Source: Polyangiaceae bacterium | GTDB lineage: Bacteria; Myxococcota_A; Polyangia; Polyangiales; Polyangiaceae | Direction of reading: 5' to 3' | Assembly: GCA_019637265.1 (NCBI GenBank) | Contig: JAHBVY010000002.1 | Coordinates: 186,001-250,000, forward strand | DNA length: 64,000 bases | Part shown: positions 1 to 64,000 of the stretch, in pieces | Layout of the letters: each line of letters begins with the position of its first letter | Position numbering within the stretch: position 1 is the first letter of the stretch | Notes under the pieces: generated by a model | Databases searched by the model: none | The model's input: only the letters and a program-made list of their open reading frames with translations | What the model was told of the DNA's origin: nothing | Translations under genes and position numbers: made by a program

Positions 1-308
1 ACCGCGGCGTGCTTCTTGCGCACCATCACCTTCCAAGCGAACCGCATCCCCTGCTCGTGCCACAGCACGTTCCCCCCGTAGAGGTGCATCCGGAGCGGCA
101 GCAGGAGTTGGAGCGCCACGTAGACGGCGAGCGCTCCGAGCGCCACGGGGTGCAAGGGGCGCATCGGCTCCGACCGCGGCGCTGAGCGCGCCGTTGGCTC
201 GTCCACCGGGCGACCGCAGAGCCGCCCCGTCGCGCGACCGCAGAGCCGCCCCGTCGCGCGCTTCAGCGTGGTGAGCAGCCGGCTCGGCCAGTCGGGCGGG
301 AAGAAGAT
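1..308 (-). pseudogene. C-terminal part of a vitamin K-dependent gamma-carboxylase/HTTM-like protein, 5'-truncated and running off the window
   Basis: Read leftwards, the frame gives FFPPDWPSRLL, a basic linker, a hydrophobic stretch LGALAVYVALQLLLPLRMHLY and then GNVLWHEQGMRFAWKVMVRKK. This order matches the second half of bacterial HTTM/gamma-carboxylase-like membrane proteins, where FFxPDWP usually follows about 200 residues of N-terminal membrane helices. Those helices are not encoded here: upstream in this frame the sequence overlaps the end of the hydroxylase gene (stop at 343-345) and stops resembling the family. The first ATG in frame is at 164. It is either a truncated remnant or a short protein carrying only the C-terminal domain; the left end lies outside the window. 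The family match is recalled by eye. Confidence 0.5.
212..259. repeat. 24-bp perfect tandem duplication
   Basis: Two identical 24-bp units (212-235 and 236-259, starting gaccgcagagcc) lie in the basic linker of the gamma-carboxylase-like fragment. In its frame they encode an in-frame duplication of ATGRLCGR. Confidence 0.9.
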
Positions 309-342
309 CCTGTTCTGGTCCCGCGCTTCGGCGCGGAGAGGC

Positions 343-2796
343 TCAGTCCGCGCGCGCTCGGAAGTTCGCCACCGAGGCATATTGAGACGGCCAGCTGACT
401 TCAACGCCCTGCGCGCGCGCCGCGTGCTGGGTGAAGTAGGGGTCGAACAGGTGCCCGCGGGCGAGCAAGCAGACGTCCGCGCGGCCCCCCGCGATGATGC
501 TGTTGATGTCGCTGAACGAGGAGATGTTGCCCACCGTCATCGTCAATAGGCCTGATGAAAGCCGGATCAGCTCGCTGAACGGCGTCTGATACAGGCGCCC
601 GTACACCGGGCGCGCTTCAGGCAGCGTCTGCCCCGTGGAGACGTCGATGATGTCGGCGCCGCTCTGACCGAGCAGCTCCGCCAGGCACACCACCTCCGCC
701 TCGGAGATCCCCTCAGGGTACCAATCCGACGCGGAGATCCGCACACTGAGCGGGCGCTCCTCCGGCCACGCCTCGCGCACCGCGCGCAGCACCTCGAGCG
801 GGAAGCGGGCGCGCGCCTCGATGCTCCCGCCGTAGCCGTCGGTGCGCCTATTGGTGAGCGGTGAGATGAAGCTCGCCAACAGGTAGCCGTGCGCCATGTG
901 CACCTCGAGCAGATCGAAGCCAGCGCGCGCGGCGCGGCGCGTTGCCGCACGGTAATCTTCCAGCGCCTGGTCCATCTCCGCGCGGCTCATCTCGCGGGGG
1001 ACTTGGCTGCCCGCCTCATAGGCGATGGGCGAGGCCGCGACGAGCGGCCACGCGCCCTCCGTGAGCGGCCGCTCACCGCGCCAGGGGACATCCGTCGCGC
1101 CCTTACGCCCGGCGTGCCCGAGCTGGATCCCGACCAACGCTGCGCTGTGGCGGTGCGTGAACTCCACCACGCGGCGCCAGGCGACCTCGTGCGCCTCCGA
1201 GTAGAGCCCGGCGCACCCCGGCGTGATGCGCGCCTCGGGTGAGATGGCCGTCATCTCACACACGATGAGCCCCGCGCCGCCCACCGCGCGACTCCCCAGG
1301 TGCACCAGGTGCCAGTCATCGATCAGGCCCTCTTGGGCCGAATACTGACACATGGGGGAGACCCCGACGCGATTCATCAGGGTCACGCCCCGAATCGTCA
1401 GTGGGGTGAACATGGGTGGGGTGTCGCTCGGCACCGTGAGCCCAGTGCGGTCCTGAGCCTCCGCCGCCACGAAGCGATCCACCTCACTGACCAGCTCCGG
1501 ATCCCGGAGCTTCAGGTTGCCGTGGCTCACCCGGAGCGACCGCGTGAGCAAGCTGAAGGTGAACTGGAGCGGGCTGAGGCCCAGGTAGCGCTCCGTCTGC
1601 TCGAACCAGCGGAGGCTCACCTCCGCCGCGCGCTGCACGCTCGCCACCTCGGGGCGACGCCCCGCCTCGAAGGCCATGAGCGCCCGATCCAAAGCCGCCT
1701 TACGATCGAAAGAAGGCGGCAGTGCGAGCGCTGCTTTGATGAGGCTATCCGGTACCGGCAGCTCTCCGCCCGAAGCCACCACGGCATCCTCCACCCCAGG
1801 CTCAGACAGTCTTGCTGTCAACTCACTCAACGCCCGACCTGAGGCCTCCAAGGCCTCACACAGTGCCTCCGAAGCATCAGCCACCTCGCGCTGAAGGTGC
1901 TGCAAGCTCTGTAAGAGCGAAATAGCGTCCTCCAGCGCGAGCTTGGTGCCGGAGCCGATCGAGAAATGCGCGGTGTGCAGCGCGTCCCCCAAGAGCACGA
2001 GGCGCGGGCCGCTGGGCAGCGCCGTCCACCAGCGCCGGTTCGACACGGTGGGGAACTGCCGCCAGATACTGCGGTTGGTCAACAGCGGGTGACCGGCGAG
2101 CTCGTCCGCGAACAGGCGCTCGAAGTAGGCGACGGTGTCCTGCTCGCTCGCGCCTTCGAAGCCAGCGCGCTCGAACGTCTCCTCCGTGCACTCCACGATG
2201 AAGGTGGAGCCCGCCTCCTCATAGCGGTAGGCGTGCACCCGGAACAGGCCGTGCTCACTCTCCTTGAAGTAGAAGGTGAAGGCCTTGAACGGGAAGGTGG
2301 TGCCGAGCCAGACGAAGCGGTTCGGGCGCATGTCCACTCGCGGCTGAAATGCCTCCGCGTGGAGCTCACGCAGCTGGCTGTTCACCCCGTCAGCGATCAC
2401 GATCAAATCTGCGCTCGAGAACGCGGCGAGGTCGTCCACTGGCGCCTCGAAGGAGAGCTCCACGCCCAGCGCCTGAGCGCGGCGCTGCAAGATCGTCAGG
2501 AGGCGCATCCGGCTCATGCCGGAGAAGCCGTGCCCCGTGGAGGTGACCACCTGCCCCTGGTAATGGACGTCGATGTCGTCCCAGTGGACGAAGGCGTCGA
2601 CAATTTCCTGATGGCTAATCGGGTCCGCCTGGGCCAGGTTCTCCAGCGTCCGATCGGAGAACACCACGCCAAAGCCGAAGGTGTCGTCCGGGCGGTTCCG
2701 CTCGTACACGCGGACTCGCGCCGCGAGCCCGTGCTGCTTGAGCAGCAGCGCCAAGTACAGCCCGGCTGGGCCCCCGCCGATGCAAACAACGTCCAC
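343..2796 (-). CDS. FAD monooxygenase fused to an old-yellow-enzyme-type oxidoreductase (salicylyl-CoA 5-hydroxylase-like)
   Basis: The N-terminal half (about residues 1-390) is a class A flavin monooxygenase: the dinucleotide motif [14 protein letters not shown] sits at the start and [21 protein letters not shown] near residue 280. After a linker, the C-terminal half (about 455-815) is an NADH:flavin oxidoreductase/OYE barrel, with [28 protein letters not shown] and the HMAHGYLL segment. This order matches bifunctional salicylyl-CoA 5-hydroxylase/oxidoreductases of aromatic CoA-ester degradation. The frame opens at a GTG at 2850 that overlaps the upstream stop. I prefer the GTG at 2796, which has an AAAGGGA ribosome site and begins directly with the FAD motif, giving 817 residues. 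The exact substrate is inference. Confidence 0.88.
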
Positions 2797-2846
2797 GCCG
2801 ATCCCTTTCTCTCGCGACACACGCGCCGCAGCGCAAAGTCCGCGGA

Positions 2847-3818
2847 TCACTCTGCGCTGGTGAGGTACTTCTGCGAGAGCAGCTTCGACAGGATCTGCCC
2901 TGTCTCCAGATCCGAGCGGGCGCTCAGGTCCATCACCGCGGCGAGGTCAGGTGAGTTGACCGCCAGCTGCAACACGTCCAGCTCATGCTCCGACAGCGCG
3001 CTCAGCTTCGGCACGAGCGGCACCGAGAGCATCAGCGGCACCTCCGGCGCCGGCAGCCGCTCGCGGATCACGTTGAACTCGTCCTGCTGCCGCAGGGCCT
3101 CCATCAAGATCTCCTGCACCGGGAGATCGAGCGGCGAGTCGAAGACGCGCTCTTCCGGCGGATCGAGCTGGAACAGCCCGCGCTCCCACCCGAGCATCCG
3201 GTAAATCGCCTTGAGCGCCGGGAGGTCAGGGCTCGAGTCGATGGCCGCGTAGTGGACGATGCCCTGCTTGAGGTAGAGCCGCCCCGTGCTGTGCTCGGTG
3301 GTCACCACCAGCACCCCGCTCTTACGCGAGGTGCCGAACAGCTGCATCAAGTCCGGCAGCGGCACCTCCTCGATGGCGCCGCTCATGCGCGGCCCTTCGT
3401 CAGTGCCCCCGACGGTGCGGCGCGGGGCGCTCATCACACCACCGGAGGGGACCCGGAGGCTCGCCTGAGAGGCGGTGACCACCACCACCTTGAGGATGCT
3501 GGTGCCGATCAGCACGCGATCCCCCTCCTTGAGGGTGGCGCGCTCGATCTTCTCACCGTTCACGAAGGTGCCGTTGGTCGACCCCAAATCCTCGATGGTG
3601 ATCTCCCCGCCCCGCACGGTGACGCGCGCGTGCTTGCGCGAGACCATCTCCTCCACCAGCACCATCTCGAGATCGCTCGAGCGCCCGATGTAGATCTCGC
3701 GATCCCCCTCCAGCGGGAACTCACCACCCTGGTACTTGCCCGAGATGAAGCGGAGCGCGAGCCCACCCCCACCTGGGGAGTTGCCCGAGCTTTGAGGGAT
3801 TCTCTCGGCCATTGCCAT
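2847..3818 (-). CDS. FHA domain / DUF4388 regulatory protein
   Basis: A 323-residue cytoplasmic protein. An FHA phosphothreonine-binding domain covers about residues 15-110, with the typical [19 protein letters not shown] and [12 protein letters not shown] motifs. A DUF4388 (PatA N-terminal-like) domain follows from about 150, starting [17 protein letters not shown] and containing [25 protein letters not shown]4388 proteins are frequent in myxobacteria and act in Ser/Thr kinase or two-component networks. The open frame reaches 4154 but would then run into the kinase gene, so I start at ATG 3818 (ATG 3812 is also possible). The stop overlaps a possible GTG start of the hydroxylase gene. The neighbouring histidine kinase and sigma-54 activator suggest one signalling locus. 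Confidence 0.85.
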
Positions 3819-4032
3819 AGCGAACTCGGCACACGCAGCGAGGCGTGTACGACGCCAAAAGGATAGGCGTTCGGGTGAGATAGGGTCAAGCGCTCGCCGC
3901 CTCCGCCTCCCGCTTGGCACCGCTCGCCGACGTTTCGCGGTCAATCCGCCTCGGGGCGCCGCCCTGCGCTGCCTGCGCGAGCCCGCCTCAGCCCGCACGC
4001 ACGATCCCCCGCGCGCGCCTCCGTTCGTCGCC

Positions 4033-6108
4033 CTACGCCAACTGCGCGGCCGGCTCACGCTCTGGGGGAGGCACGCTGAGCGCCTCACGGGGCGCGGCGG
4101 GGAGTCGGATATTGAAGCTCGCCCCAGCGCCGTGAGAGGTCGCGGTGATGGCACCCCCCATTTCCTGCACCAGCCTTTGACTGATCGCCAGCCCCAGCCC
4201 CGTCCCTTTGTGCTTCGTGGTGAAGAAGGGGAGGAACAGTTTGTCCATCACGTCAGGCGCGATGCCCGGGCCGTCGTCGTGCACCACGATCTCCACCCAG
4301 TCCTGTGACAGCTCCGCGTCGCCCATCCGCCGCGTGCTCAGCACCACCCGGCGCGCCCCCGCTTGTTGCGCGTTCTTCACCAAGTTGATCAGCACCTGGC
4401 GGAGCTGCTCGGCGTCGGCGCGCACCGGAGGCAGCTCGCTCGCGAGCTCCGTCACCAGCTCCACCGGCACCGACGGCCCCGCCCTGAGCAGCTGCGCGGT
4501 GCGCGCGACCACCGCGCTGACGTCGGTGGCGCCGAGCTTCGACTTCGAGGGGCGCGCGTAGTCGAGCACCGAGCCCACCACCCGGTCCAAGCGCTCCACC
4601 TCCTCCAAGATGATGTCGACGAACTCCGGATCGGGCGCACCTCCGTCAGGGTCACTGAGCAGCTGGGCGGCGCCCTTGATGGCGCCGAGCGGGTTCTTGA
4701 TCTCGTGCGCGAGCCCCGCCGCCATCTGACCCAGCGCCGCCAGTCGATCTTGCTCCTGGAGCCGCAGGTAGACGCGCGAGTTCTCGATCACGACGCCAAT
4801 CTGCACCGCCAGCGACTCGAACAGCCCCGCCTCATCCGGGCTGAACGCGTCGCGCACCCGATCGTCCACCACCACCAGCACCCCGACGATCGCGCCGCCC
4901 TCGCTGCGCACCCCCGCGCACAAGCCGCGCCGGAGCGGCCCCAGCAGCTCCGCGCTCGCCAGCACCTGGCGGTTGCCCTCGGCGCCCTTCGTCTCGTCGC
5001 GACCGCGCGTGGTCGCGCGCTCCAAGTCTTCGAGCACCACCACCGGCGACTCGCGCAAGCGATCGAGCAGCGCGCGCGCCGCCGCCGCCTCGATTCCCTG
5101 CGGAACCGGCGCGCCGAAGGAATCCGCGAGGCGATAGTCCGCGCCGCCTGGATCGCGGAGGTAGAGCGCCGCCCCCGTCGCGCGCCGAGAGCGCTCGAGT
5201 GAGCTAATCACCACGCGCGCCATCTCGTCCACCTGCAGCACGTGGAGCAGCGATCTTCGCGCCGCGCTGAGCGCTTTGTCGAGGTCGACGCGCTCGAGGA
5301 AAAACAGCTTGTGGATGTACTCCTCCACCTGAGCGCGCAGCGGCTCGAACAACACCAAGATGACGATCGAGGCCATCACCGCGCTGAGGTACATGGTGTC
5401 GAAGCCGCCCATCAGCACCACGGAGACGTAGAAGATGCCGGCCAGCGCGAAGGCGAGCGCCGTCGCCACCAGGAGCCGCCCCAAGGTCTCGTAGAGATCG
5501 AGCAGGCGCTCGCGCGACATGGACTCCGCCAGCACGAACAAGAACACGATGCTGAGCACCGCGCCCACCGGCGGCAGCGGCGCGCCGATGAACCACAGGA
5601 AGTCAGCCAGCGTGAACGCCATCGCGAGCGCGCCGATCAGCACCAAGAACCGCACCCGACGCTGCGTCGCGCGTGAATCGCTCTGCTGGCCACGCAGCGC
5701 GAGGGACCACAGCCCGGCGCCGATCAGCCCGAACACGTAGACGAACACCGCGCCGCGCACGAGCCCCCGACCCTGCTCGGGCGAGAGCACCGCGACGAGC
5801 ATCGGGATCAAGAGCAGCCGCCCGACGCGCACCAGGTGCGAGCGCCGCGACGGCTCCGGGACCACCGACTCGAACAGGTTGAGCGCGAACTGGGGCAAGA
5901 GCACCGCGAGCAGCGCGGTGAAGTGCGCCCACACGTCCGCCCGCACGAAGTGATACAGCCACTGCGCGAGGTACCAGAGCCCGATATCCGCCGCGAACGC
6001 CGCGAAGAAGATCTGCGGCTTCCGCGGCCGCCCGCGGAGCAACATGGAGACCGCGATGGCGAGCGCCAACGCGCCACAGAACAGCGACGTGCGAGTCCTG
6101 AGGTCCAC
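4033..6108 (-). CDS. Membrane sensor histidine kinase with GAF domain
   Basis: This 691-residue protein has about seven or eight membrane helices in the first 235 residues, a GAF-like region at about 290-440, then a HisKA/HATPase core. The H-box is LAALGQMAAGLAHEIKNPLG with the phospho-acceptor His468. The N-box is LINLVKNAQQAG, and the G boxes are DDGPGIAPDVMDKLF, FFTTKHKGTGLGLAIS and GGAI. The architecture recalls PrsK-type kinases with an N-terminal membrane module. No response regulator with a receiver domain is adjacent; the nearest regulators are the FHA protein downstream and the sigma-54 activator upstream, which lacks a receiver domain. The signal sensed is unknown. Confidence 0.9.
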   Translation of the reverse strand: MDLRTRTSLFCGALALAIAVSMLLRGRPRKPQIFFAAFAADIGLWYLAQWLYHFVRADVWAHFTALLAVLLPQFALNLFESVVPEPSRRSHLVRVGRLLLIPMLVAVLSPEQGRGLVRGAVFVYVFGLIGAGLWSLALRGQQSDSRATQRRVRFLVLIGALAMAFTLADFLWFIGAPLPPVGAVLSIVFLFVLAESMSRERLLDLYETLGRLLVATALAFALAGIFYVSVVLMGGFDTMYLSAVMASIVILVLFEPLRAQVEEYIHKLFFLERVDLDKALSAARRSLLHVLQVDEMARVVISSLERSRRATGAALYLRDPGGADYRLADSFGAPVPQGIEAAAARALLDRLRESPVVVLEDLERATTRGRDETKGAEGNRQVLASAELLGPLRRGLCAGVRSEGGAIVGVLVVVDDRVRDAFSPDEAGLFESLAVQIGVVIENSRVYLRLQEQDRLAALGQMAAGLAHEIKNPLGAIKGAAQLLSDPDGGAPDPEFVDIILEEVERLDRVVGSVLDYARPSKSKLGATDVSAVVARTAQLLRAGPSVPVELVTELASELPPVRADAEQLRQVLINLVKNAQQAGARRVVLSTRRMGDAELSQDWVEIVVHDDGPGIAPDVMDKLFLPFFTTKHKGTGLGLAISQRLVQEMGGAITATSHGAGASFNIRLPAAPREALSVPPPEREPAAQLA

Positions 6109-6127
6109 ACGGGGAGCCTACAGCGAA

Positions 6128-6150
6128 GGCGACGTGAACGCCCCGTCGCC
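6128..6150. terminator. Hairpin between lipoprotein and kinase genes
   Basis: Arms GGCGACG (6128-6134) and CGTCGCC (6144-6150) flank a 9-nt loop, just upstream of the kinase start and after the lipoprotein stop. There is no U-tract, so a terminator or attenuator role is only a possibility. Confidence 0.3.
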
Positions 6151-6199
6151 GTGCTCAACCTGAAGGCGGGAACGCTCGCCGCGCGCTCAGCCCCGACCG

Positions 6200-6528
6200 C
6201 TAACGCGCGCGCGAGCTATCCAGCGAGACGGGCGTGCTCGGTGGGCGCTGCCAATCCCTACCCTGATCGTGCCAAGGCAAGGGGTTCGGGTCCGTGAGCA
6301 GCTGTCCCTGCCCGAGATCCGGCGTGGCCTCGCCCTCAGGCACCTCGGTGACCTGCTCGGCGCCCAGCACCTGCGCCTCGTCACCCCCCAGCTCGAGCTG
6401 CTCCGAGCCCTCGCTGAGCTCGGTGTCGTCAGCCCACGGTTCTTCTTCGGAGTCGAAGGCACAACCCGATGCGCCCAGCGCGAGCAGCACCGAGACGACG
6501 ACGGTGGCGATTCCTAGTTGGCGCTGTC

Positions 6529-6532
<4 letters not shown>
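6200..6532 (-). CDS. Small acidic lipoprotein
   Basis: A 110-residue protein with a type II signal peptide: MRQRQLG, a hydrophobic core [13 protein letters not shown], and the lipobox Cys at about residue 24. The mature part is short, acidic ([25 protein letters not shown]) and has no domain I recognise. Its ATG overlaps the stop of the sigma-54 activator by four bases (ATGA), so it is probably translated by coupling from that gene. Position between an activator and a membrane kinase suggests an envelope accessory of the same signalling locus, which is inference. Confidence 0.75.
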
Positions 6533-10617
<4,085 letters not shown>

Positions 10618-10627
10618 GCGGGAGAAT

Positions 10628-11554
10628 TTAAGCCCTACCGCCCCGCTTCGCAATGGCGCCGCGCCTGCGCCCCGAAACGCGAGCACCGCCAGCGGCAGGA
10701 ACGCCACCGAGCAGCGCCTTCACCGCCTCGAGATCGGCGGGCGGGGCGTCCTGGAGCGCCCGGGCGAGCGCCAGCTGTTCAGCGCCCAGCGCGCGATAAA
10801 GCGGCAGCAGCGCGGGCAGGGCCTGCTCGATAGCCGTCAGGTGCCCTGCCACCACCGCCTTCGCCCCGCGCCGCACGGGCCCCGTCAGCGCCTCGGGCAG
10901 CCCCAACGAGGTGATGTTGCCCGCCACGCTCGCCAAGAGCGGCCCAAGCACCGCGGGCGCCAGCTGGCGCGGCACCCCACCCTGCTCGAGCAAGGCGGCG
11001 CCTGCGCTCGCCAAGGCCACGGCTCCCCCCGCCACCATCACGGCGGCCGCGTGATAGAGCCGGAGGTCCACCCCCTCGAGCCGGCGCGGCACCAGGCCCA
11101 CGCTGCGCGCGATGGCTTCAGCCGCTCGCACCGCCGCGGGCTCCCCCGCCACCAACGCGTGCCCCCCGAGTAGCGCTGGCGGCCGCCGCGCCGACGCGAA
11201 GCTGAGCATCGGGTGGAGCTGGCCCAGCGCGATAGTCAGTTTACCGCCGGGTTGGCGTGACCGCGATCTGGTCAGCTCAACGCCCGAGCGCAGCTCACCC
11301 AGCGCCTCCCACGGCACCGCCCCGGAGACGTGCAGCGCTACCCCAACCCCCAAAATCCAAGGCTGCTGAGCGAGCTCCGCGGCCGCTCGTTGAATGTCCC
11401 CGTCGCGCACGCACAGCAGCACCGTTTCCGCACGGCAACGATTGGGGAGCCCCGCGCGCACCGCGCGCAGCGTCACCTGATAGCCGCCCGCGCGCCGAAG
11501 CGCCGCCGCCAAGGCGCGCCCCACCTTCCCCGCGCCGTACACCAGCACCCTCAT
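10628..11554 (-). CDS. Rossmann-fold / DUF2520 domain protein
   Basis: 308 residues. The N-terminus [19 protein letters not shown] is an NAD(P)-binding Rossmann motif, and the C-terminal half (from about 135, [11 protein letters not shown]) matches the helical DUF2520 domain. These proteins resemble pyrroline-5-carboxylate reductase and 6-phosphogluconate dehydrogenase-like reductases; the reaction is unknown. The open frame reaches 11740 but overlaps nadD; ATG 11554 lies 10 bp after the nadD stop with a GAGGG ribosome site. It sits next to nadD, in the same orientation as an apparent operon. Confidence 0.82.
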
Positions 11555-11564
11555 GAGCACGCCC

Positions 11565-12182
11565 TCATCCCGAGTAGAGCCCCCGCGCCTCGATCTCGGC
11601 GAGCACCCGCGCCGGCACCCGCAGCGCGAGCGCCTCTCGCACCCCAGGCTCACCGCGCCGCGCAAGCAAGGCGCGCACCTCCGTGGAGGAGACCTCCGGG
11701 AGGAACGCGGGCGGCGCCTCGAACCTCGTGAGCTCGTCACTCACGACGCTCGAAGACTCGTCACTCGAGCGCCCGTCACTCGAATACCCCGCGCGTCCCA
11801 GCACGATCAGCGGCGCCAAACGCTCCACCTCGTCGAACGCATGCCACAGGTGGCGCTCCGCGAGGACATCCGTGCCGATCACCAGCCGGAGCTGCCAGCT
11901 CGGGTGCTCCGCGGCCAAGGCCTCCAGCAGCGTGAGGGTGTAGTTCGGGGGTGGGAGCGTCGCTTCGCGGTCGCTCACGAAGACGTTCGTCAGGCTGCCC
12001 ATCGCCGCCTCGCACAGCGCGAGGCGATCGGGCAGCGGCGCCAAGGCCTTGTTGAACGCGTGCGCCTTCACGGGCACCACCAGCACCCGCTCGCAAGCGC
12101 CGATGCTGAGCAGGTAACAAGCCGCGAGCACGTGACCCACGTGGGGCGGGTTGAAGCTGCCCCCGAACACCGCGACCCGCAC
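11565..12182 (-). CDS. nadD: Nicotinate-nucleotide adenylyltransferase
   Basis: 205 residues. The enzyme joins nicotinate mononucleotide with ATP to form deamido-NAD in NAD biosynthesis. The N-terminus MRVAVFGGSFNPPHVGHVLAA carries the nucleotidyltransferase GxFNPxHxGH motif. The C-terminal SSTEVRALLARRG matches the (I/V)SST-x-(I/V)R motif. Length is usual for the family. An insertion around residues 140-155 (SSDGRSSDESSSVV) is low complexity. It starts with a GTG placed directly after the upstream stop (TGAGTG), so it is translated in a tight operon with the unknown gene before it. Confidence 0.93.
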   Translation of the reverse strand: MRVAVFGGSFNPPHVGHVLAACYLLSIGACERVLVVPVKAHAFNKALAPLPDRLALCEAAMGSLTNVFVSDREATLPPPNYTLTLLEALAAEHPSWQLRLVIGTDVLAERHLWHAFDEVERLAPLIVLGRAGYSSDGRSSDESSSVVSDELTRFEAPPAFLPEVSSTEVRALLARRGEPGVREALALRVPARVLAEIEARGLYSG

Positions 12183-12785
12183 TCAGTCCGCCCCTTGAAC
12201 GCGCAGGCGCGTGCCGCGCGACAAGTCGAGCGGCAGCTCCTTCACCAGCTCCTGACGACGCCCGTAGGCGGTCAGGTGGATGCCGTCGTCCTGGTCCTCC
12301 AAGATCAAGCTCCCACCGACCCCCGGCGACAAGAACCAGCGCGGCCCCACCTGCTTCAAGAGCAGCTCGGGGCTCTTACCAAAGGCGAGCAAGCTGGCGG
12401 CGACGATGTCCTCCTCATCGAGGTGCGCCTTGTCGTGGATCAGCACCACCACCTTCCCATCGAGCAGCTCCACCGTGCGCGAGCCGGCGCTCGGCAGCAC
12501 CTCGAAGCGCGCCAGCCGCCGCCTGGCGTGCTCCGCCTCGAGGAACGCGCGGATCGCCTCCGGGTCTCCGCTGCCGCAACACGCCGCGGCGCGATCCCAC
12601 ACCGCGTCATCCGATGGATCGCCCCCCACCAGCTCCCGCGCCCAACCCTCCACCACCTCGTCCAGCGCGCGATCGCTCCCGAGGTAGATGGCCCGATCGA
12701 TGCCTCGCACCTCCAAAAGGAAGCGCGCCGCGCGGGCGAGCCGCGCCAAATCCCCGTCGGCCGGGCCAAGCAAGCCGAGGCGCAT
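12183..12785 (-). CDS. Conserved-looking hypothetical protein upstream of nadD
   Basis: About 200 residues from ATG 12785, soluble, no signal peptide. The N-terminus MRLGLLGPADGDLARLARAARFLL and the following IDRAIYLGSD look like an alternating beta/alpha fold with a possible nucleotide- or phosphate-binding start. Later segments (VELLDGKVVVLIHDKAHLDEEDI, PRWFLSPGVGG) recall phosphoesterase-like beta sheets, but I cannot place it in a family. The open frame continues upstream to 13490 without resembling a protein. Stop and nadD start are adjacent, so the two genes are cotranscribed. Confidence 0.7.
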   Translation of the reverse strand: MRLGLLGPADGDLARLARAARFLLEVRGIDRAIYLGSDRALDEVVEGWARELVGGDPSDDAVWDRAAACCGSGDPEAIRAFLEAEHARRRLARFEVLPSAGSRTVELLDGKVVVLIHDKAHLDEEDIVAASLLAFGKSPELLLKQVGPRWFLSPGVGGSLILEDQDDGIHLTAYGRRQELVKELPLDLSRGTRLRVQGAD

Positions 12786-12867
12786 GCGCCCATCTAACCA
12801 CCCACCTCGCCCCACCGCCAGTCCCACCGCGCGGGCTCGATACCGCCCTGCGGGCGGCAACTCGGGA

Positions 12868-12929
12868 CTATTCGAAGCAGTACGCCGGGTTGCGGTTGAG
12901 TTACATGGAGTTGCGCATACGTCGAATAG
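12868..12929 (+). promoter_or_regulatory. Inverted repeat upstream of the HTH gene, candidate operator
   Basis: Arms CTATTCGA (12868-12875) and TCGAATAG (12922-12929) are perfect complements 46 bp apart, about 30 bp before the HTH gene. Antitoxin-type HTH proteins usually bind their own promoter, so this is a plausible autoregulatory site. The gene itself has a strong GGAGG ribosome site at about 12947. Confidence 0.35.
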
Positions 12930-12959
12930 AGTCACCCTTGTCCTTCGGAGGTTCCGCCC

Positions 12960-13454
12960 ATGGAAGCAGCAGCCCACACAATGGAAGACCTGATCCGCCG
13001 GATGACCCCAGTCGCTGCGCCGCCCGAACAGCAAGCACAGGTGGCCGCGCTCTCCAAAGCCCTCGAGGGCATGGCCCAGCCGAGGAAGCGAGCGCCCAGG
13101 TGCCAGCTCGTCGGCCCCAAGGGGGAGAGCATCGCGCTTCCCGAGAGCGTGTTCTACGTCCTTGAGCGCGTCGCGGAGGTCCTGGCGCGCGGCGACTCGA
13201 TCACGGTGGTCCCGGTGGGGCGCGAGGTCACGACTCAGCAGGCAGCTGACCTGCTCAACGTGTCGCGCCAGTACCTGGTGCGGCTGCTCGACGAGGGGCG
13301 TATCCCGTTCCGGAAGACCGGCAAGCATCGGCGGCTCCGCATCGAGGACGTGCTGTCGTTCAAGGCGACCCGCGACAAGGATCGCCGCGCGGGCCTTCGC
13401 GAGCTGTCTCGCCTGAGCGAGGAGTGTGGCGGCTACGACTCCGAGCTCCCGTAG
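12960..13454 (+). CDS. Excisionase-family HTH protein, orphan antitoxin-like
   Basis: 164 residues. The C-terminal half contains a MerR/excisionase-type winged HTH: REVTTQQAADLLNVSRQYLVRLLDEGRIPFRKTGKHRRL, then RIEDVLSFKATRDKDRRAGL. This layout, with an N-terminal part and SITVVPVGRE just before the HTH, matches HTH antitoxins that normally stand directly upstream of a PIN-domain RNase toxin. No PIN gene follows: the next 250 bp have no coding frame I can support. It is therefore an orphan antitoxin or has another regulatory role. The start is set by GGAGG eight bases upstream of ATG 12960. Confidence 0.82.
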   Translation: MEAAAHTMEDLIRRMTPVAAPPEQQAQVAALSKALEGMAQPRKRAPRCQLVGPKGESIALPESVFYVLERVAEVLARGDSITVVPVGREVTTQQAADLLNVSRQYLVRLLDEGRIPFRKTGKHRRLRIEDVLSFKATRDKDRRAGLRELSRLSEECGGYDSELP

Positions 13455-13707
13455 TATCGGGCTCTTCGCCGCATCGTCGTCTCGACACACCTCGCCGACA
13501 CCGAGCCCCCGTAGCTCGCGGTCCCTTCACGCCTCCAGGGGGCGGCTCGGCCGTTCACCCGTGCTCGGTTTTGGGTTTGGGGTTTGGCAGCGCGCTCCAC
13601 GGCGAACGCCAAGTCGCTGAAGCTCCTAGGGCCTCCCGCGGTCACCCGTTCGCCACGCTGGCGGGCTCGAAGCGCACGCTGGTGCGGGCCGGTGGTAGCA
13701 TCCGCCG
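13455..13707. other. Intergenic spacer, no gene seen
   Basis: No coding frame supported. It contains a G-rich stretch around 13567-13588 (ggttttgggtttggggtttgg), one of the recurring GGGGTTTGG-type words of this window. Confidence 0.5.
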
Positions 13708-16700
13708 ATGCCTGTCTCCCCGCGGCTCGTGAGCCTGCTCTTGTTTGGGTCTGGCTTCGCGGCGCTGGTGTACCAGACCGCTTGGCAGCGCACGCTCAGG
13801 CTCACCTTCGGCGCCAGCACGGGGGCGTCCGCCGCGGTGCTCGCGGTGTTCCTGGGGGGCCTCGGGCTCGGTGGGCTGTGGTTCGGCCGCCGGGTGGAGC
13901 GCGAGGGTCGCCCGCTGTTTTTGTATGGAAACCTGGAGCTAGGCATCGCGCTGCTGGCGGCGGTGAGCCCGTTCTTGAGCGGGCTCACCCACGAGGCCTA
14001 CCTCGCGCTCGGGGGATCGCAGGCGCTCGGCGGCTTCGGGGCGACCACGGCGCGCCTGTTGGGGACGCTGATCGTGATCGGGCCGGCGGCGGTGCTGATG
14101 GGCGGCACGCTGCCTGCTGCGGCGCGCGCGGTGGTGGCGGAGGACGACGCCGGGCGCCGCGGCCTCGCGCGGCTCTACGCGCTGAACACCGTGGGCGCCG
14201 TGTTCGGCGCCTTGGTGGGGCCGCTGGTGCTCTTCAGCGTGCTCGGCACGCGCCTCACGCTGTGGACCGCGGCGATCATCAACGTGATCGTGGCGCTCGT
14301 CGCGCGCTCGGTGGGGCGCGCCGCGAAGCCCATCCCAGTGGCTCGTGGGGCGGCGGTGGAGGCGCCGCGACGTGAGGCCAAGGCGACTCCAGTCAGTGAA
14401 GCTGCCAAGGGTCCAGACGGTGCCAGCACGGACGACGCTGGGGAGGTCAGTAAAGCTGACACCAGCCGAGATGATGTCAGCTCAAGTGACGTAAGCGTCG
14501 GAGAGCCAGCCACGAGCAGCGCGAGGGATGACGAGGTGGACATCGCCGGCATGCCGGGCTCGAGAGCGCCCGCGGCGCTGGGAGGTCCGGCGCCGCGCGG
14601 CTTCGTCTACGGCATCGCGGCGGCGGTGGGCCTGGTGTTCTTGGCGCTGGAGCTCACCTGGTACCGCCTGCTCGCGCCGCTCTTGGGCGGCTCCACGATC
14701 ACGTTCGGGCTGATCTTGGCGACGGCGCTCGCGGGGATTGGGGTTGGAGGGTACCTCTACTCACGGCGCCCCAAGGACCGCCCTGTGAGCCTCACCTTGC
14801 TCGCCACCACCCTCGCGCTCGAGGGCGTGTGCGCGCTGCTCCCCTTCGCCTGGGGCGACGACCTGGCGCTGGTGGTGGCGCACCTCAGGCACTTCGAGAA
14901 CCTCGGCTACGGCCACGTGGTGGCGGGGTGGCTGCTCACCACCAGCATCGTGGTGTTCCCCGCCGCGGTGGTGAGCGGCTACCAGTTCCCGCTCTTGTTC
15001 GCGCTGCTCGGGCGCGGGCGCGCCGAGGTGGCGGTCCACGTGGGCACCACCTACGCCTACAACACGGCCGGCGTGATCGCCGGCTCACTCCTGTGCGGCT
15101 TCGTCTGGATCCCACAGCTCGGCGCCGTCACCACTTGGCGCTTGCTCGCGGGCGCGCTGCTCTTGCTCGCGCTGCTCTCGCTGGTGGTCGGCGCGCGACA
15201 GCCACGCGGGCGCGATGTCGGTGTGGTGTGGCTCCCAGCGACGCTCGCCGTCGTGGGCGCGCTGCTCCTCACCACGGCGGGCCCCGGCGCCGTGTGGCGC
15301 CACACGCCGATCGGCGCTGGGCGCGTCAACATCGCGACGCACACGCCCAACCAACTCGAGTCTTGGCGACGTGATACGGAGGCCTCCATCTGGTGGCAGC
15401 GCGACGGCGTGGAGTCGAGCGTCGCGCTCAGCGTGCGCAATGGCCTCGCGTTCTTGGTGAACGGCAAGGCGGATGGCTCCGTCGGCTCGGACCGCGCCAC
15501 CCAAGCCTTCCTCGGGCTGCTCCCGGCGATGCTCCACGAGCAGCCCGAGCGCGCCTTCGTGATCGGCCTCGGCACCGGGATGACCGCGGGGCTGCTCGCG
15601 GACGTACCGGGCGTCGAGCGCGTGGTGGTCGCCGAGCTCGAGCCAGCCATCCTCGAGGTGGCGCGCGAGGCGCGCGGGGTGAACGGCGACGTGCTGAACC
15701 ACGCCAAGGTCGAGATCCAGCTCGGCGATGGGCGTGAGCTCCTGCTCACCGCGCGCGAGTCCTTCGACCTCATCATCAGCGAGCCGAGCAACCCTTACCG
15801 CGCTGGGATCGCCTCGCTGTTCACCCGTGAGTTCTACCAGGCGACGCGCGCGCGGCTCGCCCCGGGGGGGCTCTTCACGCAGTGGCTCCAGGGCTACGAG
15901 ATCGACGCTCACGCGCTGTCGATCGCGATAACGACCATCAAAGAAGTCTACCCCCACGTCTCGATCTGGGGTCCCGAGGGCAACGACCTACTCCTGATCG
16001 CCTCGGAGGAGCCGCAGGTCATCGATCTGGATCGGCTGCGCCGCGTGACCCAGCTGCCGCATCTGGATGAGTGGATGCTGCGCGCCTGGAACATGCAGGG
16101 CGCCGAGGCGGTGATCGCGCACCACCTGGTGCCGCCCCAGCACATCGAGACGCTGATGAAGGCGCGGCCGGCGCCGATCAACACCGACGACCTGAACCAC
16201 TTGGAGTTCGCGTTCGCGAGGCGCGTGGGCGAGCAGAGCTACAGCGCCATGAATGATCTCTTCGAGGCGCTCCAGAACGAAGACACGCGGCCCGCAGTGA
16301 ACGGCGAGGTGCGCTGGGCCCAGGTCGCCGACCTCCGTCACCGCGCCGCCTTCCCGGGCTACGTGGGCCCGCCGCCGAGCGATCTCGAGCGCGCGGTGCA
16401 AGCGGGTTGCCGCGGGGAAATCAGCGAGGCGGACGCCAGCTGGCCGCGGCGGATCGACGGCCCCGATACAGTGAGTCTGCCTGATGAGCCCAGCGCAGAC
16501 AGCGATCCTTCGGCGCCAGCGAAGCCCCCGCCGGACGACGACGAGCCCATCCCGCCCCCCACCGGCGACGTGATGGCGACCTGGGTCTACGCGCTGGTCC
16601 TCGCCGAGCGCGGCGATGGTGGCGCGGAGCCCCTGGCCGATCGCCTCGAAAAGCGAGGCTTCCGCGCCGAGGCGGCGGTGGTGCGCGCCGCGCTCGCGAT

Positions 16701-17217
16701 CACCCGCGGCGAGCCCGCGCGCGCCACCCCCCACCTCGTGAGCGCCCTCGACGTCTCCCGACGCGCCCCGTTCGGTCTGTGCGACACGCTGTCGCGCGCC
16801 CTCGATCTGACGACCACCCTCGCGCGCCAGACCGAGTCCGAGCGCGCGGCGCTGACCGCCGCGCTCGACGCCGGGCCCTTCGTCGCTTACCTGGACGAAG
16901 ACACCCGTCGCTACTCGCTGTTCTCACTGTCCCTGACGAGCGGCGATCCCCAGGAGTGCGTGCGACGCCTCGGCGACGAGCGCGCGCGCCCCCACTGGGA
17001 GATCACCTTCCTCACCCAGCGCGCGGTGTGCCTGCGTGAGGCGGGTGCGCCCGACGCCCCCGAGGCGGCCTCCGACGTCACCCGCTACCTGAGCCGCGAG
17101 CCCATCACCTTCCACGATCCACTCGCGCGCTTCGCGAAGCAGCCCCAAACGCCCAAGGTGCCAGCAACGCCGCCAGAGGCACCCGCAGCACCCACCCCAG
17201 CGCCGAGCGCACCCTGA
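13708..17217 (+). CDS. Polytopic membrane protein fused to a spermidine synthase-like domain
   Basis: 1,169 residues. The N-terminal half has about a dozen membrane helices in two blocks (about 1-210 and 290-530) in the style of MFS-like spermidine synthase fusions. The soluble domain (about 560-850) has the aminopropyltransferase-type SAM fold: AFVIGLGTGMTAGLLA, VVVAELEPAILEVAR, IQLGDGRELLL and IISEPSNPYRAG. A further 300 residues end the protein, with helical repeats and a Pro-rich tail. Polyamine synthesis is not assured, since many such fusions lack shown activity. Between the membrane blocks lies a hydrophilic linker (about 211-290) whose DNA contains one exact and two near copies of the GTCAG palindrome, as if built from inserted repeats. 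Confidence 0.85.
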   Translation: MPVSPRLVSLLLFGSGFAALVYQTAWQRTLRLTFGASTGASAAVLAVFLGGLGLGGLWFGRRVEREGRPLFLYGNLELGIALLAAVSPFLSGLTHEAYLALGGSQALGGFGATTARLLGTLIVIGPAAVLMGGTLPAAARAVVAEDDAGRRGLARLYALNTVGAVFGALVGPLVLFSVLGTRLTLWTAAIINVIVALVARSVGRAAKPIPVARGAAVEAPRREAKATPVSEAAKGPDGASTDDAGEVSKADTSRDDVSSSDVSVGEPATSSARDDEVDIAGMPGSRAPAALGGPAPRGFVYGIAAAVGLVFLALELTWYRLLAPLLGGSTITFGLILATALAGIGVGGYLYSRRPKDRPVSLTLLATTLALEGVCALLPFAWGDDLALVVAHLRHFENLGYGHVVAGWLLTTSIVVFPAAVVSGYQFPLLFALLGRGRAEVAVHVGTTYAYNTAGVIAGSLLCGFVWIPQLGAVTTWRLLAGALLLLALLSLVVGARQPRGRDVGVVWLPATLAVVGALLLTTAGPGAVWRHTPIGAGRVNIATHTPNQLESWRRDTEASIWWQRDGVESSVALSVRNGLAFLVNGKADGSVGSDRATQAFLGLLPAMLHEQPERAFVIGLGTGMTAGLLADVPGVERVVVAELEPAILEVAREARGVNGDVLNHAKVEIQLGDGRELLLTARESFDLIISEPSNPYRAGIASLFTREFYQATRARLAPGGLFTQWLQGYEIDAHALSIAITTIKEVYPHVSIWGPEGNDLLLIASEEPQVIDLDRLRRVTQLPHLDEWMLRAWNMQGAEAVIAHHLVPPQHIETLMKARPAPINTDDLNHLEFAFARRVGEQSYSAMNDLFEALQNEDTRPAVNGEVRWAQVADLRHRAAFPGYVGPPPSDLERAVQAGCRGEISEADASWPRRIDGPDTVSLPDEPSADSDPSAPAKPPPDDDEPIPPPTGDVMATWVYALVLAERGDGGAEPLADRLEKRGFRAEAAVVRAALAITRGEPARATPHLVSALDVSRRAPFGLCDTLSRALDLTTTLARQTESERAALTAALDAGPFVAYLDEDTRRYSLFSLSLTSGDPQECVRRLGDERARPHWEITFLTQRAVCLREAGAPDAPEAASDVTRYLSREPITFHDPLARFAKQPQTPKVPATPPEAPAAPTPAPSAP
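14446..14460. repeat. GTCAG-N5-CTGAC palindrome in a coding linker
   Basis: GTCAG TAAAG CTGAC, exact. One-mismatch copies lie at 14392-14406 (GTCAG TGAAG CTGCC) and 14476-14490 (GTCAG CTCAA GTGAC). Confidence 0.85.
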
Positions 17218-17228
17218 GCGGCGATCGA

Positions 17229-17243
17229 GTCAGCGTCACTGAC
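17229..17243. repeat. GTCAG-N5-CTGAC palindrome after a stop codon
   Basis: GTCAG CGTCA CTGAC begins 12 bp after the stop of the spermidine synthase-like gene. Possible 3'-end signal. Confidence 0.85.
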
Positions 17244-17335
17244 AGAATGGGACGAACGGGGCACCGTTCGCCTAGCTCGAGCGAGCAACTGTTTGCTTGT
17301 CCGGCGCCGCCAAACGGTGGACGGTTCCGAGCGCC

Positions 17336-18931
17336 ATGCCCCCGCGCCGCCTGCTCGATCCCATCTGGGTGCTCCACGATGGCGAGCGGCTCCCAGCCGA
17401 ACGCGGCGAGCCCCTCGCCCTCGCGCTGCTCGCGGCGGGGAAGCGCACCTTGGCGCGGAGCCCCAAGCTCCATCGGCCCCGCGGGCCCAGCTGCCTCTCG
17501 GGGAGCTGCGATGGCTGCCTGTGCCGCGTGAACGGGGAGCCCAACGTCATGACCTGCCTCACGCCGGCCCAGGACGGTGACCGGATCGAGACCCAGAACA
17601 GCCTCGGATCACGCACGCTGGATCCGCTCCAGCTCACGGACTACGTCTTTCCACAAGGATTTGATCATCATCGACTGTTCGCGGGGGTGCCGCTCTTGGG
17701 CGCCGCGTTCCCCAAGGGCGCCAGGCAGCTGAGCGGCATCGGCGAGCTGACCGCGCCGCTCCCTGAGCAAGGCAGCGTCCCGAGCCACCGCGCGCATGAA
17801 GTACATCGACCTGACGTACTGATCGTGGGCGCGGGGGAGGCGGGCGCCCGCGCCGCGCTCGAGCTGCGCCGAAGGGCACCCGAGCTCGCGCTCATGTGGG
17901 TCGACCGCGCGCTCAGCGCGGGCGGCCGCTTGGCGCTGAGCCAGCCGAGCGCGTGGAGCGCGCTCCAAGGCGCGCTCGGCGCCGTGGGGATCACGACGGA
18001 TGCAGGCGCCGCTGCCCTGGATGCGGGCAAGATTCACGCGCGCAAAGCGCACGCGGACGCGACCGCCGTCCAGCGCCCCCCCACCGCGCTCGAGCTCGCG
18101 AGCACCGTGATCGGTCTCTACCCCAACCCTGAAGACAGGCTCCCAGGTGTCGCCGGGGTGCCCATCGCGCTGCTCGCGCGCCGCGCCCTGAATGGCGCGC
18201 CCAGCGGCGCCTCCGTCGTCGCACCGCGCGCCATCGTGTTGGCGGTGGGGCATCACCCCCCGGTGCACCTGTTTGGTAATAATGACTTACCAGGTGTCTA
18301 CACGGCGCGCGCGGCGCTGCTCGCGCGGCGCGCGGGGGTGCTGGTAGGGCAGCGGTTGGCGCTGGTGGGCGGTGGAGAGGAGCTCGAGGCGCTCATCGAG
18401 GCCGGCGGCTTCGCAGTCGCGGCTCGGCTCAGCCTGAGCGAGCTCCAGAGCGCGGTGGGTGCGCTCGAGGTGCGCGGGGTGAGCTTCCAGCGCGGTGAGG
18501 CGCTCGAGACGGTGGGCTGCGATGCGGTGGTGGTGGGTGGGCAGGGGGCACCTGCCTTCGAGCTCGCGATGCAGGCTGGGCTCGCGGTGCGTTATGACGA
18601 AGAGCGCGGCGCCTTCGTCGTGGAGGGCGCGCAGGGGGAAGATGGCTCAGGGGCGCCGCGCGGTGCAGCCGAGCAGCGCCTCGAGGGTGACTTAGACGAA
18701 GCGCGCGGTGCAGCCGAGCAGCGCCTCGAGAGCGACTGCGTTGACGACAGGATGACTGATGTTTCTACCAACCCCCAAAACCCGAACCCGAAGAGCCCTA
18801 TGGCGCGCGAGGGTCGGCGGGAGGCCTCGGCCCCGCGTGGATCTCGCGCCGAGCACAGCGTGCTCGTGGCGCATCGCGAGACAGCAGTCAGTGTTACTGA
18901 CTGTGTATTGAGGTGCTTGGCTCAGTCGTAG
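17336..18931 (+). CDS. 2Fe-2S / FAD oxidoreductase, sarcosine oxidase alpha-like N-terminal half
   Basis: 531 residues from ATG 17336 (an upstream TTG at 17297 is possible). Residues about 1-90 form a 2Fe-2S domain with clustered cysteines in GPSCLSGSCDGCLCRVNG and a further one in NVMTC. A nucleotide-binding motif DVLIVGAGEAGARAALELRRR follows near 160, and RLALVGGGEELEALI near 345. This matches the N-terminal Fer2_4 plus pyridine nucleotide-disulfide oxidoreductase half of heterotetrameric sarcosine oxidase alpha or HcnA/B-type dehydrogenases, without the C-terminal aminomethyltransferase half. The last 90 residues are low complexity and include a 45-bp repeat unit. The 3' end overlaps the convergent ccmB by 10 bp. 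Confidence 0.8.
   Translation: MPPRRLLDPIWVLHDGERLPAERGEPLALALLAAGKRTLARSPKLHRPRGPSCLSGSCDGCLCRVNGEPNVMTCLTPAQDGDRIETQNSLGSRTLDPLQLTDYVFPQGFDHHRLFAGVPLLGAAFPKGARQLSGIGELTAPLPEQGSVPSHRAHEVHRPDVLIVGAGEAGARAALELRRRAPELALMWVDRALSAGGRLALSQPSAWSALQGALGAVGITTDAGAAALDAGKIHARKAHADATAVQRPPTALELASTVIGLYPNPEDRLPGVAGVPIALLARRALNGAPSGASVVAPRAIVLAVGHHPPVHLFGNNDLPGVYTARAALLARRAGVLVGQRLALVGGGEELEALIEAGGFAVAARLSLSELQSAVGALEVRGVSFQRGEALETVGCDAVVVGGQGAPAFELAMQAGLAVRYDEERGAFVVEGAQGEDGSGAPRGAAEQRLEGDLDEARGAAEQRLESDCVDDRMTDVSTNPQNPNPKSPMAREGRREASAPRGSRAEHSVLVAHRETAVSVTDCVLRCLAQS
18657..18730. repeat. 29-bp direct repeat, 45-bp period
   Basis: Identical 29-bp copies at 18657-18685 and 18702-18730, encoding RGAAEQRLE twice in the low-complexity tail of the oxidoreductase. 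Confidence 0.88.
18885..18903. repeat. Extended GTCAG palindrome at a convergent gene junction
   Basis: CAGTCAGTGTTACTGACTG: perfect 8-bp arms around a 3-nt loop, containing GTCAG-N5-CTGAC. It lies at the 3' end of the oxidoreductase gene, facing the end of ccmB. Possible bidirectional terminator. Confidence 0.85.
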
Positions 18932-19623
18932 ATCAAGGCGCGAAACAGGCCAAGGCCGCCGGCGATGAACACCACGTCGAACACCAGGAGCAGGGTCAGG
19001 TGATCGCGCAGCTCGCTGATGCTGGCGCCATCGAGCAGCTCGCGCGTCGCCACCACCGCGGCGATGAGGCACGGCGAGAGCAGCGGGAACAGCACCGTGG
19101 CCAGCACCAGATCGCGCGCGCGGGTGCGCGCCGTCATCGCGCCGAACAGCGTGCCGCTGGCGGCGATGCCCGGCGTCGCGAACAAAGCCACCACCACCAC
19201 GCCCGCCCCCACCTCCCAGAGGTCGAGCGAGAAGAACAGCGCGGTCAGCGGGATCACCAGCACCTCGACCAGCGCCAAGAAGAACAGCACCCCCAGGCCC
19301 TTGCCCGCGAACAGCGCGCTCGGGTGAAGTGGTGAGCTGAGCAGACCCACCAGCGCCGCCTCCTCGCGCTCGCGCTGCCACGTGCGCCCAATCGCGAGGA
19401 TCGCCGCGAAGGCGACGCTCAGCCACAGCGCGCCGCTCGCCACCAGCTGACGCGTGGTGGCGCCGCCGTAGAAGGCCATGCTCGCCAGCACCACCACCAG
19501 CACCGCGAAGAAGCCGCTGGTGGTCACCACCTCGCCGGTCCGCGCCTCCACCCGCAGGTCCTTCTTGAGCAAGAGCCACGCCTGACCCCACCAGCTCGGA
19601 GGAGGACGGCGACCGTTCGGCAT
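18922..19623 (-). CDS. ccmB: Heme exporter protein CcmB
   Basis: 233 residues with six membrane helices and the typical CcmB pattern: LLKKDLRVEARTGEVV at the N-terminus, FAAILAIGRTWQREREE, then LLSSPLHPSALFAGKGLG and FPLLSPCLIAA. CcmB is the permease subunit of the CcmABCD complex that releases holo-CcmE for cytochrome c maturation. No ccmA, ccmC or ccmE is adjacent, so this copy stands alone. The start at ATG 19623 places the amphipathic cytosolic helix first, as in the family. Confidence 0.88.
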   Translation of the reverse strand: MPNGRRPPPSWWGQAWLLLKKDLRVEARTGEVVTTSGFFAVLVVVLASMAFYGGATTRQLVASGALWLSVAFAAILAIGRTWQREREEAALVGLLSSPLHPSALFAGKGLGVLFFLALVEVLVIPLTALFFSLDLWEVGAGVVVVALFATPGIAASGTLFGAMTARTRARDLVLATVLFPLLSPCLIAAVVATRELLDGASISELRDHLTLLLVFDVVFIAGGLGLFRALIYD

Positions 19624-19714
19624 GGCGCGGCATCCTAGAGCCCAGGGCGCGCTCAGGCACCCTCAAAGCTCCCTCTTGACGCAGTGCGCCAAAGACTTAG
19701 GTTGACGCCGGCTC

Positions 19715-21178
19715 ATGCCTTCCGTCGCGCCCTTCAACGCGCCGCTGGCTCTGCTCGTCCTCGGCGCGCTGAGCCTGCTTTTCAGCCTGAACGCGCGCTT
19801 CCCCAGCGGGCGCTTCGGGGTGCTGTCTTTGGTGAGCTTCTTCGCCGGCTGGCTCACGACCGAGCTCGCGCTGCACCACGTGGCGCTCCAAGCGGCGCTG
19901 GCGCTGGGGCTCATGCTGTTCGGGGCGCTGGGGGCACCGCTCGGTTGGCTGGGGCTCGGCCTGTTGGCGATTTCATTCGTGATACTGACGAAGCTGCACG
20001 GGCGGGCGCAGCTGGCCGCTCAGGTGCTGGATGACGCGCTCGCGGGCTTGGAGAGTGACGAAGCCGAGCAGGGTGAAGCGCCGGGCGATCTTTTGGTGCA
20101 GAGCGGGGCGCTGACGAGTGAGGGGGGTTTGGGGGTTGGGGTCGAGCCGGGCGACGCCATCCCCAGCGTCGAGCAGGCGTCACCCGCTGAGCGGCGAGCC
20201 CAGCGCGCGGCGCTCGCCAAAGAGCCGCTCCGCTTCCTCGACGTGCTGAGCCCGCTGCCCCGGCGTCACCCCGACGTGCGCGTGGAGCGGCACCTCATCG
20301 GGGCCGTCGGTCGCTCCAAGCTCCACGCCCATGTTTATTTCCATAAGGATAAAAATCCGGGCGCGCCGGTGCTGGTGTTCGTGCACGGGGGCGGCTGGGT
20401 CACGGGCTTCAAGCAGTTTCAGGCGATCCCCATGCTGCACCAGCTGGCGGCGCAGGGCTTCGTGTGCGTGAGCCTGGATTACCGGCTAGCGCCGCGCGCC
20501 ACCTTCCCCGAGCCCGTCATCGACGTGAAGCGCGGCATCGCCTGGGCCAAGGAGCACGCGGCGCGCTTCGGGGGTGACGCGCGCTTCGTCGCGCTCTCCG
20601 GCAACTCGGCGGGCGGGCACCTGGCCTCCTTGGCCGCGCTCACCTTCGACTCCCCCGCGCTCCAGCCCGGCTTCGAGGAAGCGGACACCCGAGTGGACGC
20701 CTGCGTGGTGTTCTATGGGGTGTTCGACCTCTTGAACCAGAACCGCCAATGGCGGCACCGCTGGTTCGAGCGCCTGATGCGCTACCTGGTGATGAAGAAG
20801 AGCATCGCCGAGGCGCGTGATCAGTACGAGCTGATGAGCCCCATCACCCACCTGCGCGCCGACGCGCCGCCGTTCTTCATCATCCACGGTGACGTGGACA
20901 GCCTGGTGCCGAGCGGTGAGTCTCACTACTTCGCGGAGGCGCTGCGCGCCGTGTCTCACCAGCCGGTGCTGTACGCCGCCATCCCAGACGCCCAGCACGC
21001 GTTCGACGTCTTCCGCTCGATCCGCGGTACGTACGCCGTGCGCGCCGCCGAGCGCTTCCTCCAATTTTTCCACGAGCGACACCTCGACCAGGTTCGCCTT
21101 TACCCGGCGCGTGAAGCCGCTACCATCCGTCCCCCATGGCAGACGTACGAATCGAGCACACCTACAACTGCAGCGTAG
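19715..21178 (+). CDS. Alpha/beta hydrolase (HSL-type esterase) with N-terminal membrane segment
   Basis: 487 residues. The first about 95 residues contain two or three membrane helices (LALLVLGALSLLFSLNARF, ALALGLMLFGALGAPLGWLGLG). The hydrolase domain starts near 200: HGGGWVTG oxyanion motif, GNSAGGHLAS nucleophile elbow, Asp in HGDVDSLVPSGES and His in AQHAFDVF complete the triad. This matches the hormone-sensitive lipase/acetyl-hydrolase family; the substrate, probably an ester, is unknown. The 3' end overlaps the DUF2505 gene by 43 bp, so the two are likely coupled. Confidence 0.88.
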   Translation: MPSVAPFNAPLALLVLGALSLLFSLNARFPSGRFGVLSLVSFFAGWLTTELALHHVALQAALALGLMLFGALGAPLGWLGLGLLAISFVILTKLHGRAQLAAQVLDDALAGLESDEAEQGEAPGDLLVQSGALTSEGGLGVGVEPGDAIPSVEQASPAERRAQRAALAKEPLRFLDVLSPLPRRHPDVRVERHLIGAVGRSKLHAHVYFHKDKNPGAPVLVFVHGGGWVTGFKQFQAIPMLHQLAAQGFVCVSLDYRLAPRATFPEPVIDVKRGIAWAKEHAARFGGDARFVALSGNSAGGHLASLAALTFDSPALQPGFEEADTRVDACVVFYGVFDLLNQNRQWRHRWFERLMRYLVMKKSIAEARDQYELMSPITHLRADAPPFFIIHGDVDSLVPSGESHYFAEALRAVSHQPVLYAAIPDAQHAFDVFRSIRGTYAVRAAERFLQFFHERHLDQVRLYPAREAATIRPPWQTYESSTPTTAA

Positions 21179-21645
21179 ACACCTTGTGGGAGAAGATCTT
21201 CTTCGAGGCGGACTACAACGACCGCCTGTTCAAGGAGGCCTTGAAGTTCCCGGCCTATGAGCAGACCTCCTACAACGACACCGGCAGCGAGATCCGGCGC
21301 AGCGTGGAGGTCACCCCGGAGCTGGGCCCGATGCCCGGCCCCTTGAAGAAGCTGATCGGTGATGGCCTCGGCTATCGCGAGGACGGCGTCTTCAACAAGG
21401 CGACCAAGCGCTACAAGATCACCATCACCCCCAACAAAATGGCAGACAAGGTGACCATCACCGGGGAGATGTGGGCGGAGCCGCTCGGGGACGACAAGTG
21501 CAAGCGCGTCTTCACCTGCAGCGTGAACGCGAAGATCTTCGCGGTGGGCGGCATGCTGGAGAGCAAGACCATCGAGGACATGAAGAAGAGCTACGAGATC
21601 GGCGCACGGTTCACCAACGAGTACATCGCCGAGAAGGGCCTGTAA
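21136..21645 (+). CDS. DUF2505 domain protein (SRPBCC-like)
   Basis: 169 residues, soluble, filling the DUF2505 family length. It begins MADVRIEHTYNCSVDTLWEKIF and alternates strands and helices as START/SRPBCC lipid-binding folds do (KYKITITPNKMADKVTITGEMWAEPL, SVNAKIFAVGGMLESKTIEDMKKSYE). Family members have no established function. The start codon lies 43 bp inside the esterase gene, suggesting translational coupling and perhaps a shared lipid or ester ligand (inference). Confidence 0.82.
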   Translation: MADVRIEHTYNCSVDTLWEKIFFEADYNDRLFKEALKFPAYEQTSYNDTGSEIRRSVEVTPELGPMPGPLKKLIGDGLGYREDGVFNKATKRYKITITPNKMADKVTITGEMWAEPLGDDKCKRVFTCSVNAKIFAVGGMLESKTIEDMKKSYEIGARFTNEYIAEKGL

Positions 21646-21666
21646 GCCCTCACAACGACGGCCCCG

Positions 21667-21705
21667 ACCGGCGTGCACGTCAGCATGACTGACGACCACG
21701 CCGGT
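21667..21705. terminator. Nested hairpin between convergent genes
   Basis: Outer arms ACCGGCGTG (21667-21675) and CACGCCGGT (21697-21705) enclose GTCAG CATGA CTGAC (21679-21693). It lies between the DUF2505 gene and the convergent M28 peptidase gene. There is no T-run. Confidence 0.5.
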
Positions 21706-21730
21706 CAGCGTGGCTGGTGAATCGGCGCCG

Positions 21731-21811
21731 GCGGGAGCGGGCGTGTAACGCGAAAGCGGGGCGCGTCACAGCGGGAGCGGGCGCGTCACGGCGGGAGCAG
21801 GGCGCGTCACG
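21731..21811. repeat. Four about 20-bp tandem units, intergenic
   Basis: Units of the form GCGGGAGCGGGCGCGTCACG at 21731, 21751, 21771 and 21791 with small differences, filling the gap before the M28 stop codon. Confidence 0.82.
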
Positions 21812-21842
21812 GCCGAGCGCGCAAAGAGCGGGCGCCCGTCGG

Positions 21843-24170
21843 CTACCAGGTCTCGCGGCGGCACACCGCGGCGTTGTCGCCGAACTGAGAGGCGGTGGCC
21901 TCCTCGGGGCGCCGCAGCTCCACCTCGCGCTTCAGCTCGTCGGGCAGCTCGAAGCGGTGCTCGCACACCAGCGCTTGGAGCGGCTGTTCACCAGCCACGC
22001 GCAGGCTCAGGCGCAGCACCTCGTTACCGCCGCCGAGGTAAGCGAAGCGCTGCCACTCGCTCTCCGCGAAGCGCGCGCGAGGCGCCTGGACCAACATGGG
22101 GGCTACGTCCGCACCCTGGATCTCGCCATCGCGGAACGCGAGCTTCAGCTCGGTGGCGATCGGCACGCTGAAGCTCACCGCCTGCGCCCAGAGCTCGCGA
22201 CGCCAGCTGAGCTCGAGGACGCGCCCACCGGGGTGCGTCTCCCGTCGCACCAAGGTCAGGTGCGAGCGCTGCGGGCTCACCCAGTTGGACTCACCCGTCA
22301 GGGTGCGGTCGTACCAGCCGCCGAGCCACGGGAAGCTCGGCTCGGGCGCGCCGCTCAGCTTCAAGAGTCGCGCGAGCGGCTCCGGCGCCGGGCCGTGACT
22401 CACGTCGAGCTGACTGACGCTCCGCCGCTCGTCGATGTCGTACACCACGCCCACGCTGGCGCGCTGAGGCGCGTCGGCGCTGAACGGCTCTTGGAGCCGC
22501 GCGGCGCCGAAGCTGAGCAGCGCCGCCACGAAAGAGGCCACCGTGGGCCACAGCGCACGCAGCGCGCCGCGGCGCGGCCGGGGCAGCCACGGAGCGAGCT
22601 GAAGCCAGAACAGCGCCCACAGCGCCGCCAGAGCGGCCAGTGAGGCGAAGCCGATGGCGGTGGGCAGCGCGAGCAGGAGCGGGAGCCAGAGGAGCGCCGT
22701 GATGAACGACGACAGCGCTCCCAACCCCAAAATCCAAGCGCGCGAACCCTCGCTCCCGCGACCGTCACCCAACCTGACGGTGAGCAAGACCCCGAGCGTC
22801 GCCATGACGGCGGGCACGTAGCCGAGGTAGGCCGCGCCGGGCAGCACCCGCGCCAAGACCGAGCCCAGCATCACGTACAGGTAACCGAGGCCCAGCTGAC
22901 GCGCGAGCAGCCCACGCGAGGAGGCGGGCAGCGTCGCCGAAGCGGCCCCAAGCGCCAAGGCGCCCAGCGCGAGCGAGGTGGGGTGCGCGACGAACACGTC
23001 AGGCAGCCGACCTGCTGCCTTCAGCCAGCGCTCCACGCCATAGGCCAAACCCGCCGCCACGCCGAGCCCGAGCAGCGCGAGCAGGAGCCACAGGGCCACC
23101 TGGCGCCCGTTCGCGCGCGCTCGATACCGCACGGAAACGATCAGCAGGCACAACGCGCAGGCGCCGAGCGCCACAGGCGTGAGCCACCCCGGCAGCACCA
23201 CCAGCTGCTTACCCAGCAGGTCGAAGTAGGTGAGCCCCGCGGCGCCCGCCTGATACTCAGCGTCACTGATTGAGTGCGCGGCGGCCAGCGCCTGCGCAGT
23301 TTGATCGAGGGTGTGCTGGAGGCTCCGCGGGTCCAGGTGCGCGAGCGAATCGAGCGGCGTGTGGTAGCGGGCGAAGCCGCCGATGAGGGCGTAGTTGAGG
23401 CCACCCCGGCCGGTGCCCTTCACCACGCTGAAGTCGGTGTCATTCGGCAGCCGCTCATACACCGACTGGTACACCGAGCTCATGCGCGGCGAGGTGGCGC
23501 GCGAGGCGAAGGCGCGGATCAACGCGCCGTCCTTCGGGCCGGTTTGAAACAGGAGCGCGGGCCCCTCCGTGCCGCGCGCCTCCACGTTGATCACGAGCGC
23601 CACGTCGTGATAGGCAGGGTGATTGACGAAAGCGCTCATCCCCAGCATGCCGAGCTCTTCACCGTCGGTGAACAGCAAGAGCAAGGGGCGCCGGGGCGGC
23701 GCCTCCCGCGCGGCGCGCGCCACCTCCAGCAGGGTGGCGATGCCCAGGCCATCGTCGGCGGCGCCTGGCCCGGCGGGCACTGAGTCGTAGTGGGCAGCCA
23801 CCATGACGTGGTCCTGCTCGGGCGCGGTGCCCGGCACCTTCACGAACAGGTTCTCCACCCGCGCGCACACGCCAGGTCGGCAGCTCACCGCCACTTGGAG
23901 CTCGGGCTCATAGCCGAGCCGCCGCAGCTCCCGCTCGATGCGCCGCCGCACGTGCAGGTTCTCGGCGCTGCCCGTGGGGTGCGGCACCTCACCACCCAAG
24001 ACGTAATGCAGGCTGTCTAGCGCCCGCTCCGCCGAGAGCCGCGTCGGGGTCGCCTCCACCGCCGGCACCACCTCGGGCAAGCGCGACGACAGCGAGAGCA
24101 AGAGCCAGGCGAGCAGGCAGGCCAGCGGCGGCAGCGCGTGGATCCAAGAGAAGGGGTGCGGGCGCGACAC
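21843..24170 (-). CDS. M28 family metallopeptidase with C-terminal membrane domain
   Basis: 775 residues. One N-terminal membrane anchor (LACLLAWLLLSLSSRL), then an M28 aminopeptidase domain at about 45-310: AAHYDSVPAGPGAADDGLG supplies the His and Asp zinc ligands, DGEELGM the catalytic and metal Glu, and YHTPLDSLAHLD the last His. About eight membrane helices follow (about 330-560), and the C-terminal 200 residues form an extracytoplasmic beta-rich domain. Layout matches membrane-bound M28 peptidases of the endoplasmic-reticulum-metallopeptidase type found in bacteria. It is transcribed away from the TPP riboswitch/thiC unit. Confidence 0.87.
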   Translation of the reverse strand: MSRPHPFSWIHALPPLACLLAWLLLSLSSRLPEVVPAVEATPTRLSAERALDSLHYVLGGEVPHPTGSAENLHVRRRIERELRRLGYEPELQVAVSCRPGVCARVENLFVKVPGTAPEQDHVMVAAHYDSVPAGPGAADDGLGIATLLEVARAAREAPPRRPLLLLFTDGEELGMLGMSAFVNHPAYHDVALVINVEARGTEGPALLFQTGPKDGALIRAFASRATSPRMSSVYQSVYERLPNDTDFSVVKGTGRGGLNYALIGGFARYHTPLDSLAHLDPRSLQHTLDQTAQALAAAHSISDAEYQAGAAGLTYFDLLGKQLVVLPGWLTPVALGACALCLLIVSVRYRARANGRQVALWLLLALLGLGVAAGLAYGVERWLKAAGRLPDVFVAHPTSLALGALALGAASATLPASSRGLLARQLGLGYLYVMLGSVLARVLPGAAYLGYVPAVMATLGVLLTVRLGDGRGSEGSRAWILGLGALSSFITALLWLPLLLALPTAIGFASLAALAALWALFWLQLAPWLPRPRRGALRALWPTVASFVAALLSFGAARLQEPFSADAPQRASVGVVYDIDERRSVSQLDVSHGPAPEPLARLLKLSGAPEPSFPWLGGWYDRTLTGESNWVSPQRSHLTLVRRETHPGGRVLELSWRRELWAQAVSFSVPIATELKLAFRDGEIQGADVAPMLVQAPRARFAESEWQRFAYLGGGNEVLRLSLRVAGEQPLQALVCEHRFELPDELKREVELRRPEEATASQFGDNAAVCRRETW

Positions 24171-24289
24171 GCCACGCTTCTATCATGATGAGCAGGCGCC
24201 GCTCTGGGGTGGAGGGTTTCGGCGAGCCACTCCATGGCGGCGCGCCGTGGGCCTACCCCTGCGGGCGCAAACGGGCTACCGTGACCACG

Positions 24290-24376
24290 TTGCTCGGGGC
24301 GCACCTTGACCCAAGGTGCTGAGAAGGACCCGTCGAACCTGATCCGGTTTGTACCGGCGTAGGGAATGCGACCCCC
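24290..24376 (+). promoter_or_regulatory. TPP riboswitch (THI element)
   Basis: The conserved thi-box elements are present in order: GGGGC start, GGTGCTGAGA, ACCCGTCGAACCTGATCCGG, then TACCGGCGTAGGGAA and closing CCCC. It ends about 43 bp before thiC, whose ribosome site is GGAGAG. TPP binding is expected to lower thiC expression. Confidence 0.95.
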
Positions 24377-24418
24377 TCCTCTGTGCCGTGAGCGCGCGTT
24401 GAACCACGAGGAGAGATC

Positions 24419-26215
<1,797 letters not shown>

Positions 26216-26244
26216 CGCGCTCTTCATCATTTCCACGAGGGTAA

Positions 26245-26261
26245 GGGGGTTTGCCTGCACC
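26245..26261. repeat. 17-bp word shared with 37599-37615
   Basis: GGGGGTTTGCCTGCACC occurs identically after thiC and again in the spacer after 37502. No coding role. The rest of the thiC-lipoprotein spacer (26216-26442) shows nothing I can name. Confidence 0.7.
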
Positions 26262-26442
26262 GCATCAGCGCCCACCGCGCAGAGGCTGTGCTCCGTAAGC
26301 CCCCGAGATCGCTACAGAAAACAGGTTTGCTGTCCTTCAGGGCGGTACAGGCTCCAAACGCGAGTCGTGTCGCCGCGTCGAATGTGCCAGCCTCTCCGGG
26401 GCGTAGGTTGACCCTGTCAAGCACGCGTGAGAGCCTGCCACG

Positions 26443-27108
26443 ATGACCCCAAGGAAGTGGCTCCTCGCCTTGTGCTGGCTTGTGCTTGCTTCCGGGTGCT
26501 CAACAAGTGACGGCGGGATCGATACCCACGACGCTGGCGAGCTTCACGACAGCTCGACCGACGTCACCGACGGATCCGTCGACGCCCCGGGTGGTCCGTC
26601 AGGCTTACCTGGTGAGTGCACCGTCCCCGTCTTCTTCGACCCCTACGATGTCCAGGGGCCAAGGACTCCCACCCAACTGGTCGCTTGCTTCGGAGACAAT
26701 CGTCTTCAGGCGGTGCGCGTCGACCTGCTAGGGAGCCCCGTCTCAGGGAGGCTCGACGAGCCCTGCACCCCAGGGTACCGGCAAAGCGAATGTCAGGATG
26801 AGTGCGAGTCTGACGCTGATTGTGGTCAGGGAAGGCTATGCACCGGGGTGGGGCGCGTATCCCTCTCAGGCTCAGGGAGCTCCCGTCACGGCACCCAGTG
26901 CCTCCCTGCGGAGTGCACCTCCCCCGCCGACTGCGGTGGCTACGCCTGCGGTGTCAGCTTCGAGAGTTGCGGCGTGATCGACGGCTACCACTGCCGCTCA
27001 GCGCAGGACGAGTGCTACTCGGATCTCGACTGTGATGAGATCATGACCGGCTGCCGCTACCTGGATGGGCGCTTTCGTTGCGCCCTCAAGACGACCGACT
27101 GTGAGTAG
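26443..27108 (+). CDS. Cys-rich secreted lipoprotein
   Basis: 221 residues. Signal peptide with lipobox at LVLASGC (Cys19). An acidic Ser/Thr/Asp-rich stretch follows (about 20-55), then a Cys-rich domain with spaced motifs such as CQDECESDADCGQGRLC, CTSPADCGGYAC and CYSDLDCDEIMTGC. These D-C-x-x-x-x-x-C spacings are common in myxobacterial cell-surface lipoproteins of unknown function, and a similar style recurs in the lipoprotein cluster at 44-47.7 kb. It is followed by another lipoprotein 37 bp downstream. Confidence 0.78.
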   Translation: MTPRKWLLALCWLVLASGCSTSDGGIDTHDAGELHDSSTDVTDGSVDAPGGPSGLPGECTVPVFFDPYDVQGPRTPTQLVACFGDNRLQAVRVDLLGSPVSGRLDEPCTPGYRQSECQDECESDADCGQGRLCTGVGRVSLSGSGSSRHGTQCLPAECTSPADCGGYACGVSFESCGVIDGYHCRSAQDECYSDLDCDEIMTGCRYLDGRFRCALKTTDCE

Positions 27109-27145
27109 CTGCTCCCGCTAGACTCGATCGGGAGCCGCTGGCAGG

Positions 27146-28144
27146 ATGACCGACGCCATGCGCTGCTCCTTGCTCCTCTTCTGCCTCGCCTTGGGGTGTG
27201 GTTCGGAGACGCCCCCCAAGGGCGCTACCAAGGACGCAGCTGCGGACAGCGCTCACGACAGCGCAGTGGACAGCAGCGCTGACGCTGCATCAGACAGCGC
27301 GACTGACGGTGCGCCCCACGCGGACTGCCCTGGCTTCGAGGAGCCTCGGGTCGTGGGGCAGGTAGAGAGCGCCGCCTTGACCGAGGCCTCGGGGCTGGTG
27401 GCGAGCCGCGCGCGCCCGGGCGTGCTCTGGGCGCACAACGACTCGGGCGATGAGCCGCGGGTGTTCGCGCTCGGAGTTCGGGGGGAAGATCTCGGCGTCT
27501 TCAGCTTGAGCGGCGCCGCGGCCGTCGACTGGGAGGGGATCGCCCTCGGCCCTGGTCCGGAGCCAGGGCGCGATTACCTGTACCTGGGCGACATCGGCGA
27601 CAACCTCGCGCGCCGTGAGCACGTCACCATCTACCGCGTGGCGGAGCCGGCGGCGGATTCGTCCAGTACACTGACCGATGTCATCGCGCTGACGTTCCGC
27701 TACCCTGACGGGGCGCACAACGCGGAGGCGCTGCTCAGCGATCCCATCACGGGGGATTTGCTGATCGTCACCAAGGGCGTGCTCAGCTCACGCATCTACC
27801 GCGCCGCGGCGCCGCACAGCGCGCAGGCCCCAGGCGCCGAGCCGCGCGAGCTGAGCTACGAGGGGGACGTGACGGGGGTGGCGATGCACCTGGTCACCGC
27901 TGGGGACGTCAGCCCAGCTGGCGATGAGGTGTTGCTCCGCACCTACAGCGCCATCAAGCGCTACCGGCGCGGCCCCGGGATGACGGTGGCAGCGGCCCTG
28001 ATGACCGAGCCCTGTGAGCTGCCCACCGCGCGCGAGAGCCAGGGTGAGACGGTGGCGTTCAGCGCCGATGGGCAGGCCTACTTCACGGTGAGCGAGGGGG
28101 AGCGGCCGCCGCTCCACCGCTTCGATCGCCGCGCCAGTCCGTGA
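27146..28144 (+). CDS. Lipoprotein with beta-propeller-like domain
   Basis: 332 residues. Signal peptide and lipobox FCLALGC (Cys about 15), a Ser/Asp/Ala-rich linker to about 55, then repeated strand-rich units: SGLVASRARPGVLWAHNDSGDEPRVFAL, VDWEGIALGPG, DYLYLGDIGDN, IYRVAEP. These motifs (HNDSG, DWEGIA, GDIGDN) are known in secreted bacterial beta-propeller proteins of unannotated role. A second ATG at 27158 is an equally possible start. It lies downstream of the Cys-rich lipoprotein and may share its transcript. Confidence 0.75.
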   Translation: MTDAMRCSLLLFCLALGCGSETPPKGATKDAAADSAHDSAVDSSADAASDSATDGAPHADCPGFEEPRVVGQVESAALTEASGLVASRARPGVLWAHNDSGDEPRVFALGVRGEDLGVFSLSGAAAVDWEGIALGPGPEPGRDYLYLGDIGDNLARREHVTIYRVAEPAADSSSTLTDVIALTFRYPDGAHNAEALLSDPITGDLLIVTKGVLSSRIYRAAAPHSAQAPGAEPRELSYEGDVTGVAMHLVTAGDVSPAGDEVLLRTYSAIKRYRRGPGMTVAAALMTEPCELPTARESQGETVAFSADGQAYFTVSEGERPPLHRFDRRASP

Positions 28145-28257
28145 AGCGACTGCTCGCGCGCCGCGCGGGGGATCGCAGCGCGGTGCCGTCCAACCGGCTC
28201 TTCAACGCCGCCCGGAAACTGGAGGCGTTCTTCAAGGACGCGTGGATCCTGTCGTGA
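28141..28257 (+). CDS. Possible 38-residue ORF or remnant C-terminus
   Basis: A GTG overlaps the stop of the propeller lipoprotein (GTGA) and opens 38 codons ending AARKLEAFFKDAWILS. The residue pattern looks protein-like, as the tail of a larger protein might. It may be a gene remnant or chance. Confidence 0.25.
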   Translation: MKRLLARRAGDRSAVPSNRLFNAARKLEAFFKDAWILS

Positions 28258-28328
28258 GGTCGAGGACCGTGACCACAGCGCCACCCACGGCGAAAACAGC
28301 GTCCTCCGGAGGCTCACGTAGGGCACTA

Positions 28329-28447
28329 GGAGGGAGTGAACCCCCAAAACCAGTCATGCCCGGGGCGAGCGAGGACGCTCATCCTCTCAAGTGATTGCGT
28401 CACACACGAGGGAGGGAGTGAACCTCAAAACCAGTCATGCCCGGGGC
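28329..28447. repeat. About 38-bp direct repeat, 82-bp period, intergenic
   Basis: Copies at 28329-28366 and 28411-28447 differ by a C-run change; both carry GGAGGGAGTGAACC and AAAACCAGTCATGCCCGGGG. They lie before the Gly-rich lipoprotein start. The rest of 28258-28488 shows no gene. Confidence 0.85.
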
Positions 28448-28488
28448 AACTTTGCGCCACCCCGGCGTTCACGGCTACACTCTCGGGC

Positions 28489-29061
28489 GTGACACGAAGT
28501 GCGTTGGGTGCCGCGCTCGCTGGGCTCTTGTTGCTCGCGGCGCCGGTGGGTTGTTCTGGAGACGACGACGGCGAGGGCGGCGGCTCGGGTGCGAGCGGCG
28601 GCTCCGGTGCCAACGGGGGCACGCATTCGGGCGAGAGCTGCCTCGGTTACTTCTGCACCCAATGCGACACGGGGGAGATCGTGCCGGCCATCTGTGAGAC
28701 GGGTCGGTTCTGTCCCGATGGCTACTCGCGGCGCTGCCAAGGCAACGGCGGTACGGGTGGCGACGGTGGCAGCGGCGGTGACGGTGGCTCGGGCGCGAGC
28801 GGCGCGTCGGGCGGCAGCAGTGGCTCGAGCGGCAGCGGCGGCTCGAGCGGCAGCTCGGGGAGCGGGGGCGCGGGCGGCGCAGGCGGGAGCGTGGGTGGTA
28901 CCGGCGGGAGCGCGGGTGTGGGCGGCACCGGTGGGACGGGCGGCGCCGGTGGGAGCACGGGCGGCACCGGCGGAAGCGCGGGCGGCGCGGGCGGCAGCGC
29001 CGGCGTGGGTGGCACCGGCGGCAGCGCCGGCGTGGCGGGCACCGCTGGCGCGGGCGGGTAG
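28489..29061 (+). CDS. Gly/Ser-rich lipoprotein
   Basis: 190 residues from GTG 28489, which starts directly before a signal peptide (TRSALGAALAGLLLLAAPVGC, lipobox Cys). A short Cys domain follows (CLGYFCTQCDTGEIVPAICETGRFCPDGYSRRC), and the remaining about 100 residues are almost pure GG(S/T/A)GG repeats reaching the stop. The frame upstream of 28489 is open but runs through the direct repeats and lacks a signal-peptide context. The stop shares one base with the GTG of the copper-protein gene (TAGTG), so they are translated together. The surface role is unknown. Confidence 0.75.
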   Translation: MTRSALGAALAGLLLLAAPVGCSGDDDGEGGGSGASGGSGANGGTHSGESCLGYFCTQCDTGEIVPAICETGRFCPDGYSRRCQGNGGTGGDGGSGGDGGSGASGASGGSSGSSGSGGSSGSSGSGGAGGAGGSVGGTGGSAGVGGTGGTGGAGGSTGGTGGSAGGAGGSAGVGGTGGSAGVAGTAGAGG

Positions 29062-30329
29062 TGCGCTCTCGGGCGGCGCTCCTGTTCGTCGGGATCCAGT
29101 TCGTGGGGCTGACGGGCTGCGGGGGTGAGCAGCCTTCGCCCGCTGGGGCGCCCGATGCAGCGCCGGAAGCGGAGGCGGGCGCGCTGGCGCCTGCCTGGGA
29201 GCTGAGCTTCGAGTCAGCGGTGGGCGCGGGGGAAGAGGACACCCTGTGCCAATACTTCGTGGTGCCGCCGGGTGGGCTCTGGGTGCAGCGCTTCGAGCAC
29301 ACACTGAGCGACCGCTCCCACCACCTGCTCTTGCTCCCCACCGCGCTGAGCGCCGAGCAGATCCCCGCGCCCGGGGTGATCCACGCCTGTGGTGAGGGCT
29401 CGCCGCTGAAGCACACCACGGGGGGCGTGCTGTACGGGGGTCAGCCTGGGGGCACGAGCGTCAGCTTCCCTGATGGCTCCGCGCTGCGCTTGGAGGCGGG
29501 GCGCGTGGTGCTGCTGGAGCACCACGTGGTGAACACCGGGAGCGCGCCCATCGCCACCCGCGCCAGCCTGAAGCTGGTCTCGGCCGTCGCGGTGCCGGAG
29601 CGCGAGGCCGGGATCATGCACTTCTACAACTGGGCCATCTTCGTGCCGCCGCGCGGTGAGGGTCGCGCGGAGATGACCTGCGAGGTAGGCGAGGACGTGG
29701 AGCTCAGCTTCGGGCATGGGCACATGCACGAGCGCGGCACATTATTCCTCGCGGAAATTGTTGAAGGAAATGAGCGCGCGCCGCTCTTCGAGACGCGCGA
29801 CTGGGACGCGGAGACGGTGAGCTTCGGAGAGGCTAGGGTGCGCGCGGGCTCCCACATCCGCTTCGGCTGCAGCTACCGGAACTCGGATGACGTGCCCTAC
29901 TTTCAAGGCCAGAGCGCGACGACGGACGAGATGTGCTCGCTCACGTTGGGCTACGTGAGCCAGAGCGGGCGGCGGCTCGCGAACGCCTACGAGTGGTGCA
30001 CCACGCACGCGTCGGGGGTGGTGGGCGTGGGACAGCTCTCGTGTCAGGCGGTGGATAGGTGCTCGGAGGACGCGTGGCGGCTCGCCCGCGCCGGGCAGGG
30101 GGACGGCAGCGGGTCCGCGCTGCAGACCTGCTTCAACCAAGGCTGTGATAGCGCGCCGCGGCGCTTCCGCGCCCTTTCGCTGTGCCGCGCGGCGCGCTGT
30201 GAAGCGGCGTGCGGCGTGGCGCCCGGCTCGGGCGGGCTCGCGCTCTCGGCGCGTGATGACGCCGCCTGCGTAGCTTGCCTCACCCAGAGCTGCGCGACCG
30301 AGCAAGCCGCGTGCGACGACGCTTGCTGA
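29061..30329 (+). CDS. Lipoprotein similar to copper type II ascorbate-dependent monooxygenases (PHM/DBM-like)
   Basis: 422 residues. Signal peptide with lipobox FVGLTGC. All PHM copper-site motifs appear in order: His87-His88 in SDRSHHLLLL, His154/155 in LLEHHVVNTG, the HxH site GHGHMHERG (His219, His221, His223), and Met291 in TTDEMCSLTLGY, which equals the DEMC methionine ligand. In the known family the CuH site uses the first three His and CuM uses HxH plus Met. A Cys-rich C-terminal extension (about 330-422, ending ACDDAC) is outside the catalytic domains. Hydroxylation of a peptide or small molecule at the cell surface is inference. Confidence 0.78.
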   Translation: MRSRAALLFVGIQFVGLTGCGGEQPSPAGAPDAAPEAEAGALAPAWELSFESAVGAGEEDTLCQYFVVPPGGLWVQRFEHTLSDRSHHLLLLPTALSAEQIPAPGVIHACGEGSPLKHTTGGVLYGGQPGGTSVSFPDGSALRLEAGRVVLLEHHVVNTGSAPIATRASLKLVSAVAVPEREAGIMHFYNWAIFVPPRGEGRAEMTCEVGEDVELSFGHGHMHERGTLFLAEIVEGNERAPLFETRDWDAETVSFGEARVRAGSHIRFGCSYRNSDDVPYFQGQSATTDEMCSLTLGYVSQSGRRLANAYEWCTTHASGVVGVGQLSCQAVDRCSEDAWRLARAGQGDGSGSALQTCFNQGCDSAPRRFRALSLCRAARCEAACGVAPGSGGLALSARDDAACVACLTQSCATEQAACDDAC

Positions 30330-30332
30330 GGA

Positions 30333-31403
30333 CTAGCCCCTCGCCCGCACCGGGGACACGCCGCACCACACCTGGAAGGACGTCGTCTCCGTGAGCAGCT
30401 GCACCTGCTTGAAGTGCGGCTCGAGCAGCGCGCCACAGCCCACGCTCTTCTGACACACCATCACCAGCATGCCGCCGGCGGTGAGGTGGCGCGGCGCCTG
30501 CGAAGCCAGCTCGTGGAGCAGCGTCATGTCCTCCTCCGCCCCGCGGTGGATCGGCGGGTTGCTCAAGATGGCGTCGAAGCGCTCCCCCGAGCTCAGCTGC
30601 CGGAAGCCATCGCTCAGCACCACGCGCGCGCCGGGCAGGTTCTCCGCGGCGGCGTGCAGGCTCACCGCGTCCACATCGAGCAGCGTGAGCTCCGCCTCAG
30701 GCCAGCGCGCCCTGGCCCAAACCCCCACCACCCCAATCCCACAGCAAAAATCCAGCACGCGCCGCCGCGGCTTGATGCCGGCGGCCCCCTTGAGCAGCGC
30801 CGCGGTGCCGCCGTCGAGCGCGCCCTTGGCGAAGGCCCCAGGGTAGCTCGCCAAGGTCACCTCGAGCGGCGCGCCAGACACGGACGGCAGGCTCAACGTA
30901 GTTTCCGCTCGGAAACTCTCGATCCCCGAAGCCAGCCCCTCCGTCGCCTCACCGCGCGCGCACTCGAGCACCCGGGCGCGCCGCTTCAAGAGCCGCGTCT
31001 CCACCTCACCAAAGTAGCGCGCCGTCATCCGGCGCGGCGCCGAGCGGATCCCCTCCGCGTTGCCGCCATACACCCACAGCCGCGCGCCCGGCGCGAGCCG
31101 CCCGGCCACCGCGTTCAAGCTGAGCTCGAAGCTCGCCCAGTCCTTGGGGAGCCGCACCATCGCGGCGGCAGCGGGCTCCTCCTTCGGCCACACGCGCGCC
31201 GCGCGCCCGCCGTAGGCCCGCCGATCCCAACGCGACACCTGCCCCCCCGCCTCGGCGATCGCCTGCGCCAAGATCTCGGTGTCGTCGTCCACCAGCAAGA
31301 TGGGTCCATCCTGCGGGAGCTCTTCCCCCAGCAAGAGCTCCGCCGCCACCTGGGCGATGACCGCCCCACGCCCCGCGCGATTCTCCAGCCGCTTCTTGGC
31401 CAT
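30333..31403 (-). CDS. Class I SAM methyltransferase, RsmC/RlmG-like
   Basis: 356 residues. The C-terminal half carries SAM motif I as RRRVLDFCCGIGVVGVWA, the acidic LTLLDVDAVSLHAA, and the catalytic SNPPIHRG motif of guanine-N2 methyltransferases of the RsmC (16S G1207) and RlmG group. The N-terminal half is a degenerate copy of the same fold, as in RsmC. rRNA methylation is the likely role, but which site cannot be told. Its end is 3 bp from the convergent copper-protein gene. A TATGAT -10-like box lies at 31443-31448 upstream. Confidence 0.83.
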   Translation of the reverse strand: MAKKRLENRAGRGAVIAQVAAELLLGEELPQDGPILLVDDDTEILAQAIAEAGGQVSRWDRRAYGGRAARVWPKEEPAAAAMVRLPKDWASFELSLNAVAGRLAPGARLWVYGGNAEGIRSAPRRMTARYFGEVETRLLKRRARVLECARGEATEGLASGIESFRAETTLSLPSVSGAPLEVTLASYPGAFAKGALDGGTAALLKGAAGIKPRRRVLDFCCGIGVVGVWARARWPEAELTLLDVDAVSLHAAAENLPGARVVLSDGFRQLSSGERFDAILSNPPIHRGAEEDMTLLHELASQAPRHLTAGGMLVMVCQKSVGCGALLEPHFKQVQLLTETTSFQVWCGVSPVRARG

Positions 31404-31591
31404 CAGCCGACCTCAAGATTCAGTGAGGCTAACTGCCGTTTAATCATAGTAGTGAACCTTAGCCTAGCCGAGCTGGAATTGGGGGCGTAACGGCTCAGGC
31501 CACTCGAGCGTCGCGACCCGCAGCGCCGATCGTCCAACCCCCAAAACCCGCTCCGCTCGGGTCATGCGCAGCGTCATCATCAAGGCTGATC

Positions 31592-33415
<1,824 letters not shown>

Positions 33416-33577
33416 ATCGTTCCTCTCGGGGGGGCCGGGCTATGCCACGCGGGGCCCGGGGCGCGCTAGGAGAAAGCCCGAAAACACGCGGCGCGACCCT
33501 GTTACCCCGAGGTAAAGTCTGCGCGCGCCGCCCGCGTGGCGCTTGTCGCGCCGGCGCCATGAGCGCTAGATGACCGC

Positions 33578-34294
33578 ATGTCGACCCCGGCGGGAGACCA
33601 GCGCGCGGCGCTCCGGCGCCACATCCAGAACTACCTCGGCGCGCTCAGCGACGACCCCGTCACGGCGCCGCTTCGAGAGGCCTTCGCCGCTGAACGAGCG
33701 CGCCTGGGCAGCGAGGCCGCGATCGAGCTCGCCATCGTGCCGCCCGATCTCGATCGGGAGCACACCCTGCTCATCACCGTGGGCATGAGCGACGCGCCGA
33801 TGGCGGTGCCGCGTGAGGTGCAGGGGAACAACCCCGAGCTCTACCGCCACGCGGAGCTGGTGCTCGGCCTCGCCGAAGACTGGCCCCTCGCGACGGAGAC
33901 TTGGCCCGCCACGCTCCTGAGCCGCCTCGCCCAGCTCCCCGAGCGCCACAGCACCTGGCTCGGCGCGGGGCACACGGTCCCGAACGGCGACCCTCCGCTC
34001 CCCTATGCAGGAGGCAGCGAGCTCTGCTGCGCGCTCATCGCCCCCACCTTCGAGGTGGACGAAGGCTTCAAGCAGCTGCGCCTGCTCCCCGCCAAGAAGG
34101 GCGCGGACGGCCTCATCCCCGGCGTGCTGATCCAGTTCTACGGCGTCATCCCCATTTTCCAAGAGGAAATGGACCTCAAGCTCAGCCAAGGCGCCGAAGA
34201 GCTGCTCGACCGCCTGGAGACCTACCGCGTCACCGAAGTGCTCACCCCCTCACGCCGCAACGTCGCCAAACGCCGCAAGCTCTGGCCCTTTTGA
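33578..34294 (+). CDS. Suppressor-of-fused (SUFU) domain protein
   Basis: 238 residues, soluble. The C-terminal part VLIQFYGVIPIFQEEMDLKLSQGAEELLDRLE matches the bacterial SUFU-like domain, in which an acidic helix follows a PxxxEE motif. The N-terminal region HTLLITVGMSDAPMAVP fits too. In bacteria this domain often serves as an immunity protein of polymorphic toxins, but no toxin gene is adjacent. It lies divergent from typA and tail-to-tail with the next gene. Confidence 0.72.
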   Translation: MSTPAGDQRAALRRHIQNYLGALSDDPVTAPLREAFAAERARLGSEAAIELAIVPPDLDREHTLLITVGMSDAPMAVPREVQGNNPELYRHAELVLGLAEDWPLATETWPATLLSRLAQLPERHSTWLGAGHTVPNGDPPLPYAGGSELCCALIAPTFEVDEGFKQLRLLPAKKGADGLIPGVLIQFYGVIPIFQEEMDLKLSQGAEELLDRLETYRVTEVLTPSRRNVAKRRKLWPF

Positions 34295-34309
34295 GCGCGG
34301 GCCGACCGG

Positions 34310-35488
34310 CTATGTGAGCCGCTCCACGTAGCCTTCGGGCGCCACCGCGCGATACAGGGACTCCACCAGGGGCTTCAGCTCGTGAAGTGGTAGGCGGAGC
34401 TCACCGCCGCCGCGGAGGCCGAGGCGGTAGCCGCCGCGGTCGTCGTAGAAGAAGCCGCCGTAGGTCTCCAGGTAGCCCACGCGGTAGTCGTGGAGGCCGA
34501 GCCGAAACAGGAAGCGCGCGAGCCAGTAGCGCGGCACCTCGGCCGCTGATTCACCGAGTCGCATCGACACCAGGCCGCGCCCCGCGTCCGTCACCGTCAG
34601 TGCACCATACGGAAATGGCAGTGAGCCTGCCGGTGCGTCCTCGAAGGGCGCGAAGGGGGCGACCGGAGCGGCGTCCCACACCGGGGTGGGCGGCTCCGCG
34701 GGGAGCCGCTCGTCAGCGAACCAGAGCGCGCGGCGCACGCCGCGGAGCTCGAGCTCGCCACCCGGCGGCAAGTAGACGAGGTCGCAAGGCGCGTGGCCTT
34801 CGTCAGGTAACGAGTCTATCACCACCAGGTAGCCCCCGAGCGGCGCGCTCAGGTGGCTTGGCGCGTCGAGCAGGGTGAGGCGGGTGCCGGCGACGCGCGC
34901 CACCACCCCGGGCGCTCCGCTCAGCGTCGACACCAGGTGGAGCGGCACCTGCGAATCACCGTAGCGCTTGCCCGCGTCGTCGCGATCCAACCGGAGCGGG
35001 CGATCGGGGTGCACCGCGTGCGGGTGAAACGCGCAGTACACGAGGGACACCCCCGTGCGCCGCTCGCCGGGGAACACGGGCGGGTCGAAGGGCGGCCGAA
35101 GCCGCCCCGCCCAATGCAGGTAGCCATGCGGGTGCAGCACCAGATCCCCCGCTGAGTGGTTCATGCGCCCCACGTCTTCACCGCTCCGGGTGTCGCTGAA
35201 GAAGGTGCGGAAGGGGAAGGCGTCGAGCAGCGGATCGCCGGTGGGCAGCGCCAGCGCGTACTCGTCGCTGATGTTGGCGTGCGCGAAGTAGAGCGGCTCA
35301 CTGGCGGTGGCGAGCTCGAGCTGCGCCTCCCCCGCGCGCCCGAGCGGCACCAAGTGATGCTCGAAGCGATCGGGGCGCGCCGCGAGCAGCCGCAGGTTGG
35401 TACGACGAGCGCCGCCGGGGAGCGCCGCGCGCGGCTCCTCCGGTAGCATCCAGTGGGCCGTGGTGGGGTGACGCGCTGACATCTTCAC
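34310..35488 (-). CDS. Hypothetical protein with cupin-like core, AraC operon
   Basis: About 392 residues, no signal peptide. It contains MNHSAGDLVLHPHGYLHWAGRLRPPF and PPGGELELRGVRRALWF, which look like cupin beta-barrel strands with possible metal-binding His residues, but I cannot assign a family. The GTG at 35488 overlaps the AraC-regulator stop by four bases (GTGA); ATG 35482 is an alternative. The coupling suggests it acts with that regulator. Confidence 0.65.
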   Translation of the reverse strand: MKMSARHPTTAHWMLPEEPRAALPGGARRTNLRLLAARPDRFEHHLVPLGRAGEAQLELATASEPLYFAHANISDEYALALPTGDPLLDAFPFRTFFSDTRSGEDVGRMNHSAGDLVLHPHGYLHWAGRLRPPFDPPVFPGERRTGVSLVYCAFHPHAVHPDRPLRLDRDDAGKRYGDSQVPLHLVSTLSGAPGVVARVAGTRLTLLDAPSHLSAPLGGYLVVIDSLPDEGHAPCDLVYLPPGGELELRGVRRALWFADERLPAEPPTPVWDAAPVAPFAPFEDAPAGSLPFPYGALTVTDAGRGLVSMRLGESAAEVPRYWLARFLFRLGLHDYRVGYLETYGGFFYDDRGGYRLGLRGGGELRLPLHELKPLVESLYRAVAPEGYVERLT

Positions 35489-36510
35489 TTCGCCTTACGA
35501 TAAGCCGCCGGGCTGACCCCTGACCAGCGCTTGAAGGCGCGGCTGAAGTTCGTGACGTCCGTGTAGCCCACTCGCGCTGCCACCTCCGCGATGCTGAGCG
35601 CCGGATCCGCCAAGAGCAGCTCCGCGCGAGCGGACGCCAGCTCCTCGAGCAAGGCGCTGTAGCTCAGGCCCTGCTCCGCGAGCCGACGCTTGAGGGTGCG
35701 CGGCGCCAACCCGAGCACCCGCGCCACCTCGGGGAGCTTCGCGAAGCCGCTCTCCGGCGCGCGGATCGCAGCGCGCACCCGCGCGGCCAGCGCCGACTCC
35801 CCCGCCGCGAGCCGCTGAAGCTCACGCTCGCACTGCAGCACCGCGAGGCGCATCGCGGAGGCGTCCGAGGTGACGAGCGGCAGCGCCAGCACCTCCGCCG
35901 GGAACACCAAGCGGCTCCGCCGACGACCGAAGCGCGCGACGCCGGGCAGCAGGTGCGACAGCCGCTGGTAGTAGCTCGGCTCCTCGAACGCCAGCTCGGC
36001 GGCGCCTCTGAGCTCGTGCCCCGTGAGGTCACGCCCCATCCGGGCGAGCCCTACGAACAGCGCGATGGTGATGAACTCCCTGAGCTCCCCGAGCGGCGCG
36101 CGCTCCGTGAGCGCGAGGCTCGCGGTGTCCCCCTCCGCGTGGATCGTCAGCTCGATGGCGCTCGCGCGGGTACGGATGAACTGTGAAGCCAACCCCAGCG
36201 CCTCACCCACCGTGCCCGCCGCCATCGCGGCGAACCCGAGGAAGCCGTGCCAAGAGAGGCGCATCTGAATTCCCATATGGAAACATAGCGCCGGCTCACC
36301 GCTGAGCTCGGTGGCGCGGCGCACCAGCTCGGCCAGCGTGGGCAGGTCGACCCAAGTGCTCGGGCTCTCCAGCTCACCCAAGGCGAGCCCGCGAGTGAGC
36401 TCGGCGCGCGGGGCCCCGAAGCGCGCCGCCACCTCCAAGAGTTGCCCTGCGTAGGCGCCGGGGAGGCCCTGCATTCCCTTGATGTGAGCGCGTATGGCCC
36501 CAAATGACAA
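35485..36510 (-). CDS. AraC family transcriptional regulator
   Basis: 341 residues. N-terminal arabinose-binding-type (OruR/ToxT-like) effector domain at about 20-210, C-terminal pair of AraC HTH motifs: KLPEVARVLGLAPRTLKRRLAEQGLSYSALLEELASARAELLL, then SIAEVAARVGYTDVTNFSRAFKRWSGVSPAAYR. It is divergent from the PF10118-type gene with only 65 bp between them, and cotranscribed with the cupin-like gene; control of both is likely. Confidence 0.9.
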   Translation of the reverse strand: MSFGAIRAHIKGMQGLPGAYAGQLLEVAARFGAPRAELTRGLALGELESPSTWVDLPTLAELVRRATELSGEPALCFHMGIQMRLSWHGFLGFAAMAAGTVGEALGLASQFIRTRASAIELTIHAEGDTASLALTERAPLGELREFITIALFVGLARMGRDLTGHELRGAAELAFEEPSYYQRLSHLLPGVARFGRRRSRLVFPAEVLALPLVTSDASAMRLAVLQCERELQRLAAGESALAARVRAAIRAPESGFAKLPEVARVLGLAPRTLKRRLAEQGLSYSALLEELASARAELLLADPALSIAEVAARVGYTDVTNFSRAFKRWSGVSPAAYRKAK

Positions 36511-36575
36511 GCCTTCGGCCTCGCCCGATTTGTCGAACCCAAACCCCAGGCGCCACCCTGAACGGAGGAGGCAGC

Positions 36576-37502
36576 ATGAGCCAAACCGAGACCGCCCCAG
36601 CCGAGACCACCAAGTGGCCCCCCAAGGCGCGTAACAGGAAGGCGACCCGCGCGCCCAATCCGCCCCTCTTGCGGCGCGATCTCAACCTCCAGCTCGACCC
36701 CGACGCGATCCCGCGCGTGTGGTACCGAGGCAGCCCTCAGCTCACCGCCCTCATGAACGGGCTCTCGCTGCTGTTCCCCAAGGGCGAGCAGTTCTTCGTC
36801 GCGTCCGTGCGGCGTTACCGAAATAAGCTGACGGATCCTGAGCTGCGCGCTCAGGTGGAGGGCTTCATCGCGCAAGAGGCGATGCACGGGAAGGAGCACC
36901 GCGCCTTCAACCGCCTGCTCGAAGCGCACGGGCATCGGCTCGCGCCCAAGCTCGAGCGGGAGGTCGCCGCGCTCCTCAAGCTCGCCTCACGCCGCCTACC
37001 TCATCAGGTGCAGCTCGCGGTCACCTGCGCCCTGGAGCACTTCACCGCGATCCTCGCCGAGCAGCTGCTCAGCGACGAGTCGCACCACAGCGCCGTCCAC
37101 GAGGGGATCCGCCCGCTGTGGCTGTGGCACGCGCTGGAGGAGTCCGAGCACCGCGCGGTGGCGTTCGACGTGTACGAGGCCATCGGTGGGGGCTACGTGG
37201 TGCGCGCGGCCACCATGGTGGGCACCACCCTCATCTTCTTCGCCGTCGCCACGGGGAACCAGCTGCGGCTGCTGCGCGCCTCCGGCGAGCTGTACCAAGT
37301 GAAGAGCTGGGCTCGCGCGATGAACATCATGTGGTTCTCCCCCGGCCTGTTCCGTCAGCTCATCGTCCCTTACCTCGAGTATTTCCGACCGGATTTTCAC
37401 CCAGCCAAGCGCGACACCCAGGGCCTGCTCGCGACGTGGGAGCAGCGCCTGTTCGGTGAGGGCGGGCTGCTAGCGAACGCGACGATCACGCAGGTGAGCT
37501 GA
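36576..37502 (+). CDS. Metal-dependent hydrolase-like protein (PF10118 type)
   Basis: 308 residues from ATG 36576, which has an excellent GGAGGAGG ribosome site; the open frame starts earlier, inside the AraC gene. Ferritin-like ligand motifs appear: FIAQEAMHGKEHRAFN, ALEHFTAILAE and HALEESEHRAVAFDVYE, giving paired Glu and His residues on a helical bundle. This matches the predicted metal-dependent hydrolase family PF10118, often near fatty-acid or aromatic metabolism genes. A hydrophobic stretch at about 205-235 suggests membrane association. It is divergent from the AraC regulator. Confidence 0.82.
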   Translation: MSQTETAPAETTKWPPKARNRKATRAPNPPLLRRDLNLQLDPDAIPRVWYRGSPQLTALMNGLSLLFPKGEQFFVASVRRYRNKLTDPELRAQVEGFIAQEAMHGKEHRAFNRLLEAHGHRLAPKLEREVAALLKLASRRLPHQVQLAVTCALEHFTAILAEQLLSDESHHSAVHEGIRPLWLWHALEESEHRAVAFDVYEAIGGGYVVRAATMVGTTLIFFAVATGNQLRLLRASGELYQVKSWARAMNIMWFSPGLFRQLIVPYLEYFRPDFHPAKRDTQGLLATWEQRLFGEGGLLANATITQVS

Positions 37503-37517
37503 GTCAGCTTCGCTGAC
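37503..37517. repeat. GTCAG-N5-CTGAC palindrome directly after a stop codon
   Basis: GTCAG CTTCG CTGAC (arms extend to GTCAGC/GCTGAC) starts on the base after the TGA at 37500-37502. Confidence 0.88.
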
Positions 37518-37766
37518 GTACGTGAGCCGCCCAGCGACTGCGTTGGACCGGAGGGCCGTGAAGCGGGACCAACCCCCCCCCAAAAACCCTCACGATCGGG
37601 GGGTTTGCCTGCACCACGCCGAGCGGCGACGCCCTAGGCTGTGAGTTGGTCATATCAACGACCTAGATTCATCAGTCTCCCTGATATGTCAGGACCCTGA
37701 CCAGACCCCGGCTCGAAACGCCGCGGGCACTGGCTTCTGCCTCCGCCACGCGGAGGCGCCGTCGGG
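37518..37766. repeat. Repeat-rich spacer between convergent genes
   Basis: No gene. It holds a C-run/AAAAACC followed by GGGGGGTTT hairpin (37571-37606), the 17-bp word shared with 26245 (37599-37615), and two further palindromes: ATCAG TCTCC CTGAT (37671-37685) and GTCAG GACC CTGAC (37688-37701). Confidence 0.75.
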
Positions 37767-38525
37767 TCAGCGCAAGTACGCGCCGACCGACACGAGCAGC
37801 ACCGCGGCGAACACCACCCAGCGGATGGCGCGATCGGGGATGCGCGTCGCCACCCGCACGCCGAGGATCGAGCCGAGCACGCTGGCCACCGCCAGGATCA
37901 CCGCGGGCACCCACACGATCTGATCGGCCAACGCGAACACCACCACCGCGACCGCCCCGAAGATCCCGGTGCAGACCAGCTTGAGCGCGTTGGCGCGCAC
38001 CAGATCGTAACGCAGCACGCCGCCCAGCACGCTGAGGAGCAAGAACCCAACCCCCGCTTGGATGAACCCTCCGTAGAGCCCGGTCAGGAACAACCCGGTG
38101 AAGCCCGCGAGGCTGGTGGCCGAGCGCGGCTGCCCACCACGCGGCGCGCTGAGCGCTTGGGGTCGCAGGGCGAGCAGCGCGGCCACCACCACCATGGTCA
38201 CGAGCAGCACCGGCTTCAGCCACACCTCCGGGAGCCAGGCCGCGCCGAGCGAACCGAGCAGGGCGCCGCTCAAAGTAGGGAGCAGCACCGGGAGCAGCGC
38301 TCGTTCGTCTAACTGACCGCTCTTCCGGTACGCGAGCACCCCGGAGATCGACTGCGTCAAAACCGACACCCGGTTGGTGCCGTTGGCGAGCCCCGCGGGC
38401 ATCCCCAGCAGCATCAGCGCCGGCAGCGTGAACATCGAGCCGCCCCCCGCCATCACGTTGATGGCCCCCGCGGCGATCCCCGACACCACCAGGGCCGCCA
38501 CCGAGAGGGGAGTCAGCGTGTACAC
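37767..38525 (-). CDS. TauE/SafE family sulfite exporter-like membrane protein
   Basis: 252 residues, eight predicted membrane helices in two halves. Family signature segments: AGAINVMAGGGSMFTLPALMLLGMP and NGTNRVSVL in the first half, GFTGLFLTGLYGGFIQAGVGFLLL in the second. The family moves organosulfur or sulfite anions; the substrate is not predictable. Monocistronic, convergent with the PF10118 gene. Confidence 0.88.
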   Translation of the reverse strand: MYTLTPLSVAALVVSGIAAGAINVMAGGGSMFTLPALMLLGMPAGLANGTNRVSVLTQSISGVLAYRKSGQLDERALLPVLLPTLSGALLGSLGAAWLPEVWLKPVLLVTMVVVAALLALRPQALSAPRGGQPRSATSLAGFTGLFLTGLYGGFIQAGVGFLLLSVLGGVLRYDLVRANALKLVCTGIFGAVAVVVFALADQIVWVPAVILAVASVLGSILGVRVATRIPDRAIRWVVFAAVLLVSVGAYLR

Positions 38526-38576
38526 GCGAGCTGTCTACGCACCCCCGCGCCCCCAAGCAAAGACTATAGTCCGCCC

Positions 38577-40805
38577 GTGGCCTCGCCCAGCGATCCTCCC
38601 CCACCCGAAAGCGCGGAGTCATTGCCCGCCGCAGATCCCACGGAAGCCCCCACCGCGGAGCCCGCTGCGACGCTCGGCGATGCAGCTGAGCCCGCGAAGG
38701 CGACGGAGCACACGGCATCAACTGACGCCGCTCAGCAAACGGCGAAGCCCGTGGCGACGCTCGGTGAGCCGGCTGAGCCCGCTGAGCCCACGAAGGTAAC
38801 GGAGCCCGCGGCATCAACTGACGCCGATCAGCACACGGCGAAGCCCGCAGCGCCAACCCCCGGCGTGCTGCGGCGCCTCGGGCGCCACCTCTCGAGTCTG
38901 TACCTCGAGGCCGATCCGCGCGGCCTCGCGCTGTTCCGAGTGCTGCTCGGCGCCTTGCTCTGCTTCGATGTCCTGCGCCGGTTCCCCAACGTGTTCGCGT
39001 TCTACGCCAACACCGGCTGGCTCCCGAACCACGCGGCGCTGTTTCGCCCCGCGAGCGGTCACCTGTTCTCCGTCTATCACCTCGCGAGCACGCCGGGTGA
39101 GGTCCAGCTCCTGCTCCTGCTCCACCTCGCGTGCGCCGTCTCACTGATGGTCGGCTGGCACACGCGACTGATGCAGGTGCTGTGCCTGGTGCTCACCACC
39201 AGCCTCAACTCGCGCAACGTGGCGCTCGAGAGCGGCGGCTGGGTGATGGTGAACCTGATCGCGGTGTGGTCAGTTTTCCTACCTCTCGGACGACGCTTCA
39301 GCGTGGACGCCGTGCTCACGGCGCTGCGCGCGCGGGAGCCGAGCCGGCAGCTCACCCCCGAACAGGCTCAGGCACGTTGGCCGATTGGCGTGTTGCCACC
39401 GCGCAGTCGCCTGCCCGTACGCTCACTGGCGGTGCTCGCCATCCTGCTCCAGTGGGCGCTCGTTTATTACTTCAACGCCGTCCACAAGGTGGGGCCGAGT
39501 TGGCAAAACGGCGACGCCATTTACTACTTCATCCATCAGGATCGCCTCACCCACGGCCTCGGGACATGGCTTCGGGAGCTGCTCCCGCTGTCCGCGACGC
39601 GCGCCATGACGCACAGCGCGCTGGCGATCGAGTTCGCCATCCCCGCGCTGCTGCTGCTCCCGTTCGCCGCCCGCTTCACGCGGCCGCTCGCCTGGGCGCT
39701 GGGGATCGCGCTGCACCTCGGCATCGCCGCCTTCGCGGCGCTCGGGCCCTTCGTGTGGGTGATGATGGTACCCTACCCCCTCTTCATCGTCGCGCGCTCG
39801 TGGGACCGCTTGGCTGCGTTCGTCGCCGCGCGGCGCCCGCGCGTGGAGGTGCGCGTCGCAGATTCTCCCGGCGGCGCGAGCCTCGGGCGGCTCGTCCTGG
39901 CGCTGAATGGTCTGGAGCGCTGTCAGGTGACGTCGAGCGCCGAGGAGCGCTCGGTTTCCGCAAGGATTCATGACGCTAGCGGATCGTCAGCCTGGCTAAC
40001 CGGTGGTCGCGCGCTCTACTTGATCAGCGGGGGTTGGACGGCACCGCGCTTTTTGTGGCTCGTGCTCTGCCTGCCCGGTGTGCGGAGCGCGGTGGGCCTG
40101 CTGCTTCAGCGCTTGGCAGACGGCGGTCCATTGGAACGCACCGCGCCACGCCCACTGCCGCGAGCCGGGCTCGTGCGCCGCGCGCTCGGCTGGGCGGCGC
40201 AGGGGGTGATCGCCTTGCTGATGGTGGCGGCGGCGTCGCAGGTGCTGGCGGAGAACCGCGCCATCCCCAAGCGGCTGAAGCCGGCGCAGCGCCCGCAGTG
40301 GCTGATGGCGATCATCGAGTACCCACGGCTGTTCCAGGGGTGGTCGATGTTCGCGCCGGACCCACCGCGGGAAGACGGCCGCGTGATCATCGATGGGCGC
40401 ACGGCGGATGGGCGCAAGCTCGATCCATTCACCGGCGAGGCGCCCGTGTTCCAAGCCCATCGCCCCGCCCACGTGCCGAACGACAGCGACTGGAGCGCCT
40501 TCCACATGCGCATCCCCGAGGCGCGCTACGCGAACAACTACCCTTATTTCCGTCAGCTCCTACTGCACTATCACGAGCACACCGGTCGCCCTGAAGATCG
40601 CCTGGTGGCGTTCGAGGTTTGGTACGGGAGCCGGCACATCCCACCCCCGGGGGAGGCGTGGCCGCCACCACGCTACCGCCTGCTGTTCCGCCATGGACAG
40701 GTGAACGACCCAGGCGTGCCCCGCGAGCACGTCGGGCGCGGCGACACCTCGAACCGAGTCCCCAATCGCCCGCCCAGACTGCCCACCAATCGTCACCCAG
40801 AATGA
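38577..40805 (+). CDS. HTTM domain membrane protein
   Basis: 742 residues from GTG 38577. An N-terminal 95-residue hydrophilic tail has repeated EPAEPTK-like segments. Membrane helices follow from LYLEADPRGLALFRVLLGALLCFD, the start of the HTTM (horizontally transferred transmembrane) domain, with FYANTGWLPN and QWALVYYFNAVHKVGPSW motifs. A small alpha/beta region near 425-520 resembles a degenerate DUF393 (DCC) domain without its cysteines. The C-terminal part has YPRLFQGWSMFAPDPPREDGRVIIDG, typical of this family. It is related to the truncated fragment at 1-308. Confidence 0.82.
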   Translation: MASPSDPPPPESAESLPAADPTEAPTAEPAATLGDAAEPAKATEHTASTDAAQQTAKPVATLGEPAEPAEPTKVTEPAASTDADQHTAKPAAPTPGVLRRLGRHLSSLYLEADPRGLALFRVLLGALLCFDVLRRFPNVFAFYANTGWLPNHAALFRPASGHLFSVYHLASTPGEVQLLLLLHLACAVSLMVGWHTRLMQVLCLVLTTSLNSRNVALESGGWVMVNLIAVWSVFLPLGRRFSVDAVLTALRAREPSRQLTPEQAQARWPIGVLPPRSRLPVRSLAVLAILLQWALVYYFNAVHKVGPSWQNGDAIYYFIHQDRLTHGLGTWLRELLPLSATRAMTHSALAIEFAIPALLLLPFAARFTRPLAWALGIALHLGIAAFAALGPFVWVMMVPYPLFIVARSWDRLAAFVAARRPRVEVRVADSPGGASLGRLVLALNGLERCQVTSSAEERSVSARIHDASGSSAWLTGGRALYLISGGWTAPRFLWLVLCLPGVRSAVGLLLQRLADGGPLERTAPRPLPRAGLVRRALGWAAQGVIALLMVAAASQVLAENRAIPKRLKPAQRPQWLMAIIEYPRLFQGWSMFAPDPPREDGRVIIDGRTADGRKLDPFTGEAPVFQAHRPAHVPNDSDWSAFHMRIPEARYANNYPYFRQLLLHYHEHTGRPEDRLVAFEVWYGSRHIPPPGEAWPPPRYRLLFRHGQVNDPGVPREHVGRGDTSNRVPNRPPRLPTNRHPE

Positions 40806-40809
40806 CGAA

Positions 40810-42093
40810 TCAAACTGGCCAGCGCGCCCTGAGCCACGGCAAGAGCACCTCATCCGCGACGCGACGTCGCGGGTTAGGCAGGCGCTGGCCCTCCTCACCG
40901 AGCGGGTTCAGGTAGTGATCGGCGTGGGGCAGCTCACTCTGGGAGCGGTCTTCGCTCTTCACGGCGGCGAACAGCTCCGCCGACTCACTCGGGTAGATCT
41001 CCACGTCAGCCGGCGGCTGACACAGGTGCACTGGACAAGAGAGGCGCGGCAGGTTCTGCGTCAGATCGGCGCGTGAGCTGAGGCCGCTCCAGGTGGAGAG
41101 CCAACCGCGCGCGCTCATCACCCGCGCCAAGCCCTCACCGTAGTTCCCGAGCACCGGATCACGGCCAAAGCTGAAGATGCTGCCGAGCGGCCTGGGGCTC
41201 GGATCCAGCGTGGGGTCCAAGTAACGAGGATCCGCGAGGGTGCGATAAATGAGCTGATAACGCCGCGTGAGGGACTGCCGCGCCGCGTGGGCGCGCGCCG
41301 CGGGCTCGAGCCTCAGGAGCGCCTCCGGGTCCTTCATCAGCTTGCGCGCTGCGCGCGCCGCCTCCGTCCACTCGCGCGCCCGCGCGTCGAGCCGCTCACA
41401 GCGCGCACGTTGCCCCGCGCGGAACGCCGCGAGGAAATCCGGCGAGTAGCGCGAGGGGCCCTGCGCCATCGGACGATAGCCGTTCTTCGGATCGTACATA
41501 TCGAGGCTACAGTCCACGCTGAGCGGGTCGTCCTCATCCACGATGGAAGGGTCCAGCCGCTCGAGTAAGAACACCCCTTCACCGCGATGCGCCGCGAGCA
41601 TGAAGAGGCCATCTGCCGCCGGCAGCTCGCAGTCGCCGAGCGGCGCTCGATCCCCGCTGGGCGACTCACGATACCGCTCCGCGGGCGGGAGCTCTGCCTG
41701 AGCCTGGTAATAGGCGAACAGCGACGCGCCCCCGGAGTTGCCGAGCAAAATCACCTTGGAGTAGCCGCGCTCCTTGAGCCAGCTCACGCTGCCCGCCACG
41801 TCGAGGAGCAGGCGCTCATGGAGCGCGTCAGCGTCATTGTTCAGGTAGCGCGTGGTGGCGCCGAAACACGCGTAACCACCGAGCGCCAAGAGCGGCGCCA
41901 AGTAATGGCGACTGAAGTCGCCGCGCGGGTGCATGAGCAGCACCGCCACGCTGGGCTCACCTCGCGGCGGCGTGTACAGCACCCCGCCGATGGGGAAACC
42001 ATCGCTCGCGTGGTGATAGACAATTTCCCTTCCCACCTGAGGATCCAGCTCAGCGAACTGAAACGGCAGGCGCACCGGAGCGGCTCGGTTCAT
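40810..42093 (-). CDS. Alpha/beta hydrolase of unknown substrate
   Basis: 427 residues, cytoplasmic. Hydrolase features: strand VAVLLMHPRGDF before the nucleophile, elbow GNSGGASLFAYY with Ser in GNSGG, and a late His in SELPHADHYLNP. A long cap region (about 165-330) separates them. The family recalls uncharacterised peptidase S9/S15-like alpha/beta hydrolases. Its 3' end is 4 bp from the convergent HTTM gene. Confidence 0.75.
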   Translation of the reverse strand: MNRAAPVRLPFQFAELDPQVGREIVYHHASDGFPIGGVLYTPPRGEPSVAVLLMHPRGDFSRHYLAPLLALGGYACFGATTRYLNNDADALHERLLLDVAGSVSWLKERGYSKVILLGNSGGASLFAYYQAQAELPPAERYRESPSGDRAPLGDCELPAADGLFMLAAHRGEGVFLLERLDPSIVDEDDPLSVDCSLDMYDPKNGYRPMAQGPSRYSPDFLAAFRAGQRARCERLDARAREWTEAARAARKLMKDPEALLRLEPAARAHAARQSLTRRYQLIYRTLADPRYLDPTLDPSPRPLGSIFSFGRDPVLGNYGEGLARVMSARGWLSTWSGLSSRADLTQNLPRLSCPVHLCQPPADVEIYPSESAELFAAVKSEDRSQSELPHADHYLNPLGEEGQRLPNPRRRVADEVLLPWLRARWPV

Positions 42094-42498
42094 CCGCCGA
42101 GTGTCACCGGAGGCGCCACGATAAGCCAGCGCGGCGTGACCCGCGCTCGCAGATTTTGCGCTGCCTGAGCCTCATGCCCCAGCGCGCTCACGCGGCGCAG
42201 CGTCGCACCCTGGCCTCTGAAGTCTGCAACATAGTTCAGTCTCCAGGAGGCGTGGCCCGTCCCTTGACGCTCCAATGCAGAGAACGAGCCGGCGTATTGA
42301 GTACGACCCATCCAATGCTGGCAACCCGCATCCAATAGCGCGCATGAATTGCGCCACTCACCACTCGCGGCGCAACAACCGACAATCGAAATGTGAGCGC
42401 TCGCGCCCTAGACAACGCGCGCGCCGCCCCGCACACTCCGAGACGTGCTTGATCGCTCAGCTTCGCTTACTGTCACATCGAAGCCCAGGAGAAGGCCC
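42094..42498. other. Spacer before the protease module
   Basis: No supported gene. Composition is less GC-rich than the chromosome around it. The last about 50 bp (from CTTGATC at 42448 to the AGGAGAAGG ribosome site) are homologous to the leader of the truncated second copy at 47765-47818. Confidence 0.5.
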
Positions 42499-44370
42499 AT
42501 GCACCCAAGGCAGCCTCACCCCCCACGGCGACGGAGATCCCCAAGCCTCGCCCTAGCGTCCGGCTCGCTACCGCTACTCGCCGCGGCCGGCTCGCTAGCG
42601 CTGCTCGGCTCCTGCACCGCCGGCGCACCCGGCGACGCGCCCCGTGGAGACGACACCTCGTCCGCACCCCTGCGCAAGCTGAGCAGCTGTGAAGATCCCC
42701 CCCTCAAGATCGAGGACAGGCTCCTCGGCCGGCTCTGTCAGCCCAATCACACAGAGGAAAGAACCGCCGCCACCATCTGGCTGGTAGTTGAAGAAGCCGC
42801 GTTCAAGAACGTCCGAACCGAGGACCCTGTCGCCCTCTGGGAGTCCATCTCCCCCGAGTTCCGCCGAATCCGCCAACAGTTCGTGGACCGCCTGGCCGCC
42901 GACTACCCAGACGTCCACGTCGTGCCAGATCACGGCATCGATGACCCCTTTGTGACCGTAATCGCACCAGGCTCCGATCTGCTGCGGTTGGCAACCGAAC
43001 CGGGCGTAGCCAATGTCACCACATCGATCGACGAGTCCGAGGCTGAACTTGAGCCTGCTGCGAGCCACTTCAATGCTACCGAAAACTTTGGGTGGCTCAA
43101 CCTATTCGGCATCAAGGGGAACGGTGTCACCGTGTCCGTGATCGAGGGCGAGGGCTACTGGGACTCTGTAGCTAACCTCTCTGGCTACCCAACCGGAAGC
43201 TGTATCGACATCTACAACACGCACTTCGCCTGCTCAGACCCGACGCTGGCGCCGATAGGAGCGCACCCCAGGGCGGCCGCATCGATCATCCGCAACTCCG
43301 TCCCTTCCGTTGCGGAGGCAGCTCCGGAGGTGACACTCATCAAGGGAGCTTCCGAGCATGGTCTCGTGGCCGCGACGAACTGGTCACTCACGCAGGGCGC
43401 TCGCGTCTTCAATCGAAGCACGGCAGATCCCGGACATACCGCACAGAAGCCACACGAACTATATACAGACTACATCGCGATGTGGCACCCATACGCTCCA
43501 GTCATCGCTGCCTCGGCAGGCAATAAGGGAGTCGGCAATAGGGTGGGCCACCGTCTTCATAATGGCTTGATCGTTGGCGGCAGCGATGACTCGCCAATCC
43601 AGGATACGGTCGCAATCTGGAACGACAACCCGATAGATGGCTCCCAATCGGTCAACACGAATGGCACTAAGGGCTGGGAGCTACCGCACCTCGTTGCTCA
43701 AGCCAAGAAGGTGGACTGGGCAGGTGCAGCGCCAGGCACGATTGGTGCTAGTTCAGGCACCAGTTGGTCAGCGCCTCAGGTAGCCGGAGCGGCCGCCCGA
43801 ATCCTCGGCCACAACCCTACCCTCAACGGATGGAACGTAGCCGTGATGGCTGGGCTGATGGCCTCAGCGTACAACATCGACGGCCCTGAGCTTGACCTAG
43901 CGGACAACGTCGACGACCGTGATGGCGCTGGATTGCTCGATGCTCTGGCAGCTGTGCAGACCCTTGCCGCCAACGCGAAGCGCGATGGCGGCAATGCACC
44001 TGCGCAATATGGACATGACTACGAGTTCGTCACGCCCTCAAGCTTCCCTGTGGGCACGTGGCACCCCGAAATTTATTATGCCTACGTCCCCGCGGGTAAA
44101 ACGTTAAAAATCGCATCAGTCATGTTCGCGCCCGCGCTATGCTCAGACAATACCGGCCCATGCCCAGCATCACCTATCCCACTTCACTGGTTGCATGTGA
44201 CCGCCCCAGGGTTCACCAAAGTGGTGGGCAACACCTCTCAGGGCTACCAGTTTGCGGCAATCAAGAACACAACGGGTACAGACCAAACCTATACCATTCG
44301 TCTCATCATGACTAACTGGGCAGGCGCTCACCTGAGCAAGCGAGGTCTCGCATGGCACGTTCGAGGGTAG
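42499..44370 (+). CDS. Lipoprotein subtilisin-like serine protease (S8) with propeptide
   Basis: 623 residues from ATG 42499 (AGGAGAAGG ribosome site). Signal peptide with lipobox ALLGSC, an I9-type propeptide to about 185 ending LATEPGVANVTTSIDES, then an S8 domain. The nucleophile is Ser422 in GTSWSAPQVAGAA, the oxyanion Asn342 in AASAGNKG, and His256 in GAHPRAAASI replaces the usual HGTH context. At the Asp position the motif reads VSVIEGEGYWD, with Glu216/Glu218 where VIDTG is expected. The 120-residue C-terminal domain is beta-rich. Its 3' end overlaps the first lipoprotein gene by 19 bp. DNA is lower in GC than the neighbours. Confidence 0.82.
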   Translation: MHPRQPHPPRRRRSPSLALASGSLPLLAAAGSLALLGSCTAGAPGDAPRGDDTSSAPLRKLSSCEDPPLKIEDRLLGRLCQPNHTEERTAATIWLVVEEAAFKNVRTEDPVALWESISPEFRRIRQQFVDRLAADYPDVHVVPDHGIDDPFVTVIAPGSDLLRLATEPGVANVTTSIDESEAELEPAASHFNATENFGWLNLFGIKGNGVTVSVIEGEGYWDSVANLSGYPTGSCIDIYNTHFACSDPTLAPIGAHPRAAASIIRNSVPSVAEAAPEVTLIKGASEHGLVAATNWSLTQGARVFNRSTADPGHTAQKPHELYTDYIAMWHPYAPVIAASAGNKGVGNRVGHRLHNGLIVGGSDDSPIQDTVAIWNDNPIDGSQSVNTNGTKGWELPHLVAQAKKVDWAGAAPGTIGASSGTSWSAPQVAGAAARILGHNPTLNGWNVAVMAGLMASAYNIDGPELDLADNVDDRDGAGLLDALAAVQTLAANAKRDGGNAPAQYGHDYEFVTPSSFPVGTWHPEIYYAYVPAGKTLKIASVMFAPALCSDNTGPCPASPIPLHWLHVTAPGFTKVVGNTSQGYQFAAIKNTTGTDQTYTIRLIMTNWAGAHLSKRGLAWHVRG

Positions 44371-45146
44371 TCAAGAAGACGCTCAGTGCGATCGGGCTGA
44401 TGTCGCTCGTCGCGTTCGGGTGTGACAGTGACGATAACGGTCAGGGCAAGGCTGGCTCTGGCGGCAGCGCCGCAACCGGCGCAGCGGGCTCAGGCGGCGT
44501 CTCGGGGACCTCCGGCGGAGGAGCTGGTGGAACCTCAGGGCGCGCCGGCGGTGGCTTCGGCGGTGTTGCTGCGGGCGGTACCGGCGCCACTTCAGGCGGT
44601 GGCTCGGGTGGCAGCGCTGCCAACACCGCAGGTGGGCAGGCGGGCGGCGGCGCGGGTGGCAATTCTGGCGGGGGGGCCGGTGGCGCTGATTGGGCTTGCG
44701 AGCATGAGAACATTCGCTGTCCGCTAGGCGCTCTGTGCAATATGATAGGCGAGACTCCGTGCGGCACCCCGACCTCCTCTTTCGACGAAGATGGATGCCA
44801 AAGACAAACATGCTATAACGATGACGACTGCGACGCTGGCAGAGCCTGCGTGATACAGAGCATGCTCAGATCCTACTGCCTCGCCAGTTACGTCGAATCC
44901 TGCGAAATGGTGTCGGACAACACGTGCAGCTGTGTCACCGCCGCCGACTGCCACCAGGGCGGGCTCTGCATGACGGATCCACCGGCGGAGCGCTGCCCCA
45001 TCCCTGATAGCTGCGAAGAATTGAGCAGTAAGATCACCCGCATGGAGTACTCAAGCCCAGGCCTCACCGGTGACGCTCTAGCCCAACTGGAGAGCTGCCT
45101 TGCCGCCCACCAGGCTCGCGGCAGCGAGCTCAACTGCGGTGGCTAG
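44352..45146 (+). CDS. Gly-rich/Cys-rich lipoprotein, paralogue 1 of 4
   Basis: 264 residues. Signal peptide to lipobox LVAFGC (Cys24), a Gly/Ala/Ser linker of about 85 residues, then a Cys-rich domain of about 18 Cys starting WACEHENIRCPLGALC, with RACVIQSMLRSYCLASY, PPAERCP and the C-terminal LNCGG signature. The start lies 19 bp inside the end of the protease gene, indicating coupled translation. No enzymatic motif is seen; a disulfide-bonded surface domain on a flexible stalk is the likely form. It is the first of three copies on an 836-bp period. Confidence 0.78.
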   Translation: MARSRVVKKTLSAIGLMSLVAFGCDSDDNGQGKAGSGGSAATGAAGSGGVSGTSGGGAGGTSGRAGGGFGGVAAGGTGATSGGGSGGSAANTAGGQAGGGAGGNSGGGAGGADWACEHENIRCPLGALCNMIGETPCGTPTSSFDEDGCQRQTCYNDDDCDAGRACVIQSMLRSYCLASYVESCEMVSDNTCSCVTAADCHQGGLCMTDPPAERCPIPDSCEELSSKITRMEYSSPGLTGDALAQLESCLAAHQARGSELNCGG

Positions 45147-45187
45147 GGTGCAGGATGATTCGCCAACATGTCCCACCAAGGTGACGC

Positions 45188-45982
45188 ATGATACGTTCAA
45201 TAACAGTCAGTATAGCTGCCGTCATCATCGGGCTGATGTCGCTCTTCGCGTTCGGGTGTGACAGTGACGACAACGGTCAGGGCAAGGCTGGCTCTGGCGG
45301 CAGCGGCGCAACCGGAGCAGCAGCGGGCTTAGGCGGCGTCTCGGGGAGCGCCGGCGGAGGCGCAGGTGGGACCTCAGGGCGCGCCGGCGGCGGCTCCGGT
45401 GGTGCTGCGGGCGGTACCGGCGCCGCCTCAGGCGGTGGCTCGGGTGGCAGCGCTGCCAGCACCGCAGGTGGCCAGGCGGGCGGCGGCGCGGGTGGCAATT
45501 CTGGCGGGGGGGCCGGTGGCGCTGATTGGGCTTGCGAGCATGAGAACATTCGCTGTCCGCTAGGCGCTCTGTGCAGTATAGCTGACAGAGCTCCATGCGG
45601 CGCGCCCACGTCCGCTTTTGATGAAGACGGGTGTCCGAGACGCACCTGCTATAGTGATGCTGGCTGTACTGATGGTAGAGCCTGCGTGATACAGAGCATG
45701 CTCGAACCCTACTGCCTCGCCAGCTACGTTGAATCCTGCGAGATGGCGTCAGACAACACCTGCAACTGTGTCACCGCGTCTGACTGCCACAAGGGCGGGC
45801 TCTGCATGACGGAGCCGCCGGCAGAGCGCTGCCCCGTCCCTGACTCCTGCGAGGCTCTAGGGCGCAAAATCTCGATGATGGAGTACGCCCAAGATGGCCT
45901 TGAGGGAGACGTCCGCGCCCAACTGGAGAGCTGCCTTGCCGCCCACCAGGCTCGCGCCAGCGAGCTCAACTGCGGTGGCTAG
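45188..45982 (+). CDS. Gly-rich/Cys-rich lipoprotein, paralogue 2 of 4
   Basis: 264 residues, same layout as paralogue 1: signal MIRSITVSIAAVIIG with lipobox FAFGC, Gly-rich stalk, then the same Cys framework beginning WACEHENIRCPLGALC and ending LNCGG. Differences cluster in loops between cysteines (SIADRAPCGAPTSAFDEDGC), with conserved cores (RACVIQSML, PPAERCP). The start has an AAGGTGACGC ribosome site inside the copied spacer. Confidence 0.78.
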   Translation: MIRSITVSIAAVIIGLMSLFAFGCDSDDNGQGKAGSGGSGATGAAAGLGGVSGSAGGGAGGTSGRAGGGSGGAAGGTGAASGGGSGGSAASTAGGQAGGGAGGNSGGGAGGADWACEHENIRCPLGALCSIADRAPCGAPTSAFDEDGCPRRTCYSDAGCTDGRACVIQSMLEPYCLASYVESCEMASDNTCNCVTASDCHKGGLCMTEPPAERCPVPDSCEALGRKISMMEYAQDGLEGDVRAQLESCLAAHQARASELNCGG

Positions 45983-46023
45983 GGTGCAGGATGATTCGCC
46001 AACATGTCCCACCAAGGTGACGC

Positions 46024-46806
46024 ATGATACGTTCAATAACCGTCAGCAGAGCTACCGTCATCATCGGGATGATGTCGCTCGCCACGTTCGGGTGTGACAG
46101 TGACGACGACGGTCAGGGCAAGGCTGGCTCTGGCGGCAGCGGCGCAACCGGAGCAGCAGCGGGCTTAGGCGGCGCCGGCGGAGGTGCTGGGGGAGCCTCG
46201 GGGCGCGCTGGGGGTGGCTCCGGCGGCAGCGCTGCGGGCGGTACCGGCGCCGCTTCGGGCGGTGGCTCGGGTGGCAGCGCCGCGAGCACCGCAGGTGGCC
46301 AGGCGGGCGGCGGCGCGGGTGGCTCAGAGTGTAACGGAGGCGCCGCTGGGGACGGCTCGGGCGGCGCCTGCAACGGTAGGTACAATTGTTCTCTCGAGAG
46401 CCTATGCTGCGTGGAGAACTGCGGGGCACCCACCTCGTACTTCGACGCCGATGGCTGTTCTCGAAGCGCCTGCCGGACCGATAACGACTGCCGTGATGGC
46501 AGGACCTGCGTCATCCAGAGCATGCTCCGCTCGGGTTGCATCGCGAGCAACGCTGATGGGTGCTGGCGGTCTGATGATGGCTCTTGTAGCTGCACCTTCA
46601 CGGCAGACTGCCACCCAGGCGGACTATGCCTCACCGATCCACCCGCCGAGCGCTGCCTGATACCCAGTTCTTGCGATGAGCTGCGGCGCAAGATTGACGG
46701 GTTGCTAGCGTCCCAACGTTACCTTGATGGCGATACGCTCGCCCAAGTCGAGAGCTGCCTTGCCGCCCACCAGGCGCGCGTCAGCGAGCTCAACTGCGGC
46801 GGCTAG
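46024..46806 (+). CDS. Gly-rich/Cys-rich lipoprotein, paralogue 3 of 4
   Basis: 260 residues, lipobox LATFGC. The stalk is as in paralogue 2, but the Cys domain is more diverged: it opens GGACNGRYNCSLESLCCVENCG and keeps RTCVIQSMLRSGC, CSCTFTADC, PPAERC and the LNCGG end. The pattern of conserved cysteines with changed loops is that of diversifying surface paralogues. Confidence 0.78.
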   Translation: MIRSITVSRATVIIGMMSLATFGCDSDDDGQGKAGSGGSGATGAAAGLGGAGGGAGGASGRAGGGSGGSAAGGTGAASGGGSGGSAASTAGGQAGGGAGGSECNGGAAGDGSGGACNGRYNCSLESLCCVENCGAPTSYFDADGCSRSACRTDNDCRDGRTCVIQSMLRSGCIASNADGCWRSDDGSCSCTFTADCHPGGLCLTDPPAERCLIPSSCDELRRKIDGLLASQRYLDGDTLAQVESCLAAHQARVSELNCGG

Positions 46807-46865
46807 GGCGCCCCCCTCAAACTAGTCTGCTCACATGACGAACTGAGACCCTCGCCCGAAGGCGC

Positions 46866-46894
46866 TTGACAAGGAAGGGGCGCTAAAGTACCAT
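46866..46894 (+). promoter_or_regulatory. Candidate promoter of paralogue 4
   Basis: TTGACA (46866-46871), 17-bp spacer, TACCAT (46889-46894). It lies about 115 bp before ATG 47011, in the spacer after paralogue 3. Confidence 0.5.
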
Positions 46895-47010
46895 CAAGCC
46901 CGTCCATCAAGCCCTCGCTGCGGAGAGCGTTGGCCTAAGCGGCGTCCCCATCTGAAGGGTCCTGTGTGGGCCAGCTGGGCGGGCAAGTTCACGGCTTAGG
47001 GAGGTCTTGC

Positions 47011-47661
47011 ATGGTACGTTCAGTGTTTGCTTGGTCGGTGCTCGGTGCCGGGGCCTTATCGCTCGCCACGCTCGGGTGTGACAGCGAGGACGACGGAGGC
47101 AAAACCGGTTCAGGGGGCAGCGCTGCCTCCTCCAGCGGCGCGTCAGGCGGCACCGCTGGAGGCGGCGCGGGCGGTACGTCGGGGGGCGGCGCGGGTGGGA
47201 TTTCCGGAGGCGGTTCAGGCGGGGCCTGCGATGGTAAGCTAGGCTGCTCTCTGGAGCTCCTGTGTAGCGCCTATTCATGTGGTACAGCGACGTCACGCTT
47301 CGATGCAGACGGTTGCGCGAGGGGCCTGTGCTACACGGACGACGACTGCAGCGACGGCAGATCGTGCGTGATTCAAGCCATGCTGACCACTGAGTGCTTC
47401 GCTTCCACGATTGAATACTGTGGTGTCTACGACAACTCTTGCGGTTGCACCGTCAGCGCGGATTGCAATTTGGGCGGACTGTGTGTGGCGGAGCCGCCCG
47501 CCGAGCGGTGCCCTGTTCCGAGCACTTGTGATGAGCTGACGAGTAAGATTGAACAGTTGGAGCGCGCGGTGAATAGACACCCAGAGCCCGCGAAAGCGCA
47601 AGTTGAGGCGTGCCTGACGGCTCATGAGGAGCGCGCAGCCGAACTCAACTGCGGCGGCTAG
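47011..47661 (+). CDS. Gly-rich/Cys-rich lipoprotein, paralogue 4 of 4
   Basis: 216 residues from ATG 47011 (TTAGGGAGG ribosome site). Lipobox LATLGC, a shorter stalk, then GACDGKLGCSLELLC, RSCVIQAMLTTEC, CGCTVSADC, PPAERCP and the LNCGG end. It is more distant and has its own spacer and promoter, so it predates the 836-bp amplification. Confidence 0.78.
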   Translation: MVRSVFAWSVLGAGALSLATLGCDSEDDGGKTGSGGSAASSSGASGGTAGGGAGGTSGGGAGGISGGGSGGACDGKLGCSLELLCSAYSCGTATSRFDADGCARGLCYTDDDCSDGRSCVIQAMLTTECFASTIEYCGVYDNSCGCTVSADCNLGGLCVAEPPAERCPVPSTCDELTSKIEQLERAVNRHPEPAKAQVEACLTAHEERAAELNCGG

Positions 47662-47764
47662 TGCCTCGGCGGTGCTCACCGCGTCCGCGCCGAGATGGTA
47701 GATAGAAGACGCGAGCCCTCCCCCGCCTAGACAGCAGACGCGCAGCTACACACACTGCGGATCG

Positions 47765-47818
47765 CTTGAATGCCTTAGAGAGTTTGCAGTACTACATCGA
47801 GCCCCAGGAGAAGAGAAC
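47765..47818 (+). promoter_or_regulatory. Leader homologous to the protease leader
   Basis: TTGAAT (47766-47771), 18-bp spacer, TACTAC (47790-47795), then CATCGAG and CCCAGGAGAAG before the ATG. The same order, CTTGA, ACATCGA and CCCAGGAGAAG, precedes the protease gene at 42448-42498. Confidence 0.5.
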
Positions 47819-48337
47819 ATGCACCCCACCCAACACCCCGCTCGGCGAAGGCGCTCAGCGCTCTTCCTCGCACCCCTCACCTGCTCCCTAGCGCTGCTAG
47901 GCGGCTGCGCCGTCGACGCTGACGAAGGCAAGCCCAGCGACACCTCCACTACTCAGCTGAGCCCCCTCACCTGTGAGGTGGCACCTGAGAAGATGGCTGA
48001 GGAGCTATTCAACCGCGTTTGTGAGCCGGGCAATGAGGATAGCCTGTTCGCCGCGACGGTCTGGCTCACCATCGATGGCACGGTGTTCCTGGACCTCCCG
48101 GGGGATGATCCAGTCGCTTTGGCGGACACAGCGGCGGCCGAGTTCAGGCGCGTTCACGAGGACTTCGTCGACCTCCTGACGGCGGAGTACCCTGAGGTGC
48201 AGATCCCACCAGGCCAAGGCGGGGACCCGTTCGTGACCATCATCGCGCCGGGCATGGATCTGCTTCAGATCACGAGGGTGCCAGGTGTGGACACCGTCAG
48301 CATTTCCATCGACGAATCGGCGGCAGGCTACCAATAG
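47819..48337 (+). pseudogene. Protease propeptide remnant (second copy of the S8 gene, catalytic domain deleted)
   Basis: 172 residues. It aligns with the first about 190 residues of the S8 protease: MHP start and RRRR, lipobox SLALLGGC, ATVWLTIDGTVF, DPVALADTAAAEFRR, DFVDLLTAEYPEV, DPFVTIIAPGMDLLQI, VPGVDTVSISIDES. It then ends at TAG exactly where the catalytic domain should begin. The stop is followed in the same frame by the end of a lipoprotein gene (next entry). A decayed copy is the simplest reading, but a free propeptide could still act as a protease inhibitor, so the product may be functional. Confidence 0.75.
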
Positions 48338-48385
48338 CTCACCGCTCGCCAAACGCGCGCTCGCGAGCTCAACTGCGGCGGCTGA
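48338..48385 (+). pseudogene. Last 15 codons of a fifth lipoprotein paralogue
   Basis: In frame with the propeptide remnant, after its TAG, the codons read LTARQTRARELNCGG and TGA. This equals the C-terminal LAAHQARASELNCGG of the four intact lipoproteins. A deletion therefore joined the propeptide of a second protease copy to the end of the lipoprotein gene that followed it. Confidence 0.8.
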
Positions 48386-48412
48386 CACCACGCAGGCTCA
48401 CGGCGCCACACC

Positions 48413-49156
<744 letters not shown>

Positions 49157-49171
49157 GCGCCTGAAGCTACC

Positions 49172-51019
49172 TCACACCGTCGCGAAGGCCGCGTCCGGAA
49201 TATCCAGCGGGCTCCGATCGCCCAGCTTGATGGTCTCCGCGGAGGCCACCACCTCCGGCAGCACGTTGAGCGCGAAGTAGCGCGCCGCGTGCTTCTTCCC
49301 TTCGTAAAACGACCAATCCGGGTGCTCCTGGTCCAGCGCCTCTTGGCGCTCACAGGCGATCATGGCGGCGTCCAGCAGGAGCCACCCAATCACCATCTCA
49401 GACATCATCTTGAGGAAGCGATTGGCGACCAGCGGCACCCGCTCCATCTCCCCTGCCTGGAACCAGGTCATGAACTGCATCGCCGTGGAGGACACCGCAC
49501 CGTGCGCCTCCGAGAGCTTGCCGATGCTCTTGCGGAACACCTCGCTCGCCTGGTGCTTCTCCACGAATTTGCCGATGTCTTGCAGCAGCGCCATCGCGTA
49601 CTGGCCGCCGCCCAGGTTGAGCTTGCGCGCCACCAGGTCGAGCGCCTGAATGTGGTTCGTCCCCTCGTAGATGCTGAAGATCTTCGAGTCGCGGCAATAC
49701 TGCTCCACGGGGAAATCACGGGTGTACCCGGCGCCGCCGTGCACCTGGATCGCGGTCTCGCAAATGCGGAAGGCTTGGTCCGATGAATAGGCCTTGATGA
49801 GCGGGGTCATCAGCTCAAGCTGCCCCTCATGATAGCTAATCTCCGACTCGCTGCCGCCAGTGTGCTTGAGCGAGTTGGCGCGGTCCAGGTGGCTCGCGCC
49901 CTTGGCGATCAGCGCGCGGATCCCCTCCACCCGCGCCTTCATGTCGAGCAGCATCCGCCGCACATCCGGGTGCTCAATGATCGGCACCCGCGGCGCGTCC
50001 GCGCTCTTGAAGTTACGCACGCTCGGCCCCTGCTTGCGCTCCTTCGCGTACTCCAGCGCGTTCAAATACGCGGTGGAGGCCACGGCCAAGCCCTGCAAGC
50101 CCACCCCCACGCGCGCGTAGTTCATCATCTGGAACATCTGGCGCATGCCCCGCGTCTCCTCGGTGCCGAGCAGGTAGCCGATGCACGCGTCGTTGTCGCC
50201 GAACGCCAATTGGCAGGTTGACGAACCATTGATGCCCATCTTGTGCTCGATGGCGGAGACGCTGACGTCGTTCGGGCCGGTGACGTTGCCCTCCGCGTCG
50301 GTGCGGTGCTTGGGCACGATGAACAGCGAGAGGCCCTTGGTGCCCTTGGGCGCGCCCGGCGTGCGCGCGAGCACCATGTGGATGATGTTCTCCGTGAGAT
50401 CTTGATCGCCACCGCTGATGAAGATCTTAGAACCCTTGATCGCGTAGCTGCCGTCGGCGTTCTTCACCGCGGTGGTGCTCGCCTCACCCACGTCGCTGCC
50501 GGCCTGCGCCTCCGTCAGGCACATGGTGCCGCCCCAGGTGCCGCCGAACATGCGACCACAGTAGTGCTCGCGCTGCTCCTCGGTGCCGAAGGCCTCGATC
50601 AGCTCCGCGGCGCCGATGGTCAGCCCAGGGTACATCTCGAAGGCGGTGTTCGGCCCGCTCGAGAGCTCCGTGGTGATGGCGCTGAGCCCGGTGGGCGCGC
50701 CCTGGCCACCGAACTCCGGCGAGATGCTCAGGCTCTTGAAGCCCGCCTCGTACATCTTCTGCCAGGCCTCCTTGAAGCCGTCCGGCGTGAGCACCTGGCC
50801 ATTTTCCAGGCGGCAACCCTGCTCGTCACCCACCGCGTTCAGCGGACCCAGCACCTCGGTGCCGAAGCGGTGCACCTCGTCGATGATGGCGACGGCGACC
50901 TCCTCACTCCAGTCGTCGAACGGCGCCTTCCCGAACAGCTCCTGGATCTTGAACTGCTCGAACAGGACGAAATGGAACTCGCGGATGTCGGCCTTGTAAC
51001 GGTTGACGGTGTGAGCCAT
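49172..51019 (-). CDS. Acyl-CoA dehydrogenase, long form
   Basis: 615 residues, longer than the usual 390 because of an extra N-terminal segment and a C-terminal extension. The FAD/substrate core shows GTMCLTEAQAGSDVGEASTTA, FISGGDQDLTENIIH, and the late signature VHGGAGYTRDFPVEQYCRDSKIFSIYEGTNHIQALDLV. The catalytic Glu fits the YEGT position. Such long forms (FadE5-like) act on broad-length acyl-CoAs in beta-oxidation. AGGAG ribosome site before ATG 51019; monocistronic. Confidence 0.92.
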   Translation of the reverse strand: MAHTVNRYKADIREFHFVLFEQFKIQELFGKAPFDDWSEEVAVAIIDEVHRFGTEVLGPLNAVGDEQGCRLENGQVLTPDGFKEAWQKMYEAGFKSLSISPEFGGQGAPTGLSAITTELSSGPNTAFEMYPGLTIGAAELIEAFGTEEQREHYCGRMFGGTWGGTMCLTEAQAGSDVGEASTTAVKNADGSYAIKGSKIFISGGDQDLTENIIHMVLARTPGAPKGTKGLSLFIVPKHRTDAEGNVTGPNDVSVSAIEHKMGINGSSTCQLAFGDNDACIGYLLGTEETRGMRQMFQMMNYARVGVGLQGLAVASTAYLNALEYAKERKQGPSVRNFKSADAPRVPIIEHPDVRRMLLDMKARVEGIRALIAKGASHLDRANSLKHTGGSESEISYHEGQLELMTPLIKAYSSDQAFRICETAIQVHGGAGYTRDFPVEQYCRDSKIFSIYEGTNHIQALDLVARKLNLGGGQYAMALLQDIGKFVEKHQASEVFRKSIGKLSEAHGAVSSTAMQFMTWFQAGEMERVPLVANRFLKMMSEMVIGWLLLDAAMIACERQEALDQEHPDWSFYEGKKHAARYFALNVLPEVVASAETIKLGDRSPLDIPDAAFATV

Positions 51020-51351
51020 GGCGATTCTCCTTTTCCCGGAGTGGGAGGGGGGATGGGGGTTGGGGAGCCACCAGCGCCACTTGGCGGCGAAAACGAGTCA
51101 CTCGGCGCGCGTTGCCCGGGAGCGGGCCGCGCCGCGCCCGCTCTGGGAGCCGTGGCTCCGCGCCACGCCCCGAGGCGACAAGAATAAATCTAATGATTAC
51201 GTGTACTTAAGGCCTAGCTGCGGAGTGACGCTATCAGGCGCGTGGACTATACGAGCCAGCGCCGCCCCGCGCAACGGCGAGTCACCGCGCCGCCTCGAAG
51301 CGCGCCGCCAGCGGGCTTGGACCCTTCGCGCTGCCGGCTCACACTTGCGCG
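51020..51351. other. Divergent spacer, AT-rich centre
   Basis: No gene. An AT-rich patch at about 51180-51212 (taaatctaatgattac) lies between the acyl-CoA dehydrogenase and ferritin-like genes and probably holds promoters for both. Confidence 0.5.
51225..51253 (+). promoter_or_regulatory. Candidate promoter of the ferritin-like gene
   Basis: GTGACG (51225-51230), 17-bp spacer, TATACG (51248-51253), 99 bp before ATG 51352. Confidence 0.4.
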
Positions 51352-52212
51352 ATGTCGACCGCCGTCCCCCAAGCGCCCGAACCGTCCCACTCGAAGCTGC
51401 CGCCGCTGGCCGAGCCGGGTTACGACTTTCAGGGCGCCACCTTCGATCTCACCCGCGAGGAGGACCGAAACATCGTCCGCTTCATCTTGTCGCAGGCGCT
51501 GTATGGCGAGGCCACCGGCGTCTACTGCGGGAAATCTCTGTACGCCGCGGGCTCCCTCGAGGCGGCGCGCTTCTACCTGCGCCAGGCGAAGCAGGAGCTG
51601 AACCACCTCAGCACCTTCGCCGAGATCTTCCGCGCCCTGGAGCTCACCCCAGAGCCCGCGCACTGGGCAGTGAAGCTGCTCTCTTCCCACAACAACTACT
51701 ACCCGCTCAAGGTGATGATGGAGCACGCCCTGGGCGAGGGCATGGTGCTCGACATCTTCAAGGATCTCCTACTGCAAACCCTGCCCGACAGCGACCCACG
51801 CGTGCCCGGCATCAAGAAGAAGCTCCGCGTGGTGTGCCGCGAGGAGCAGGAGCACGTCGCCTGGGGTGAGAAGGAGACGCGGCGTATCCTCACGGAAATG
51901 CCGCACCTGCAGCTGCCGTTCTACGGCCTCTTGGAGCTGCAGATGGCGGTGGTGCCGTTCCTGACCAAGGCCTTCCAAGGCCGCGCCGCGGGCCACCCGG
52001 TGCTCGAGCACCTCACGCCCTTCCTCGACTTCGTGCGGGCGCGCGTGTTCGAGCAGGGGCGCGCCCTCGGCATCGTCCCCGAAGAGCGCCCCGGCTTCGC
52101 CAAGCGGCAGCTCGCGATCGCCGCGGGGCTCGCGCTCTACGCGCGGAGCCAGGTGGCGCGCAGCACCTCCAAGCTCGAGAAGATCTACCTCCGCGAGCTG
52201 GGCTTCGAATAG
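51352..52212 (+). CDS. Ferritin-like domain protein
   Basis: 286 residues, all helical, soluble. Probable di-metal ligands: EATGVYCGKS, FYLRQAKQELNHLSTF, MMEHALGEGMVL and CREEQEHVAWGEKETRR, giving four Glu and two His on a helix bundle as in ferritin-like oxidases and rubrerythrin-type proteins. No substrate can be named. It is convergent with nrdB; a shared role in iron or radical chemistry is possible but unproven. Confidence 0.78.
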   Translation: MSTAVPQAPEPSHSKLPPLAEPGYDFQGATFDLTREEDRNIVRFILSQALYGEATGVYCGKSLYAAGSLEAARFYLRQAKQELNHLSTFAEIFRALELTPEPAHWAVKLLSSHNNYYPLKVMMEHALGEGMVLDIFKDLLLQTLPDSDPRVPGIKKKLRVVCREEQEHVAWGEKETRRILTEMPHLQLPFYGLLELQMAVVPFLTKAFQGRAAGHPVLEHLTPFLDFVRARVFEQGRALGIVPEERPGFAKRQLAIAAGLALYARSQVARSTSKLEKIYLRELGFE

Positions 52213-52261
52213 CGCCGCCCCTCCATCACGAGTCAGGACAACGCATCGGCTGCCAGTGATG

Positions 52262-52276
52262 GTCAGGGTCCCTGAT
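52262..52276. repeat. GTCAG/CTGAT palindrome between convergent genes
   Basis: GTCAG GGTCC CTGAT (one base off the exact form) lies between the ferritin-like gene and nrdB, with more GTCAG and CTGAC half-sites around it (52231-52300). Confidence 0.7.
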
Positions 52277-52309
52277 CGGCTGACAGCGAATCGATAGTCA
52301 GGACGGCGC

Positions 52310-53329
52310 TCAGAAGGCGGCGTCGAAGGTCACCTCGCCGGTGACGCCCACCTGATAGGCGGAGACGCGCCGCTCGAAGAAGTTCGTCACCTCCTGCACG
52401 TCTTGGAGATCCATGAAGCTGAGCGGGTTCGCGGTGCCGTAGCGCTTCGGCAGCCCCAAGGTGACCAGGCGCTGATCGGCGCAATGCTCGAGGTAGCCGC
52501 GGATGCTCGCCGGGGTGAGCCCAGCGACCCCACCCTCGAGCAAGTCTTCCGCGAACTGCGACTCGCACTCGATCGCCTCATCCAGCATCTCGTAGATGGA
52601 CGCGACGAGCGCATCGTCGAACAGCTCGGGCTCCTCACTGCGCACCGTCTTCACCACCTCGAAGGCGAAGGCCATGTGCGCGCTCTCGTCGCGGAACACC
52701 CAGTTCGTCCCCGCGGCCAAGCCGTGGAACAAGCCGCGCGACCTCAGGAAGTACACGTAAGCGAAGGCGCCGAAGAAGAACAAACCCTCGATGCACGCCG
52801 CGAAACAGATCAGGTTGAGCAAGAACTGCCGCCGATGCTCGCGCGTCTCGAGCGCGGTGAGACCCTCGATGGAGTCGATCCACCGCTGGCAGAACAGCGC
52901 CTTCTTGCTGATGGAAGGGATGTGCGTCACGGCGGCGAAGGCGCGGCTCCGCTCTTCGACGTCGGGCACGTAAGTGTCGAGCAGCGTGAGGTAGAACTGC
53001 ACGTGCAGCGCCTCTTCGTACAGCTGCCGCGACAAGTACATGCGCGCCTCCGGCGCGTTGATGTGGCGATACAGGTTCAGCACCAGGTTGTTCGCGACGA
53101 TGGAGTCCCCGGTGGCGAAGAAGGCCACCAGGCGCTCGATCATGTGGCGCTCGGCGGGCGTGGTCTTGCTCTTCAGGTCCGAGGTGTCCGTGGAGAAGTC
53201 GACCTCCTCCACCGTCCAGGTGTTCTTGATGGCCGCGCGGTACATCTCGTAAAAGCGCGGGTAGCGCATCGGGCGCAGCGTCAGGCAGTGACCTGGGTCG
53301 AGGATGTTCTGGGGTCTTTCGCTGTTCAT
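52310..53329 (-). CDS. nrdB: Ribonucleoside-diphosphate reductase class Ia, beta subunit
   Basis: 339 residues. The subunit generates the tyrosyl radical with a di-iron centre. RQLYEEALHVQFYLTLLDTY carries the metal Glu and His with the radical Tyr four residues after His, as in E. coli Tyr122. AACIEGLFFFGAFAYVYFL and NWVFRDESAHMAFA supply the remaining Glu and His ligands. The C-terminal end VTFDAAF is shorter than in E. coli. Its ATG overlaps the nrdA stop by four bases. Confidence 0.95.
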   Translation of the reverse strand: MNSERPQNILDPGHCLTLRPMRYPRFYEMYRAAIKNTWTVEEVDFSTDTSDLKSKTTPAERHMIERLVAFFATGDSIVANNLVLNLYRHINAPEARMYLSRQLYEEALHVQFYLTLLDTYVPDVEERSRAFAAVTHIPSISKKALFCQRWIDSIEGLTALETREHRRQFLLNLICFAACIEGLFFFGAFAYVYFLRSRGLFHGLAAGTNWVFRDESAHMAFAFEVVKTVRSEEPELFDDALVASIYEMLDEAIECESQFAEDLLEGGVAGLTPASIRGYLEHCADQRLVTLGLPKRYGTANPLSFMDLQDVQEVTNFFERRVSAYQVGVTGEVTFDAAF

Positions 53330-55794
53330 TGGCAGGCCTCACAGCTCTCGGGGTTCTCGAGGGAGCAGGCGACGGCCTCAGCCTCCGTCACCCGCGGCGG
53401 CTCCGGGGTGTAGCCGCGCGCCGCGTGCGGGGAGCCTTCAGGATCCGAGGCTTGCTCGGGAGCGCTCTCCTTGGCCGTGGTGTGCGCGATGCGGGTCGCC
53501 GGGCGCGACCGCAGGTAGTAGCTGGTCTTCAGGCCTTTTTTCCATGCATAAAAATACATGCTGGAGAGCTGACCGATGTTCGGGTTCTCGATGAACAGGT
53601 TGAGGGACTGGCTCTGGTCGATGAAGGCGCCGCGATCCGCCGCCATGTCGATGAGCGAGCGCATCGGGAGCTCCCACGCGGTGCGATAGATGCGCCGGAG
53701 CGACTCCGGCAGCGCGCTCAGCTGAGCCACGGAGCCCTCGGCGCGCTTCAGCGCGGCGCGCGTCTCCTCGCTCCAGAGGCCGAGCAGCTTGAGCTCCGAC
53801 ACCAGGTAGCGGTTGATCTGGATGAAATCGCCGGAGAGCGTCTCTCGCTTGAAGAGGTTCGAGACCTGAGGCTCGATGCCCTCATAACAACCCGCGATGG
53901 ACGCGATGGTGGCCGTCGGCGCCACCGCGATGAGCAGCGAGTTGCGGAGGCCGCGCTCCTGGATCCGCGCGCGCAGCGCGTCCCAACGAGCGCCGTCCTC
54001 CGGCGTGATGCCCCAGGCGTCGAACTGGAGCTCCCCGCGCGCCGCCCGCGTCTCCGCGAAGGCCGGGTGCCTGCCGCGCTCCTCCGCGAGATCACACGAG
54101 GTGGTGAGCGCGTGGAAGTAGATGGTCTCCGAGATGCGCCGCGAGAGCTCGCGCGCCGGCTCGGAGTCGAACGGCAAGCGGAGCTGGAACATCACGTCCT
54201 GGAGGCCCATCACCCCGAGCCCCACCGGGCGCCACATCAGGTTGGAGCTCTGAGCCGTAGGGATCGGGTAGAAGTTGAGATCGATCACGCGATCGAGTTG
54301 CCGCACGGCAATTTTCACGGTCTCCGCCAGGCGCTCGAAGTCGAAGCACGGCAGGCCGTCCTCCGTGCGCGTCATGTGGCGCCCCAGGTTGATGGAGCCG
54401 AGGTTGCACACCGCGGTTTGATCCTCGGAGGTGACCTCGAGGATCTCGGTGCACAGGTTGGAGAGGTGCACCACGCGCCCCGGCAGCGCGGTCTGGTTGC
54501 AGGCGCGGTTCGACTTGTCCTTGAAGGTCATCCAGCCGTTCCCGGTCTGCGCCAGGGTGCGCATCATGCGCGCGTACAGATCGCGCGCCGGCACCGTCTT
54601 CACCGCGAGCCCAGCGCGCTCCGCTGCCTCATAGGCGCGGTCGAACTCCTCACCGTAGAGGTCCGGCAGCTCGGGCACCGTCTTCGGATCGAACAGGCTG
54701 AACGGTTCGTCCGCCTCCACCCGGCGCATGAACAGGTCCGACACCCAGTTGGCGAGGTTCAGGTTGTGGGTGCGCTTGGCCTCGTCCCCCGTGTTGTCGC
54801 GCAGCTCCAAGAACTCCTCGATGTCGGCGTGCCAGGTCTCGAGGTACACGCAGCACGCGCCCTTGCGCTTGCCGCCCTGGTTCACCGCCGCCACCGACGC
54901 GTCCAGCGTCTTCAGCCACGGGACGATGCCGTTCGAGTGACCGTTGGTGCTCTCGATCAGCGAGCCGCGCGAGCGCACTCGGTGGTAAGCGAGGCCGATG
55001 CCGCCCGAGAACTTCGAGAGCAGCGCGATGTCGGTGTAGCGCTTGTAGATGTCCTCCAGGTGATCTCGCGGGGAGTCCAGGAGGAAGCAGCTCGAGAGCT
55101 GCTCGTGAGGCGTGCCGGAGTTGAACAGGGTGGGAGAGCTCGGGAGGTACCGAAGGCTCGAGAACCGTTCGTACAGCTCGAGCGCCTCGGGCACCGTCTC
55201 TGAGAGCGCGCAGGCGACGCGCATGAAGAAGTGCTGCGGCGCCTCCACCGCGAGGCGCGTGGTGGGGTGCTTCAAGAGATAGCGATCGTACAGGGTGCGG
55301 AGCCCGAAATACTCGAACTCGCGATCGCGAGCCGCCAAGATGGCGTCGTCGAGCTTGCGCGCGCTGGTCGCGACGAAGTCCTGCAGGCGGTCGTTCACCA
55401 GGCCTAATTTCCTCGCGGATTGCACCGCCTGGGAGAACGACTGGATCCCCTGGTTTCGCACCTCTTTGTCGATGTAGGTGGCGAGCAGCCGCGCGGCGAG
55501 CCGTGAATACTCGGGCTCCTCCGCGATGAGCCCCGCCGCCGTTTGGATGGAGATGCGGTCGAGCTCCTGGGTGGAGGCGCCGTCGTACAGGCCGCTGATG
55601 GTGCGGGTGGCGACGCGCACCGCGTCCACCTCCGCCAGGCCCGCGCAGCAGCGGTTCACTGCCCGAACTATCTTGCTGACGTCCACCGGCTCCTTCGCGC
55701 CGCTGCGCTTGGTGACCCGCATGGTGGTCTGGGTGTCCGGCTCTCGCTCCTCGCGCGACGCCGTCCGCGCGTCGCTCATCAACTCGGTCTGCAT
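53326..55794 (-). CDS. nrdA: Ribonucleoside-diphosphate reductase class Ia, alpha subunit
   Basis: 822 residues. An ATP-cone domain comes first (about 25-115, MRVTKRSGAKEPVDVSKIVRAVNRC), then the catalytic barrel with LSSCFLLDSPRDHLEDIY, SNLCTEILEVTSEDQTAVCNLGSINL (active-site Cys) and APTATIASIAGCYEGIEPQ. The C-terminus CSLENPESCEACQ is the redox-shuttle Cys pair, close to the eukaryotic and Chlamydia R1 form. Start ATG 55794 follows GAGGGAGCGGGAG. Regulation: cobalamin riboswitch, NrdR-like palindrome and strong promoter upstream. Confidence 0.95.
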   Translation of the reverse strand: MQTELMSDARTASREEREPDTQTTMRVTKRSGAKEPVDVSKIVRAVNRCCAGLAEVDAVRVATRTISGLYDGASTQELDRISIQTAAGLIAEEPEYSRLAARLLATYIDKEVRNQGIQSFSQAVQSARKLGLVNDRLQDFVATSARKLDDAILAARDREFEYFGLRTLYDRYLLKHPTTRLAVEAPQHFFMRVACALSETVPEALELYERFSSLRYLPSSPTLFNSGTPHEQLSSCFLLDSPRDHLEDIYKRYTDIALLSKFSGGIGLAYHRVRSRGSLIESTNGHSNGIVPWLKTLDASVAAVNQGGKRKGACCVYLETWHADIEEFLELRDNTGDEAKRTHNLNLANWVSDLFMRRVEADEPFSLFDPKTVPELPDLYGEEFDRAYEAAERAGLAVKTVPARDLYARMMRTLAQTGNGWMTFKDKSNRACNQTALPGRVVHLSNLCTEILEVTSEDQTAVCNLGSINLGRHMTRTEDGLPCFDFERLAETVKIAVRQLDRVIDLNFYPIPTAQSSNLMWRPVGLGVMGLQDVMFQLRLPFDSEPARELSRRISETIYFHALTTSCDLAEERGRHPAFAETRAARGELQFDAWGITPEDGARWDALRARIQERGLRNSLLIAVAPTATIASIAGCYEGIEPQVSNLFKRETLSGDFIQINRYLVSELKLLGLWSEETRAALKRAEGSVAQLSALPESLRRIYRTAWELPMRSLIDMAADRGAFIDQSQSLNLFIENPNIGQLSSMYFYAWKKGLKTSYYLRSRPATRIAHTTAKESAPEQASDPEGSPHAARGYTPEPPRVTEAEAVACSLENPESCEACQ

Positions 55795-56010
55795 GCTCCC
55801 GCTCCCTCGATAACTAGTCAGTTAACCAGCCCATCTGTGGGCCGCGCGTAGCGGCCCTCGCCCCGACCGTCACCCCCTCGGGTGAACGACGCCTGACGCA
55901 GCTCGGCTGACCACGCAGCGACGCTCAGCTCCGCGAGCCGCCCTGCGTGCCCCGCCCGAGCCGCCCCGCGGCGCCTCAGTCGAACCAGCGCGGGCTTTCT
56001 CTCCCGAGCT

Positions 56011-56240
56011 GGGTGCTGGTAGGTCTTCGGGCTCCGAGCACGCGGCGTGGCGCCGCTTGCCTACTCTCCACCGCTTCCCAGAGGGCGAGCCCCCAGTGCG
56101 TCAGGCGTGGATTTCGTTCTCGATACCGCTGCGGGGCAGCCCTGGAATCACACCAGGTTCCCTTGACGCCCCGCGCGAGGTGCCCCCTGAAGAGCCGCCT
56201 TGCGTGAGCCGCCACGCTCCTGAAACGCCAGGAGCACCAA
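56011..56240 (-). promoter_or_regulatory. Cobalamin (B12) riboswitch upstream of nrdAB
   Basis: Read on the minus strand, the core runs CAAGGGAACCTGGTGTGATTCC, then GGGCTGCCCCGCAGCGG, which is the B12-box region. The 3' element CCCGAAGACCTACC (56018-56031) is the expected partner (consensus near CxGAAGACCTGCC). Closing stem GGTGCT (about 56238) with AGCACC (about 56013) forms P1. About 215 nt remain before nrdA for an expression platform. Confidence 0.82.
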
Positions 56241-56245
56241 CACAG

Positions 56246-56261
56246 CCCCTATATATTGGGG
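56246..56261. promoter_or_regulatory. 16-bp palindrome CCCCAATATATAGGGG over the -10, NrdR-box-like
   Basis: CCCC and GGGG arms flank an AT-rich core, as in NrdR operators of ribonucleotide reductase promoters. It covers the -10 box of the nrdAB promoter. I see no clear second box at the usual spacing. Confidence 0.5.
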
Positions 56262-56278
56262 TACTGCACAGCTGTCAA
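56250..56278 (-). promoter_or_regulatory. Near-consensus sigma-70 promoter for nrdAB
   Basis: On the minus strand, TTGACA (56278-56273), 17-bp spacer, TATATA (56255-56250). The predicted start near 56243 lies just before the riboswitch, about 450 nt ahead of nrdA. Confidence 0.75.
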
Positions 56279-56477
56279 CCGACATCTTGGGCAGTGAACG
56301 CAGGCGCAGGTTGGGCGGGGAAAGGCGCCGCGAGCCGCCGAAGGCCTGGCTGGCGCACCAGGGTGCCGTGGGGCGGAACCCAACCCCCCCCAAAAACCGG
56401 CCCCCAAAACGCTGCGAGCCAGCGCAGGGCTGGCTCGATAGGCAGGGTGGCGAACCACCCACTGGGACGTCGAACGC

Positions 56478-56891
56478 TCAGGCGCGCGCCTTGGCCTGGG
56501 CCTTCTTGCTGCGCGCCACCTTCTTCTTCGGAGCGGGCGGCTTCGCCTTGGCGGCGCGACCGGCGCGGCGCTTGGCGGCGCCGTGCTGATCGAGCAGCGC
56601 GGGGGTGGAGAGGCGCTCCAGCCGGGTCTTGAAGCCGTCGTCCTTGGTGCGCTTCTCCAGCTCCTGGATGGCGGCGACCAGCTTGGCGCGGCTGCCGAAC
56701 TGCTCCTTCACCGTGGTGAGCACCTCATGCAGGTGGAGCAGCTTCTTGTTGGGGACCTTGGCGAGGCCCTTGGTCTCGTTCACGCGGTCGATGAAGAGCT
56801 CTTCAGTGGCCAGCGCCTGCACGGCGGCGACCAGCTTCTCCTTGGACTCGAACTTTGCCTTGACGATCTGAAGGGGGGATTGCTTGGACAT
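56478..56891 (-). CDS. Lys/Ala-rich small basic protein
   Basis: 137 residues. The first about 100 residues are helical and contain an internal repeat (FESKEKLVAAVQALATEELF, then FGSRAKLVAAIQELEKRTKD); the C-terminal 35 are Lys/Ala/Pro-rich (AKAKPPAPKKKVARSKKAQAKA). The basic tail resembles histone H1-like or AT-hook-free DNA/RNA-binding tails. I recall close relatives in myxobacteria without a function. A nucleoid or ribosome-associated role is inference. Confidence 0.75.
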   Translation of the reverse strand: MSKQSPLQIVKAKFESKEKLVAAVQALATEELFIDRVNETKGLAKVPNKKLLHLHEVLTTVKEQFGSRAKLVAAIQELEKRTKDDGFKTRLERLSTPALLDQHGAAKRRAGRAAKAKPPAPKKKVARSKKAQAKARA

Positions 56892-57094
56892 GGCTCCCTG
56901 ACTGGGTTAGCCGGGCGGACTCGTCAGCCACTGGGCGGTGACCATCACGCGCCCCGCGGGCGACATGGCCCGGTGCTCGCCGCGCCGTGGATGGCGCGAT
57001 GAGCGGGAGGGGGGCCTAGCAGGCTTCACCCACAGCGGCAAGCGTCCTCCCCCATGGAGAGACGCGCCGAGCTGCGCCTCTCGGACCGCACGCA

Positions 57095-57140
57095 GGGGCG
57101 CATGGCGGCTCGGTGAAGGGGCGCATGGCGCCTTGGTGAA
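57095..57140. repeat. 23-bp tandem duplication before gltX
   Basis: Units 57095-57117 and 57118-57140 (GGGGCGCATGGCG...GGTGAA) differ at two bases. The remaining spacer 56892-57202 shows no gene. Confidence 0.85.
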
Positions 57141-57202
57141 CACGCCTCGAGCGCCGCGGCTGCTGCTCGCAGCGCCAGGCGCGGCGTGCTACGCGGCGCG
57201 CC

Positions 57203-58645
57203 ATGTCGGCTCCTCCTCCCCGGGTGCGCTTCGCGCCTTCTCCGAGCGGCTACCTCCACATCGGCGGCGCCCGCACGGCGCTGTTCAACTGGCTGTGGGC
57301 CCGCAAGCTGGGCGGGCAGTTCGTGCTGCGGGTGGAGGACACGGATCAAGATCGGAGCAGCCTCGAGAGCGTGCAAGCCATCCTGGACGCGATGCGCTGG
57401 CTCGGCCTCGATTGGGACGAGGGGCCGGAGGTCGGCGGGCCTCATGCGCCGTACTTCCAGAGCGATCGTAAGGCGATCTACCGAAGCCACGTGGAGCAGC
57501 TGATCGCCGCCGGCAAGGCCTACCGCTGCAGCTGCACCAAGGAGGAGCTCGACCTTCAGCGTGAGGCGCTGAAGGCGCAGGACCCGAAGGCGCAGTTTCG
57601 CTACCCGGGCACCTGCCGCGGGCGTGAGGTGGACCCGAGCGCGCCCCACGTGGTGCGCTTCATCGTGCCCGAGGAGGGCAGCACGGCGTGGGACGATCGC
57701 GTGTTCGGCCGCATCGAGACGCCCAACAAGGAGCAGCAAGACTTCGTCATCATGCGGAGGGACGGCCTGCCGCTCTACAACTTCGCGGCGGTGGTGGATG
57801 ACCACCTGATGCAAATCAGCCTGGTCGTGCGCGGGCGCGACCACATCGGCAACACCCCTCACCAAGTGATGCTGTACGACGCCTTCGGTTGGGAGCCGCC
57901 GGAGTTCGCGCACCTGCCGATGATGCTCTCCCCCAAGGGTGAGAAGCTGAGCAAGCGCCACGGCGACATCGCGGTGCAAGACTACCGCGCGCGCGGCTAC
58001 AGCCCGATGGGCGTCTTGAACTACCTCGCGCGCTTTGGTTGGTCGTTCGGCGACCAAGAGATCTTCAGCCGTGAGGAGCTCACCTTTGCGTTCGACTTTT
58101 CACGCGTCAACCGCAGCGACGGCAAGTTCGACGACAAGAAGTTCGCGGACGTCAACTTCGCCCAGCTGATGAGCCCGAAGCTCACCCCGGACGCCGACTA
58201 CATCGCGCAGGTGAAGCCGGTGCTCGAGGCGGAGGGCCTCACCGCGACGGACGCCCAAATCGGCGCCGCGCTGCCGCTCATCCGTGAGCGCGCCCGCGAC
58301 TTCAAGGACGCGGCCAAGCACCTGGACTTCTACTTCCGTGAGCCGCCCATCATGGATGAGAAGGCCGCCAGCAAGTTCTTGGTGCCGCAGGCGGCCGAGC
58401 ACCTCAGCGCCCTGCGCGCGCTGTACGCTGGTTTTACCCCATGGGAAGCCGAGGCGCTGGAGGCGCGCCTCAAGGCCTGGCTCGAGGAGACCGGCCACAG
58501 CATGAAGGAGGTGGCGCAGCCGCTCCGCGTGGCGCTCACCGGGCGCACCGCGAGCCCTGGGCTGTTCGAGGTGATGGTGGTGCTCGGCGAGCAGCGCTCG
58601 CTCGCGCGCCTCGACGCCGCCATCCGGCGCGCTCAGGTGACCTGA
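57203..58645 (+). CDS. gltX: Glutamate-tRNA ligase
   Basis: 480 residues. Class I synthetase: HIGH motif RFAPSPSGYLHIGGARTALFNWL, KMSKS region SPKGEKLSKRHG. The cysteine-containing CSCTKEELDLQREAL insertion agrees with bacterial GluRS. It charges tRNA-Glu; whether it also serves tRNA-Gln cannot be told. The next gene starts 2 bp after its stop. Confidence 0.95.
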   Translation: MSAPPPRVRFAPSPSGYLHIGGARTALFNWLWARKLGGQFVLRVEDTDQDRSSLESVQAILDAMRWLGLDWDEGPEVGGPHAPYFQSDRKAIYRSHVEQLIAAGKAYRCSCTKEELDLQREALKAQDPKAQFRYPGTCRGREVDPSAPHVVRFIVPEEGSTAWDDRVFGRIETPNKEQQDFVIMRRDGLPLYNFAAVVDDHLMQISLVVRGRDHIGNTPHQVMLYDAFGWEPPEFAHLPMMLSPKGEKLSKRHGDIAVQDYRARGYSPMGVLNYLARFGWSFGDQEIFSREELTFAFDFSRVNRSDGKFDDKKFADVNFAQLMSPKLTPDADYIAQVKPVLEAEGLTATDAQIGAALPLIRERARDFKDAAKHLDFYFREPPIMDEKAASKFLVPQAAEHLSALRALYAGFTPWEAEALEARLKAWLEETGHSMKEVAQPLRVALTGRTASPGLFEVMVVLGEQRSLARLDAAIRRAQVT

Positions 58646-58647
58646 CT

Positions 58648-59649
58648 TTGTCCAGCGCGCTCGCCACGGGCTGGCTCGCTCACGGCCTCGGCTTGCTCGC
58701 TCAGGCAAGCTCAGGTGAGCTGACGTTCCCGACGCGCGAGCTGCCGCAGCTGTCCTGGTTCCAGCAGCTCCTGGCCCACCCCGGGTTCAAGTCGCTGATC
58801 CCGCTGCCCATCTTGGCGCTGCTCGCGCCCATCGTGTGGCGCTTCTTCCGCGACAGCTGGAGGCGGACGGACGAGGAGGCGGCGGCGCTGCGCGCGGAGC
58901 ACCCGGGGACGGACCACCGCCCCGCGGTGTGCTTGGTGCTGGTGGCGGTGGTGCTCACCGTTCAGGAGTATTACGGCGGCCGGAGCTTCTACGACCAGAT
59001 GATCCGCCCCGGGCTCAGGGAGCTCGACCAGAGCGTGAGCTGGCTGAAGCTCCAGAAGTACGACGAGCTCTACGGCTACTGCTGGTGGTCCTTCGCGCGC
59101 GTGGCAGGCTACGTGCTCTTCCCGTTCGCGGCGTGGAAGCTCCTGTTCCGGAAGGACAGCCTGCTCGACATGGGGCTCCGCTTCCGCGGGCTGATGAGCC
59201 ACGCGTGGCTCTACGGCCTGTGCCTCTTGGTGGTGGTGCCGGTCATGCTCGTCGTGGCGCAGCAGGGGGACTTCGGCACTTACTACCCCTTCTATAACCA
59301 CAGCAGCCGCAGCTGGAATGACTTCATCCTGTGGCAGCTCATCTACTACGCTCAGTTCTTGGCGCTGGAGATCTTCTTCCGTGGCTTCATGCTGGGCGCG
59401 CTGAAGCGCAGCATGGGCTCCGCCGCCATCTTCGTGATGGCCGTCCCCTACTGCATGATCCACTACGGCAAGCCTTACCTCGAAGCCCACGGGGCGATCG
59501 TGGCGGGCGTGGTGCTCGGCTCACTCTCGATGCGCTCGCGCAGCGTGTACGTCGGCTTCCTGCTCCACATCACCGTGGCCTTCTTGATGGACTTCCTCTC
59601 GCTCTACAAGCGCGGCGCGCTACCCACCAGCTTCTGGGCCCCAGGCTGA
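58648..59649 (+). CDS. CPBP (CAAX-protease-like) integral membrane protein
   Basis: 333 residues from TTG 58648, two bases after the gltX stop; AGGTGACC lies upstream. About eight membrane helices. The late segment QFLALEIFFRGFMLGALKRSMGS matches the CPBP motif E-x-x-x-R with a single Glu visible (EIFFR), and PYCMIHYGKPYLEA and LLHITVAFLMDF supply His residues. Such proteins are putative intramembrane metalloproteases. Operon with gltX. Confidence 0.75.
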   Translation: MSSALATGWLAHGLGLLAQASSGELTFPTRELPQLSWFQQLLAHPGFKSLIPLPILALLAPIVWRFFRDSWRRTDEEAAALRAEHPGTDHRPAVCLVLVAVVLTVQEYYGGRSFYDQMIRPGLRELDQSVSWLKLQKYDELYGYCWWSFARVAGYVLFPFAAWKLLFRKDSLLDMGLRFRGLMSHAWLYGLCLLVVVPVMLVVAQQGDFGTYYPFYNHSSRSWNDFILWQLIYYAQFLALEIFFRGFMLGALKRSMGSAAIFVMAVPYCMIHYGKPYLEAHGAIVAGVVLGSLSMRSRSVYVGFLLHITVAFLMDFLSLYKRGALPTSFWAPG

Positions 59650-59689
59650 AGCGCCCTGCCTACACTTGATCCCTACGAACGGAGACGCG

Positions 59690-61657
59690 ATGAACAAGCG
59701 GGTGATCCCAAACGGTAAGCGAGGCAAGCGGGGCGCTGAGGTTCAGGAGGCTGACGACCACAGCTGGACGCCGGCGGACAGCGCGGCGATGTATCAAATC
59801 GCGGGTTGGGGCAGCCCCTACTTCTCCGTGGCGGAGAACGGCCACGTGGTGGTCACGCCCGATCCGCTCCGCAAGCAGACCGTGGATCTTCACGAGCTGG
59901 TGAACAACCTGCGCGCGCGCGGGCTCGGCCTCCCGCTCTTGATTCGCTTCCCTGACATCTTGGGGGACCGCATCCGCCAGATCAACGAGGCCTTCGCCGC
60001 CGCCATCAAGGAGTATGGCTACCCGAGCCACTACCAAGGCGTGTACCCGGTGAAGGTGAACCAGCAGCGGCACCTGGTGGAGGACATCGTGGGGCGCGGC
60101 GAGCCGTGGCGCTTCGGGCTCGAGGCGGGCTCCAAGCCCGAGCTGTTGATCGCGCTCGCCATGAGCAAGGAGGACGGCAGCCTGATCGTGTGCAACGGCT
60201 ATAAGGACGCCGCCTTCATGGAGACCGCGTTCGTCGCGCAGCAGTTCGACAAGACGGTGGTCGTGGTGCTCGAGCGGATGGAGGAGCTGGACCTCGCCTT
60301 GAAGGCGGCGGAGAAGCTCGGGGTGAAGCCGGCGCTCGGGGTGCGGGCCAAGCTCGCGGCGCGCGGCGTGGGGCGCTGGAAGGACTCCGCTGGGGAGCGC
60401 GCCAAGTTCGGGCTCACCAAGAGCGAGGTGATCGAGGTGGTGGACAGGCTGGCTGCCCGTAACATGCTGGATTGCCTGAAGCTCCTGCACTTCCACATCG
60501 GCAGCCAGATCTCGAGCATCATGCCCATCAAGAGCGCGGTGCAGGAGGCCGCCACCATCTACAGTGAGCTCGCGAAGATGGGCTGCGGCGTGGCTTATTT
60601 GGACGTCGGCGGTGGGCTCGCCATCGACTACGACGGCTCGCAGACGGATTTCCACGCGTCGCGCAACTACACCTTGAACGAGTACGCGGCGGACGTCGTC
60701 TCCGGCATTCAAGACGTGTGCACCAAGGCGGGCTCGCCGATGCCGATCATCGTCACCGAGAGCGGCCGCGCCACGGTGGCGCACCAGAGCTGCCTCATCT
60801 TCGACGTGGTGGGGCGGAACGAGGTGCGCTTCGGTGAGCCGGTGGAGCCAGGGCCCGAGGCGCACCGCTTGCTGCGCGATCTTTATGACACGTGGAAAAA
60901 CGTGCTCCCGAAGAACGTCCAGGAGTCTTTCCACGACGCGAGCCAGCTCAAAGAAGAGGCGCAGAGCCTGTTCAAGTACGGCTACCTGGGCCTACGCGAG
61001 CTCGCGCAGACGGAGAAGCTCTACTGGAACTGCTGCGAGAAGATCCTCGACACCATGGGGCGGCTCAAGTTCATCCCGGAGGAGCTGCAGGCCCTGGAGG
61101 CCACCATGAGCAGCATCTATTACTGTAACTTCAGCGTGTTCCAGTCGGCGCCGGACACCTGGGCCATCGATCAGCTGTTCCCGGTGATGCCCATCCATCG
61201 CCTGAATGAGCGGCCCTCCGTGCGCGCCACGCTGGCTGACCTCACCTGCGACAGCGACGGCATGCTCGATCACTTCATCGACGTGGAGGAGGACGCCAGC
61301 CGCACGCTGGGGGTGCACCCGCTAGTAGAAGGGGAGCCTTACTACCTGGGGATGTTCTTGAACGGCGCCTACCAGGAGATCTTGGGGGACCTCCACAACC
61401 TGTTCGGCGACACCAACGCCGTGCACGTACGCCTGACTGACGATGGCTACGAGATCGACCAGGTGATCCGCGGGGACCGCATGAGCGACGTGCTGCGCTA
61501 CGTGCAGTATTCACCCGACGCCATGATCGACTCCGTGCGGCGCCAAGCGGAGCGCGCCCTCAGCAAGAACCGCATCACCGTCGAGCAGATGCGCCTCCTG
61601 ATGAACCACTACGAGGGCTCGATGCACCAGTACACCTACTTGAGTCAGGACGACTGA
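59690..61657 (+). CDS. speA: Biosynthetic arginine decarboxylase
   Basis: 655 residues from ATG 59690 (GGAGA site). PLP enzyme that converts arginine to agmatine for putrescine and spermidine. PLP Lys in GVYPVKVNQQRHLVEDI, LEAGSKPEL, LKLLHFHIGSQISS, YLDVGGGLAIDYDGS and the C-terminal CDSDG motif (LTCDSDGMLDHF) match the SpeA family. A membrane spermidine synthase-like gene lies at 13.7 kb. Confidence 0.95.
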   Translation: MNKRVIPNGKRGKRGAEVQEADDHSWTPADSAAMYQIAGWGSPYFSVAENGHVVVTPDPLRKQTVDLHELVNNLRARGLGLPLLIRFPDILGDRIRQINEAFAAAIKEYGYPSHYQGVYPVKVNQQRHLVEDIVGRGEPWRFGLEAGSKPELLIALAMSKEDGSLIVCNGYKDAAFMETAFVAQQFDKTVVVVLERMEELDLALKAAEKLGVKPALGVRAKLAARGVGRWKDSAGERAKFGLTKSEVIEVVDRLAARNMLDCLKLLHFHIGSQISSIMPIKSAVQEAATIYSELAKMGCGVAYLDVGGGLAIDYDGSQTDFHASRNYTLNEYAADVVSGIQDVCTKAGSPMPIIVTESGRATVAHQSCLIFDVVGRNEVRFGEPVEPGPEAHRLLRDLYDTWKNVLPKNVQESFHDASQLKEEAQSLFKYGYLGLRELAQTEKLYWNCCEKILDTMGRLKFIPEELQALEATMSSIYYCNFSVFQSAPDTWAIDQLFPVMPIHRLNERPSVRATLADLTCDSDGMLDHFIDVEEDASRTLGVHPLVEGEPYYLGMFLNGAYQEILGDLHNLFGDTNAVHVRLTDDGYEIDQVIRGDRMSDVLRYVQYSPDAMIDSVRRQAERALSKNRITVEQMRLLMNHYEGSMHQYTYLSQDD

Positions 61658-61658
61658 C
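61644..61658. repeat. GTCAG-N5-CTGAC palindrome spanning the speA stop
   Basis: GTCAG GACGA CTGAC, exact, with the TGA stop at 61655-61657 inside its right arm. Confidence 0.88.
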
Positions 61659-61717
61659 GCTACGAGCGCCAAGCGGCGTGGCGCCGGGCGCCAAGCGGCG
61701 CCAGCGCTGGATACTGC

Positions 61718-61732
61718 GTCAGCGGGACTGAC
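61718..61732. repeat. GTCAG-N5-CTGAC palindrome between convergent genes
   Basis: GTCAG CGGGA CTGAC, arms extend to CGTCAG/CTGACG. It lies between speA and the convergent transglycosylase. Confidence 0.88.
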
Positions 61733-61774
61733 GATGCAGCCCCGACGACACAGCCCTGACGATGAGGCTCGGCG

Positions 61775-62518
61775 TTACTGACGGTACAGCGGGTCGATGG
61801 CGCGGTAGTGGCGGTAGTACGAGAGCACCTTCACCACGTAGGCCTGGGTCTCTTCGTACGGGGGGATGCCGCCGTGGCGCATCACCGCGTTCTCACCCGC
61901 GTTGTACGCCGCGATGGTCAGCTCCAGGTTGCCGTTGAACAGGTTCGCCAGGACGCGCAGGTAGCGCACGCCACCGAAGATGTTCTGCCGTGGGTCGAAG
62001 ACGTCCGTCACCATCATGCGCTCGGCGGTGCCCGGGATCATCTGCATCAAGCCGCGCGCGTTGGCGCGTGACACCGCGCGGGGGTCGAAGTTGCTCTCCA
62101 CCTTGATCACGGCGCGCACCAGCGCCTCCGGGATTTGATAGAGCGTGGCCGCTTGGCGGATGTGCACGTCGTAGCGAGTGAAGCGCTCGGGGCTGGTGTC
62201 GCTCGGCATCACCGGCTGCACGTCGAGCTTCCTCCGCTCCTTCAAATACAGCTGCCCTGACGTCTTGCCGGAGGGCGTGTTGGAGAACGAGATGACGCCG
62301 TCCGGCCCCACCTGCTTATAGATGTCCGCCTCCGCCGGCAGCCCCACCGCGAGCCCCGCCACGCCGAGCAGCGCGCCCAACCCGACCCGGGTGAGCTTCG
62401 CCACGCGCCCCCTGGCGATGGAGGCGCGAGCCTCACGACGCACCAGGGCCAGCGAAGAGCCCTGCATGCGGCTCGGAGGTCGAGCGAGGTCGAGCGGCGC
62501 GTCAGCCATCCGCATCAT
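61775..62518 (-). CDS. Lytic transglycosylase (SLT domain) with DUF4124-like segment
   Basis: About 247 residues. N-terminal signal/anchor (LGALLGVAGLAVGLPAEA), then a DUF4124-like strand-rich motif ADIYKQVGPDGVISFSNTPSG, then the SLT catalytic domain: Glu in VIKVESNFDPRAVSRANARGLMQMIPGTAE, GVRYLRVL and AYNAGENAVMRHGGIPPYEET. It cleaves peptidoglycan glycan strands by lytic transglycosylation in the periplasm. Confidence 0.92.
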   Translation of the reverse strand: MMRMADAPLDLARPPSRMQGSSLALVRREARASIARGRVAKLTRVGLGALLGVAGLAVGLPAEADIYKQVGPDGVISFSNTPSGKTSGQLYLKERRKLDVQPVMPSDTSPERFTRYDVHIRQAATLYQIPEALVRAVIKVESNFDPRAVSRANARGLMQMIPGTAERMMVTDVFDPRQNIFGGVRYLRVLANLFNGNLELTIAAYNAGENAVMRHGGIPPYEETQAYVVKVLSYYRHYRAIDPLYRQ

Positions 62519-62604
62519 GGTAGCAGGGCGAGCCCGGGCGTGCGCAAAGTAACCGCCGAACGTCCGCCGCAGCCGCCGCAGGATCAGGGTTTGGGGGTGG
62601 AAGG

Positions 62605-63744
62605 CTAGCGACGCTTGGGCTTCTCGCCCTTCTTCGGCTCTGCCTTTTTGGCAGGCTCTCGGCGCTTCGTCTCCTCCTTGCGTTCACTCGTGCGGTCACT
62701 GGCGCGGCGACCGACGGCCGGCTTGGTGTACGCCGCGAGCGCCTCGGAGAGCTCCTTCTTCACGAGCTCCACCAGCTCTGGAGGCGACACCACCCGCGCC
62801 CGCGCGCCCCACTCGAGGACCCACGAGGTCACCTGCGTGAGGTTGCCCACCTGCATCGTGAGCCGGATCCCTCCCCCGGGGAGCGCCTCGAGCCGCTGGC
62901 TCGGGTGAACGACCCGCGTGCGCACGAACTGAGCGGCGCGCGCGTCGAACTCCACCACCACCCGGTTCACCTCATCGCTGCGCCAAATGCCGAACTGGCC
63001 CTGAAAATACTCGTCGATGGAGAAGTCAGTCGGTAGCTCGAAGCGCTCGGTGGCGGAGGCATCGGTGTCGCGCATTCGATCGAGCACGAAGGTGCGCACC
63101 TCACCTTTTTCCACATGGTAACCTACGGCGTAGATCGAGTCGCGGTGCATCACCATGGCGTAGGGGTGAACGGTGACGCGCTCCTCCGAGCGACGGTCGC
63201 CTTGGCGATACAGCATGCTGAGCGGCCTGAGGTCGCTGACCGCCTGGAACAGATCATCCAGCTCGTCGGTGCGCTGCTGGTAGTCCTTCGGCGCGTGCGG
63301 TAAGTACAGGAACCTGTCTTCTAGCCGCGCGTCCGCCAGCCCTGCGTTGGGGCCACGCCCAGGGCGCTGGGCGAACGCCATCAGCTTGTCGATGGCCATC
63401 TCGATCTCGGCGAACAGCGCCGAGCCCCGGAGCGGCTCGAACAGGCGCCGCGCCGCGAGCAGCGCGTAAGCCTGGGTGCGCCTGAGCTCCACCTTGCGCG
63501 GGAGCTCACTCGAGGGGATGCGCCAGAGCTGCGCCCCGGTGCGCTGGCGCTCCTTCTCGAAGTCGTAGCTCTTCTCGACCTCCTTCACGTAGCGGCGGGT
63601 GGTGCGCACGCTGACCCCCAGCTGAGCAGCGAGCTCATAGAGGGAGTACCCCTTGGGGTTCTTGGTGAGGAGCTCCTGGAGCTTCTCCAGCCGCCGGTGC
63701 TGCGTGAACCGTCCCTGAGAGCGCCCGAGCTTGGCTTTGGCCAC
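62605..63744 (-). CDS. WYL-domain transcriptional regulator
   Basis: 379 residues from GTG 63744, no clear ribosome site. N-terminal winged HTH (RRLEKLQELLTKNPKGYSLYELAAQLGVSVRTTRRYVKEV), WYL-type sensor domain with YAMVMHRDSIYAVGYHVEKGEVRTFVLDRM and a C-terminal WCX-like region (VEFDARAAQFVRTRVVHPSQR), ending in a Lys/Arg-rich tail. WYL regulators bind nucleic acid or nucleotide ligands and often respond to DNA damage. Confidence 0.9.
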   Translation of the reverse strand: MAKAKLGRSQGRFTQHRRLEKLQELLTKNPKGYSLYELAAQLGVSVRTTRRYVKEVEKSYDFEKERQRTGAQLWRIPSSELPRKVELRRTQAYALLAARRLFEPLRGSALFAEIEMAIDKLMAFAQRPGRGPNAGLADARLEDRFLYLPHAPKDYQQRTDELDDLFQAVSDLRPLSMLYRQGDRRSEERVTVHPYAMVMHRDSIYAVGYHVEKGEVRTFVLDRMRDTDASATERFELPTDFSIDEYFQGQFGIWRSDEVNRVVVEFDARAAQFVRTRVVHPSQRLEALPGGGIRLTMQVGNLTQVTSWVLEWGARARVVSPPELVELVKKELSEALAAYTKPAVGRRASDRTSERKEETKRREPAKKAEPKKGEKPKRR

Positions 63745-63883
63745 AGAGAAAGGGTTACACGACTTCGCGCCCCCTCACGAGCCTTGTAGGGCGGCGGCTC
63801 GGGGTGGTACCCTCGGGGGTAAGCTTGGGCTCAGTGTCTAGCCAACCGGTGTCTAGCCAATGGGCGCTGGGTATTGCGGGAGA
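63745..63883. repeat. Spacer with short direct repeats
   Basis: GTGTCTAGCCAA is repeated with a 16-bp period (about 63834 and 63850). No gene. Confidence 0.5.
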
Positions 63884-64000
63884 GTGCGCGTGTCGTTGTT
63901 TCACGGCTGTTCGGTCCACCCAGGTACTCGGCGTCTGCTAGGTGCTCGGCGTCTGCTGGGTTCGCGGTGCGCTCGTCCTGGAGCAGGCGTGGTCCGTCTG
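63884..64000 (+). CDS. Possible N-terminal start of a gene running off the window
   Basis: GTG 63884, after GCGGGAGA, opens 39 codons without a stop to the window edge, reading MRVSLFHGCSVHPGTRRLLG, then a 17-bp repeat unit (GGTRCTCGGCGTCTGCT twice). No family recognised. May be chance. Confidence 0.2.
   Translation, partial: MRVSLFHGCSVHPGTRRLLGARRLLGSRCARPGAGVVRL

Follow-up and report, generated by a model that had tools for sequence, protein, structure and literature searches.

A subtilase-fold protease with an altered catalytic triad and its neighbouring stalked lipoproteins in Myxococcota

Genes and features of the locus

The window was a 64,000-nucleotide stretch of the genome of a Polyangiaceae bacterium (contig JAHBVY010000002.1, positions 186,001–250,000). 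The region studied in it contained an S8-like protease gene, four paralogous lipoprotein genes (L1–L4) and a reduced second copy of the protease gene (Table 1). The leader was common to both protease copies and was followed in each by ATGCACCC.

Table 1. Positions of the genes, catalytic codons and remnant features in the window
Feature	Positions	Strand	Basis or remarks
Leader, RBS-like, CCCAGGAGAAG	42470–42498	+	Direct sequence; repeated at 47790–47818 before second copy
S8-like protease, predicted lipoprotein	42499–44370	+	PF00082, family alignments, catalytic columns, KP-43 profile, Foldseek
Glu216 codon, site of S8 catalytic Asp	43144–43146	+	Alignments, KP-43 comparison, catalytic columns
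Catalytic His256 codon	43264–43266	+	Catalytic columns
Catalytic Ser422 codon (GTSWSAP)	43762–43764	+	Catalytic columns
L1	44352–45146	+	Lipobox Cys24; Gly stalk ~25–112; Cys-rich head 113–264
L2	45188–45982	+	80% identical to L1; 41-bp spacer same as before L3
L3	46024–46806	+	Lipoprotein paralogue
L4	47011–47661	+	Shorter stalk; sigma70-like site 5' at 46866–46894
Second protease copy, signal/lipobox and propeptide, ends TAG	47819–48337	+	Alignment to intact copy
Last 15 lipoprotein codons LTARQTRARELNCGG and TGA	48338–48385	+	In frame with propeptide; tail comparison

The protease was composed of 623 residues, with a lipobox cysteine (Cys39), a propeptide region (residues ~60–183), a subtilase domain and, at the C terminus, a beta domain (residues ~500–623) that ended in HLSKRGLAWHVRG, not in KLIKK. 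Alignment placed the catalytic-site residues at E216, H256, N342 and S422. A sequence-only reading of this DNA had described an S8 protease with an I9 propeptide. The first part was borne out by PF00082 (34 bits against a cut-off of 21.8), which matched residues 289–463 only. The second part was not, as neither this propeptide nor that of the reduced copy matched any model in the Pfam search, I9 included, although residues 88–175 of the AF2 model followed the order beta-alpha-beta-alpha-beta at medium confidence. The profile match to KP-43 (PDB code 1wmd) included the C-terminal jelly roll, and the Foldseek matches of the protease model were S8 folds; the model was poor (pLDDT 54), so that the S8 fold alone was taken from it. 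Mycosin (TIGR03921) was rejected as an identity, with 25 bits against a cut-off of 279.

The ATG of L1 was located in another frame, 19 nt ahead of the protease end, and the two genes thus overlapped, as the sequence-only reading had stated. In each of the four lipoproteins, a lipobox was followed by a Gly stalk and then by a Cys-rich head with an ELNCGG end. The spacers before L2 (45147–45187) and L3 (45983–46023) were identical over 41 nt, and the synonymous divergence (dS) of the stalks was lower than that of the heads both between L1 and L2 (0.16 versus 0.64) and between L1 and L3 (0.46 versus 2.65). From the spacers and the silent-site likeness of the stalks, L1–L3 appear to have arisen by tandem duplication, with the stalks homogenised and the heads diverged, a pattern that suggests recent duplication or gene conversion. 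The lipoprotein heads, judged by substitution rates such as those between L1 and L2 (dN 0.15, dS 0.64), are under purifying selection. The head of L1 was predicted with a pLDDT near 90. Comparison with solved folds by Foldseek and VIA-align gave nothing convincing (best Foldseek E 2.0); the VIA-align rows covered mainly a helical hairpin, and a new fold is not thereby shown. Searches of Pfam and NCBIfam matched the lipoproteins to no inhibitor family. The promoter-like site upstream of L4 (TTGACA-17-TACCAT) was weak, as two such sites occurred in the region against 0.8 expected.

The second copy aligned with the intact propeptide at 44% over 138 amino acids (E 3e-35). At the codon level the agreement was 48% over 172 codons, with dN 0.44 and dS 1.28, or a dN/dS of ~0.34 for the whole divergence. 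After the TAG, the same frame ran through the lipoprotein tail to a TGA at 48383–48385. The 45 nt of LTARQTRARELNCGG were identical to the tail of L3 at 36 positions, a level reached among the 127,910 45-mers on both strands of the window only by the four lipoprotein tails and the remnant tail itself. By this comparison, the LNCGG tail is homologous to the lipoprotein tails, in agreement with the sequence-only reading. That reading had also held that a single internal deletion of a protease–lipoprotein pair explains the segment exactly. The alignments are consistent with such a deletion, which is the simplest account, but do not prove it; other accounts are possible, because the TAG aligns with a Cys codon (TGC) of the lipoproteins and the junction cannot be fixed. 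The survival of the lipoprotein tail suggests that the deletion was recent.

A third fragment was found at a contig edge of the same genome (L053, positions 1–1034; G000:C19). It was 81% identical to protease residues 514–582 and was preceded by the terminal part of a Gly-stalk protein with the final residues ELSCE.

Altered catalytic triad of the protease family

PF00082 was matched by all 32 family members, with E values up to 0.1. At the site aligned to the catalytic Asp of KP-43, Glu was present in 22 of the 25 members with letters there, and the remaining three had Ala, Leu or Gln. The catalytic His was kept in 25 of 26 members and the Ser in 32 of 32, and the oxyanion Asn was lost in five. 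Control S8 genes aligning through the Asp site mostly had Asp, and one (L142) had a clear Glu. Seven further weak S8 matches were considered as distant family members and rejected, since all seven aligned with Asp.

The S8 triad is D-H-S and the S53 triad is E-D-S (PMC9549277). The E-H-S arrangement of the family fits neither, and on these alignments the family is classed as related to S8 by fold but set apart from the canonical D-H-S subtilases by its altered triad. Sedolisins (S53) share the subtilisin-like fold and a Glu in the catalytic centre, but their triad is Glu-Asp-Ser (PMC9549277), whereas here the His was kept and Glu occupied the Asp site. KP-43 shares the catalytic fold, the His and Ser motifs and a C-terminal jelly-roll-like domain; it differs from the present proteases, which had Glu for the triad Asp, a paired lipoprotein and, in the branch of the window, a lipobox. 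A literature search, with most subscription journals outside it, found no Glu-His-Ser subtilisins. Judged from sequence, the Glu could confer weak or no protease activity.

Pairing of protease and lipoprotein genes across Myxococcota

Homologues were sought in related genomes by single-protein searches and then by family alignment searches. About 37 homologous loci, fragments included, were found in several Myxococcota families; a narrower alignment profile search of genome contigs found 9. Full-domain members scored above 324 bits with the family profile, the outlier L142 scored 117 and other S8 proteins scored below 67. Named records with homologues included the Polyangiaceae MAGs ACE_MYX3 and OFTM3, a groundwater Myxococcales MAG and Sorangium cellulosum So ce26. 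One record labelled Candidatus Eisenbacteria (L166, JADLGX010000558.1) had the same arrangement, a Gly-stalk lipoprotein gene overlapping that of a protease with 56% identity, attributable to transfer or mis-binning.

A strict detector, which required a lipobox lipoprotein gene whose start lay between −60 and +150 nt relative to the protease stop, was positive for 20 of 30 scorable protease copies and for 2 of 40 control S8 genes from related genomes (Fisher p = 3e-8), with paralogues counted separately and the genomes related, so that the counts are non-independent. One of the two control matches was L142, the Glu-type outlier, with an overlapping Cys-rich lipoprotein. The background among other long ORFs was 25 of 354. 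Inspection by eye added six copies (L099, L109, L111, L113, L118, and L122) and brought those with a lipoprotein gene directly downstream to 26 of 30 (−31 to +134 nt); these additions were made for family copies and not for controls, and the strict figures are therefore the fair comparison. The remaining four copies (L102, L117, L119, and L125) had no clear lipoprotein neighbour. Overlap was common, up to ~31 nt, and recurred between genera (−4 in L054, −28 in L055, −4 in L057, and −31 in L061), which suggests coupled translation of two exported proteins. The functional unit proposed by the sequence-only reading was thus well supported, and protease and lipoproteins co-occurred in other genera and families. 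With high confidence, the protease and lipoprotein form a two-gene module that is conserved across Myxococcota and acts as a unit.

The association was partial in the reverse direction: the closest set B heads adjoined the protease and more distant ones did not. Lipoprotein genes were kept beside truncated proteases (L109–L111), and an orphan head (L062) was found in the genus of the window source. At one of these loci (L109, ~1800–2990; G064:C305), a truncated protease 3' end and an intact lipoprotein gene abutted nucleotidyltransferase/HEPN-like frames by eye. The ACE_MYX3 proteases with set A lipoproteins (L054, 7570–9635; L055, 6989–8374) were frame-split or without the propeptide part, and may be pseudogenes or assembly errors.

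The lipoproteins fell by BLAST into mutually unrecognisable sets: set A (window lipoproteins, L054, and L055), set B/C (L057, L060, L109, L112, L114, L115, L118, and L120), with the core CW.PP..YC ... CC.F..SC.PCGW..C, set D (L099–L101 and L110), and many singletons. Pfam, NCBIfam and PADLOC gave no function and no useful family match save for two members, one with an FGE-sulfatase domain (L122) and one with Dictyostelium-type Cys repeats, which from the sequences is probably L122 or L113. The NCBIfam model Myxo_Cys_RPT (TIGR04201) did not reach its cut-off, with 2 of 31 lipoproteins matched at a best E of 0.018. A defence role was dropped, as the PADLOC subtilase match was weak and generic. 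Set B/C lipoproteins occurred in both deep branches of the protease, so the pairing is old and, on this distribution, probably ancient. Sets A and B had in common short loops that were bounded by Cys and contained a Pro-Pro pair (CMTDPPAERC and CWDPPLHYC), which we take, as a lead only, to recall Bowman-Birk loops.

Two variations on the pair were observed. In G043 and G172, two genomes of one genus, the protease ran on into Cys-rich repeats (L103 and L105–L107), and the So ce26 protease had fused FG-GAP repeats and no lipoprotein neighbour. In two genera, G016 and G064, a set A head stood directly behind a trypsin-like lipoprotein protease (L067, 1024–3066; L213). These trypsin-like proteases were 48% identical to each other and had TAAHC and GQSGS/GHSGS motifs, on which the assignment rests, the Pfam trypsin score being 17.4 against a cut-off of 20.6.

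Possible roles of the lipoprotein

The protease and lipoprotein very probably work together, the lipoprotein perhaps as a guard or a targeting subunit of the enzyme. In the proposed arrangement, an exported, often lipid-anchored protease of subtilase fold with a Glu-His-Ser triad would be accompanied by a cognate lipoprotein, with a head rich in disulphides on a flexible Gly stalk, from an overlapping or directly 3' gene. The two would be co-translated in near-equal amounts and meet at the cell surface, where the head would bind the protease and shield the producer cell, the propeptide having guarded the enzyme during export. L2–L4 would represent duplicated heads with shifted specificity.

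In Myxococcus xanthus, the subtilisin-like protease PopC is held by a co-encoded partner, PopD. Unlike the components of the present module, PopC stays in the cytoplasm until it is secreted, and PopD is not known as a Cys-rich lipoprotein. By description and gene arrangement, the nearest described analogue appears to be the KLIKK/potempin operons of Tannerella forsythia. In that species, each KLIKK protease has a small lipoprotein encoded next to it, these lipoproteins being unrelated to one another (PMC4404884), and potempin lipoproteins have been reported as inhibitors of the co-expressed protease (PMC7296668). Both systems consist of exported proteases, some of them S8, each with an adjoining gene for a small lipoprotein, and the lipoproteins lack significant mutual similarity. 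However, potempin genes precede the protease gene whereas the lipoprotein genes here follow and overlap it, and KLIKK proteases have a T9SS-type C-terminal domain. The sequence-only reading had known of no described system of this form. No description of the module itself was found in the literature search, which had most subscription journals outside it, but the KLIKK/potempin operons are a close analogue (PMC4404884, PMC7296668). A surface protease with a cognate lipoprotein is thus of a known kind, here in a new form marked by an unusual triad and unclassified lipoprotein sets.

The leading reading is that the lipoprotein head is a membrane-anchored, potempin-like inhibitor of its cognate surface protease. 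It is favoured by the heterogeneous heads on a conserved enzyme, the heads kept beside broken proteases, the two serine-protease folds and the potempin precedent; a set A head behind a trypsin-like protease is as expected of a serine-protease partner. Against it were counted the missing matches to inhibitor families and solved folds, the four copies without a clear lipoprotein and the Glu at the Asp site. Because the fusions point towards targeting, a probability of only about 0.4 was given to the inhibitor reading.

It is possible, if somewhat unlikely, that the lipoprotein is instead an accessory targeting or adhesion subunit, whose stalked head attaches to a ligand of the surface or of prey, so that the protease is kept near its substrate. 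The neighbour-less proteases with fused Cys-rich (G043 and G172) or FG-GAP (So ce26) repeats fit this role better than inhibition, and the long Gly stalk, the several paralogous heads in one cluster and the pairing of the head with an unrelated protease fold are in line with it. However, the fused repeats may not be homologous to the lipoprotein heads, and a free, separately lipidated protein would be a poor tether unless it bound the protease.

A role of the lipoprotein as substrate is doubtful. The protease would trim or shed the head from the stalk and free a surface adhesin or signal; the two proteins are co-encoded and share a location, the flexible Gly stalk could be an exposed cleavable linker, and the heads diversify rapidly. 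Yet a substrate needs neither fixed stoichiometry nor gene overlap, lipoproteins persist beside truncated proteases and alone (L062 and L109–L111), set A heads are found with proteases of two folds that differ in specificity, and no conserved cleavage motif was seen.

A still less likely reading is that the subtilase fold of the protease only binds and does not catalyse, the pair being a surface receptor or scaffold. The changes at the Asp site and the loss of the oxyanion Asn agree with this, but the Ser, the His and the propeptide were retained, and a Ser-His-Glu triad is active in other hydrolases such as acetylcholinesterase. An inherited accident of neighbourhood in a few lineages is very improbable, for although the sample was phylogenetically clustered with paralogues counted separately, the pairing spans several families, involves unrelated lipoprotein sets and a second protease fold, and also takes the form of fusions.

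A bolder form of the inhibitor reading is unlikely as a whole. It would comprise phylum-wide surface proteases with a Ser-His-Glu form of the subtilisin triad, each paired with a private lipoprotein inhibitor that is rich in disulphides, diversifies fast and has an unmatched fold; the same head would also have come to guard a trypsin-like protease, and anchored propeptides that stand alone, such as that of the second copy (47819–48337), would serve as extra inhibitors in trans.

The module represents an unannotated protease–lipoprotein system across a phylum of predatory and social bacteria. A partner is predicted for each protease, and the lipoprotein sets lie outside all family models. The protease family provides a natural test of whether a subtilase triad can work with Glu in place of Asp. 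Should the heads prove to be inhibitors, the idea of a surface protease paired with a private inhibitor would reach beyond one oral bacterium to a large phylum of the environment.

Follow-up and report, generated by a model that had tools for sequence, protein, structure and literature searches.

A predicted cobalamin riboswitch, paired NrdR boxes and candidate tandem docking hairpins in the class Ia nrdAB leader of a Polyangiaceae bacterium

Introduction

Switching between ribonucleotide reductases according to B12 supply is already known from Streptomyces, from Propionibacterium acnes (nrdAB and nrdDG) and, for NrdDG, from Desulfovibrio. Borovok et al. are said to have described in 2006 a B12 riboswitch in the leader of the Streptomyces class Ia operon nrdABS, the class II NrdJ and NrdR also being present. 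In P. acnes, the nrdAB promoter has an NrdR box, a cobalamin riboswitch lies in the 5' leader, nrdJ is located elsewhere, and transcripts end ahead of the first gene (PMC3848588). Desulfovibrio vulgaris and Desulfuromonas carry B12-elements on nrdDG, for which the same switching argument has been made (PMC545781). Corrinoid riboswitches act via an L5–L13 kissing loop, which in P. megaterium metE depends on CCG of L5 and CGG of L13 (PMC10653944) and in M. tuberculosis metE on the L5 cytidines (PMC11260477). The NrdR consensus is acaCwAtATaTwGtg; the box usually occurs twice, with an integral number of helix turns between the copies (PMC4009431). What we take from these five papers refers to the portions of them that were accessible.

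Here we analysed a stretch of 64,000 nucleotides from a Polyangiaceae bacterium (the window). A preliminary description had placed a cobalamin riboswitch on a class Ia nrdAB operon in it and predicted an nrdJ elsewhere in the genome, with enzyme choice by B12 supply. Our analysis indicates that, very probably, an AdoCbl-type riboswitch lowers the expression of class Ia NrdAB when coenzyme B12 is plentiful and leaves the dNTP supply to NrdJ, with an NrdR-box pair at the promoter and an off form made by L5–L13 docking as parts of the same arrangement.

Results

Reductase genes of the genome

On the minus strand of the window, nrdA (53326..55794) encodes a large subunit of 822 aa with an ATP-cone (PF03477), a class I N-terminal domain (PF00317) and a barrel (PF02867). 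The start of nrdB (52310..53329, minus strand; 339 aa; PF00268) overlaps the nrdA stop. Alignment with yeast R2 indicated that the radical-site Tyr113 of this small subunit is retained, four residues past a metal-site histidine. The combination of an ATP-cone NrdA with an NrdB that has metal ligands and a radical tyrosine assigns the operon by sequence to class Ia, as the preliminary description had it. A 286-aa ORF convergent with nrdB (51352–52212, plus strand) had no NCBIfam, PHROGs or Pfam match.

A search of the host genome (5.71 Mb, 21 contigs, 98.5% complete) for the class I/II barrel found two genes only, the window nrdA and one on contig C5. The latter encodes an NrdJ of 1082 aa, which scored 1336 bits with NF005122 (cut-off 859) and 573 bits with TIGR02504 (cut-off 400) and has PF08471, the N-terminal domain of class II; the predicted nrdJ is thus present. 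The genome also encodes nrdR (C1:91762–92202), and no class III NrdD was found in it. Cobyric acid synthase CobQ was not found in this genome by a search that was positive in 13 of 14 control genomes, so corrinoids or B12 are probably imported, a setting in which B12 supply would vary.

Two further cobalamin riboswitches of this genome, L001:1501–1633 (+) and L003:1501–1658 (−), precede lipoprotein-like genes without a Pfam family (L009:5501–6946 and L010:15425–16693), possibly new corrinoid-uptake parts. The L003 riboswitch is divergent from a gene for the methylmalonyl-CoA mutase small subunit. A switch acting on this mutase was considered and rejected because the riboswitch, in a locus that is not inverted, is directed the opposite way, into a 422-aa gene.

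Aptamer in the nrdA leader

An Rfam scan of the whole window gave a single match to the cobalamin family RF00174, at 56163–56021 on the minus strand (66.3 bits; gathering score 31.5; E 3.7e-14). The other Rfam match above gathering score was a TPP riboswitch at 24285–24383 (+), with 69.5 bits. The cobalamin match covers positions 45–169 of the 189 in the model, and its aligned parts are the P3–P6 core, L5, the long P7–P12 arm with CACUG...GGGAAG, and the B12 box. Since the model matches these parts without P1 and P2, the earlier wording of a riboswitch 'core and 3' element' ahead of nrdAB was accurate. By eye, GGTGCT (56238–56233) and AGCACC (56017–56012) can be joined into a P1 of 6 pairs, and this sets the outer limits of the aptamer at 56012..56238 (minus strand). 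The RF00174 alignment and a comparison of leaders placed P5/L5, GCUGCCCCGCAGC, at 56128..56140 (minus strand); L5 reads CUGCCCCGCAGC, with CCC present, and is the loop expected to dock with L13. These features point to an AdoCbl-type aptamer, to which binding of the ligand is predicted.

Promoter and NrdR boxes

A likely sigma-70 promoter was recognized by eye at 56250..56278 (minus strand), with TTGACA at 56278–56273, a 17-base spacer and TATATA at 56255–56250. A pattern scan gave no promoter at the nrdA leader, because its pattern requires T as the last base of the -10 hexamer. We used a weight matrix made from the box pairs of nine relatives, chosen by hand from a consensus scan of the nrdA loci of the order with the host genome excluded. 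It identified NrdR box 1, GCCCAAGATGTCGGTT, at 56277..56292, overlapping the -35 hexamer, and box 2, CCCCAATATATAGGGG, 31 bp further on at 56246..56261 and overlapping the -10 hexamer, both on the minus strand and in the same layout as in relatives. This pair (56292/56261) scored 29.8 bits, as compared with 10.5 bits for the best non-overlapping pair on the same strand of the window. The interval of the preliminary description, 56011–56278, thus also takes in the promoter and a complete NrdR box, which had not been named.

A box pair was also found at nrdJ (25.0 bits, spacing 31), starting 517 bp upstream of the nrdJ start; the weight-matrix scan found none at the nrdR gene. The boxes 31 bp apart at the promoter, together with the nrdR gene, place nrdAB in a predicted NrdR regulon, and the predicted binding sites at nrdAB and nrdJ show a second layer of control. 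Between the box pair and the start codon of nrdJ (L008:7516–8033) there are 4.6 copies of a 27-base repeat (7794–7916) that can form hairpins.

Among the 39 riboswitch-bearing nrdA leaders of the named genomes described below, 28 had a box pair scoring above all 100 shuffles, one of them (L050) being from the same genome as a member of the weight matrix. In 27 of the 28, box 2 extended over the first 8–13 bases of the Rfam match. The other 11 leaders, including all four Nitrospira-labelled ones, stayed under the shuffle-beating level.

Leader hairpins behind the aptamer

Side-by-side comparison of the leaders, in which the aptamer and the NrdA match are 87–403 nt apart, revealed a recurring small hairpin closed by C-G and with the loop GNGG. 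Two such hairpins of L13 type lie in the window leader on the minus strand: hairpin B (CGCC-GCGG-GGCG; 55962..55973), weak here with 4 pairs and conserved in position in relatives, and hairpin C (UCACCC-GAGG-GGGUGA; 55870..55885), which is strong and was found by the leader comparison. GNGG hairpins with at least 5 pairs numbered 58 in 51 leaders (14.2 kb), as compared with 1.3 ± 1.0 in 100 shuffles (maximum 4). In this set, L050 replaced L016, which is from the same genome, and the limits of the window aptamer were set by eye at 56241–56009. The hairpins fell into two groups, about 20–45 and 100–150 nt behind the aptamer, and a few lay at 180–210 nt. When pairing was disregarded, the bare motif CGNGGG was present in zone B of 45 leaders and in zone C of 41 of the 51. 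It was flanked by at least 4 further pairs in 27/49 cases in zone B and 25/59 in zone C, and in 0/7 between the zones and 0/55 in coding sequence. In the 37 distinct rows of zone B, outer pair 1 forms in 35, pair 2 in 31 and pair 3 in all 37, with C-G/U-A exchange at pairs 1–2; for pairs 2 and 4 a register slid by one scores equally, and zone C is less clean in pair count.

In the nrdAB aptamers, L5 reads CUGCCCCGCAG in every row that covers it except L019 (CUGCCCCGCAA), and GNGGG loops can pair with its CCC or CCCGC. On the basis of this complementarity, of their position and of their co-occurrence with the aptamer, hairpin B was assigned as L13 and hairpin C as a second L13, which makes them candidate docking hairpins for L5. 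It is quite conceivable, however, that the two hairpins are protein-binding or stability elements that accompany the aptamer. L5 hardly varies, so that covariation between L5 and L13 cannot be scored, GAGG loops pair imperfectly with CCCGC, and the accessible corrinoid-riboswitch literature holds no precedent for a second L13 far downstream; such elements would be in keeping with all three. The distribution of the hairpins argues for docking instead. They track the aptamer, occurring in 40 of the 51 aptamer-bearing leaders versus none of 21 nrdA leaders without it (500 nt), and by eye a GGG-bearing hairpin directly follows the aptamer in many other cobalamin riboswitches of the order, at the place where L13 is expected. 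Twenty of these control riboswitches, hand-picked from the upper part of the RF00174 list of the order, had three GNGG hairpins, each no more than about 20 nt away from the aptamer, and their second zone was empty; a strict hairpin 60–230 nt behind the aptamer was present in 25 of the 51 nrdAB leaders.

For docking hairpins, we tentatively propose that a single AdoCbl aptamer works on a platform in which L13 is present twice, or three times in some species, about 25 and 110 nt behind it. L5 could dock with the near copy and later, as transcription proceeds, with the far one, giving a second chance of shut-off in a long leader or a graded response.

An intrinsic terminator was considered as the off step and rejected, since none was found at 55700–56500; the off step would therefore probably be Rho-dependent termination or a loss of translation. 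It is also not evident that a docking hairpin would itself cover the nrdA ribosome-binding site, since the start codon follows B by about 170 nt and C by about 75 nt. Between B and C, C exceeded G in 23 of 28 measurable leaders but, by eye, not in this genome, and we do not claim a C-rich Rho-loading stretch here. The fold of the whole leader had a z of −1.80, with 7 of 100 shuffles equally good.

The unit of NrdR-box pair, aptamer, tandem hairpins and nrdAB recurs in Myxococcota and Xanthomonadales, which may reflect its spread, or its long retention, as one cassette. Nitrospira-labelled bins have the aptamer, the tandem hairpins and nrdAB without a detectable box pair.

Strength of the window aptamer

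The window aptamer scores below most nrdA aptamers of its relatives (66.3 versus mostly 85–128 bits). Together with the coverage of model positions 45–169 only and the four pairs of hairpin B, this would fit a decaying remnant, with nrdAB now under NrdR alone. We consider decay improbable, because the core, the B12 box and L5 are intact, the score exceeds the cut-off by more than a factor of two, a P1 can be traced by eye, and hairpin C is strong. Similar scores were obtained for the nrdA aptamers of L019 (65.2) and L102 (66.7), and nrdJ has been kept in the genome.

Distribution of aptamer and NrdJ

The 96 genomes examined of the same order included 89 with RF00174, 89 with NrdJ (PF08471) and 24 with a close NrdA. 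The aptamer lay directly upstream in 13 of the 24 NrdA loci, and 12 of these 13 genomes had NrdJ; the exception, G094, in which nrdJ was not found, is 88% complete and in about 1380 contigs. The 11 loci without the aptamer comprised two partial ones (L035 and L036, which cover only part of nrdA and were excluded from the testable loci), seven with NrdJ, and two (G011 and G017, of one genus) without it.

Named genomes with an NrdA alignment provided 80 loci, in Myxococcota (Labilithrix, Polyangium, Minicystis, Archangium, Nannocystis and others), in Nitrospira- and Acidobacteriota-labelled bins, and in Xanthomonadales. NrdJ (PF08471) was found in all 37 non-xanthomonad genomes. Six of their loci (L051, L055, L065, L076, L086, L092) had almost no sequence upstream of nrdA; the aptamer was present in 21 of the other 31 and absent in 10, eight of them being Myxococcaceae (L073, L094, L095, L100, L107, L113, L116, L118), which have both reductases but, upstream of nrdA, lack the aptamer and the GNGG hairpins alike. 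An Archangium bin with an aptamer upstream of nrdA has a second cobalamin riboswitch about 1 kb downstream of the gene (L049:4917–5120 (+), 119.9 bits).

PF08471 matched in none of 42 xanthomonad genomes, though many carry the aptamer at nrdA. TIGR02504, applied to 24 xanthomonad genomes, found NrdJ above its cut-off in 17 and in two frames in one, and none in six. This model recognises another type of NrdJ, which settles the apparent contradiction. PF08471 was therefore rejected as the sole test for nrdJ, since it misses the xanthomonad NrdJ and is unusable alone for calling class II reductases absent. Three Stenotrophomonas maltophilia genomes (G152, G165, G170; L099, L115, L122) have a frame of 856–886 aa that scored 124–157 bits per piece with TIGR02504, far below the cut-off; it encodes a reductase-like protein and no typical NrdJ.

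We sent 23 of the 43 xanthomonad loci to Rfam. The aptamer was found at 18, and the genomes of all 18 had NrdJ; it was missing at five (two Stenotrophomonas, UBA6001, Coralloluteibacterium and L075, the last lying outside the nrdJ comparison). Thus, among the 22 xanthomonad genomes with both features known, 18/18 with the aptamer had NrdJ and 4/4 without it lacked NrdJ. The xanthomonads examined that have no nrdJ also have no riboswitch, a natural control for the switching logic.

A tree of NrdA with 70 rows had 49 with aptamer and NrdJ, 14 with NrdJ only, six with neither and one with the aptamer only (G094, scored as lacking nrdJ). It left out the duplicates L050=G051, L085=G018 and L087=G036, the six loci without upstream sequence, L075, the 20 xanthomonads not sent to Rfam, L035 and L036, and L033 and L089 (without the frame motif). 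NrdJ was present in 49 of 50 aptamer-bearing genomes, and the aptamer was absent in six of seven genomes without nrdJ (Fisher p 0.0017 over the 70 rows, kinship ignored). On the tree, the aptamer had to change seven times and NrdJ four times. Across the four independent NrdJ contrasts, the aptamer changed in the same direction in three and in the opposite direction in none, with one tie (sign test p 0.25, a test that so few contrasts cannot bring to significance). The aptamer thus tends to be absent where NrdJ is absent, as the switching model predicts. NrdJ is no guarantee of the aptamer: owning both enzymes does not by itself predict the riboswitch, because 14 of 63 nrdJ genomes lack it, eight of these 14 being Myxococcaceae.

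Discussion

The covariance match, the nrdJ gene and the co-occurrence of riboswitch and nrdJ in relatives support the earlier proposal of enzyme choice by B12 supply. Transcription would begin at the promoter covered by the NrdR-box pair, so that NrdR could lower both nrdAB and nrdJ when the supply of deoxyribonucleotides is sufficient, and the riboswitch would pick between the enzymes. With plentiful coenzyme B12, the riboswitch would lower the B12-independent NrdAB, this being the sign of response that we infer, and deoxyribonucleotide synthesis would be left to the B12-dependent NrdJ. The bound ligand would let L5 dock with an L13-type leader hairpin and so fix the off form.

That the riboswitch activates, or serves something besides enzyme choice, is very improbable: an activating corrinoid riboswitch is known at A. 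halodurans cobT (PMC10653944, accessible part) and the platform here is unusual, but B12 switching on of a B12-independent enzyme would be senseless with nrdJ present, the known nrd cases repress in what is accessible of their reports (PMC3848588, PMC545781), and the aptamer is missing from the xanthomonads that lack nrdJ. Repression by B12 thus stays our reading, and it would extend B12-driven choice of ribonucleotide reductase to Myxococcota. NrdR and riboswitch would be stacked on one short promoter–leader unit, combining control by deoxyribonucleotide level with control by cofactor supply. If both tandem hairpins dock, more than one L13 would serve a corrinoid riboswitch here, giving a platform on which models of kissing-loop regulation can be tested.

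The candidate tandem docking-hairpin platform is likely new. A literature search of partial coverage returned no paper evidently on nrd riboswitches in Myxococcota or xanthomonads, or on more than one L13, which is a weak negative. The nrdABS operon of Streptomyces, as reportedly described, has in common with the present locus a B12 riboswitch on a class Ia leader, an NrdJ and an NrdR, and differs in phylum. P. acnes shares the NrdR box at the nrdAB promoter, the cobalamin riboswitch leader and the separate nrdJ; in the accessible text, it differs in having a single nrd-box at nrdAB where there is a pair here, nrdR in an operon with nrdJ where they are apart here, and an nrdDG, which was not found here (PMC3848588). 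D. vulgaris and Desulfuromonas likewise have a B12-independent reductase behind a B12 riboswitch and an NrdJ in the genome, but, according to the part of the paper available, their enzyme is of the anaerobic class III, whereas the one here is of the oxygen-dependent class Ia (PMC545781). The metE leaders of P. megaterium and M. tuberculosis resemble this locus in that metE encodes a B12-independent isozyme, and the L5–L13 kissing loop that couples aptamer and platform in them is predicted here (PMC10653944, PMC11260477); the M. tuberculosis leader is also without a clear intrinsic terminator in the account at hand (PMC11260477). In the accessible portions of the two reports one L13 hairpin is described for each metE leader (PMC10653944, PMC11260477), whereas the nrdAB leaders have two, and sometimes three, hairpins of L13 type.
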